Shown here: piece after piece, positions 1 through 35,800 of the stretch
Numbering within the stretch: the stretch's first letter is position 1
How the letters are laid out: every line of letters starts with the position of its first letter
Source of the DNA: Longimicrobiales bacterium
GTDB lineage: Bacteria > Gemmatimonadota > Gemmatimonadetes > Longimicrobiales > Gaopeijiaceae
Length of the DNA stretch: 35,800 nucleotides
Direction: 5' to 3'
Assembly (NCBI GenBank): GCA_028280525.1
Contig: JANQLR010000406.1
Location: forward strand, 1 to 35,800
Notes under the pieces: generated by a model
The model's input: only the letters and a program-made list of their open reading frames with translations
Told to the model about the DNA's origin: nothing
The model's database searches: none
Translations under genes and position numbers: made by a program

Positions 1-1017
1 ATCCTCACCCTCCTCCTCGCCGTCGTCGCCGCTGCCTGCGGGGGCGCCGGGTCGCCCGGAGACGACGCGCGCTCGGACTCCGGCGCGCTCCGCGTCGCCC
101 TCCTCACCTCCGGGCCGGTCACCGACGCCGGGTGGTACGCCGGCGCGTACGAGGGTCTCCAGGCGATCGAGGCCGAGCTGGGCGCCTCGATCAGCCATCA
201 GCAGACGCGGACGCCCGCCGAGTTCGACGAGGCCTTTCTCGCCTACGGGGCGGAGGGGTACGACCTCGTCTTCGCCCACGGCTCCGAGTACCAGGACGCC
301 GCGATGCGCGCCGGGGAGCAGTTCCCGGACACCCGGATCATCGTGAGCGGCGGGGGTCGAACCTCCGCCTCCGTGCAGCCCCTGATCTTCACCCTCGAGC
401 AGGCGAGCTACCTGGCGGGCATGGTCGCGGGAGGGATGTCCGCGAGGAACGTCATCGGCATGGTCGGCGGCGTCGCGACCCCGCCCGCGCGGGGGACCTT
501 CGTCGCCTTCGAGGCGGGGGTGCGGGAGGTGAATCCGGAGGCGACCGTCCTCGAGGTCTACATCGGCTCGTGGGACGACGTCGCCGCGGCGAAGGAGGCC
601 ACCGTCGCTCAGCTTCAGCAGGGGGCGGACGTGGTCATCCACAACACCGACGGCGCCTCCTTCGGTGTCTTCCAGGCGGTGCGCGAGGCGGTCGATGCCG
701 GCCGCACGGTCTGGGCGCTCGGGATGAACCGCGACCAGAACGACGTCGCCCCGGAGATCATTCTGGGCTCCGCCACGATCGACATCCCGACCGCCTTCCT
801 GGACGTCGCGCAGCGCTTCGTGGACGGCACGCTCGGCGAGGCGCCGATCTATGCGAACTCGGAGCGCGAGATCATCCGCTTCGTCCCCAATCCGGCGCTC
901 TCCGACCGCATCCCGGCCGAGCTGCTGCAGCGGGTCGAGGAGGCCCGTGCGGCGATCCGGGCGGGTGAGCTCGAGGTGCCGCGCGTCGCCTTCGTGGAGG
1001 GCGAAGAGGGCGCGTGA
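1..1017 (+). CDS. BMP-family ABC transporter substrate-binding lipoprotein (5' partial)
   Basis: This is the receptor of an ABC importer of the BmpA/Med (basic membrane protein) family, which usually binds nucleosides. The frame is open to the left edge, so the start codon lies outside the window. The visible N-terminus is a hydrophobic stretch ending in VAAAC (Cys codon 37-39), a lipobox, so the protein should be a membrane-anchored lipoprotein. Family features follow: ALRVALLTSGPVTDAGW near the mature start, EGYDLVFAHGSEY, and the stretch EQASYLAGMVAGGMS, which matches the usual G-[FY]-L-[AG]-G-x-A block. The stop overlaps the GTG of the ATPase gene by 4 bp (GTGA), which indicates translational coupling. 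The family call is firm; the nucleoside substrate is inferred from the two-permease, double-ATPase context. Confidence 0.9.
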   Translation: MLTLLLAVVAAACGGAGSPGDDARSDSGALRVALLTSGPVTDAGWYAGAYEGLQAIEAELGASISHQQTRTPAEFDEAFLAYGAEGYDLVFAHGSEYQDAAMRAGEQFPDTRIIVSGGGRTSASVQPLIFTLEQASYLAGMVAGGMSARNVIGMVGGVATPPARGTFVAFEAGVREVNPEATVLEVYIGSWDDVAAAKEATVAQLQQGADVVIHNTDGASFGVFQAVREAVDAGRTVWALGMNRDQNDVAPEIILGSATIDIPTAFLDVAQRFVDGTLGEAPIYANSEREIIRFVPNPALSDRIPAELLQRVEEARAAIRAGELEVPRVAFVEGEEGA

Positions 1018-2507
1018 ACCCGGTCGACCTCTCCGGCATCCGGAAGGTCTTCGGCCCGGTCGTCGCCCTCGAAGAGGCCCACCTCTCCGCCCGACCCGGC
1101 GAGGTTCACGCCGTCCTCGGCGAGAACGGGGCGGGGAAGACGACGCTTCTTCGCATCCTCGGGGGGGAGCTGCGCGCCGATGCCGGCGAGGTACGCATCG
1201 GCGGCAGTCCGCGACGTCTGGACTCGCCGCGCGCGGCGTGGCAGGCCGGCGTCGGCATGGTCCACCAGCACTTCTCCCTCGTCGAGCGACTGACCGTCCT
1301 CGAGAACCTCCTCCTCGGCGAGTCGGCTCCGGCCCTCTCGCGCCTCGATCCCGACGCGATGCGGCGACGGGCCGTCGAGGTGGCGAGCCGCTCAGGCTTC
1401 GACATCGAGCTCGATCGCCCGGTCGAGACGCTGAGCGTCGGCGCGAAGCAGCGGGTCGAGATCCTGAAGGTGCTCCTGCGCGATCCCTCGATCCTCGTCC
1501 TCGACGAACCGACTGCCGTCCTCGCACCCAGCGAGGTCACGCCGCTCCTCACCCTCGTCCGGCAGCAGGCCGCCGAGGGTCGCACCGTCCTGATCGTCGC
1601 GCACAAGCTCGACGAGGTGCTCGCCGTCGCCGACCGGGTGACCGTGCTCCGACGGGGTCGTACCGTCCTCGAGGCGAGCCGGGAGGAGGTCGACGCGGCC
1701 GCCCTGTCGACGGCGATGGTCGGACGGGAGTTCGAGGTGGAGATCGGTCGGGTCCGACCGCGGACGGACGCCTCGGGCGAAGAGGTGGTCGCCCGACTGC
1801 GAGGGGCGGGTCTCGATTCGGAGGTCGGTCGCTCGGTCGAGTCGGTCGACCTCGAGGTGCGCCGCGGCGAGATCGTGGGCGTGGCCGGGGTGGAGGGGAA
1901 CGGTCAGCGGGCTCTCGCGCGACTCCTCGCCGGGATCGACCGGCCCACCCGCGGCGCCGCGGAGCTCCCCGAGCGGATCGGCTTCATCCCCCAGGACCGT
2001 CGGGCGGAGGGGCTCGTCGGCGACTTCACCCTCGTCGAGAACCTCGCCCTCGCCTGGTCGCGCGACCCGCGCTTCCGTCGTGGGCCGTTCGTGCGATGGA
2101 GTGCGCTGCGCGAGGAGGCGGCGCGAGCGATCGGGCGCTTCGATGTCCGGGCCTCGGGTCCGTCGGCCCCCGCTCGCACCCTCTCGGGAGGGAACCAGCA
2201 GCGCGTGGTCCTGGCTCGAGAGTTCGCGCTCGCGGGAGATCTCCTGGTCGCGGAGAACCCGACGCGGGGGCTCGACGTCGCCGGCGCGGACTTCGTTCGG
2301 CGCTCGATCGTGGATCAGGTCGCTGCCGAGGGTGGAGAGCCCGCCCCCGGGGCCGTGCTCATCTCGACCGACCTCGACGAGATCCTCGCCGTGGCCGACC
2401 GGGTCATGGTCCTGCTCCGTGGGCGACTCCTCCCCGTCCCCGCCGACGAGATGGATCGCGAGGGGATCGGTCGGCGGATGCTCGCCACCGCGACGGCGGT
2501 CGGATGA
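1014..2507 (+). CDS. ABC transporter ATP-binding protein, double nucleotide-binding domain (nucleoside/simple-sugar type)
   Basis: This 497-residue ATPase powers the importer encoded by its neighbours and resembles YufO/NupO-type proteins. The first domain is complete: Walker A GENGAGKTT (36-44), signature LSVGAKQR and Walker B ILVLDEPTAVL. The second domain has a degenerate Walker A (VEGNGQRA, no lysine), signature LSGGNQQRVVLARE and a Walker B region LLVAENPTRGLD. A degenerate second P-loop is normal for this subfamily. The length is typical. The GTG start at 1014 overlaps the receptor gene by 4 bp, and the stop overlaps the first permease start by 4 bp (ATGA at 2504). The gene set therefore looks co-transcribed and translationally coupled. 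Confidence 0.93.
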   Translation: MNPVDLSGIRKVFGPVVALEEAHLSARPGEVHAVLGENGAGKTTLLRILGGELRADAGEVRIGGSPRRLDSPRAAWQAGVGMVHQHFSLVERLTVLENLLLGESAPALSRLDPDAMRRRAVEVASRSGFDIELDRPVETLSVGAKQRVEILKVLLRDPSILVLDEPTAVLAPSEVTPLLTLVRQQAAEGRTVLIVAHKLDEVLAVADRVTVLRRGRTVLEASREEVDAAALSTAMVGREFEVEIGRVRPRTDASGEEVVARLRGAGLDSEVGRSVESVDLEVRRGEIVGVAGVEGNGQRALARLLAGIDRPTRGAAELPERIGFIPQDRRAEGLVGDFTLVENLALAWSRDPRFRRGPFVRWSALREEAARAIGRFDVRASGPSAPARTLSGGNQQRVVLAREFALAGDLLVAENPTRGLDVAGADFVRRSIVDQVAAEGGEPAPGAVLISTDLDEILAVADRVMVLLRGRLLPVPADEMDREGIGRRMLATATAVG

Positions 2508-3547
2508 CGGGCGGACCCTCCTGGACGCGACTGCGCGGGCCGGCCATCACCGGCCTCGCACTCGCCGCCACTCTCGTCCTGGCGGCACTCTCGCTGGTCC
2601 TGGGCGGCTTCGACCCGGCGGAGGCCTTCGGGGCGCTGGTGGGCGGGTCGTTCGGGAGCCCCGCGACCGTCCTCTCCATCACCCTCGTGCGGACGGTCCC
2701 CCTCCTCCTGACCGGGCTCGCGGTGGCCGTCGCCTTCCGCGCCGGCATCTGGAACATCGGGGCGGAGGGACAGCTCTACGCCGGAGCCGTCGCCGCGATC
2801 TGGACCGGGCTGACCTTCGCGGAGCTCCCCGGCCTCCTCCTCGTCCCCCTCGTGCTCGTCGCGTCATCGCTCGCGGGGGTCGCGTGGATTGCCCTTCCTG
2901 CCGTCATGAGGCTGCGCCTCGGGGTCGGCGAGGTGATCACGACGATCCTGATGAACTTCGTCGCCATCCAGGGAACGGCGTGGCTGGTGCACGGCCCACT
3001 CCAGGAGAGCCGCGGCGTCTTCACCCAGACCGACCGGCTCGGCGACGCCGCCACGCTCCCAGCCCTGGTTCCCGGAACCCGGCTGCACCTCGGCTTCGGT
3101 CTCGGCGTCCTCCTGGCGGTCGGGCTCTGGGGCCTCTTCCGCTTCACCCGGGTGGGCTTCTCGATCCGGACGGTGGGTGCCTCCCACGGTGCGGCGCGCG
3201 CGGCCGGCCGACTCGCCGTCACCCGGGTCACGATCGGCGTCTTCCTCCTCTCGGGTGCGCTCGCCGGACTCGCCGGGGGCGTCGAGGTGGCCGGGGTGAC
3301 GAAGGCCGTGTACGAGTCGTTCAGCCCGGGGTGGGGCTACACCGCGATCGCCGTCGCCCTCCTCGCCGGGTTGCACCCGATCGCGGTCGTGGCCACTGCG
3401 ATCCTCTTCGGCGCGCTCGCCGGGGGCGCGGCGGCGATGCAGCGGGAGGTCGGCGTCCCGGCCGCCTGGGCGAGCGCGATCGAGGGACTCGTCATCGTAG
3501 CCGTCCTCCTCGCGGATCGCGCCGTGCGCGGGAGGGGTCGTGAGTGA
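2504..3547 (+). CDS. ABC transporter permease, BPD_transp_2 family (first subunit)
   Basis: This 347-residue inner-membrane permease belongs to the nucleoside/sugar class (YufP/NupP-like). The protein is mostly hydrophobic helices. Diagnostic blocks are AFRAGIWNIGAEGQLYAGA, which matches the usual F-x-G-x-x-N-I-G-x-E-G-Q motif, and GVGEVITTILMNF, which matches the usual EVITT-motif of this family. The same frame is open far upstream, but that stretch lies inside the ATPase gene and is arginine-rich nonsense. The ATG at 2504 in an ATGA overlap is therefore the credible start. The stop overlaps the next permease by 8 bp. Confidence 0.92.
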   Translation: MTGGPSWTRLRGPAITGLALAATLVLAALSLVLGGFDPAEAFGALVGGSFGSPATVLSITLVRTVPLLLTGLAVAVAFRAGIWNIGAEGQLYAGAVAAIWTGLTFAELPGLLLVPLVLVASSLAGVAWIALPAVMRLRLGVGEVITTILMNFVAIQGTAWLVHGPLQESRGVFTQTDRLGDAATLPALVPGTRLHLGFGLGVLLAVGLWGLFRFTRVGFSIRTVGASHGAARAAGRLAVTRVTIGVFLLSGALAGLAGGVEVAGVTKAVYESFSPGWGYTAIAVALLAGLHPIAVVATAILFGALAGGAAAMQREVGVPAAWASAIEGLVIVAVLLADRAVRGRGRE

Positions 3548-4463
3548 CCTGGTCCTGATCGCCTTCCTGGAGGCGTCGATCCGGCTCGCGGTCCCCCTCG
3601 GGCTCGCGGCGATGGGGGAGGCGATCTCCGAGCGCGCCGGTGTCCTGAACCTCGGCCTCGAGGGGTCGATCATCTCCGGGGCTCTCGCGGGAGCGCTCGG
3701 GGCACTCGCCTTCGAGAGTGCGGGGATGGGCGTCCTCGCCGCCGCCGCCGCGGGCGCCGGGGTCGGCGTCGTCTTTGCGGTCCTGGTCGTACTGCTGAAC
3801 ACCGACCAGATCATCACCGGGACCGCCGTGACGCTGGGAGGGCTCGGCTTCACCGCGGTCGTCTACCAGGCCCGCTTCGGGGCCACCGGGACCGAGCTGT
3901 CGATCCCGATTCTCCGACCCGTCGCCATCCCCGGGCTGGCGGAACTCCCCTTAGTCGGCGAGCTCCTCTTCTCCCAGGCGCCGACGACGTGGCTCATGGT
4001 CGTCCTCGCTCCCCTCCTGACCTGGCTGTTGTACCGGAGTCGGTGGGGCCTCGAGCTCCGAGCCGTCGGTGAGGCGCCGACCGAGGCCGCCTCGAGCGGG
4101 ATTCGCGTCCGCAGGATCCGGATGGTGGCCACGATTCTCGGCTCGACGCTCGCCGGAATCGCCGGTGCACACCTCGCGCTCGCACACGCCGGGACCTTCC
4201 AGGTGAACATGTCGGCGGGGCGCGGCTTCATCGCGATCGCGGTCGTCGTGCTCGGCCGGTGGAATCCGATCGGTGTCGTGGCCGCCTCCCTCTTCTTCGG
4301 CGCGGCGAATGCCCTTCAGTTCACCCTGCAGGCGCAGGGGTGGGACATCGCCTATCAGCTCTTCCTGGCGCTGCCGTACGTGCTGACGCTGGCCGCACTG
4401 GCCGGGTGGATCGGGCGGTCGAGAGCGCCGGCCGCGCTGGCGCTGCCCTGGCCGGGGCGGTAG
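3540..4463 (+). CDS. ABC transporter permease, BPD_transp_2 family (second subunit)
   Basis: This 307-residue permease is the partner of the preceding one (YufQ/NupQ-like). It carries the hallmark ERAGVLNLGLEGSIISGAL near residues 30-50, then a series of hydrophobic helices, and a late block FIAIAVVVLGRWNPIG that is typical of the family. The GTG start at 3540 sits 8 bp inside the previous gene. It is the last gene of the importer operon; the next gene is on the opposite strand. Receptor, ATPase and both permeases are present, so the importer appears complete apart from the receptor start beyond the window edge. Confidence 0.92.
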   Translation: MSDLVLIAFLEASIRLAVPLGLAAMGEAISERAGVLNLGLEGSIISGALAGALGALAFESAGMGVLAAAAAGAGVGVVFAVLVVLLNTDQIITGTAVTLGGLGFTAVVYQARFGATGTELSIPILRPVAIPGLAELPLVGELLFSQAPTTWLMVVLAPLLTWLLYRSRWGLELRAVGEAPTEAASSGIRVRRIRMVATILGSTLAGIAGAHLALAHAGTFQVNMSAGRGFIAIAVVVLGRWNPIGVVAASLFFGAANALQFTLQAQGWDIAYQLFLALPYVLTLAALAGWIGRSRAPAALALPWPGR

Positions 4464-4508
4464 GCGACCGCGAGAGGGATCCGCGGCGCCGAGGGGCTGG
4501 GACGAGCT

Positions 4509-4536
4509 CGAGGCCGGAGCGCGCGCCCCGGCCTCG
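4509..4536. terminator. Possible bidirectional terminator hairpin between convergent genes
   Basis: A 9-bp perfect stem (CGAGGCCGG at 4509-4517 pairing with CCGGCCTCG at 4528-4536) with a 10-base loop lies in the 82-bp gap between the converging permease and RHS genes. There is no clear T run on either side, so termination is inferred mainly from position. Confidence 0.4.
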
Positions 4537-4545
4537 CTCCCGGCG

Positions 4546-7500
4546 CTATTTGATGATGTCGAAGTTCCCGGAGCTTTTCCGCATGCTGCCGCGGATGATG
4601 AACTTCTTCGGGTTGAACTGGACCAGCTTCCCGGCACGGTGGAAGTAGCCGAAGTACTCGACCTGGCCGAGCGCCATCTCCCGAATGATGGACTGCGCCT
4701 TCGCCACGTCCTTCCCGGCGTGAATGGCCCGAGACAGCCGCGTGAAGAAGAAGAGGAGGCTCCCCTGCCGAATCCCCTGGGTGTCCTTCTTCAGCGCCGA
4801 CATCCGCTTCGAGTGCTTCGCCTCGCCCAGCGCCCACCGTCCCGCGTTCTTTCCGGTCCCGACCTTTCGGAAGACCAGATCGATGCCGTGGCCACTCTTG
4901 TTGAAGACGATCGCGCCCACGTACTCCCACCCCGCGTCGTGCATGCGGCGGATCATGCCGAGGGTACCCTTCACCTCGCTGACGGTGTGACCGAGGTCGT
5001 CCAGCTCCTTCCACGACATGCGCCAGATCCCCGACAGGTCGTCGATCTCGGGGATCGCCGCCTTGATCGACTCACGAATCGCCCGCAGTCGCGCGGCGCG
5101 GGTGGCGATCGTCGAGACCGGGGGTGTGGAGGCGCGGCTGGCTCGACTGGTGGCCCGGGCGGCGCGCGTGATGGCTCCGGTGATCAGGGTGCCGGTCCCG
5201 AGCGACGCGCCGACGCCCAGCTCTTCGTCGAGCACGGCCGCCATCGCGGACTCGCCGCCGATCGCGTGCACGCTGGCGTAGGAGAGGGCGTTGCCGATCA
5301 CGTACCCGCCCACGAGTTCGAAGGCGAATCCCCCCACCGTGCCGGCCGGAATACCGAGCGCGGCCCCTGCTCCGGCCGTGAGGCCCGCCGCCGCCGCGCC
5401 CAGCGCCGAGGCCAGCCCGACCCGAGCCCAGTTGACGTCTCCGTAGGGCTCGTTCGACCAGGTGAGGCCGCCGGCGATCACCCCCGCGAAGGCCATGAGT
5501 GCCAGCACCGGGACGTTGCCGTCGACGTCGAGCGACCCCGCGGCGTCGCTCCCGGCGTAGGCGTAGGCCGGACCGGAGAAGTTCACCTGGTCCCGTGAAA
5601 CGAAGGTCCCGAGGTCGGGGGAGTACCACCGGTTCCGGACGTAGAGCATCCCGGAAACCGGCTCGTGGTAGTGCCCCCCGAACTCGAAGGGGAATCGAAG
5701 CTGCGACCGCGTGAAGGACTGCTCCGCCACGGGAAGTCCGTCGTTCTCGAAGCGGAATCCGGAGTCGATGACCAGGCCGTGTCCCGGAGCCCACCGAGCA
5801 CGCGATACGACGCGCCAGCCGCCGCGGGTACTGGCCTCGAAGGCCTCGACGGTGTCCCCCCAACGGTCGACCAGGTAGAGCGGGCGGCCGACGTGATCGG
5901 TAGCCACCCCGAAGAAGGCGTAGGCCCGGTCGGCGGCGGCGTCGGAGCGGGAGCGCCGTTCGAACGCCGCGAGTCTGCTGTTCGCGGGGTTCACGACGTA
6001 GCGTCGCACACCCCGGAGTCCCGCGTTCCCGACGTCCTCGAGCTCCTCGACGAGGTGTTCCCGATCCCAGACCAGACGCCGGGTGAAGGTCTTCCGGAAC
6101 TCGGGCAGGATCTCCCTGCCTCGGGAACTCAGCGCACCTACGCCAACGGCGATGAGACGGTTGAAGACGTCGTATCCGTACCGGGCCCGCGGTTCGCTGA
6201 GCGGCTGCCCGAACCGGGCGTACTCGCCGGCCTTCCGCCGGTCGTAGGTCTCGACCAGGCGGCCCCGGTAGTCGTACGTGTACTCGACCACGTTCCGCAT
6301 GGGGCGCCGGTCGGGATCGTTCTTGTCCGGGACCCGACGGCGGACGCGCTTCACGCTTCCACGGCGATCGTAGTCGAAGATGACCCGATCCTCGGGGAGT
6401 GACTCCCACACCCCGCCGGTCAGGCGGGTGAAGAGGCTCGGGTCCACGTCGACCTTCGCCATCTCGATGTCCTTCTGCCGAATCTGATCGCCCCGGAAGG
6501 TGACCTCTTCCTGCGATCGAAAGTACCGCTTGGTCTTCCACAGGAGGTCGCCGAGGTAGTAGTCCCACACCAGAGAAGGATCCTTGTGGATCCGGACCGA
6601 CGCGCTGGTCTGACGCGCCCGGTTGTAGGTGCTCACCGTGAGGCCGAGCGGGGACGTGCCCTGGCCGTCGAAGAGCCCCTCCTGGATGAGCTGGCCGCGG
6701 TTGTCGTACTCGAAGCGGCTCCTCCGCTCGACGACCGGGTCGGTCGATCGATGGGTCAGGCGGTGGTCGGAGAGGATCTGGGACCTCGCCCGTCCCACGT
6801 CGTCCAGCGTGAAGGAGAGTCGGGCTCCGAAGCGGGTTCGTCCGTCCCCGGTCGCGTAGCTGATCCGGTGGAGCCGCCGCTGCTCATCGTAGGCGAAGTG
6901 CCCGCGGAGATTGCCGCGGTGTCCGAGAGTCGCCTCGATCAGCGTCGATCCGGGCCCCCGGTACGCCAGCGAGAGCTCGGTCTGCTCGTACTGCGCGTCT
7001 CGCACCCGAGCGGTGGTGACCCGTCCGGCGGCGTCGCGGCCGTAGTAGTGCGCCCGATGGGCGGAAGGGATGGCGACCGAAGCAGGCACCGAAGACATGC
7101 TCAGCGCAAACGACGAGCGCCCGTCCCCCGCGTGATGCACGTCGAGCCCGGATCGGTAGCCCCGGGGATCGAAGCTCGCCCCCAGCGACACCTGATGGCT
7201 CAGACCGTACGTCCTGCGGCCCCCTGGTCCGGTGGAGCGAAGTCGGGGGATCGCCTGCACCTCGACGCGGTAGTTGTCCCCCGAGTCGTAGGTGAACCCG
7301 AGGTACGAGTCGTTGTCCGGGTCGACGGCCATGGTCAGGCGGGAGGCGCCATCGTAGGCGTACTGCTCGTAGGTCGTGCCCCCCACGTTCCGACCGCGGG
7401 TGATCTGCCGGGCGATCACCGACCCCATCGCGTCCCGGTAGTTGACGATCCTGGAGCCCATCGCGTCGTGGACCGTCGTGGTTCGACCGTCGCTGGCGTG

Positions 7501-10500
7501 CTCGATCGAGATGCGCCTGCGGCTTCTGCGACCGGATGCCGGCTCCCACGAGGCGACCATCCGGTCCAGCGAGTCGTACTCGTAGCGAACGCTGTGCCCC
7601 GGGCGGTAGACCCGGGTGACGCGGCCGTTGCGGTCGTACCTCCGCGAGACCCACGCCTGCCGCTGATACCGGAACGAGGTCCCCGCGCCCGCCGGGTCGG
7701 CGGTCGTATCGATGTCGCGGACGTCCCAGAACTCCCCGACTCCCCTCAGACGCCCCGCGGCGTCGTACGTCCTCTCCTGCCGGTAGCCGTCGGGGCGGAT
7801 CTCCAGACGCACGCGACCCAGGCTGTCGTAGCAGGTCCGATGCGCCCCACCGCCACGCTTCGCCTTGGAGGTGAGGCGGCCCAGGCCGTCGTATCGGTAG
7901 GTCGTGACCACGGTGTGCGTGGTGCTCGAGTTCGACTCCTTGTCGACCTCGGTCATCGTCTCCACGCCGCCTGCGGCGTTGTACACGAAGGTGACGCTGT
8001 TGCCGAGGTTGTCCTCTCGCCTCGTCATCCGGCCCGCGCGATCGAAGTCCGTCGTGACCTCGTGGGCCGGCTCCAGAGCCCTCCCGGGTCGGACGGTCTT
8101 CCGGAGTTCGCCGGCCGCGTCGTACTCGAAACGGGTCTCTCGCCGCGTCGTCGATCCGCCGCCCGAGAGTTCGAAGATCTCCTCCTCTTCCGCGTACGGA
8201 CGGCTCCATTCGTCGAAGCGCGTCCGCCGCCGCCGGAGGATGACGTTGGGATTCCCCTGGAAGTGCAGCCCCGCCCGGCCCGTGGTGGTCTCCTCGACCA
8301 GGTTTCCGGAGTCATCGAAGGCGTGCTCGACGACGGTGCCGTTCGGAAGTCGGGTCCGGTGCAACCTCCCGAGGCCGTCGTACTCGAAGATCGTGCGCGC
8401 TCCCGAGGGCGCCACGTGACCGGTGCGGTGTCCGGCCCCGTCGTAGGCGTACTCGTCGACCGACTCCTGCGGGGTCCCCGGGGCGCGCACGATCCGCCGC
8501 ACCAGTCCCCGTTCGTCGTACTCGAAGACGGCCCGGGCCGCCGCGTCGTCCCCCGCCTCCGCGCGGGGCGTGAACTTCTCGGCGAGTCGGCCATCGTCGT
8601 CGTAGCGGTAGCGCGTCGTGAGACCCAGGCCACCGTAGTCCTCGATCTCGCGCTCGACCCGGTCGAGGGAGTCGTACTCGTATCTCCGTGTAACGCGTCG
8701 GGTGGCGGCCCCCGAACTCGACACCGGCGTCTCCGTGAAGTCGTCCACGACGCGGAAGCGCTCCTCTTCCAGGAGGCCGGAGGCGGTGTAGAGGTAGATG
8801 GTTTCGTGACCCAGGGCGTCGACCTCTCGCACGGGTTGTCCGTCGAGGCGCTGGGTGTATCGCGTCGTCCCCGTGGCGGGGTGCGTCCGACGGATGATGT
8901 GCCCCCGCTTGTCCCGCTCGGTCACCTCCGTGTGGATCCCGGACTCGGAGGTGGAGAAGGGGTAACCGTTCGCATCCCTCCGGATGTCGGTGAAGCGGCC
9001 CCCCGGCTTCTCCACCTTGGTGACGAGCCCGTAGACGTCGTAGTGGTACCGGTCCTCCGCATCGGGTGGCGCGGAGCTGCCGCTGTACGACACGATCTTC
9101 GGATGCCGCACCCGCGTCGGGCTCCCGGCGTATCCGTCCCGCGTCCCGCTGTGCTCGTATAGGTGTTCCGTGATCGCACCTCTGGGGTCCGTCACCTTCT
9201 GAATGAGGTTGAACTGCAGCTCGAACTCGAAGGAGCTGGCGACGCGGCGGCCGCCGGGGCCGGTCTCGACCTCTTCCCTGCGGTTCCCGATGGCCAGGTT
9301 GTTGGCGTACGTCACCCCCGGATCCGGATCCCAGCGCTCGGGGCCGATGACCGTCGAGGCGTTCGTGGTCTCGTAGCTGAACGTTCGGATCCTCCCGTCC
9401 TCGTCCTCGACTCGAGTCACCTCGCCGTTCCGGTCGTAGGTGTAGCTGCGTCGGTGGGGAGGCGTCGAGTCGGTCGCGTTCGCGGATGAGGGGGCGTTGT
9501 GCGAGTCCAGGATGGACTGGCTGGCGACGTGCGCGCCGTCCGGAGTCAGCTCGTAGCGGATTCGAACGCCCCGGGCCTCCGTTACCGTGCGATCGGCCCA
9601 GCTGAACCGCACGCGGGAGGACCCGAAGCGCTGGGCCCGGATGCGCCGACCGTCGTACTCGTTCACCACGACAGGGTGACGTCGCGGGGACGTCACGGTC
9701 TGCAGCAGGTCGCCCTGGTAGCCGTACCTCGTCGTGGCCCGACGCTCGATCCCTCGGTGATCGGGGCCCTGCGGGGACACCACAGTCTCGAGGTTGCCGT
9801 CCGAGGTGTAGGTGAAGCGCGTCGTCTTTCCGTCCGGGGATTCGAGCGTCTCGATCCGGTAGGCACCGCCGTACTCGGCGTACGCGAGCCGGTGTCGCAT
9901 CCCGCCCGTCTGCACCACGGCCGTCGGCCCGAAGGGCACACTGTCGTCGTCGTACTCGAATCGCATCTCGTTCCGGTTGCGGTCGTAGATGCGTTCGAGC
10001 CTGCCGTGGCAGGAGAACCGGTACTTCGTGCCGTCCTTGAAGCGCAGGAGGTAGAAGGTCTCGCAGTCCGGGGGCAGGATCTCCTCCTCCTGCGCCTCCG
10101 GCGTCCGGCGCCGCGGAACGGAGTGGAGCCCCTCGCGGACGCGCTCCACCTGTCGGTTGGCGAAGCGATGAACGGCGATCACCTCGGAGTACTCGGACTC
10201 GGTGTAGAAGGTGTCGATGATCGCCGGGTAGCGGTCGAGCTGAGGACGACCGGGCTCTCCGGTCTTCTCGACCACGTGGACCACCCGATTGGACCGGGCC
10301 GGATCGCGCGCGTACTCGGCGTCCCGAGCGGTCCCCGTCGCGCCGAGCACCCGGACGTTCCGACCGGATTCGCGGATGAGCCGGACGTCGTACTGGAAGT
10401 GCCACCCGCGCCCCATGGGCGAGCCCGGGTAGTCCAGCATGCTGTAGTAGGTCCGGCCCATGATGACCGGGAGTCCGCGGTTCTCGAAGCGGTACTCCTC

Positions 10501-13500
10501 GGCGTCTTCCCCGAAGGTCCCGTTGTGGACCATGACCCCGCGCAGTCGATCGGCCAGCGCGACGTTGCGGGGAGGGATCGGCTCGATCCCGGGGTGCAGT
10601 TCGAAGACGCCGAGCCGATCGCGGTCCGGCCAGACCGCGAAGCCCCGGCACGGCGCCCACTCGACACCCTCCTCGACCGCGGGGGTCAGCTCGTCCACGG
10701 CGATCAGGACGTTGGAGAGGGACCCTGCGGGCAGCCCTCCCGACTCCTCGGTGGCCCGTACGTCCTCGGTGAAGCGATGGCACTGGACCTTCAGGCGGGC
10801 GCAGAGGATCTGGTCCGCGTTCTCCACCCTCAGCCGAAGCACGTTGCCGTCTCTCTCCACGAACTCGATCCCTAGGAGCGGAAGGTCGTCGGGGACCTGG
10901 GCTTCCACCGTGGTGCCGTCGACGGTCTTCACCTTGAGGTGCCACGAGTACTCGGCATCCGCGTGCCCCGGGTGCGACCAGAGGGACGGAGCGCCGGGTG
11001 GCACCACCAGGTGCGCCGGCACCGCACGCGCCACGATCTCGTCGCCCTCGAAGAAGACGTTCTCCCCGTCCTCCGGGCGCGTCCCGAGCAGCGCGACGTG
11101 CGGGTCGCAGGGGATCCATCCCGGGAGCGGGTCGGGGGGAGTCGGGCCCGGGACGGGGGCTGGACCCGGGACCGGGACCGGGCCGGGAGGCGGACCCGGC
11201 AGCGGGCCAGGGACGGGGAAGGGGACGGGGGCGGGCCACGGACCCGGGCCGGGACTCGGGCCGGAGCCCCCGCCGCCCCCAGCGCCGCCGATCGGCAGGG
11301 TGGCCAGATGCGCGAACGACGCCAGCCCCAGCTTGCCGTCGAAGGCCCCGGCGCCGGAGGTGTAGTCGCCATTCCCACGATCGTTGATCTGGATGAAGAC
11401 CCTCAGATGATGAAGCCCGTCTTCCTTCAGCGGGATGTCCGGCACCGCGAAGCTCGACTGCCCGTCGTAGAGGACGTCCCCCTTCGGGTCGATCAGCTGA
11501 AGGCGCGGCCGGAAGGGAAGGAGCGCAGGCGGCCCTCCCAAGAGCGACACGTCCGCGTACCACCGCGCGATGTCGGACCGTTCGAAGGCGTATAGCCGCG
11601 CGTCGAACGGGTCGCCGAGCGCGCCGGTGAAGGGGACGTCGAGCGGAGCCCCCGCGGCGACGTCCGCCGGATCGGGCCGCAACCGCTCCACGGGAGTGCG
11701 CCGGAAACGCAGCGTGAAGCCTCCGGTGCGGGCCCCGGGGAAGTTCGGGGTCGCTCCGACCCGAACCGTGTATCTGCCGTCCGCGGGAAGGCGGAGGGCG
11801 CGGTACGCGATCCGCTGCCGCAGGGTATCCGGATCGATGACCGGTCGACCCTCGGGGTCGTAGAGCTGGAAGTACGGGTTGAAGCCGGGGAGAGGGGGGT
11901 CGAGGGAGAGGTCGACGTACTCGTTCGCGCGGGCGGTGAAGTGGTACACCGCGGCCTCTCCGGGCGCCGGCACCGTGCCCGGGTTCACCCCCCGGATGGG
12001 CTGCACCGTCACCCGCTCCAGGTCGACCTGGAAGCGCCCCATCCTGCCGTGATTCCTCAGGGGGTCGGGGCAGACCACCACGGTGTAGCGACCGTCCTCG
12101 GGAAGGGGGACGCCGGCCAGAACCCGCCCCACCTGATCGGGGCCGAGCCAAGCGCTCTCTACCAGCCCTCCCGGCCCGTAGAGGGAGAAGTGCGCCGCCA
12201 CTGCCGCGACGCGCTCACGCAGCGCAACCACATCGCCGGCTCGCCCACCGAAGACGAACTGGACCGGTTGACCCGAACCGTCGAACGCGCCTTCCAGGAG
12301 GTCCCCGTACTCGGCGAGGGCGCCGCGTCCGGGAACGAAGGTGCAGGTGTGGAGCACTCCGCCGGGGCCCCCTCCGCCACCCGGCCCGCCCCGTCCGCCA
12401 CCACCGGGGGGCGGAATCGGTCGCGGAGGAGGGGGAGGCGGAGGAGGGCCTCCCCGGTTCCGTCGACGAATCCGGACCCAGACGATGTCCGTGATGGACC
12501 GCCGGGGGCACCACAGCTTGACCTCCAGGGAGACGAGACCGACTCCGCCGGCCACGAGCGGGATCTGAACGGAGAACGGGCCGTCGACCCGGCGGCTCCA
12601 CCCTCCGTTGAAGGCCCCTGCACCGCCGAAGTGGTGGCTGACGGTCAGCAGCGTCGGCTCGTCGGTCTCGCCCGAGATGTCGAGCCGGAACCGGTCGCCG
12701 ACCTCGACCGTCCGGTTCGCCACCGGATTCAGGACGCATTTCTTGACGATCGGGGGCGGTCGGCGGCGCGGCGGCGGCGGCGCGGGCGCGGGAGGTGCAG
12801 GCGCCGGACCCTTCGGCGGGGCGATCAGTCTCTCGATCGGCACGGCACCGGCCTCGCGGTCGAGCATTGCGACCTGCGGCTCCGGGCCCGCCTGGGACGC
12901 ATCGAAGCGGGCGGCGACCTCGCGTTCGACCTGGAAGTCGACCATCGAACCGTCTTCCCACTGCCGGACTGCCGACGCGTCGTACCGCTCCGCGCCGAGG
13001 CGGAGGCGGTCGCCCCGCTCCAGACCCGAGGGCACGAACACCGAGACGCGAACGCTCCCCTCCGGCGAGTTCCGGGTCCACGGCAGGAGCGCGGGCTGCT
13101 CCAGCGGCGTCGCCGCCACCGCGACGCTGGCGAGCACCGGGCCGTCCACGTCGGTGACCACGATGGAGCGGGCTCCCGAGGCCAGAGGCAGGACATCGAC
13201 GTGCATCTCCGAGCGCGAGCGAAGCTCGGTGTCGTGGACCTGCCAGCCATCCACGGTTACGCGGAGCCCTGCGTGGAAGCCATCTCCCACCAGGACGACC
13301 CGGCGGAGGCACCCGACCAGCCCGTCCCGGAGGGAGAGGTCCTCCGGGGCCTCGACGGCCTCCAGGGCGAAGGGGATGGTCTCTCCCGTCGTGAATCGGC
13401 CGAGGGAGCTCTCCACGACCGGATCGCCCGGGGCCGGCCACGCGTCGGCCAGCAGGTGGACCTCCGTGTTCGGTGGCATCACGGCGACCGGGGTGAGCTT

Positions 13501-14628
13501 CACGACCCGGCCGTCCTCCGAGTGCGACCGGACCGTTTCGATCAGGTCGCCGGAAGCGCTCCGCAGGTAGAGGTCCTCGGGGTCGACGGGGACGTCGAAG
13601 CGGATCGACACGGCGGCGTCCTGCGGCACGGCCTCGCTCCCCGGTGCGGGCTCGATCGACTCGACCCGCGCCGCCCTCCGATCCACGCGGAAGGTGACGG
13701 CGGAGGACCCGTCCGAAAGGAGGGGCTCCCCCTTCCGCCGCGAGACCGCGACGAGGCCGTACTCGCCGGGAGGGAGCGGGCCCGTGGAGATCTCGGCGAG
13801 ACCTCGCTCGTCCGCGACCGCCTCGCCGAACTCGCGAGAGGGGTCTTCCTCCGACCGGAGGCTGATGAGCGTTCCCGGTTCGCCGCAGCAGAGGACGGAG
13901 GCGCCCTCGATCGAGGCGGAGACGAGCTCGGCCGTGGGCGCCGCGGGGCGTGCCGCAGCCGGAAAGACTCGCCTCGGGAGAGGCAGGAAGTCGTAGTCCG
14001 CAGGGAGGACGCCTTCGCTGCGGAGTCGGCCCGAGGCCTCGGCCAGCTCCACGTCGGTCATGGCGCGAACGGCGGGCACGTCGGTGGCGATGCCCCCGCG
14101 GACGAGGCCCAGAGCGAGTGCAGGGTCGGCTCCGCACTGGATCACGATACGAGCCGCGGACTGCAGCTCCATCACGTCGTCGCGATGGAGGGAGTCGAGC
14201 GGTCCGAAGGCGAGGTCGACCACGTCGCCGACGTCCGCCTCCGCCAGAGCCGACGCTGCGCTCGAACCGTCCGTGAGCTCTTCGAGGAGGGACGCGGCAA
14301 CGTCCTCACCGAGCATCGTTCGAGCGAGCTGAGCCCGGGTCTCGTGCAGGGGGCGGTCCCAGACCTCGTCCCGTCGCTCGTGAAGTGGCGCGAGCTCCTG
14401 GGCAGCGTCCAGCTCGATCCCCAGGTGCCGGTGGAGGATCGCCACCGTCCGCCAGCGCCGGGCGCGCTTCGAGCCGGCGCCCCGAACGGCCTCCCGCAAC
14501 GCACGGGCCGGCATCTCCGCGAGGTCGTCGAGATTCCGGACGCCCCGACCGGCCATGCGTTTGCGGAGGGAGGGTCCGATCCCGTCGATGCGGGTCAGAT
14601 CGAAGCGAGCGCGAGCGTCGGTCTTCAC
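4546..14628 (-). CDS. Giant RHS/YD-repeat protein with C-terminal PD-(D/E)XK-like nuclease toxin domain
   Basis: This is a polymorphic-toxin-type RHS protein of about 3,360 residues. Order from the N-terminus: helix-hairpin-helix-like region (IDGIGPSLRKRMAGRG, about 14590-14430); Ig-like segment (13675-13380); proline/glycine linkers; PPC-like beta modules with the pattern EDGRYTV; an RHS entry block (GLPVIMGRTYYS, about 10480); about 28 YD repeats (9960-6200); RHS core (VRNRWYSPDLGTFVSRDQ, about 5650-5585); hydrophobic Gly/Ala linker (5510-5160); C-terminal domain. That domain has GIDLVF (Asp codon 4879-4881) and ALGEAKH (Glu 4822-4824, Lys 4816-4818), the D...ExK pattern of restriction-endonuclease-fold toxins. 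The frame opens at ATG 14772, but 14 of those first 48 codons end in A/T, unlike the body. The GTG at 14628, preceded by GGTGG, is preferred. No signal peptide is visible from either start. The nuclease call is inference from motifs. Confidence 0.88.
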   Translation of the reverse strand: MKTDARARFDLTRIDGIGPSLRKRMAGRGVRNLDDLAEMPARALREAVRGAGSKRARRWRTVAILHRHLGIELDAAQELAPLHERRDEVWDRPLHETRAQLARTMLGEDVAASLLEELTDGSSAASALAEADVGDVVDLAFGPLDSLHRDDVMELQSAARIVIQCGADPALALGLVRGGIATDVPAVRAMTDVELAEASGRLRSEGVLPADYDFLPLPRRVFPAAARPAAPTAELVSASIEGASVLCCGEPGTLISLRSEEDPSREFGEAVADERGLAEISTGPLPPGEYGLVAVSRRKGEPLLSDGSSAVTFRVDRRAARVESIEPAPGSEAVPQDAAVSIRFDVPVDPEDLYLRSASGDLIETVRSHSEDGRVVKLTPVAVMPPNTEVHLLADAWPAPGDPVVESSLGRFTTGETIPFALEAVEAPEDLSLRDGLVGCLRRVVLVGDGFHAGLRVTVDGWQVHDTELRSRSEMHVDVLPLASGARSIVVTDVDGPVLASVAVAATPLEQPALLPWTRNSPEGSVRVSVFVPSGLERGDRLRLGAERYDASAVRQWEDGSMVDFQVEREVAARFDASQAGPEPQVAMLDREAGAVPIERLIAPPKGPAPAPPAPAPPPPRRRPPPIVKKCVLNPVANRTVEVGDRFRLDISGETDEPTLLTVSHHFGGAGAFNGGWSRRVDGPFSVQIPLVAGGVGLVSLEVKLWCPRRSITDIVWVRIRRRNRGGPPPPPPPPRPIPPPGGGGRGGPGGGGGPGGVLHTCTFVPGRGALAEYGDLLEGAFDGSGQPVQFVFGGRAGDVVALRERVAAVAAHFSLYGPGGLVESAWLGPDQVGRVLAGVPLPEDGRYTVVVCPDPLRNHGRMGRFQVDLERVTVQPIRGVNPGTVPAPGEAAVYHFTARANEYVDLSLDPPLPGFNPYFQLYDPEGRPVIDPDTLRQRIAYRALRLPADGRYTVRVGATPNFPGARTGGFTLRFRRTPVERLRPDPADVAAGAPLDVPFTGALGDPFDARLYAFERSDIARWYADVSLLGGPPALLPFRPRLQLIDPKGDVLYDGQSSFAVPDIPLKEDGLHHLRVFIQINDRGNGDYTSGAGAFDGKLGLASFAHLATLPIGGAGGGGGSGPSPGPGPWPAPVPFPVPGPLPGPPPGPVPVPGPAPVPGPTPPDPLPGWIPCDPHVALLGTRPEDGENVFFEGDEIVARAVPAHLVVPPGAPSLWSHPGHADAEYSWHLKVKTVDGTTVEAQVPDDLPLLGIEFVERDGNVLRLRVENADQILCARLKVQCHRFTEDVRATEESGGLPAGSLSNVLIAVDELTPAVEEGVEWAPCRGFAVWPDRDRLGVFELHPGIEPIPPRNVALADRLRGVMVHNGTFGEDAEEYRFENRGLPVIMGRTYYSMLDYPGSPMGRGWHFQYDVRLIRESGRNVRVLGATGTARDAEYARDPARSNRVVHVVEKTGEPGRPQLDRYPAIIDTFYTESEYSEVIAVHRFANRQVERVREGLHSVPRRRTPEAQEEEILPPDCETFYLLRFKDGTKYRFSCHGRLERIYDRNRNEMRFEYDDDSVPFGPTAVVQTGGMRHRLAYAEYGGAYRIETLESPDGKTTRFTYTSDGNLETVVSPQGPDHRGIERRATTRYGYQGDLLQTVTSPRRHPVVVNEYDGRRIRAQRFGSSRVRFSWADRTVTEARGVRIRYELTPDGAHVASQSILDSHNAPSSANATDSTPPHRRSYTYDRNGEVTRVEDEDGRIRTFSYETTNASTVIGPERWDPDPGVTYANNLAIGNRREEVETGPGGRRVASSFEFELQFNLIQKVTDPRGAITEHLYEHSGTRDGYAGSPTRVRHPKIVSYSGSSAPPDAEDRYHYDVYGLVTKVEKPGGRFTDIRRDANGYPFSTSESGIHTEVTERDKRGHIIRRTHPATGTTRYTQRLDGQPVREVDALGHETIYLYTASGLLEEERFRVVDDFTETPVSSSGAATRRVTRRYEYDSLDRVEREIEDYGGLGLTTRYRYDDDGRLAEKFTPRAEAGDDAAARAVFEYDERGLVRRIVRAPGTPQESVDEYAYDGAGHRTGHVAPSGARTIFEYDGLGRLHRTRLPNGTVVEHAFDDSGNLVEETTTGRAGLHFQGNPNVILRRRRTRFDEWSRPYAEEEEIFELSGGGSTTRRETRFEYDAAGELRKTVRPGRALEPAHEVTTDFDRAGRMTRREDNLGNSVTFVYNAAGGVETMTEVDKESNSSTTHTVVTTYRYDGLGRLTSKAKRGGGAHRTCYDSLGRVRLEIRPDGYRQERTYDAAGRLRGVGEFWDVRDIDTTADPAGAGTSFRYQRQAWVSRRYDRNGRVTRVYRPGHSVRYEYDSLDRMVASWEPASGRRSRRRISIEHASDGRTTTVHDAMGSRIVNYRDAMGSVIARQITRGRNVGGTTYEQYAYDGASRLTMAVDPDNDSYLGFTYDSGDNYRVEVQAIPRLRSTGPGGRRTYGLSHQVSLGASFDPRGYRSGLDVHHAGDGRSSFALSMSSVPASVAIPSAHRAHYYGRDAAGRVTTARVRDAQYEQTELSLAYRGPGSTLIEATLGHRGNLRGHFAYDEQRRLHRISYATGDGRTRFGARLSFTLDDVGRARSQILSDHRLTHRSTDPVVERRSRFEYDNRGQLIQEGLFDGQGTSPLGLTVSTYNRARQTSASVRIHKDPSLVWDYYLGDLLWKTKRYFRSQEEVTFRGDQIRQKDIEMAKVDVDPSLFTRLTGGVWESLPEDRVIFDYDRRGSVKRVRRRVPDKNDPDRRPMRNVVEYTYDYRGRLVETYDRRKAGEYARFGQPLSEPRARYGYDVFNRLIAVGVGALSSRGREILPEFRKTFTRRLVWDREHLVEELEDVGNAGLRGVRRYVVNPANSRLAAFERRSRSDAAADRAYAFFGVATDHVGRPLYLVDRWGDTVEAFEASTRGGWRVVSRARWAPGHGLVIDSGFRFENDGLPVAEQSFTRSQLRFPFEFGGHYHEPVSGMLYVRNRWYSPDLGTFVSRDQVNFSGPAYAYAGSDAAGSLDVDGNVPVLALMAFAGVIAGGLTWSNEPYGDVNWARVGLASALGAAAAGLTAGAGAALGIPAGTVGGFAFELVGGYVIGNALSYASVHAIGGESAMAAVLDEELGVGASLGTGTLITGAITRAARATSRASRASTPPVSTIATRAARLRAIRESIKAAIPEIDDLSGIWRMSWKELDDLGHTVSEVKGTLGMIRRMHDAGWEYVGAIVFNKSGHGIDLVFRKVGTGKNAGRWALGEAKHSKRMSALKKDTQGIRQGSLLFFFTRLSRAIHAGKDVAKAQSIIREMALGQVEYFGYFHRAGKLVQFNPKKFIIRGSMRKSSGNFDIIK
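11119..11285 (-). repeat. Low-complexity proline/glycine linker within the RHS gene
   Basis: Short GGGACCGGG-like units repeat imperfectly. On the minus strand they encode a linker of alternating Pro, Gly, Val and Ala (PGP and PVPGP motifs). It separates the N-terminal beta-domain part from the RHS part and probably acts as an extended spacer. Such DNA is also prone to slippage and assembly error. Confidence 0.7.
12350..12450 (-). repeat. Poly-proline/poly-glycine tract within the RHS gene
   Basis: The minus strand encodes a run of eight prolines followed by PIPPP and a Gly-rich stretch. With another Pro-rich segment at about 12745-12815 it flanks a small beta-rich module. It is a linker, not a separate gene. 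Confidence 0.65.
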
Positions 14629-14855
14629 GAGCCACCCACCGCGAGTGAGACGGGGAACGGAAGGGTCGGACGCGGACTCCGGAGGGGTCGGGCCGAATCG
14701 GAGCCGGCCCCAGCCAGTGTAGGAGCCGCTGCGTCTTTCTCGCCAGACATTTCCGATCGCCCCTCGGTGCACGGCTCGACGCGGCCGAGCTCCGGGGTCG
14801 GTCGGAGCGCCCCTGCCACCGCCCTCCTCCGCACCCGGGGCAAACGCCGGGTGTG

Positions 14856-14877
14856 AAATCGTCGATTCTGACGATTT
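14856..14877. promoter_or_regulatory. Perfect palindrome, candidate operator in the RHS/hipBA divergent region
   Basis: AAATCGTC, a 6-base spacer, then GACGATTT form a perfect 8+8 inverted repeat in an unusually AT-rich patch. A TATAAT hexamer lies just downstream (14893-14898). HipB proteins bind palindromes near their own promoter, so HipB is the obvious candidate ligand, but this site is about 130 bp from the hipB start and could equally control the RHS gene. Looser GACGA/TCGT motifs recur at 14945-14972. Confidence 0.5.
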
Positions 14878-14924
14878 GTTGAAAGTACAGGCTATAATTC
14901 GCCGTTTATGGCGACTACGTACGG

Positions 14925-14954
14925 TTGCGTTTCATTGGACAGAAGTCGTAATAT
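14925..14954 (+). promoter_or_regulatory. Candidate hipBA promoter
   Basis: TTGCGT (14925-14930), an 18-base spacer and TAATAT (14949-14954) form a sigma70-like promoter whose start would fall about 45 bases before the hipB GTG. A second perfect palindrome, TGGCGC-GT-GCGCCA (14979-14992), lies between it and the ribosome-binding site and could be an operator or leader hairpin. The rest of the 14629-15005 gap shows no gene. Confidence 0.45.
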
Positions 14955-15005
14955 TTGACGAGTTGTACGACGAACAGCTGGCGCGTGCGCCAAGGATGAC
15001 GACTT

Positions 15006-15356
15006 GTGCACTTCGATGATGCTCTGCTCGGCGATGCCGCGGTCCTGACCGAGCTCGGCTCGCGCATCGGCGCGGCCCGCCTCGCGCGCGATCTCACCCA
15101 GGCCGAGCTCGCCCGGGAGGCGGGCGTCTCCAAGCGGACCCTGGAGCGGATCGAGGCCGGACAGTCCGCCCAGACCACGAGCTTCATCCGCGTCCTTCGC
15201 GGACTGGGCCTCCTGGATCGCCTCGAACTCCTCCTCCCACCCTCCCGCCCCGGGCCGATGGAGCTCCTGCGGCGGTCCGGACGAACGCCGCACCGGGCGT
15301 CCGGCCGACGACCCGTCTCCGACGCCGAGCCGTGGCGCTGGGGAGACGAGGAGTGA
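15006..15356 (+). CDS. hipB: HipB-like XRE-family antitoxin / transcriptional repressor
   Basis: This 116-residue protein has an N-terminal helix-turn-helix (LTQAELAREAGVSKRTLERI, about residues 34-53), the XRE/Cro fold used by HipB antitoxins to bind DNA and neutralise HipA. The C-terminal 40 residues are Pro/Arg-rich and probably flexible. The GTG start at 15006 is preceded by AAGGA with 9-base spacing. The stop overlaps the hipA start by 4 bp (GTGA at 15353), the usual arrangement for a toxin-antitoxin pair. Autoregulation through the upstream palindromes is inferred. Confidence 0.88.
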   Translation: MHFDDALLGDAAVLTELGSRIGAARLARDLTQAELAREAGVSKRTLERIEAGQSAQTTSFIRVLRGLGLLDRLELLLPPSRPGPMELLRRSGRTPHRASGRRPVSDAEPWRWGDEE

Positions 15357-16663
15357 ATCCTCCGATCGCCGTGCGTCTCTGGGGGCGAACGATCGGTGCG
15401 GTCCACCAGGCGCCCGACACGGAGTACGCCACCTTCCAGTACGCCCCCGAGTTCGTGCCCAGCGGGATCCAGGTGGCCCCGCTCACCATGCCGCTGGCCC
15501 GTCACTCGTACGCCTTCCCACAGCTCGCTCGTCGCAGCTTCGACGGGCTCCCCGGTCTCCTCTCCGACTCCCTCCCCGACTACTTCGGCAACGCTCTGAT
15601 CGACGCCTGGCTGGTCCGGCAGGGGCGGAGTCCCCGGGACTTCAGCCCGTTGGAACGCCTCTGCTACGTCGGCACGCGCGGGATGGGCGCCCTGGAGTTC
15701 GAGCCTGCGACGGGGCCCCGGGACGACGACGCACGGACGATCGAGGTCGCCGCCCTGGTGGAGCTCGCCTCCCGGATCCTGGAGGATCGGATCGACCTCT
15801 CCGTCGAGCTCGCCTCGGGGCGCGAGGAGGATGCTCTGGTGGAGCTCCTCCGGGTCGGCACCTCGGCGGGTGGAGCCCGCGCGAAGGCACTGATCGCGTG
15901 GAACCCGGAGAGAGGCGAGGTCCGGTCGGGTCAGGTCGCGAACGAGTCCGGCTTCGAGTACTGGATCCTGAAGTTCGACGGTGTCGCGCGACCGGGAGAG
16001 GGTCAGCTGGGGAGCCCCGGCGGGTACGGAGCGATCGAGTTCGCCTACTCCCGAATGGCGCGCGACGCCGGGGTGCGGATGTCCGAGAGCCGGCTGCTGG
16101 AGGAGAACGGCCGTCGGCACTTCATGACGCGTCGCTTCGATCGGACCCCCGGTGGGAAGAAGCTGCACATGCTCTCCCTGGGAGGGATGGCGCACTTCGA
16201 CTTCAACGCGGCAGGCGCCTACGGATACGAGCAGGCGCTTCGCGTCGTGAGACGCCTCGGCCTGCCGATGGAGGACATCGAGGAGCAGTTCCGGCGGATG
16301 GTCTTCAACGTCCTCGCGCGAAACCAGGACGACCACGTGAAGAACATCGCCTTCCTGATGGACCGGAATGGTCGCTGGGCCCTCTCTCCCGCCTTCGACG
16401 TCACCTACGCCTACAACCCCGACGGGGACTGGACTTCACGGCACCAGATGACGGTCAACGGGAAGCGGGACGGGTTCACCCTCGAGGACTTCGAGGCCGT
16501 GGCCCGCGGCGCCTCGATGAAGCGGGGACGAGCGAAGGCAATCCACGAAGAGGTTCGATCTGCCGTCGCCCGCTGGCGGGAGTACGCCGAGGAGGCCGCC
16601 GTCGACGAGGAGAAGATGGAGCAGGTGGGAGGAGCGCTGAGGCTGCAGCTGCCCCCTCGCTGA
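15353..16663 (+). CDS. hipA: HipA-like Ser/Thr kinase toxin
   Basis: This 436-residue protein has all the hallmarks of an active HipA kinase; HipA proteins inactivate translation, classically by phosphorylating glutamyl-tRNA synthetase. The N-terminal subdomain (PLTMPLARHSYAF, FDGLPGLLSDSLPDYFGN, about 44-80) is fused in the same chain. The Ser-bearing loop GTSAGGARAK is at 169-178, the ATP lysine region WILKFD at 205-209, the catalytic loop NQDDHVKN at 324-331 and the metal-binding PAFDVT at 346-351. Nothing essential appears missing. The GTG at 15353 overlapping the hipB stop is chosen over GTG 15332 because of the coupling. The natural substrate cannot be read from the sequence. Confidence 0.93.
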   Translation: MNPPIAVRLWGRTIGAVHQAPDTEYATFQYAPEFVPSGIQVAPLTMPLARHSYAFPQLARRSFDGLPGLLSDSLPDYFGNALIDAWLVRQGRSPRDFSPLERLCYVGTRGMGALEFEPATGPRDDDARTIEVAALVELASRILEDRIDLSVELASGREEDALVELLRVGTSAGGARAKALIAWNPERGEVRSGQVANESGFEYWILKFDGVARPGEGQLGSPGGYGAIEFAYSRMARDAGVRMSESRLLEENGRRHFMTRRFDRTPGGKKLHMLSLGGMAHFDFNAAGAYGYEQALRVVRRLGLPMEDIEEQFRRMVFNVLARNQDDHVKNIAFLMDRNGRWALSPAFDVTYAYNPDGDWTSRHQMTVNGKRDGFTLEDFEAVARGASMKRGRAKAIHEEVRSAVARWREYAEEAAVDEEKMEQVGGALRLQLPPR

Positions 16664-16675
16664 GCCGCTGCGGGA

Positions 16676-17044
16676 CTACTCCACGATGACCTGAGTCCTC
16701 AGCTGCCCGAACACGGAGACGCGGACGGTCCCCGCCTCCGAGAAGGTCAGCTCCGCGGTGTGGGGGATCTCCACGAGCGCCTGCGTGCAGATCGCGGCCT
16801 CGGTTCGGTCGTAGGGTCGGATGTCGACCTCGAAGCCCTGGACCTGAACCTCCGTCCGAGCGCGGCTCCAGCAGCCGTTGGCCCCCTGCGTGGTGACCGT
16901 GACGACGAACGGCTCCCCTACCGCGACACGGGCGGGAGCCTCCACCGTCAGAACGGCTCCTTCCAGCTCGTCGGGCCCGGTCGAGCTCCCACAGGCGGCG
17001 AACACGACCACCGAGAGGAGGGCGGCGAGGCTGCGGATCGACAT
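16676..17044 (-). CDS. Small lipoprotein, Ig-like fold suspected
   Basis: This 122-residue protein has a lipoprotein signal (MSIRSLAALLSVVVFAAC) with lipobox VFAAC followed by GSSTGPDE. The mature part reads like a single beta-sandwich: VEAPARVAVGEPFVVTVTTQG, then TAELTFSEAGTVRVSVFG near the C-terminus. That pattern resembles bacterial Ig-like domains, but no named family is recognised. The ATG at 17044 is preferred over the upstream ATG at 17083 because it begins the signal peptide and has GGGAG at good distance. The gene converges on hipA with only 12 bp between them and no hairpin seen there. Confidence 0.78.
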   Translation of the reverse strand: MSIRSLAALLSVVVFAACGSSTGPDELEGAVLTVEAPARVAVGEPFVVTVTTQGANGCWSRARTEVQVQGFEVDIRPYDRTEAAICTQALVEIPHTAELTFSEAGTVRVSVFGQLRTQVIVE

Positions 17045-17122
17045 GGTTCTGCTCCCGGATACCGTGCGAAGCGGACTCTCCATGATCCTACGGGGGCCGC
17101 GCGTGGGGGTTCCCGCCGGCGA

Positions 17123-18328
17123 TCAGCGTCGGGTCAGTCCGTGGATGCGGGCGTACTGGACGTCGAGTTCATCGCGCCAGACGCCGACGACCCGGTCGTC
17201 CAGGATCTGGGTGGGGCGAAACCGGTCGGGGAACTCCACGGAGCCCAGCCAGACGCCCTCCGGATCGTGGACGAACCAGATGGATGACTGTCCTTCGTAC
17301 GAGAAGCCCTGAACCCAGAGGTGCCCGAGCGCGTCCACGATGTAGGCGGAGTAGGCGGGGGTGCGCTCGGGCCGCGGCAGCTCCCCGTACAGCGCACGCA
17401 GGCCGGGACGTGCCGGCTCCGGAGCCGCGCGGACCCGGCGTTCCACGGCCTCCCCGTAGGCCGCCTCATCCAGCTGCAGTTCGACGTCGGATCGGCGGAT
17501 CAGCGTCTCCAGACGGCCGTCCAGCGAGTGGACTCCGACCTCGTACCGCTCCTGGGAGCCCTGGATGATCTCCGAGCCCCGGACCGCGTGGCTGACCGAG
17601 CGAGGGAGGAGGGGACGGAGCAGTTCGACGGTCCCCGGACCGGTGCGCAGGAAGCGCTCCGAGCCCGGGGTCACCAGCACGGTATCCTGCGGCGCTCCAT
17701 CCGGGCCGACTCGGATGTACGCAGCCTCGAACCGCTGCAGCCCGTTCGCCAGCTCGCCAGTGATCGACGAGGAGAACGCCAGGTCGGCCAGCAGCAGCAC
17801 CGAGCCGTCCGGGAGCAGTCCGACTGGTGTCAGCCCCGGGTTGTCCAGCTCCACGCGAGCGACGCGGAACCCGCCGCTTTCGGGGTGCACGACGGTGAGC
17901 CGCCGCTGCCTCGGGTCGAAGACGTGAATGGAATCCTCGTCGTACCCCAGGAAGCGCAGCCCCTGGAACTCGCCCGGCCCCTCTCCAAGGCGGCCGAAGC
18001 CGAGGCGGGGCGTTCCGTTCCGTTCGAACAGGCGGATCTGGCCGGACCCCTCGTCGAACACCGCGAGATCCCCGCCGGGGAGGAGGTAGGCGCCGGAGAG
18101 TCGGTCGAAGGCGAGCGGCCCGTCGCCTTCTACGGTTCCGAGGCTGAGGAGCGGCTCCTCGGAGATCGACCATCCCTCGCCCGCCTCCCACACCGGACGG
18201 TCGCTGGTGACGATGCGGATGCCGGCGCTGTCGCGGGCGAGAACCACTGGGGCATCGCTCGAATCACACGCGGTGAAGAGGATGACCGAGGCCCAGAGGG
18301 CCGATCCGATACGGACGCTTCTCATCAT
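17123..18328 (-). CDS. 6-bladed beta-propeller lipoprotein
   Basis: This protein of about 400 residues has a lipoprotein signal ending in LFTAC, followed by DSSDAPVVLARDSAGIRIV, an opening common to propeller lipoproteins of Gemmatimonadota. Repeated blades can be seen in LSGAYLLPGGDLAVFDEGSGQIRLFERNG, FLGYDEDSIHVFDPRQRRL and, near the end, IVDALGHLWVQGFSYEG. GRLGEGPGEFQ is a phrase typical of this family. It is probably an outer-surface or periplasmic protein of unknown ligand. The start is set at ATG 18328, just ahead of the signal peptide; the frame is open to 18385 but that extension is unlike a signal sequence. No strong ribosome-binding site is seen. Confidence 0.85.
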   Translation of the reverse strand: MMRSVRIGSALWASVILFTACDSSDAPVVLARDSAGIRIVTSDRPVWEAGEGWSISEEPLLSLGTVEGDGPLAFDRLSGAYLLPGGDLAVFDEGSGQIRLFERNGTPRLGFGRLGEGPGEFQGLRFLGYDEDSIHVFDPRQRRLTVVHPESGGFRVARVELDNPGLTPVGLLPDGSVLLLADLAFSSSITGELANGLQRFEAAYIRVGPDGAPQDTVLVTPGSERFLRTGPGTVELLRPLLPRSVSHAVRGSEIIQGSQERYEVGVHSLDGRLETLIRRSDVELQLDEAAYGEAVERRVRAAPEPARPGLRALYGELPRPERTPAYSAYIVDALGHLWVQGFSYEGQSSIWFVHDPEGVWLGSVEFPDRFRPTQILDDRVVGVWRDELDVQYARIHGLTRR

Positions 18329-18440
18329 TGCTCGCTGGAAGGGGGTTCCGTGACTCCATTCCCTACGCGTCGAAGCGCACAGCATGTCAGCACGGTCGTC
18401 CGTTCGCGAGTTGGTGCGTTGCCGATAAGGCCGATCGGGC

Positions 18441-18926
18441 TCAGCCCGGCGGACATCCCCCCACCCTGCTCTGCCTGTCGTCCTCTTCGACGAATCCCCA
18501 CTCGGCGTCGCGCACGTTCCCGTGGACCGCGACCATGATCTTGTCCGCCTCGGCGCACTTCGCCTTGATCTCCCGAAGCGAGCGCGCCCGATGATGCTCT
18601 CCCCCTGGCTTGTAGACGCGGACGGCGAGGTCGGGAGTCTCCTCGCCCCCGTCGTGTCCTACGAGCTCGAGCAGGTCCACGACATACACCCGGTTCCCGC
18701 CTGCGGCTCGCCCCTCGACGCGAGAGACGAAGGGCGGCGGATCCGCGCGCGCGCCAAGACCAGCCCGCGCCCTCCTCCTGACCAGCCGGGTTCTCAGGCC
18801 GGCCTGATACCTCTGCTCGCGGAGCGCGTCGACGTTCTTGTCCCGCAGGGCTCGGGCGCTCTTGTCCGCAAGCCCGGTCCTTCCCCGCCTGTCGGCGAGA
18901 TTGAAGACCACGATGGTCTGAGACAT
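18441..18926 (-). CDS. Hypothetical protein, 161 residues
   Basis: No family is recognised. The start is taken as ATG 18924-18926 because GGAGAGG stands just upstream; the frame stays open to 19169 but that part is Gly/Arg-rich and does not look coding. The N-terminus MSQTIVVFNLADRRGR is followed by a strongly basic stretch (RTRLVRRRARAGLGAR). The second half alternates hydrophobic strands and charged helices: NRVYVVDLLELVG, LAVRVYKPGG, ADKIMVAVHGNVRDAEWGFV. No signal peptide or membrane segment is seen. The last 15 residues look unstructured, so the stop could reflect an early truncation. It lies upstream of and co-oriented with the propeller lipoprotein. Confidence 0.5.
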   Translation of the reverse strand: MSQTIVVFNLADRRGRTGLADKSARALRDKNVDALREQRYQAGLRTRLVRRRARAGLGARADPPPFVSRVEGRAAGGNRVYVVDLLELVGHDGGEETPDLAVRVYKPGGEHHRARSLREIKAKCAEADKIMVAVHGNVRDAEWGFVEEDDRQSRVGGCPPG

Positions 18927-19258
18927 GCCACCTCTCCGGAACGAGGCTGGCCATGGCGGGCGGTCGACCCGATCTCCCCGTCGACCTTCGCGGGAGTCGA
19001 GGCGCCTTCGCACCTCGCCCCGAGATCCCTTTCCCGAATCTACTCCCGGTGTCAGTGCGGTCGCATCCCACTCACCGCCGGTAGGACCGCCGGTCAGGGG
19101 ACCGCCTTCGATGAAGCCACCTCCGCCCACGGCAGGCGCTGTATCTTTCGGACAGAGGCACCGCCGCACCGGGAGGTTCTCCAGCGTGGGAGCCGATACA
19201 CCGACCGACCGGCGCGGCCTCAGCGCGCGGAGGGCCCGGCATCCATCGGAGGCACCGC
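18927..19258. other. Divergent intergenic region without a recognised gene
   Basis: This 332-bp gap lies between the divergent hypothetical gene and the universal stress protein gene, so promoters for both should be here. A short direct repeat of CCGCCGGT occurs near 19077-19096. No convincing -35/-10 pair, riboswitch or RNA gene was found. Confidence 0.4.
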
Positions 19259-20140
19259 ATGAAGAAGCTCATGACGCCCCTGAGCGGGCAGTACGATCCC
19301 GAGAACCCGGCGGATCTCGAGGCGCCGGCACTCCGCGCGGCGTTCAAGGTGGCGGAGGCCTTCGACGCTCACGTGGAGGCGGTCTCGATCGTCGATCCGC
19401 CCGCGGAGTCGATCAAGGAGTGGCCGTTGTGGCTTCCGGGGGGGGGCGCTGCGGCCGTCTGCGAGATGATCGACGATGCGAGCGAGGCGCGTCGCAACCA
19501 CGCCAGACGACAGTACGACGGCGTGCTCGCCGAGTGGGCTTCGCCTCCCCCAACGGCGGAGGAGCCGACCCCGGGCTTCTCGACGCGTTTCGTCGAGCGA
19601 GCGGGCACGATCCGGGACACGATCGGATACTACGGGAAGCTGGCCGATCTGCTCGTCGTCGCCAGCTCGGACATGATGTGGCTCGAGCCCTTCACCCCGA
19701 TCATCGAGGCGTGTCTCACCCTGACCGGTCGTCCGGTGCTCGTCGCCCCGAAGGAGACGCCCGAGCGGATCGGCGCCCGCGTCGTCATCGCCTGGGACGG
19801 CTCCGTCGCGGCCTCGCGCGCCGTGGCTGGCTCGCTCCCCTTCCTCCACCGCGCCGACGAGATCCACGTCCTCTCCTGCGAAGAGAAGAAGAAGCCGCAG
19901 CTGGAGGCGGAGGCACTCGTGGAGGCACTCGCATGGCACGGGTTGGAGGCCAGGCCGGAGTCGATCGCCGCTCCGTCGCGCTCCGCCGCCGAGGAGCTGT
20001 TCGAGCGGGCGCGAGAGGTGGATGGGGACCTCATGGTCCTCGGCGCGCGGGTCAAGGGGCGGGCGCATCGACTGCTCTTCGGCAGCGTGACCGAGTTCGC
20101 CCTCGACGAGCCGCGCCTGGCGACGCTCTTCGGACCATGA
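19259..20140 (+). CDS. Tandem-domain universal stress protein (UspA family)
   Basis: This 293-residue cytoplasmic protein consists of two UspA-like halves. The first half begins MKKLMTPLSGQYD and contains ADLLVVASSD. The second begins ARVVIAWDGSVAASRAV and ends DLMVLGARVKGRAHRLLFGSV. In ATP-binding Usp proteins the last loop reads G-x2-G-x9-G-[ST]; here the spacing is G-x4-G-x7-G-S, so ATP binding may be altered. The ATG at 19259 has GGAGG 7 bases upstream. The gene is followed after 43 bp by the beta-CASP hydrolase gene in the same direction, so the two may form an operon. The specific stress is not evident. Confidence 0.9.
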   Translation: MKKLMTPLSGQYDPENPADLEAPALRAAFKVAEAFDAHVEAVSIVDPPAESIKEWPLWLPGGGAAAVCEMIDDASEARRNHARRQYDGVLAEWASPPPTAEEPTPGFSTRFVERAGTIRDTIGYYGKLADLLVVASSDMMWLEPFTPIIEACLTLTGRPVLVAPKETPERIGARVVIAWDGSVAASRAVAGSLPFLHRADEIHVLSCEEKKKPQLEAEALVEALAWHGLEARPESIAAPSRSAAEELFERAREVDGDLMVLGARVKGRAHRLLFGSVTEFALDEPRLATLFGP

Positions 20141-20183
20141 GGCGGGACCCGCTCCGTCGTCACGCCCTGCAGGGGGAACGCTC

Positions 20184-21578
20184 GTGAAGCTCACGTTCTG
20201 GGGTGCAGCGCAGACCGTCACCGGCTCGCTCCACATGCTCGAGTTCGGCGATCGACGCGTCTTCATGGACTGCGGCCTCTTCCAGGGGCGGCGTGCCGAG
20301 GCGGAGCGGCTCAACTGCGAGTTTCCGGTGGAGCCGCGGCTCGTCGATGCCGTCTTCCTCTCCCACGCGCACATCGACCACGCCGGGCTCCTCCCGAAGC
20401 TCTATCGGGAGGGCTTTCGTGGGCGCGTGTTCGCCACGGATGCAACGACCGACCTGTGCCGCGCGATGCTGCCCGACAGCGCTCACATCCAGCAGAAGGA
20501 TGCGGAGTGGGTGAACCGGCGGGAGCGTCGGCGGGAGGGAGAGAAGGTGGAGCCGCTGTACACGATGGAGGATGCGGAGGGCGTGCTGGAGCTCTTCCAA
20601 TCGGTCGAGTACGACCGCCGCTTCCGACCCTTCGCGGACCTCGAGGTCGAGTACCGGGACGCCGGCCACATCCTGGGATCGGCGACGATGACGCTGACGG
20701 TTGCCGAAGGGGACCGCGAGGTTCGGATCGGGTTCACGGGGGATGTGGGTCGCGACGATCGACCGATCCTTCGAGATCCCCAGACGATGCCCGACTGCGA
20801 CTGGCTGATCTGCGAATCGACCTACGGCGGCGAGGTGCACGATCCCCCCGATCTGGCTCGGGACCGGCTGGCGACCGTCGTCGGCGAGACGGCTGCCCGC
20901 GGGGGGAAGGTGATCATCCCGGCCTTCGCCGTCGGTCGGACCCAGGAGATCGTCTTCCGACTCGACCAGCTCACGAACGAGGGGCGCCTGCCTCCAATTC
21001 CGGTCATCGTCGACTCGCCGCTTGCCGTGAACGTCACGGAGATCTTCCGTCGTCACCCGGAGTGCTACGACGCGGAGCTGCAGGACTACATGCAGGAGGA
21101 CCCGGACCCGTTCGGATTCTCTCGGCTCGCCTACGTGCGCGACGTGCGGGAGTCGAAGCGGTTGAACGCGTCCAGGCTGCCGATGGTCATCATCTCCGCA
21201 TCCGGGATGGCTGAGGCGGGGCGGATTCTGCACCACCTGCGCAACAACATCGAGGATCCCAGGAACACCGTCCTGATCGTCGGATACTGCGCGCCGCATA
21301 CCCTCGCCCGTCGGATCGTGGAGCGTCGCCGAACGGTGAACATCTTCGGGGAGCCCCACCGGCTCCGCGCCGAGGTCGAGGTGATGAACTCCTACTCGGC
21401 GCACGCGGACGAGCCCGAGCTCGTCGAGTTCGTGAGTCGCCTGAACGCGGACCGACTGAAACGGATCTTCCTGGTGCACGGCGACCCCGATCGCCAGATC
21501 GCCCTCACCTCCGCCCTGGAGGGGGCGGGGTACCGGGACGTGCATCGGCCGGAGCGGGGCGAGACGGTGGTGCTGTGA
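20184..21578 (+). CDS. Beta-CASP metallo-beta-lactamase-fold RNA hydrolase (CPSF-like)
   Basis: This 464-residue enzyme matches the prokaryotic MBL-fold RNA-processing family related to CPSF73/Ysh1. Zinc ligands are visible in SHAHIDHAG (H61, H63, D65, H66), DAGHILGSA (H162), GFTGDVGR (D187) and VHGD (H432). The beta-CASP insert shows IPAFAVGRTQEI (about 245-256), ISASGMAEAGRILHH (about 337-351) and SYSAHADEPEL (H407). All catalytic motifs are intact and the length is normal. The expected activity is endo- and/or exonucleolytic RNA cleavage; the RNA target is unknown. The start is GTG 20184 after AGGGGGAA. It probably shares a transcript with the universal stress protein. Confidence 0.94.
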   Translation: MKLTFWGAAQTVTGSLHMLEFGDRRVFMDCGLFQGRRAEAERLNCEFPVEPRLVDAVFLSHAHIDHAGLLPKLYREGFRGRVFATDATTDLCRAMLPDSAHIQQKDAEWVNRRERRREGEKVEPLYTMEDAEGVLELFQSVEYDRRFRPFADLEVEYRDAGHILGSATMTLTVAEGDREVRIGFTGDVGRDDRPILRDPQTMPDCDWLICESTYGGEVHDPPDLARDRLATVVGETAARGGKVIIPAFAVGRTQEIVFRLDQLTNEGRLPPIPVIVDSPLAVNVTEIFRRHPECYDAELQDYMQEDPDPFGFSRLAYVRDVRESKRLNASRLPMVIISASGMAEAGRILHHLRNNIEDPRNTVLIVGYCAPHTLARRIVERRRTVNIFGEPHRLRAEVEVMNSYSAHADEPELVEFVSRLNADRLKRIFLVHGDPDRQIALTSALEGAGYRDVHRPERGETVVL

Positions 21579-21615
21579 CGACCCGAGGTGCCAGGGATCG
21601 GGCTCGTCTCGAACC

Positions 21616-21643
21616 TTGACTGTACCGAATGTTCGGTTATCAT
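21616..21643 (+). promoter_or_regulatory. Promoter of the TetR gene with embedded palindromic operator
   Basis: TTGACT (21616-21621) and TATCAT (21638-21643) are separated by 16 bases, and the spacer is almost filled by ACCGAATGTTCGGT (21624-21637), a palindrome with 6-bp arms and a 2-bp centre. A repressor bound here would block RNA polymerase. The same palindrome recurs at 22284, so autorepression by the TetR protein is a strong inference. Confidence 0.75.
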
Positions 21644-21674
21644 CCGTCGGTTTCGTCCTCCGTGGAGCCCGCAA

Positions 21675-22244
21675 ATGGCGAAGAAGATCAGCGACGAAGA
21701 CGTGTTGGACGCCCTGCAGGGCGTCTTTCAGAGACACGGATACGCAGGCACCAGCATGTCGCTGATCGCGGAGGCGTCGGGTCTGGGGCGGGCCAGCCTG
21801 TACCACCGCTTTCCGGGCGGCAAGCTGGAGATCGCGCTGGCGGTGCTCGAGGGCGCGGCGGCGTGGGTGGAAGAACACGTTCTGACCCCGCTCCGCTCCG
21901 CGGCCCCTCCCCGCGAGCGCGTCGCCGAGATGGGGCGGCAGATCTCGATGCTGTATGAAGGGGGACGCCGTTCGTGCCTGCTCGATGCGCTGGCTCTCGG
22001 GGATTCCGAGACGGTGCTCCGAGACCGCGTCCAGGAGGCTACGGAGGCGTGGGCCGACGCCCTCGCCCGAACGCTCCGTGACGCCGGGCTCGCCCCCGAC
22101 GAGGCGAGGGTGAGAGCGGAGGACGGGCTCGTGGCGATTCAGGGGAGCCTGGTGTTGGCCCGGGCGCTTCGGGATCAGGGGCCCTTCCTCCGCACGGTGG
22201 CTTCGATGGAGGATCGACTGTTCGGCGGCATCGCCGGACGCTGA
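21675..22244 (+). CDS. TetR-family transcriptional regulator
   Basis: This 189-residue protein has an N-terminal TetR DNA-binding domain: VLDALQGVFQRHGYAGTSMS, LIAEASGLGRASLYHRFPGGK (about residues 10-50), followed by a helical ligand-binding/dimerisation domain. HGYAGTSM and ASLYHRF are diagnostic. The ATG at 21675 has GGAG 8 bases upstream and lies downstream of the operator-containing promoter; the frame is open from 21588, but that extension would run through the promoter. Two matching palindromes flank the gene (21624 and 22284), suggesting control of itself and of the histidine kinase. The inducer is unknown. Confidence 0.92.
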   Translation: MAKKISDEDVLDALQGVFQRHGYAGTSMSLIAEASGLGRASLYHRFPGGKLEIALAVLEGAAAWVEEHVLTPLRSAAPPRERVAEMGRQISMLYEGGRRSCLLDALALGDSETVLRDRVQEATEAWADALARTLRDAGLAPDEARVRAEDGLVAIQGSLVLARALRDQGPFLRTVASMEDRLFGGIAGR

Positions 22245-22283
22245 GGGCGGCAATCGAGAGAGAGACGCACGTCGACCGTCTGG

Positions 22284-22297
22284 ACCGAACGTTCGGT
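22284..22297. promoter_or_regulatory. Second copy of the TetR operator palindrome
   Basis: ACCGAACGTTCGGT is a perfect 14-bp palindrome differing at one central base from the copy at 21624-21637. It lies 40 bp before the histidine kinase start, so the kinase is probably co-regulated by the TetR protein. No convincing -35/-10 hexamers were found around it. Confidence 0.7.
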
Positions 22298-22337
22298 ACG
22301 CGCTCGGTGTGAATAGAGACAGGGATGAGGTTGCGAC

Positions 22338-23630
22338 ATGGTTCCAGGGACGAAGTGGCTGCGGTCCCGGTCGGAGCGATCCGGAGATGGGGCGAGCCGG
22401 CACGAGATGGAGGCCGACCCCGGGGGTGCGGGTTCTCGCCCCCGCCCCGCCGATCCGCTCCACCGAGAGGTGCGCGACGGGGAGGCTCGGTCGCTGCACG
22501 ACCCGGATGCCGAAGCGGGAGGGGTGGAGGCCTGCCTGGACTGCTTCGATCTCCTCGCTGCGCTGTCGTCGGAGGCCGTGCTGGTTCATTCGGACGAGCG
22601 AATCGTCTACGCCAATCAGGCGGGGGTGGAGCTTCTCGGGGCACGGTCTCCGCAGGAGCTGCGGGGGCTCGCGATGGGCGACTTCGTGCGACCCGGGGAT
22701 CTGCCCGCGTTGGAGGCTCGTCGCGCACAGGCACTGGAGGGGGCGCCCCTCCCTGCGGAGAACTGGCAGGTCGTGTCGATCGACGGGATCGAGAAGACCG
22801 TCCGCGTGACCTCGCGTCCCGTGACGCACCGGGGACGCCCCGCACGGGTAACGCTGGCGGCGGATATCACCCAGAGCCTCGAGGTCGAGGAGGAGCGAAG
22901 TCGCCTCCGGGATCGACTGGAGGTGACCCATCGGGCGGAGTCCCTGGGTCGTCTGGCCGGCGGTGTCGCACACGACTTCAACAACCTCCTGACCGTGATC
23001 TCCGGCTCCACCGACCTCGCGCTGTCGGAGCTGGCCGAGGAGTCCAAACTCACCGAGCACCTCCGGCAGATCGAATCCGCCACCGAGCGGGCTGCCGCGC
23101 TCATACGCCAGCTCCTGGCCTTCGGCCGGCGCCAGGTGCTGAGACCCTCCGTGGTGGACCTCAACGACGTCGTGGCAGAGATGGAGTCGATGCTCCGCCG
23201 TCTCATCCGCAGCGACATCGAGATTCGGTTCGAGCGGCGCGCCGGCGCGTGCCCGGTCCGCGTGGATCGGGGCCAGTTGGAGCAGGTCATCGTGAACCTG
23301 GTGGTGAACGCTCGGGATGCCATGCCGCAGGGGGGCGTGGTCGTCGTGGCGACCGAGTCGGGCGTGCCCCTGCCGGACTCGGCGCCGAGCCCGGGTGGCG
23401 GATGCAGAACGGTCCTGTCGGTGACCGACGACGGCGTGGGCATGGACGAGGAAACGGTGTCCAGGATCTTCGAGCCCTTCTACACGACGAAACCCGTCGG
23501 GAGCGGGACCGGGCTCGGTCTCGCGACCGTCTACGGCATCGTCAAGCAGAGCGGTGGCGCCATCGACGTCGAGAGCGAGCCGGGGGTGGGAACACGCTTC
23601 AGGATCTGGCTGCCCACCGCCGATTCGTGA
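22338..23630 (+). CDS. PAS-domain soluble sensor histidine kinase
   Basis: This 430-residue protein is a two-component sensor kinase without a membrane segment. After a low-complexity N-terminus (1-62) comes a PAS domain (about 66-178), a short coiled-coil linker (LEVEEERSRLRDRLEV), a HisKA-type site GRLAGGVAHDFNNLLTVIS (phospho-His H212), and an ATPase domain with N-box NARDAM (324-329), G1 DDGVGMD (364-370), F-box FEPFYTTK (378-385) and G2 GSGTGLGL (388-395). The AHDFNN form is typical of kinases with a PAS input and often a receiver domain, but no receiver or response regulator gene is present here. The exact start is uncertain because the first 60 residues look unstructured (an internal ATG lies at 22407). 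A TetR-type operator lies just upstream. Confidence 0.9.
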   Translation: MVPGTKWLRSRSERSGDGASRHEMEADPGGAGSRPRPADPLHREVRDGEARSLHDPDAEAGGVEACLDCFDLLAALSSEAVLVHSDERIVYANQAGVELLGARSPQELRGLAMGDFVRPGDLPALEARRAQALEGAPLPAENWQVVSIDGIEKTVRVTSRPVTHRGRPARVTLAADITQSLEVEEERSRLRDRLEVTHRAESLGRLAGGVAHDFNNLLTVISGSTDLALSELAEESKLTEHLRQIESATERAAALIRQLLAFGRRQVLRPSVVDLNDVVAEMESMLRRLIRSDIEIRFERRAGACPVRVDRGQLEQVIVNLVVNARDAMPQGGVVVVATESGVPLPDSAPSPGGGCRTVLSVTDDGVGMDEETVSRIFEPFYTTKPVGSGTGLGLATVYGIVKQSGGAIDVESEPGVGTRFRIWLPTADS

Positions 23631-23647
23631 GGGCTGCGCGAAGACTC

Positions 23648-23676
23648 TTGCGCCTGCGGTAATGGGGACATATCGT
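23648..23676 (+). promoter_or_regulatory. Candidate promoter for the structured RNA
   Basis: TTGCGC (23648-23653), a 17-base spacer and TATCGT (23671-23676) make a weak sigma70-like promoter. Its expected start falls near 23683, which is exactly where the first long RNA stem begins. The -35 region overlaps a small hairpin (GCGC-AAG-ACT-CTT-GCGC, 23636-23653) directly after the kinase stop, which could instead terminate that gene. Confidence 0.35.
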
Positions 23677-23682
23677 GCAAAT

Positions 23683-24032
23683 CCGACGACGGAAAACGAC
23701 GCTCGTCAGAGTCGAATTCGAAGTCGTCGGAGGGCCCGGAGAGGTCCTGGAAGGGGGCAACCCCGGAAGGGAAACCGGCCTGGCCCGCCGCGAATGGCGC
23801 ACTGCGCCGGACGCGGCGAGCATGGCCTCGGATTCGGCTGAGGCCGTGACGGCTGCGAGGTCGCTGGATGCAGCCGAGCCCCCGGGAACGGGGGGCGACC
23901 CGACGGGTGGAAACGCCATTCGGGGAAGAGCGGGGGAACCGGTCGCCACACACGGCGGCGCCGAAACGGACAGCTCCCGGTCGCCAGCGTGTTGAAGCCC
24001 CCGACCGAGCGTGTGTGCTCGGCGGGGGCTTC
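23683..24032 (+). ncRNA. Candidate structured non-coding RNA of unknown class
   Basis: No frame here looks coding, yet the plus strand contains a chain of perfect helices. CCGACGAC (23683-23690) pairs with GTCGTCGG (23723-23730). GGGCC (23732-23736) pairs with GGCCC (23782-23786) around GGGG-GCAA-CCCC (23753-23764). CGCCGCG (23786-23792) pairs with CGCGGCG (23812-23818) around GGCGC-ACT-GCGCC. GGCCTC (23824-23829) pairs with GAGGCC (23840-23845). CGGCTGC (23850-23856) pairs with GCAGCCG (23870-23876). CCCCCG-GGAA-CGGGGG is at 23879-23894. GGCGACC (23894-23900) pairs with GGTCGCC (23941-23947). A terminator-like hairpin closes the element. GCAA and GGAA are GNRA-type loops. Known signatures of RNase P RNA, tmRNA, 6S, SRP RNA and common riboswitches were not found. 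It could be a trans-acting RNA or a long leader of the three-gene operon. GC richness makes chance helices more likely. Confidence 0.5.
23994..24032 (+). terminator. Strong terminator-like hairpin at the end of the RNA candidate
   Basis: GAAGCCCCCGACCGAGC (23994-24010) pairs with GCTCGGCGGGGGCTTC (24017-24032) through 16 base pairs with one bulged A and a GTGTGT loop. The following bases are TCTCGT, so there is only a weak U tract. It lies 75 bp before the next start codon, where it could end the RNA or attenuate the operon. Confidence 0.6.
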
Positions 24033-24106
24033 TCGTATCGCGATGCTCCCGCCCCGGGCCTGCGCGACGGACCCCGGTGCTTCCTCTCCCGATCCGGAGT
24101 CCGGCG

Positions 24107-24466
24107 ATGTCGATTTCGCAGAAGCTGCTCGATGGACTGAATGCACTCGTCCACCTGAAGGTCGTCACCTACGTCGGACCCGTCGAGACGAGTGGAGAGC
24201 TGGACGACCTCCAGGTCAAGGTCGCGCCGGGGGACGAATCCTACTCCATCGCCACCTCGATCGACCTCGGGCAGGGCGACATCAACTCGGTGGTGCCCCC
24301 GCAGGCGTGGGCGGCCTCCGGTGAAGTCGTCCGCACCTTCCACTCGGAGCAGGTCGAGAGTGCCAAGGCGATCGTCGATCGGAACCTGCGGCTCATCGCC
24401 GAGGTCGGGAAGTCGCTCGCCGAAGCGATCACCGAGCTCAAGAAGGCGGACGAAACCGACGCGTAG
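24107..24466 (+). CDS. Hypothetical protein (first gene of an unrecognised three-gene operon)
   Basis: This 119-residue protein matches no family I recognise. It has an amphipathic N-terminal helix (ISQKLLDGLNALVHL), a beta-rich centre (VVTYVGPVETSGELDDLQVK, YSIATSIDLGQGDINSVV) and a C-terminal helix rich in Ala, Glu and Lys. No signal peptide or membrane segment is visible. Residues 46-95 align by eye with segments of the next two gene products (T-x-I-D...GDI...H...V..A). The ATG at 24107 is chosen because CGGAG stands 8 bases upstream; the frame is open from 24011 but that part overlaps the terminator hairpin. The next gene starts 9 bp after the stop. Function is unknown. Confidence 0.75.
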   Translation: MSISQKLLDGLNALVHLKVVTYVGPVETSGELDDLQVKVAPGDESYSIATSIDLGQGDINSVVPPQAWAASGEVVRTFHSEQVESAKAIVDRNLRLIAEVGKSLAEAITELKKADETDA

Positions 24467-24475
24467 GGCGGAACC

Positions 24476-25354
24476 ATGAGTCGGTTGAGCGAGACGCTTC
24501 AGGATCTGTCGAGCCTCGAGATCAACACGATCATCAAGGCGAACATGACGGCTCGCAAGATGCCGGACATCCCCTTCGCGCTGCTGGACATCATCGAGAA
24601 GTACGGCGAGAAGCTGGACGAGCTCGGGGTGGATCTGTCCGTCTACTTCAGGTCGTACGCGTCGTCGGACTACCGCGAGCGGGAGATGGCACGGCTGGAC
24701 GACCTCCTCTCGAGCAGGGAGGGTGGAGCGCGCCCCCGCGGGTCCTTCAACGAGCAGAAGGACCTGCGGCCGCTCTTCGAGGATGCGCAGCCCTCGGAGC
24801 GCCCGGAGGCGTTCTCGATGGAACGGACGCACAACGGCTGGGACACCTTCGAACGGCTGCGACTGGCGGCCCGGAGTGCGCTGAAGCGCTCGGAGCTGAG
24901 GGAGGACCCGACCGCACGGACGACGCTTCTTCGGATTCGGAAGAACTGCGACCAGCTCAAGCACCTCGTTCGTCTGATCGAGCTCCGCTCCAAGAAGGGG
25001 TCGGGGAGGTGGAGCGAAGTCATTCCGAAGACGCGCAACGAGCTGGTCGCACGGTCACTGGAGCGCACCGCGGACGAGCCTTCCTACGCCGAGGAGCTCA
25101 CGCTCATTCAGGTGAACCTCGTCCGGAAGGCGTGGGAACTCGGGGTGGAATCCGTGCTCGCGCAGACGGTCATCCAGACGGACGGCGACGTGGTTACGCG
25201 GATCTCGAATGAGCTCGTCCAGCAGCACGGCGACGAGGTTCGGCGGCTCATCCTGTCCGCGCACAGCGAGGGCGTGGGCGGCGCGATCCAGCACTGGAAC
25301 TCGCTGGTCAAGGTGGCGGTTGATCTGGTGGTGCAGCTGGTGAAGTCGCGCTGA
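24476..25354 (+). CDS. Hypothetical protein (second gene of the unrecognised operon)
   Basis: This 292-residue, mostly helical protein is not recognised. Its start, LSETLQDLSSLEINTII, resembles that of the preceding protein (ISQKLLDGLNALVHLKVV). The middle contains a charged, probably flexible stretch (about 80-120) and helices with FERLRLAARSALKRSEL and LRIRKNCDQLKHLVRLIELR. The C-terminal 67 residues hold the shared module: TVIQTDGDV (231-239), then LILSAH and V..AIQHW, ending in a hydrophobic amphipathic helix (LVKVAVDLVVQLVK). No catalytic motif is evident. The ATG at 24476 follows GGCGGAA. It is 14 bp from the third gene. It looks like a structural or scaffolding protein, but that is a guess. 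Confidence 0.75.
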   Translation: MSRLSETLQDLSSLEINTIIKANMTARKMPDIPFALLDIIEKYGEKLDELGVDLSVYFRSYASSDYREREMARLDDLLSSREGGARPRGSFNEQKDLRPLFEDAQPSERPEAFSMERTHNGWDTFERLRLAARSALKRSELREDPTARTTLLRIRKNCDQLKHLVRLIELRSKKGSGRWSEVIPKTRNELVARSLERTADEPSYAEELTLIQVNLVRKAWELGVESVLAQTVIQTDGDVVTRISNELVQQHGDEVRRLILSAHSEGVGGAIQHWNSLVKVAVDLVVQLVKSR

Positions 25355-25368
25355 CCGGGACGGGTTCG

Positions 25369-25887
25369 GTGTCGGACGCTGACGTCGGTCGCCCCCTGGT
25401 TGAACGCGCTGGCGCGACGGAACTCTTCCAGATGGGGACGCTCGTCGTGGAGGCGCCGCCGGAGGCCGAGGAGGCGGACGACGTCCTGATCCGCACGGTC
25501 GTCCAGATCGATGGCGACGTGCTGGTGATGCTCCACCCCGAGGTCCTCACCCGACCGGACTTCCCGGAGCTGCTGAGCGCGCACCAGCACCGGGTCCGAG
25601 AGGCGATGATCGAAGCGCGGCAGCGACTCGCACGCCTGCCTCGGTTCGCCGAGCTTCTGCGCAGGGTCGCGCCGGTCCTCGGAGTTGCCCAGTGGGTCCT
25701 GTGGCCGGAGCAGCTGCCCGGGGACTGGGTCCATCACCTGCTCCTCGCCGGCGGGTTCGCCTGGGGGGTCCTCGGGCGACGGCTGGGTGGCTGGGTGCTG
25801 CGGTGGTGGATCCGTCGCCAGATCGAGCGGGCAACGGGTCGGGAGGGCGCCCAACACCCGGAACGTGGCGCGCGTCCACAGGTGTAG
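25369..25887 (+). CDS. Hypothetical membrane-associated protein (third gene of the unrecognised operon)
   Basis: This 172-residue protein has the shared module near its N-terminus: TVVQIDGDV (43-51), HPEVL, LLSAHQHRVREAM. A basic helical stretch follows (EARQRLARLPRFAELLRRVAPV), and then a hydrophobic segment around WVHHLLLAGGFAWGVLGRRLGGWVLRWW that could be a single membrane-spanning or membrane-dipping helix, followed by a basic tail. It is the only one of the three operon proteins with such a segment, so it may anchor the others to the membrane; that is inference. The start is GTG 25369, 14 bp after the previous stop. No known family was recognised. Confidence 0.7.
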   Translation: MSDADVGRPLVERAGATELFQMGTLVVEAPPEAEEADDVLIRTVVQIDGDVLVMLHPEVLTRPDFPELLSAHQHRVREAMIEARQRLARLPRFAELLRRVAPVLGVAQWVLWPEQLPGDWVHHLLLAGGFAWGVLGRRLGGWVLRWWIRRQIERATGREGAQHPERGARPQV

Positions 25888-25981
25888 TGCGATAGCTTCG
25901 CAGACCTGCCGGAGCGCGCGGCTCGGAACCGCGTCCCGCACGGCGACGTCGCATCGTCCCGCCCCCCCGACCACCCACGTC

Positions 25982-28756
25982 ATGCCGCTCATCACGAACC
26001 CGCCGATGCCACACTCCCCGACTCCGTCCGGGCGACCCAGCGGGACGGGTTCGGCTGCCAGGGCCGGTGCAGGCCGATGGCGGGCGTCCGTGATCGGTCT
26101 CGCCGCGGCGGTGCTCTTGGCTGCCTCGGCCGACGGGGGGACGGCACAGATCCCGACGGACCGCGGGGTGACGGGGACGGCGCTCCTGCTCCGCCAGCTC
26201 GACGGGGTGAAGCGGGTGCTCATGATCGCGGCGCACCCGGACGACGAGGACACGGCGCTCCTGGCAACGCTCGCCCGCGGGATGGGGGCGGAGACCGCCT
26301 ACCTCTCCCTCACCCGCGGGGATGGCGGCCAGAATCTCGTGGGTCCGGAGCTCGGAGAGGGGCTCGGGATCATTCGGACGGGGGAGCTGGTCGCGGCGCG
26401 CCAACTGGACGGCGCCGGTCAGTTCTTCACCCGGGCCTTCGACTTCGGCTACTCGAAGAACGCCGCGGAGGCGCTCACGACCTGGCCCCGGGAGGAGCTG
26501 TTGAGGGACGTGGTCTACGTGATCCGTACCTTTCGGCCGCAGGTCATCGTCTCGCAGTTCTCGGGCACCCCCGCCGACGGCCACGGCCAGCATCAGGCGG
26601 CCGGGATCATGGCTCGCGAGGGGTTCGCCGCGGCCGCCGATCCGACGCGCTTCACCGACCTCGGGCTCCCCGCGTGGCAGGCGACGAAGCTGTACCAGCG
26701 CCGGCGAGGCGTGAACCAGGTCGGGAGCCCGACCACCGTTCCCACCGGTACCTTCGATCCGGTGCTCGGACGGTCGCACCTGCAGATCGCGATGGATTCG
26801 CGCTCGCAGCACCGCTCGCAGGACATGGGGACGGCCCAGCCCTTCGGCTCGCGAAACTCGAACCTCGTCCTGGTGGAGTCCGCTCCCGGAGCTCTGATCC
26901 AGGGCGACGACTTCTTTGCCGGTGTCGACACCGCCTTCGTCTCCGTGGCTCGCGCGGTCGACGCGAGCGTGCGCCCGGCACTCGAGGCCCACCTGCAGGA
27001 GTACCGCGCGCTCCTCGATGTGGCCCGCTCCCAGCTCACGCCGGCGGCCCCCTCCGCGATCGTCCCGCACCTTACCGGAGCGCTGGTCGAGCTGGATGCG
27101 GCGCGGGCCCTCTTCGGGGCCGCGGTCGGCCGATCCGCGGACGCGGAGTTCGACGCAGCGGTGGACCTCATCGAAGCCCGGATGCGGAAGGTGCACGAGC
27201 TCCGGATGCGGGCGGCGGGGGTCGTGACCCGGCTCCGCGCATCCGACGACCTCGCCGTGCCGGGAGACGAGATCGAGCTCACCTTCGAGGTGTGGAACGG
27301 GGGTGACCGCACGATCACCGACTTCTCCGTCGATCTCACCCTGCCCGACGGCTGGCCCGAGCCGGAGCCCACGGAGGTGGAGGACGGCGGCGACCTCGCC
27401 GGGCCGTCGTGGTTCCGGGACGGGATGAACGAGAACGTCGCCGGCTCGACCCTCGAGGCGGGGAGCCTCGCGCGGTACGCGTGGCGGGTACGCGTGCCGG
27501 AGGACGCCCGTCTCTCGAAGCTCTACTTCCGCAGGACGGCCCGGGACGGGGAGATGTACCGCTGGCCCGATGATTCGTCCGAGTGGGGCCGACCGAAGAA
27601 CCGACCCATCGTGCACGCGCTCCCGACCTTCCGGCTCGACGGCGACGGTCCGCGGGTGACCTCCGAGGTCCCGGCCCGCTACGTCGGTGTCGATCAGGCG
27701 CTCGGGCAGTTCGAAGAGCCGCTCCTGATCGTGCCGGCGGTTTCGGTCCGGACGTCGCCCTCGCAGCTCGTCTGGCCTGCGGGGGCGGCGGAGACGAAGC
27801 AGGTCGCGGTCACCCTCGACGGGATGGACGCCGACGGCGCCTCGGGGCGCGTCCGCCTGGAGGTGCCGGACGGGTGGACGGTGTCTCCGTTGTCGCACGA
27901 GTTCCGCTTCGCCGAGCCGGGGCAGTCCGCCTCCTTCGCCTTCGAGGTCACGCCGGCCGGCGCCACAGATGGCCGGCAGCGTTTCCGCGCGGTTGCGACG
28001 CTGGACGACGGGCGCGAGTACCGGGAGGGCTTCGCGCTCATCGAGTATCCGCACATCGAGCGGACGGCGAGGTTCGACCCGGCAGAGGTCGGAGTGACGG
28101 TCGTGCCGGTGGCCATCACCGAGGCCGCGATCGGGTACGTCCCGGGCGCGGGGGACGATGGCATGCTCGCGCTCGAGCAGATGGGGGCGCGGGTCGAGAC
28201 GGTCTCGGCCGAGCGCCTCGCCGCCGGCGACCTCGACGACCTGGACGTGCTCGTGCTGGGGATCCGCGTGTACGAAACCCGGCCCGAGATCGTGGCGGTG
28301 AACGACCGGATTCTCGAGTTCGCGCGAAACGGCGGCACCGTGGTGGTGCAGTACAACCAGTACTCCTTCCCGCGCGCGGGCTACGCGCCGTACCCGGTGG
28401 CGATGACGCGCCCGCACACCCGGACCACGGACCAGAGCTCGCCCGTCCGGTTCGTGCAGCCCGACCACCCGGCGCTGAATGCCCCGAACCGGATCACGGA
28501 GGCCGACTTCGAGGGGTGGGTCCAGGAGCGCGGTCTCTACTATCTGAGCGAGTGGGACGAGCCGTTCGAGTCGGTCATCGCCTTCCGCGACCCCGGTGAG
28601 GAGTGGGCCGAGGGCTCGATTCTCGTCGCACCCCTGGGCGAGGGGCTGTACGTCTACACCGGGATCTCCTTCTTCCGGCAGTTCCCGGCGGGGGTCGCCG
28701 GCGCGTACCGCCTCTTCGCGAATCTGGTGTCGCTGACGGCGGACGGACTTCGCTGA
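25982..28756 (+). CDS. Large secreted PIG-L family deacetylase
   Basis: This protein of about 924 residues is an N-acetylglucosaminyl deacetylase-like metalloenzyme (LmbE/PIG-L fold). A signal peptide (RWRASVIGLAAAVLLAASA) precedes the catalytic domain. The metal-binding AAHPDDED (H85, D87, D88, E89) and GHGQH (H201, H204) are both intact, and SLTRGDGGQN is typical. The later part contains beta-sandwich domains (VPGDEIELTFEVWNGGDRTI) and a GATase1/ThuA-like region (DLDVLVLGIRVYETRPEI, GGTVVVQYNQYSFP). This domain order is common in Gemmatimonadota and Bacteroidota. The start is uncertain: ATG 25982 or 26006, neither with a clear ribosome-binding site. The next gene starts 2 bp after the stop. 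The substrate, probably an N-acetylated sugar, is not shown. Confidence 0.92.
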   Translation: MPLITNPPMPHSPTPSGRPSGTGSAARAGAGRWRASVIGLAAAVLLAASADGGTAQIPTDRGVTGTALLLRQLDGVKRVLMIAAHPDDEDTALLATLARGMGAETAYLSLTRGDGGQNLVGPELGEGLGIIRTGELVAARQLDGAGQFFTRAFDFGYSKNAAEALTTWPREELLRDVVYVIRTFRPQVIVSQFSGTPADGHGQHQAAGIMAREGFAAAADPTRFTDLGLPAWQATKLYQRRRGVNQVGSPTTVPTGTFDPVLGRSHLQIAMDSRSQHRSQDMGTAQPFGSRNSNLVLVESAPGALIQGDDFFAGVDTAFVSVARAVDASVRPALEAHLQEYRALLDVARSQLTPAAPSAIVPHLTGALVELDAARALFGAAVGRSADAEFDAAVDLIEARMRKVHELRMRAAGVVTRLRASDDLAVPGDEIELTFEVWNGGDRTITDFSVDLTLPDGWPEPEPTEVEDGGDLAGPSWFRDGMNENVAGSTLEAGSLARYAWRVRVPEDARLSKLYFRRTARDGEMYRWPDDSSEWGRPKNRPIVHALPTFRLDGDGPRVTSEVPARYVGVDQALGQFEEPLLIVPAVSVRTSPSQLVWPAGAAETKQVAVTLDGMDADGASGRVRLEVPDGWTVSPLSHEFRFAEPGQSASFAFEVTPAGATDGRQRFRAVATLDDGREYREGFALIEYPHIERTARFDPAEVGVTVVPVAITEAAIGYVPGAGDDGMLALEQMGARVETVSAERLAAGDLDDLDVLVLGIRVYETRPEIVAVNDRILEFARNGGTVVVQYNQYSFPRAGYAPYPVAMTRPHTRTTDQSSPVRFVQPDHPALNAPNRITEADFEGWVQERGLYYLSEWDEPFESVIAFRDPGEEWAEGSILVAPLGEGLYVYTGISFFRQFPAGVAGAYRLFANLVSLTADGLR

Positions 28757-28758
28757 GC

Positions 28759-29229
28759 ATGGCCGGAGTCCGGGTGCAGCTGCGCCACGTCGCGCTTGCG
28801 GCGGTGTTCTCACTCGGGTGGGGCGTCCCCACGGGCGCCCAGATGACGGCTGGTCCCCCTCCGCAGCTGCTCGGTTGGTTCGAGGACGACTACGCGGGGA
28901 GGTACGAGATCACCGAAGCGATATGGGTCGCGGGGTCGGATACCCTTCGCGTCGAGGAGTGGCGCATGGCGGAGCGCGAGGTGCTCCTCACCTCGGAGAG
29001 CCCGACGGGGGAGACGACATGGACGCGGATCGACTGGGTGGATCTTCCCGAGGCCTCGGCGCACCCCGGAGAGCGCCGCTGGGTCTGGGCATGGTGCATG
29101 GCGAGCTGGGACGCGCGGACGCGTGACGCCGCACTCGAGGTCACCCCGTCCCGCCGGGACGAGCCTCGTTCCGGGTGCGGGGACAACTACCCCTTCACGC
29201 GCATGCGGCCGGCTTCGAGCGGGGGCTGA
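28759..29229 (+). CDS. Small secreted hypothetical protein
   Basis: This 156-residue protein begins with a signal peptide (VALAAVFSLGWGVPTGAQ). The mature part is Trp-rich and probably beta-stranded: LLGWFEDDYAGRYEI, DTLRVEEWRMAEREVLL, TTWTRIDWVDLP. Two cysteines (WCMASW and SGCGDNYP) could form a disulfide. No family is recognised. It starts 2 bp after the PIG-L stop and its stop overlaps the next ATG by one base, so it belongs to the same operon. It may act on the cell surface with the deacetylase, but only the context suggests it. Confidence 0.75.
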   Translation: MAGVRVQLRHVALAAVFSLGWGVPTGAQMTAGPPPQLLGWFEDDYAGRYEITEAIWVAGSDTLRVEEWRMAEREVLLTSESPTGETTWTRIDWVDLPEASAHPGERRWVWAWCMASWDARTRDAALEVTPSRRDEPRSGCGDNYPFTRMRPASSGG

Positions 29230-30047
29230 TGTCGATGCGGATCGCCTCTCTCGCCTGCTCGAACACCGAGATCGTCTGCGCCCTGGGCTGCGGCGACCTC
29301 CTCGTCGGGGTCGACGAGCACTCTGACTACCCGGCGGAGGTCGTCGGCCCCCTCCCGAAGGTCGGGCCCGATCTCGAAATCGACGTCGACGCGGTGGCGG
29401 CGCTCGAGCCCGATCTGGTCCTCGCGACGCTGACCGTACCGGGTCACGAGAGGGTGGTCGAACGGCTCGAAGCTGCAGGGCTGCCCTTCATCGCGCCGGA
29501 ACCGGTCTCGCTGGAGGACGTGTACCGCGACATCCGAGAGATCGCCGCTCTGCTGGAGCCGGCCCGAGCGGGTGTCGGGGACCGCGCCGAGGTGCTCGTG
29601 GAGGAGATGCGCTCCGAGCTGGAGCCCCGGGAGTCGGACGCGTCGATGGAGGCCGGTCCCTCGATCCTGATCCAGTGGTGGCCGAAGCCGGTCATCACAC
29701 CGGGCGCACAGTCGTGGGCAACCGACGTCGTTCGGGCGGCCGGGGGCAGGGCCACCCTGGGACACGAGGATCACGAGAGCCGGCCGATGACCGACGACGA
29801 GGTCGCGGAGCACGCTCCGGATGCGGTTGTCCTGTCGTGGTGCGGCGTCGATCCCGCCAAGTACCGGCCGGACGTCGTCCTCCGAAACGAGCGATGGGCC
29901 GAGCTTCCCTTCGTGCGGGAGGAGCGGGTCTTCTGCGTCGGCGAACCGTACCTGGGACGGCCGGGGCCTCGGCTGGTCGAGGGGGTCCGGCAGCTGCGCG
30001 AGGTCGTGGCGGCGGTCCAGGGGCGAGGTGGCCCGAGCCCGCCGTAG
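29229..30047 (+). CDS. BtuF-like cobalamin-binding protein without signal peptide
   Basis: This protein of about 272 residues has the TroA/BtuF fold. RIASLACSNTEIVCALGCGDLLVGVDEHSDYP is the usual opening of this group, followed by VGPDLEIDVDAVAALEPDLVLA, ILIQWWPKPVITPG, VVLSWCGVDPAKY and RVFCVGEPYLGRPGPRLVEG. This subgroup is often annotated as a cobalamin-binding protein. Unlike true BtuF it lacks a signal peptide, so it is expected in the cytoplasm. The start is ATG 29229 (or 29235) after GGGGG. No BtuC or BtuD gene and no cobalamin riboswitch was seen nearby, so its transport role is doubtful. Confidence 0.85.
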   Translation: MSMRIASLACSNTEIVCALGCGDLLVGVDEHSDYPAEVVGPLPKVGPDLEIDVDAVAALEPDLVLATLTVPGHERVVERLEAAGLPFIAPEPVSLEDVYRDIREIAALLEPARAGVGDRAEVLVEEMRSELEPRESDASMEAGPSILIQWWPKPVITPGAQSWATDVVRAAGGRATLGHEDHESRPMTDDEVAEHAPDAVVLSWCGVDPAKYRPDVVLRNERWAELPFVREERVFCVGEPYLGRPGPRLVEGVRQLREVVAAVQGRGGPSPP

Positions 30048-30166
30048 GCCGCATACTCGCCGCTGCGCTCCGGCCCGGACGGCCATGGATCCGCCCGCCC
30101 GCGCCCCCACCTTTGCGAGTTGGAGGGGGCGGGGGGCGGGAAGCGACTCCCCGCCACACTCCCCGC

Positions 30167-30346
30167 ATGACCGACCCCAATCGCTACGACGCCGCGCACC
30201 GCGCCGAGGAGGACGAAGACTCCGGCCCGATCGGGATCTTCCCGAACTGGACCGCCGTCTACGTCTCCGTCGTGGTCTTCACCCTGGTCATGATCGTGCT
30301 CCTCGCCTGGCTGACCTCCGCTCTGAACTTCAGCGTCGCCTCATGA
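30167..30346 (+). CDS. 59-residue single-pass membrane protein, partner of the symporter
   Basis: This very small protein has an acidic N-terminus (DAAHRAEEDEDSGPIGIFPNW) and one membrane helix (AVYVSVVVFTLVMIVLLAWL). Its stop overlaps the symporter ATG in an ATGA at 30343, so the two are translationally coupled. Small subunits of this kind precede several sodium:solute symporters, so an accessory role is likely. The start is ATG 30167; no strong ribosome-binding site is seen. A G-rich/C-rich inverted repeat at 30103-30130 just upstream may be a weak terminator of the preceding operon. Confidence 0.78.
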   Translation: MTDPNRYDAAHRAEEDEDSGPIGIFPNWTAVYVSVVVFTLVMIVLLAWLTSALNFSVAS

Positions 30347-32040
30347 GCCCGATCGACTGGGCCGTCTTCGGCCTGTACTTCGCCGGGGTGATCGGCTTCG
30401 CCTGGGTGCAGTCCCGAAAGAACGTCGGGGTCGAGGGCTACTTCCTCGCGAACCGCTCCCTCCCCTGGGCCGCGGTCGGGCTCTCCGTCATGGCGACCCA
30501 GGCCTCGGCGATCACCTTCATCGGCACCACGGGGCAGGCCTTCGACGAGGGGATGGAGTTCATCCAGGTCTATCTGCCGCAGCCGCTGGTGATGGTCCTC
30601 CTCTGCGTCCTCTTCGTCCCCTTCTTCTACCGGGCGAAGGTCTACACGGCGTACGAGTACCTGGAGAACCGCTTCGATGCGAAGACGCGTTCGCTGACCG
30701 CCTTCCTCTTCCTCGTCTCGCGCGGGCTCGCGGCCGGTCTGGTCCTGTATGCGCCCGCGATCGTCCTCTCCGTGATCATGGGGTGGGATGAGACGGTCAC
30801 GATTCTGATCATGGCCGGGGTGACGATCGCCTACACCCTGATGGGCGGGATCACCGCGGTCATCTGGACCGACGTGGTGCAGATGCTGATGATGTTCGTC
30901 GGCATCGGGGTGGCGCTCTTCATCCTCTTCACGACGCTCCCCGCCGAGGTCGGCGTCGCCGACGTCGCCTACATCGGCGGGATCCAGGAGATGTGGACGA
31001 GCATCGACTGGAGCTGGGACCCGTCGAATCGCTACACGATCTGGTCGGGGATGATCGGGGGCTTCTTCCTGGCCCTCGCCTACTTCGGGACCGACCAGAG
31101 CCAGGTCCAGCGCTACCTGACCGCCTCCTCGCTCAAGCAGAGCCGCCTCTCGCTGATCTTCAACGCCTTCATGAAGGTCCCGATGCAGTTCTTCATCCTG
31201 AGCATCGGCGTCCTCCTCTTCGTCTTCTACCACTTCGAGCAGCCGCCCCTCGTCTTCAACAACGCCGAGGTGGCGCAGGTGCTCGAGTCGGATCGGGCCT
31301 CGGAGTGGCGCGCCCTCGAGGTCGAGCAGGGCACGGTCCACGCAGAGCGTCGGGCCGCCACGATGGAGCTGCTCGACGTGCGCGAGGCGGGTGGCGACGT
31401 CGCCCCGGTCCAGCAGCGGATCGCCGATGCGGACGAGCGACTCGTCGAGCTGCGTCAGGAGGCGAAGGCCGTGGTCTCGGAGGTCCGGGGCGCCTCGTCG
31501 AACGACGTGAACTACATCTTCCCGACCTACATCCTCGACTACATCCCGGTCGGGGTGCTCGGGCTGATGATCGCGGTCATCTTCGCCGCGGCGATGAGTT
31601 CGCTCGACTCGGAGCTGACGGCACTCTCGAGTGCGACGGTCATCGACTTCTACCAACGATGGTTCCGGCCGGACGCGAGCGATGCACACTACCTGACGGT
31701 GTCGAAGATCTCGACGGTCGTGTGGGGGATCTATGCGGCTGGATTCGCTCTCTTCGCAGGGCAGCTCGGGTCGCTGATCGAGGCGGTGAACCAGGTGGGC
31801 TCGTATTTCTACGGCTCCCTGCTCGGCGTCTTCCTCCTGGCCTTCCTGGTCAAGCGGTCGAATGGGCACGGCGCCTTCGTCGGGTTGCTGGCCGGGATGG
31901 GGGTCGTCTTCGGGCTCGAGCTGGTGACCGAGATCGCCTACCTCTGGTTCAACGTGATCGGGACGGTGGTGGTGCTGGTCGTCGGGACGGCGGTGAGCGC
32001 GATGACGGGAGGGGCCACGCCTTCGGAGCAGGCGGCCTGA
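30343..32040 (+). CDS. Sodium:solute symporter (SSS family)
   Basis: This 565-residue inner-membrane protein couples Na+ entry to solute uptake. The N-terminal helices (YFAGVIGFAWVQSRKNVGVEGYFLANRSLPW), the block MATQASAITFIGTTGQAF, TDQSQVQRYLTA (250-261) and FAAAMSSLDSELTALSSA are typical SSS motifs, and about 13 membrane helices are expected. Residues about 305-388 form a hydrophilic, charged insert with heptad-like spacing (ALEVEQGTVHAERRAATMEL, IADADERLVELRQEA), probably a coiled coil outside the membrane. The insert is unusual relative to classical SSS proteins. The substrate cannot be told; sugars, sialic acid or carboxylates are possible. Confidence 0.92.
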   Translation: MSPIDWAVFGLYFAGVIGFAWVQSRKNVGVEGYFLANRSLPWAAVGLSVMATQASAITFIGTTGQAFDEGMEFIQVYLPQPLVMVLLCVLFVPFFYRAKVYTAYEYLENRFDAKTRSLTAFLFLVSRGLAAGLVLYAPAIVLSVIMGWDETVTILIMAGVTIAYTLMGGITAVIWTDVVQMLMMFVGIGVALFILFTTLPAEVGVADVAYIGGIQEMWTSIDWSWDPSNRYTIWSGMIGGFFLALAYFGTDQSQVQRYLTASSLKQSRLSLIFNAFMKVPMQFFILSIGVLLFVFYHFEQPPLVFNNAEVAQVLESDRASEWRALEVEQGTVHAERRAATMELLDVREAGGDVAPVQQRIADADERLVELRQEAKAVVSEVRGASSNDVNYIFPTYILDYIPVGVLGLMIAVIFAAAMSSLDSELTALSSATVIDFYQRWFRPDASDAHYLTVSKISTVVWGIYAAGFALFAGQLGSLIEAVNQVGSYFYGSLLGVFLLAFLVKRSNGHGAFVGLLAGMGVVFGLELVTEIAYLWFNVIGTVVVLVVGTAVSAMTGGATPSEQAA

Positions 32041-32042
32041 TC

Positions 32043-32126
32043 GGGCATTGCCGGCCCCCTGCGGGCGCACCGCCGAGCGGGCGATGCCGGCTCCCCGCGG
32101 GCGCACGGCCGCGCGGGCGGGGCCGG
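32043..32126. repeat. 36-bp imperfect tandem repeat, 2.3 copies
   Basis: The unit spans 32043-32078 and 32079-32114 with a third partial copy to 32126. Copies share GGGC, GCCGGC, GCGGGCGCAC and GCCG blocks and differ at a few positions. It lies in the gap after the symporter and contains G/C inverted pieces, so it may act as a terminator-like or spacer element. Confidence 0.6.
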
Positions 32127-32166
32127 TGAGTCCGTCGGCGGTTCGCAGCCGCGCCGGAGCGACCTC

Positions 32167-33057
32167 GTGAGTTCCTCGGGGCTCGATGCGGTGGAGCTTC
32201 CGGAGACCTTCACCCGGGCGATCCTCCGGGGGGACGACGGCGAGGGACGCCGATGGCTGGAGGCGCTCCCCCGTCTGGCCGCCGATGTCCTCCGCGAGTG
32301 GGGCCTCGCGCGCGACGGCGGGCTTCGCCACGGCCACTGCGGAATCGTCCTTCCGGTTCGACGCGGCGGCGAGCCGCTCGCGCTCAAACTCACCCGGGTG
32401 GACGCGTGGAATGCCCACGAAGCGGTGGCCCTGCGGATGTGGGCGGGGGACGGCGTCGTGCAGCTGGTCGACGCCCGCCCGGAGGAGGGGGTCCTCCTCC
32501 TCGAGCGCCTCGACCCGGACCGCGACCTCCGGACCGCGCCGATCGGGGAGGCGCTGATCGTCGCGGGCGACCTGCTGCGCCGGCTGTACGTCGCGAAGCC
32601 CGGGGAGCTCGACCTGCCGGGCTTCACCGTGGAGCTGAAGGACACGATCGATGAACTGGAGGGCAGCCTCCGGGAGGGGACCGAGGACCGACGTACGCTC
32701 GCGTGGGCGCGCTCGATGCTCGGCACCCGGTTCGAGGGCGTCGCGAACACCGACCTCCACTACGAGAACGTTCTGGCCGGTTCGCGCGAGCCGTGGCTGG
32801 TGGTCGATCCGAAGGTTGCCGTGGCCCCGATCGGCTTCGGGATCGCGCCCCTCCTCTGGAACCGGACGGAGGAGATCGCCTCGGAGCTCGGACTTCAGGC
32901 GGCCTTCGATCTCCTCGTCGAACGGACGGGGGCCGACCGCGAGTTGGCGCTCGAGTGCACGAGACTGCGCTGCCTGGCGTACGCGGGGTGGACGCGGCGG
33001 AAGGGGTTCACCCGCCTCCCCGAGAACGCTCGACGCATCTCCGATGCCCTGCGCTGA
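32167..33057 (+). CDS. APH(6)-like aminoglycoside/hydroxyurea-type phosphotransferase
   Basis: This 296-residue kinase resembles the APH(6)/hydroxyurea resistance family (streptomycin 6-kinase fold). The ATP lysine lies in LALKLTR (K74), with a conserved Glu in WNAHEAVAL (E85). The catalytic region VANTDLHYENVL (D196, H198, N201) and the metal-binding WLVVDPK (D214) are present. In most family members the catalytic loop reads HGDLH; here it is NTDLH, so the first His-Gly are replaced. The start is GTG 32167 after GGAG. A real resistance role cannot be claimed, since many chromosomal members have unknown substrates. It stands alone between the repeat and two lipoprotein genes. Confidence 0.85.
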   Translation: MSSSGLDAVELPETFTRAILRGDDGEGRRWLEALPRLAADVLREWGLARDGGLRHGHCGIVLPVRRGGEPLALKLTRVDAWNAHEAVALRMWAGDGVVQLVDARPEEGVLLLERLDPDRDLRTAPIGEALIVAGDLLRRLYVAKPGELDLPGFTVELKDTIDELEGSLREGTEDRRTLAWARSMLGTRFEGVANTDLHYENVLAGSREPWLVVDPKVAVAPIGFGIAPLLWNRTEEIASELGLQAAFDLLVERTGADRELALECTRLRCLAYAGWTRRKGFTRLPENARRISDALR

Positions 33058-33168
33058 CGCCTCGATCGCGGGATGGGGGTGGGGAGGATCACTCGCGGCA
33101 GTCCCCTTCCCGGCCTATGGTGTCCTCAGGCACACGCGGGCATTGCCCGCTCGGCATCTGGAGGAGCC

Positions 33169-33564
33169 ATGGAGACGAGGTTCGCAGTTCGCACCGGGTC
33201 CACCGCCGCCCTGCTCCTCCTGATCTCCGCCTGCGCTTCGGGAGCGCCGGCTCCCGAGATCGCACCGCCTCCGCCCGACGTCGATCCGGTCGGGGTCTAC
33301 GACTTCACGGTCGACCTGGACGGGATGGTCGTCGCCGCTCGCGTGGAGATCGTGCACGACGGTGCCCGCGGCTGGACCGGGACGGTCGAGTCCGATGCGG
33401 GGCCCGCGACGGTGACCGGGGTCCGCGTGGAGGGACGAAGGATCTACTTTCACATCCCTGAAGCCGACGCCGACGTCCGACTGTGCATGCACGGCCCGGA
33501 GTTTCACGGTAGCCTGACCGGCAGCATGGGTCGCGCCGAGATCAAGGGCGAGAAGCGCGAGTAG
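33169..33564 (+). CDS. Small lipoprotein A (paralogue of the next gene)
   Basis: This 131-residue protein has a lipoprotein signal with lipobox LLISAC followed by ASGAPAPE and a short Pro-rich spacer. The mature domain starts DPVGVYDFTVDLDG and continues through GWTGTVESDAG, CMHGPEFHGSLTGSMG. It is predicted to be an all-beta domain. The same plan recurs in the next gene, so the pair is probably a tandem duplication. The ATG at 33169 has GGAGGAG directly upstream; the frame is open from 33073 but that part lacks a signal sequence. Function is unknown. Confidence 0.82.
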   Translation: METRFAVRTGSTAALLLLISACASGAPAPEIAPPPPDVDPVGVYDFTVDLDGMVVAARVEIVHDGARGWTGTVESDAGPATVTGVRVEGRRIYFHIPEADADVRLCMHGPEFHGSLTGSMGRAEIKGEKRE

Positions 33565-33617
33565 CGCCTCCATCCCCTTCCCACCCCCGAACTCACCATC
33601 TCAGGAGTCCTCGTCAG

Positions 33618-34031
33618 ATGAAGCGCACCGCCCTCCTCCCCTTCGCTCTCGTGACCACCCTCGTTCTCGGCGCCTGCGGCGGTGGTGGTGGCGGGATGAT
33701 GGCCGATCCGGCGCCCGCTTCGATGCCGGCCGAGCCCGAGCACGTCGACCCGACCGGAGAGTACGAGGTCGCGATCGAGATCCAGGGGCAGGTCGTCGAC
33801 GGGATCATGATCATCGAGGGCTCGATGGACGACGGGTACTTCGGAGAGGTCGAGACGGACATGGGCGGCGCAGCGATCACCGTCGAGGTCGACGGCAACG
33901 AGGTGGTGCTGATCGCCGCGGAGGTCGGCGTCGAGATCTACTGCGTGATGGATGAGGAGGGGGTCCTCGAGGGCGAGGTGACCGGCGCGATGGGTGGGGG
34001 GAGGTTCTTCGCGGCCCCCGTCGACGGGTAG
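33618..34031 (+). CDS. Small lipoprotein B (paralogue of the previous gene)
   Basis: This 137-residue lipoprotein has the signal MKRTALLPFALVTTLVLGAC and then a run of glycines. Its beta domain mirrors the previous protein: DPTGEYEVAIEIQGQVVDG, GYFGEVETDMGGAAITVEV, CVMDEEGVLEGEVTGAMGGG. Shared positions include DPxGxY, the G-x-V-E-[ST]-D block, one cysteine and the final GxxTGxMG. It is more acidic than its neighbour. The two genes are 53 bp apart and probably co-transcribed. No binding site or enzyme motif is visible. Confidence 0.82.
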   Translation: MKRTALLPFALVTTLVLGACGGGGGGMMADPAPASMPAEPEHVDPTGEYEVAIEIQGQVVDGIMIIEGSMDDGYFGEVETDMGGAAITVEVDGNEVVLIAAEVGVEIYCVMDEEGVLEGEVTGAMGGGRFFAAPVDG

Positions 34032-34079
34032 CCACCCTTCCCGAACGTGCGCATCGCGCCGCCGGGTACCCTCGACTCG

Positions 34080-34598
34080 ATGCGCCAGCTGACCACGGCT
34101 CGGACGGTCCTCCGCCCCTTCGAGCGGGAGGAGGCGTCCGAGCTCCTGTCGCTCTTCCAGGACCCCGACGTCCGACGCTACCTCCTGGATGACCTGATCG
34201 TCCCGCTGGAGTGGGTCGAGGAGGAGATCGAGGCGAGCGAGCGTCGCTTCGAGCAGCAGAGCGCGGGACTCTGGTCCATTCGATTGCCCGGAGACGACGC
34301 CATCGTCGGGTTCGTCGGCTTCCGCGAGTTCTTCGAACCGCCCCAGCTCCAGCTTCTCTACGGGCTCCTCCCTCGTGTCTGGGGGCGCGGGCTCGCCACC
34401 GAGGCCTCCGAACGGATCTGTCGACTCGGGTTCGATGAGCTCGGCTTCACGGAGATCCTCGCCGCGATCGATACGCCGCACGACGCCTCGCGTGCGGTTC
34501 TCGAGCGGCTCGGGTTTCGCGAAACGCACCGCACGGAGGGGGACGCCCCGGCGGGGACGACCTTCTTCCGCCTGGATCGCGCGGACGCATCCGGCTGA
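34080..34598 (+). CDS. GNAT-family acetyltransferase (RimJ/RimL-like)
   Basis: This protein of about 172 residues carries the usual opening of the RimJ/RimL subgroup (LTTARTVLRPFEREEASELL, then FQDPDVRRYL), a strand-turn VGFVGFREF, the acetyl-CoA loop RVWGRGLATEA with the R/Q-x-x-G-x-[GA] pattern, and the late block DASRAVLERLGFRE. These show an intact acetyl-CoA-binding core. The target amine is unknown; N-terminal ribosomal proteins and small molecules are both possible. The start is either ATG 34080, which matches the family, or GTG 34047; neither has a clear ribosome-binding site. Confidence 0.88.
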   Translation: MRQLTTARTVLRPFEREEASELLSLFQDPDVRRYLLDDLIVPLEWVEEEIEASERRFEQQSAGLWSIRLPGDDAIVGFVGFREFFEPPQLQLLYGLLPRVWGRGLATEASERICRLGFDELGFTEILAAIDTPHDASRAVLERLGFRETHRTEGDAPAGTTFFRLDRADASG

Positions 34599-34637
34599 GC
34601 TCTCTGCCCGGCCGGGCAAGCGCAGGGATACGAAGAA

Positions 34638-34668
34638 GGGCCCGCCCCCCGAAGTGGGGAGCGGGCCC
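34638..34668. terminator. Strong terminator hairpin between convergent genes
   Basis: GGGCCCGC (34638-34645) pairs with GCGGGCCC (34661-34668), and an inner CCCC/GGGG extends the stem. Read on the minus strand the stem is followed by TTCTTCG, a short T-rich tail, so it best fits the end of the BNR-repeat gene; it may work in both directions. Confidence 0.7.
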
Positions 34669-34697
34669 GGTCTCTGCGGAGTCGTCCCGCGTGAGCC

Positions 34698-35800
34698 CTA
34701 GCGCATCGTCTTCCAGACGTCGCGAAGGATCTCGGCGCGGTGCCGCGCGACCTCGACCCCGTCGACCATCATCGCAATCTCGAAGCTCCCGATCGGAGCG
34801 GGGGTCGACTCCCAGCGTACCTGATCCTCGCTCGGGGTCTGGCCGAAGCGCTCGAAGCGCTGCCGCATCATCCGCTGCTGCGCTTCGGGGCGCTCGGTGC
34901 GCCGGTCCATCCCCCAGTGCACCTCGTGGAGTCCGCTCTCCGTCCCACCCTCGAGCTCGGCGATCGCAACGTTTCCGCGGTAGACGACGAACTTCACCTC
35001 GTTCGCCGCGCCGTTGAGGAGGTAGTAGAGCGGGATTGCAGCGGGCTCGCTCTCCCCGGCGAAGTTGTCCGACCCGGTGTTCATGAAGGAGAAGCCCTCC
35101 CAGCGCACCTTCGACTCGGGCTCGAAGAAGACGATGTCCTCCGCCAGCACCTCGGGGGTCAGCTGAGCGAGCGCGCTGATGTCGGCGATGAAGGCGCCGC
35201 GCCCGTGCGTCGCGACGATGAGGTCGTTCTCGCGCGGGTGGATCTTGAGGTCGTGCACCGGCTGCGTCGGCATGTCGTTCTTCATGGAGGTCCAGTTCAT
35301 GCCGCCGTCGATCGAGGCGAAGACCTGGAACTCCGTGCCCACGAAGAGGAGCTGCGCGTTCTCGTGGTGCTCCCGGATCACATTGACCGGACCCGCGGGG
35401 AGGTTCGCCGAGATATCCGTCCAGCTCGCCCCGAAGTCCGTCGTCCGGTAAACGAAGGGGCGGAAGTCGTCGCGCCGGTAGCCGGTGAAGGAGATGTACG
35501 CCGTGCCCGGATCGTGATGCGACGCCTCGACCCGGCTCACCCAGTACTCCGGGTTGTTCGGAATGGCGTCGTTCACGAGCGACCAGTTGCGGCCGCCGTC
35601 CTGCGACACCTGGACGTTCCCGTCATCGGTCCCGGCCCAGAGGATGTCGGGGTCCAGCTCGGACTGGTCGAAGGTGGTGATGGTCGCGTACTGGATGTTG
35701 CCGTCGCCGCCGGTCAGGCTGTCGTCGCCACCGTCGCCACGGAGATAATCATTGCCGTCGCCGCCGATCATCGTGTCAGAGCCGTCACCACCGTACATGC
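34698..35800 (-). CDS. VPS10/BNR-repeat (sortilin-like) protein, 5' partial, with RTX-type repeats at the window edge
   Basis: The visible 366 residues are the C-terminal part of a large WD40/YVTN/BNR-like protein common in Gemmatimonadota, often called a sortilin- or glycosyl hydrolase-like protein. BNR blades are clear: VQVSQDGGRNWSLVND, YRTTDFGASWTDIS and FASIDGGMNWTSM (S-x-D-x-G-x-x-W), plus IVATHGRGAFIADIS. The C-terminus has GLHEVHWGMDRR and IGSFEIAMMVDG, as in relatives. The first 30 or so residues at the right edge are RTX-like nonapeptides (GGDGSDTMI, GGDGNDYLR, GDGGDDSLT). Their codons use GGT, AAT, GAT, TAT and TCT, unlike the rest. The true start lies beyond the window. The RTX part may be a fusion or an assembly join. 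Confidence 0.85.
   Translation of the reverse strand, partial: MYGGDGSDTMIGGDGNDYLRGDGGDDSLTGGDGNIQYATITTFDQSELDPDILWAGTDDGNVQVSQDGGRNWSLVNDAIPNNPEYWVSRVEASHHDPGTAYISFTGYRRDDFRPFVYRTTDFGASWTDISANLPAGPVNVIREHHENAQLLFVGTEFQVFASIDGGMNWTSMKNDMPTQPVHDLKIHPRENDLIVATHGRGAFIADISALAQLTPEVLAEDIVFFEPESKVRWEGFSFMNTGSDNFAGESEPAAIPLYYLLNGAANEVKFVVYRGNVAIAELEGGTESGLHEVHWGMDRRTERPEAQQRMMRQRFERFGQTPSEDQVRWESTPAPIGSFEIAMMVDGVEVARHRAEILRDVWKTMR

Follow-up and report, generated by a model that had tools for sequence, protein, structure and literature searches.

The segment 23683-24032 of the window, as we call the whole 35,800-nucleotide stretch of DNA analysed here, is very probably a real and previously uncatalogued non-coding RNA gene with the fold described below, a conclusion reached in the absence of transcript data. 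An earlier note on this DNA had suggested a large structured RNA upstream of an operon, and covariation in homologues, the test proposed in that note, strongly backs the RNA part of the suggestion; the link to the operon is incidental, as the neighbouring genes of relatives are unrelated and more often in the opposite orientation. According to our model, this free-standing gene would encode a trans-acting, highly structured RNA with its own promoter and its own terminator hairpin, about 240 nt long in most relatives, as inferred from promoter and terminator positions, and about 354 nt long in the clade of the window, where the 5' domain is expanded. The molecule would be compact, consisting of hairpins H1-H5 and closing helices P4 and P5, in which the strand following H5 pairs with the loop of H1, and the strand preceding the terminator with that of H2. 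A third kissing contact, between a 5' hairpin loop and the loop of H4, is proposed for most lineages, while H4 of the window would carry a GNRA tetraloop instead.

Extent and predicted fold

On the plus strand, 23683-24032 folds with an energy of -203.5 kcal/mol, which is lower than that of any of 100 dinucleotide shuffles (-167.8 +/- 6.0, z = -6.0); the minus strand of the same segment also folds low (z = -5.6). This comparison with shuffled controls was a check that the earlier note had asked for, and the nested helices, GCAA tetraloop (GGGGGCAACCCC) and 16-pair 3' hairpin described there were all found in the fold. The proposed limits were nearly right, in that the hairpin does end at 24032, although the RNA itself probably reaches about 24036. 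A start at 23683 fits a promoter-like TTGCGC-N17-TATCGT at 23648-23676, which is weak and is not reported by a stricter scan. The predicted features are as follows, with the supporting evidence in brackets.

23648-23676, plus strand: promoter-like TTGCGC (23648-23653), 17-nt spacer and TATCGT (23671-23676), weak here, predicted start about 23683
23683-24036, plus strand: whole RNA gene, about 354 nt (fold z of -6.0, homologues, covariation)
23683-23817, plus strand: expanded 5' domain of the clade, with hairpins including GGGGGCAACCCC (alignment of 21 clade members)
23824-23845, plus strand: hairpin H1, 23824-23831 with 23838-23845, loop AUUCGG (two-sided changes at 8/8 modelled pairs)
23833-23838, plus strand: pseudoknot A, 5' side, UUCGGC in the H1 loop (swap test, tree-based scan)
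23851-23875, plus strand: hairpin H2, GGCUGC 23851-23856 with GCAGCC 23870-23875 (two-sided changes at 6/6 pairs)
23862-23867, plus strand: pseudoknot B, 5' side, CGCUGG in the H2 loop (swap test, tree-based scan)
23878-23895, plus strand: hairpin H3, GCCCCC / GGGGGG (94% of cells paired, two-sided changes at 4/4 pairs)
23899-23924, plus strand: helix P4, CCCGA 23899-23903 / UCGGG 23920-23924, enclosing H4 (covariation on 100 sequences)
23906-23917, plus strand: H4, GGUG-GAAA-CGCC, GNRA-capped hairpin inside P4 (covariation on 100 sequences)
23931-23979, plus strand: helix P5, 23931-23936 with 23974-23979, enclosing H5 (two-sided changes at 6/6 modelled pairs, only 70% of cells paired)
23942-23959, plus strand: hairpin H5, GUCGCC / GGCGGC, loop ACACAC (94% of cells paired, two-sided changes at 5/5 pairs)
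23960-23965, plus strand: pseudoknot A, 3' side, GCCGAA, strand after H5 (swap test, tree-based scan)
23984-23989, plus strand: pseudoknot B, 3' side, CCAGCG, strand before the terminator (swap test, tree-based scan)
23994-24032, plus strand: terminator-like hairpin of 16 pairs with a weak U-tail, UCGUAUC (fold, relatives)

H2, with its 13-nt loop GAGGUCGCUGGAU, is the most conserved element of the RNA (99.1% of cells paired), and a G-G-U in this loop is unpaired and nearly invariant, few such bases being found outside the pseudoknots. The expanded 5' domain, rich in small hairpins, replaces a shorter 5' domain of other lineages; it is conserved among the 21 clade members with only modest covariation, and its pairing is less well tested than that of the core.

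Covariation in the helices

The predicted base-pairing of this RNA family, long-range contacts included, is held by many compensating mutations, with the proviso that no formal R-scape run was made. In a plain MAFFT alignment that had not been fitted to any model, helix covariation scored 0.309, while shuffling gave 0.169 and sliding never more than 0.159; pseudoknot B was entered one column off in that computation, an offset of which the later tests are independent. With 100 model-aligned sequences, two-sided compensatory change was seen at all 38 of the 38 modelled pairs, and covariation reached 0.616 versus 0.224 shuffled and at most 0.087 slid. We acknowledge that this alignment was fitted to the model, and that the independent tests weigh more. 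One of these was a tree-based scan that scored every one of the 14,365 column pairs with no knowledge of the structure; in it the ten best pairs were all helix pairs, several H1 pairs were among the top, pseudoknot pairs outside the model ranked high, and an outward extension of P5 absent from the model was seen to covary (columns 233-372 and 232-373). The scan takes kinship into account, but with a rough Poisson background.

Long-range contacts

To score long-range contacts, we used a swap test on non-redundant sequences, in which two segments of a sequence are scored by their longest Watson-Crick run and this is compared with the runs obtained with other sequences' partners, no pairing being assumed. 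Segment limits came from the model alignment, but none of contacts A, B and C is in the model; the permutations ignore kinship. For pseudoknot A, a sequence's own pairing run was 5.87 versus 4.28 +/- 0.12; the tree-based scan raised columns 35-340 and 34-341, and relatives carry the variants UUUGGC/GCCAAA, CUUGGA/UCCAAG, GAUCAG/CUGAUC and GUCUGAC/GUCAGAC. The corresponding values for pseudoknot B were 6.16 versus 5.57 +/- 0.07, with columns 80-378, 82-376, 79-379 and 78-380 raised by the scan and CGUCGG/CCGACG, CGCCGG/CCGGCG, CGUUGG/CCAACG and CACUG/CAGUG as variants. Contact C, found in relatives, is a pairing between a 5' hairpin loop and the loop of H4 (GCGGUC with GACCGC), the partner lying 34-62 nt upstream of the core. 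It was supported in the class with an open H4 loop (5.12 versus 4.21 +/- 0.11), whereas in the class with a GNRA tetraloop no kissing partner was seen by this test (2.90 versus 3.09), and a control region farther upstream gave nothing. The RNA studied here is of the GNRA type, with the longer, clade-wide 5' domain instead of the contact C partner.

A GGGACGC-like motif, apparently a hairpin loop, was also observed in relatives within the last 45 nt before the core, in 45 of 74 sequences, against 6.9 expected after shuffling, and is possibly a further contact.

Transcription signals and neighbouring genes

Conserved signals in the relatives, rather than transcript data, indicate that the RNA is transcribed and terminated independently. 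Sigma70-like promoters upstream of the core had a mean best score of 7.09 versus 6.06 in shuffled sequence, the score being at least 9 of 12 consensus matches in 20/74 relatives, and typically lie at either -61 to -75 or -92 to -103. Directly after CCAGCG follows a hairpin with z < -3 in 60/73 relatives, in many of them with a U-rich tail. A promoter and terminator of its own, expected of a structured non-coding RNA gene, are found in relatives but weak in the window itself, whose promoter and U-tail stand at the weak end of the relatives' range.

Upstream of the RNA lies a gene for a PAS-domain histidine kinase, which ends at 23630; the next gene downstream, co-oriented, starts near 24107, about 75 nt past the terminator hairpin. 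In the 76 non-redundant loci compared, the gene closest downstream runs against the RNA in 43 cases and with it in 27. Which gene it is differs from locus to locus, apart from two gene orders that recur. One, seen at about 12 loci when diverged copies are counted, is lipB, the RNA, an opposite-strand gene and a carA-like gene; the other is an rplU-rpmA/chorismate-mutase-like order. The gene names in the former were assigned by eye from sequence and not by Pfam. Given the promoters and terminator hairpins, and because downstream genes are variable and more often opposite, the RNA is most likely free-standing and trans-acting rather than a leader of the downstream operon, action in trans being inferred. 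An attempt to derive a function from neighbouring genes was abandoned, as the recurring neighbours reflect only these two gene orders and are otherwise varied.

Two further observations concern the window itself. Three consecutive plus-strand ORFs directly 3' of the RNA (about 119, 292 and 172 aa, 24107-25884) had no Pfam match at E 0.01, and an ARAGORN tRNA-Lys call at 27077-27169 (plus strand) is probably a false positive, as it falls within a long ORF that carries PIG-L and NPCBM-associated domains.

Homologues and distribution

The window itself comes from a Gemmatimonadota genome, the phylum being assigned through named relatives. A DNA search of 97 related genomes returned two matches 74% identical over about 300 nt (genomes G029 and G056), along with partial matches, several of which begin at one common query base. 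The aligned homologues have in common a 3' core made of a UUCGG-loop hairpin, the GGCUGC-GAGGUCGCUGGAU-GCAGCC hairpin, more hairpins, GCCGAA, CCAGCG and the terminator-like hairpin. A covariance model built from 14 sequences and run on 395 Gemmatimonadota genomes at E <= 0.001 matched 106 of them, about a quarter, in 50 of 138 genera and with 1-4 copies per genome. An exhaustive pattern scan of the same genomes found 23, all within the covariance-model list, and its reversed-pattern control gave 0 of the matches listed; a second covariance model placed the RNA in 9/41 near-complete genomes. Although the model searches weigh only so many candidates in each genome and may overlook diverged copies, the patchy distribution across Gemmatimonadota is probably real, and such patchiness favours an accessory rather than a housekeeping role.

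Beyond the phylum, scanning 84,980 species for an exact pattern returned 13 Gemmatimonadota stretches and a single match in Chloroflexi (L039), which was taken as chance since no other part of the RNA family was seen there. The one exact pattern tried on viral contigs had no match, nor did a BLAST of plasmid and phage records with the window's member only.

Some copies deserve separate mention. A second partial copy, 96% identical, lies at a contig end of the window's own genome (L002, G000:C352, 4-196), and the DNA after its terminator hairpin differs. Another locus (L081, G059:C99) carries two copies separated by about 1.5 kb, within a tandem duplication that extends to the flanking genes, a sigma-factor-like ORF among them. 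Only a shortened core is matched by the model in the diverged copies of Roseisolibacter sp. H3M3-2 and its genome copy (L043 and L124) and in L107; L043 retains CCAGCG further downstream, as if by insertion. A diverged subgroup (L126, L127, L129, L130, L131 and L132) lies at the lipB/carA-like position with a different 3' part, which seems to run past the usual terminator hairpin. As this position is common to the better-matching copies, common descent is supported independently of the model.

Comparison with known RNAs

Rfam 15 covariance models run over the whole window gave 0 matches at the gathering cut-off, and with relaxed thresholds the best sub-threshold match reached 24.1 bits against a cut-off of 40; the best one to the RNA region belonged to an unrelated family (E = 1.2). 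The inability of the earlier note to match the sequence to RNase P RNA, tmRNA, 6S, SRP RNA or riboswitches thus agrees with Rfam at both gathering and permissive thresholds. Neither a description of the family nor any Gemmatimonadota RNA motif was found in the open-access literature searched, which excludes most subscription journals and preprints, and the word Gemmatimonadetes is absent from three structured-RNA surveys (PMC8632094, PMC8040213 and PMC2864571). We rate the family as categorically new at the level of the RNA family, structured non-coding RNA being already known as a general category.

OLE, GOLLD, ROOL, HEARO and raiA are large structured RNAs of bacteria whose function is unknown or only partly known. 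The RNA described here resembles them in its few hundred nucleotides, its complex pseudoknotted fold and its free-standing or only loosely gene-linked position, but falls below every Rfam cut-off and, unlike the phage-borne GOLLD and ROOL, was not found in phage or plasmid records or in viral contigs in the limited searches described above. Length, pseudoknots and a transcription unit of its own are also reminiscent of tmRNA (RF00023) and RNase P RNA (RF00010); however, RNase P RNA is present elsewhere in 10/10 RNA-bearing genomes and tmRNA is present separately in 9/10, the exception being the window's own draft genome.

Large pseudoknotted RNA families are seldom discovered, and among those already described are ribozymes, RNP scaffolds and global regulators. 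The present family offers a well-tested secondary structure, mapped long-range contacts and recurrence in a little-studied but widespread phylum, while the replacement of a kissing loop by a GNRA hairpin represents a natural experiment in the evolution of RNA folds. The diverged copy in Roseisolibacter sp. H3M3-2 places the RNA in a named genus, outside MAGs, so that bench work on its structure and function may be feasible.

Possible functions

In the absence of function data, we consider it an evenly balanced matter whether the RNA is a binding platform for a protein or RNA-protein machine, a partner that remains a guess; this reading is favoured because the fold is locked by several long-range contacts, nearly invariant unpaired bases outside the pseudoknots are few and there are no constant neighbour genes. 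A regulator would fit these features as well as a protein-binding scaffold. Because only part of the phylum carries the RNA, it would act on some accessory process. It is also conceivable, albeit with distinctly less confidence, that an unknown ribonucleoprotein machine is built around the RNA, or that the RNA represents a new class of ribozyme, in either case specific to Gemmatimonadota; its tertiary fold would then be unlike that of any known RNA and, in some lineages, a GNRA-capped hairpin and a new 5' domain would have taken the place of one kissing contact.

Alternatively, the RNA might be an antisense regulator whose unpaired GAGGU in the H2 loop base-pairs with mRNAs or with the anti-Shine-Dalgarno sequence; this GAGGU is found in 56/76 sequences (RGGU in 71/76) and is complementary to the usual anti-SD ACCUC. 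These bases may, however, merely bridge the pseudoknot, and without target data we hold this to be rather unlikely. A functional counterpart of 6S RNA (RF00013) or Ms1, that is, an abundant RNA-polymerase-binding RNA, seems improbable: the RNA is likewise short and free-standing, has its own promoter and terminator, and 6S was not detected in the window or in 10/10 RNA-bearing genomes tested, but the 6S model matches only 5/14 control genomes, which makes this absence weak evidence, many genomes of the phylum lack the RNA, and the fold is a multi-pseudoknot globule and not a long hairpin with a bubble. There is likewise only a slim case for a ribozyme, as the several long-range contacts, the locked fold and the nearly invariant unpaired G-G-U that could suggest one are set against the lack of any match to known ribozymes in Rfam and of cleavage-site evidence.

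That the RNA is a riboswitch or attenuator in the leader of the downstream three-gene operon is very unlikely in spite of the co-oriented gene close by and of a pseudoknot B strand that immediately precedes the hairpin, a position that would suit an expression platform, since the consistent co-oriented downstream gene expected of such a leader is not seen in the 76 loci. A CsrA/RsmA sponge of the CsrB/RsmZ type, the alternative raised in the earlier note, is hardly tenable. The window's own genome encodes CsrA, and the RNA has several hairpins and some GGA in loops, as such sponges do; the count of about a dozen GGA triplets was also sound (14), but it is no enrichment over the 12.8 +/- 2.6 expected from shuffles (loop placement not counted), the loops are occupied by covarying long-range pairs, with the conserved GG(A) of H2 paired within pseudoknot B, and csrA was not found in 5/10 RNA-bearing genomes. 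Finally, the region is GC-rich, but the reading that its hairpins are merely the product of chance in such DNA is ruled out by the z of -6 and by covariation at the level of the phylum, pseudoknots included.
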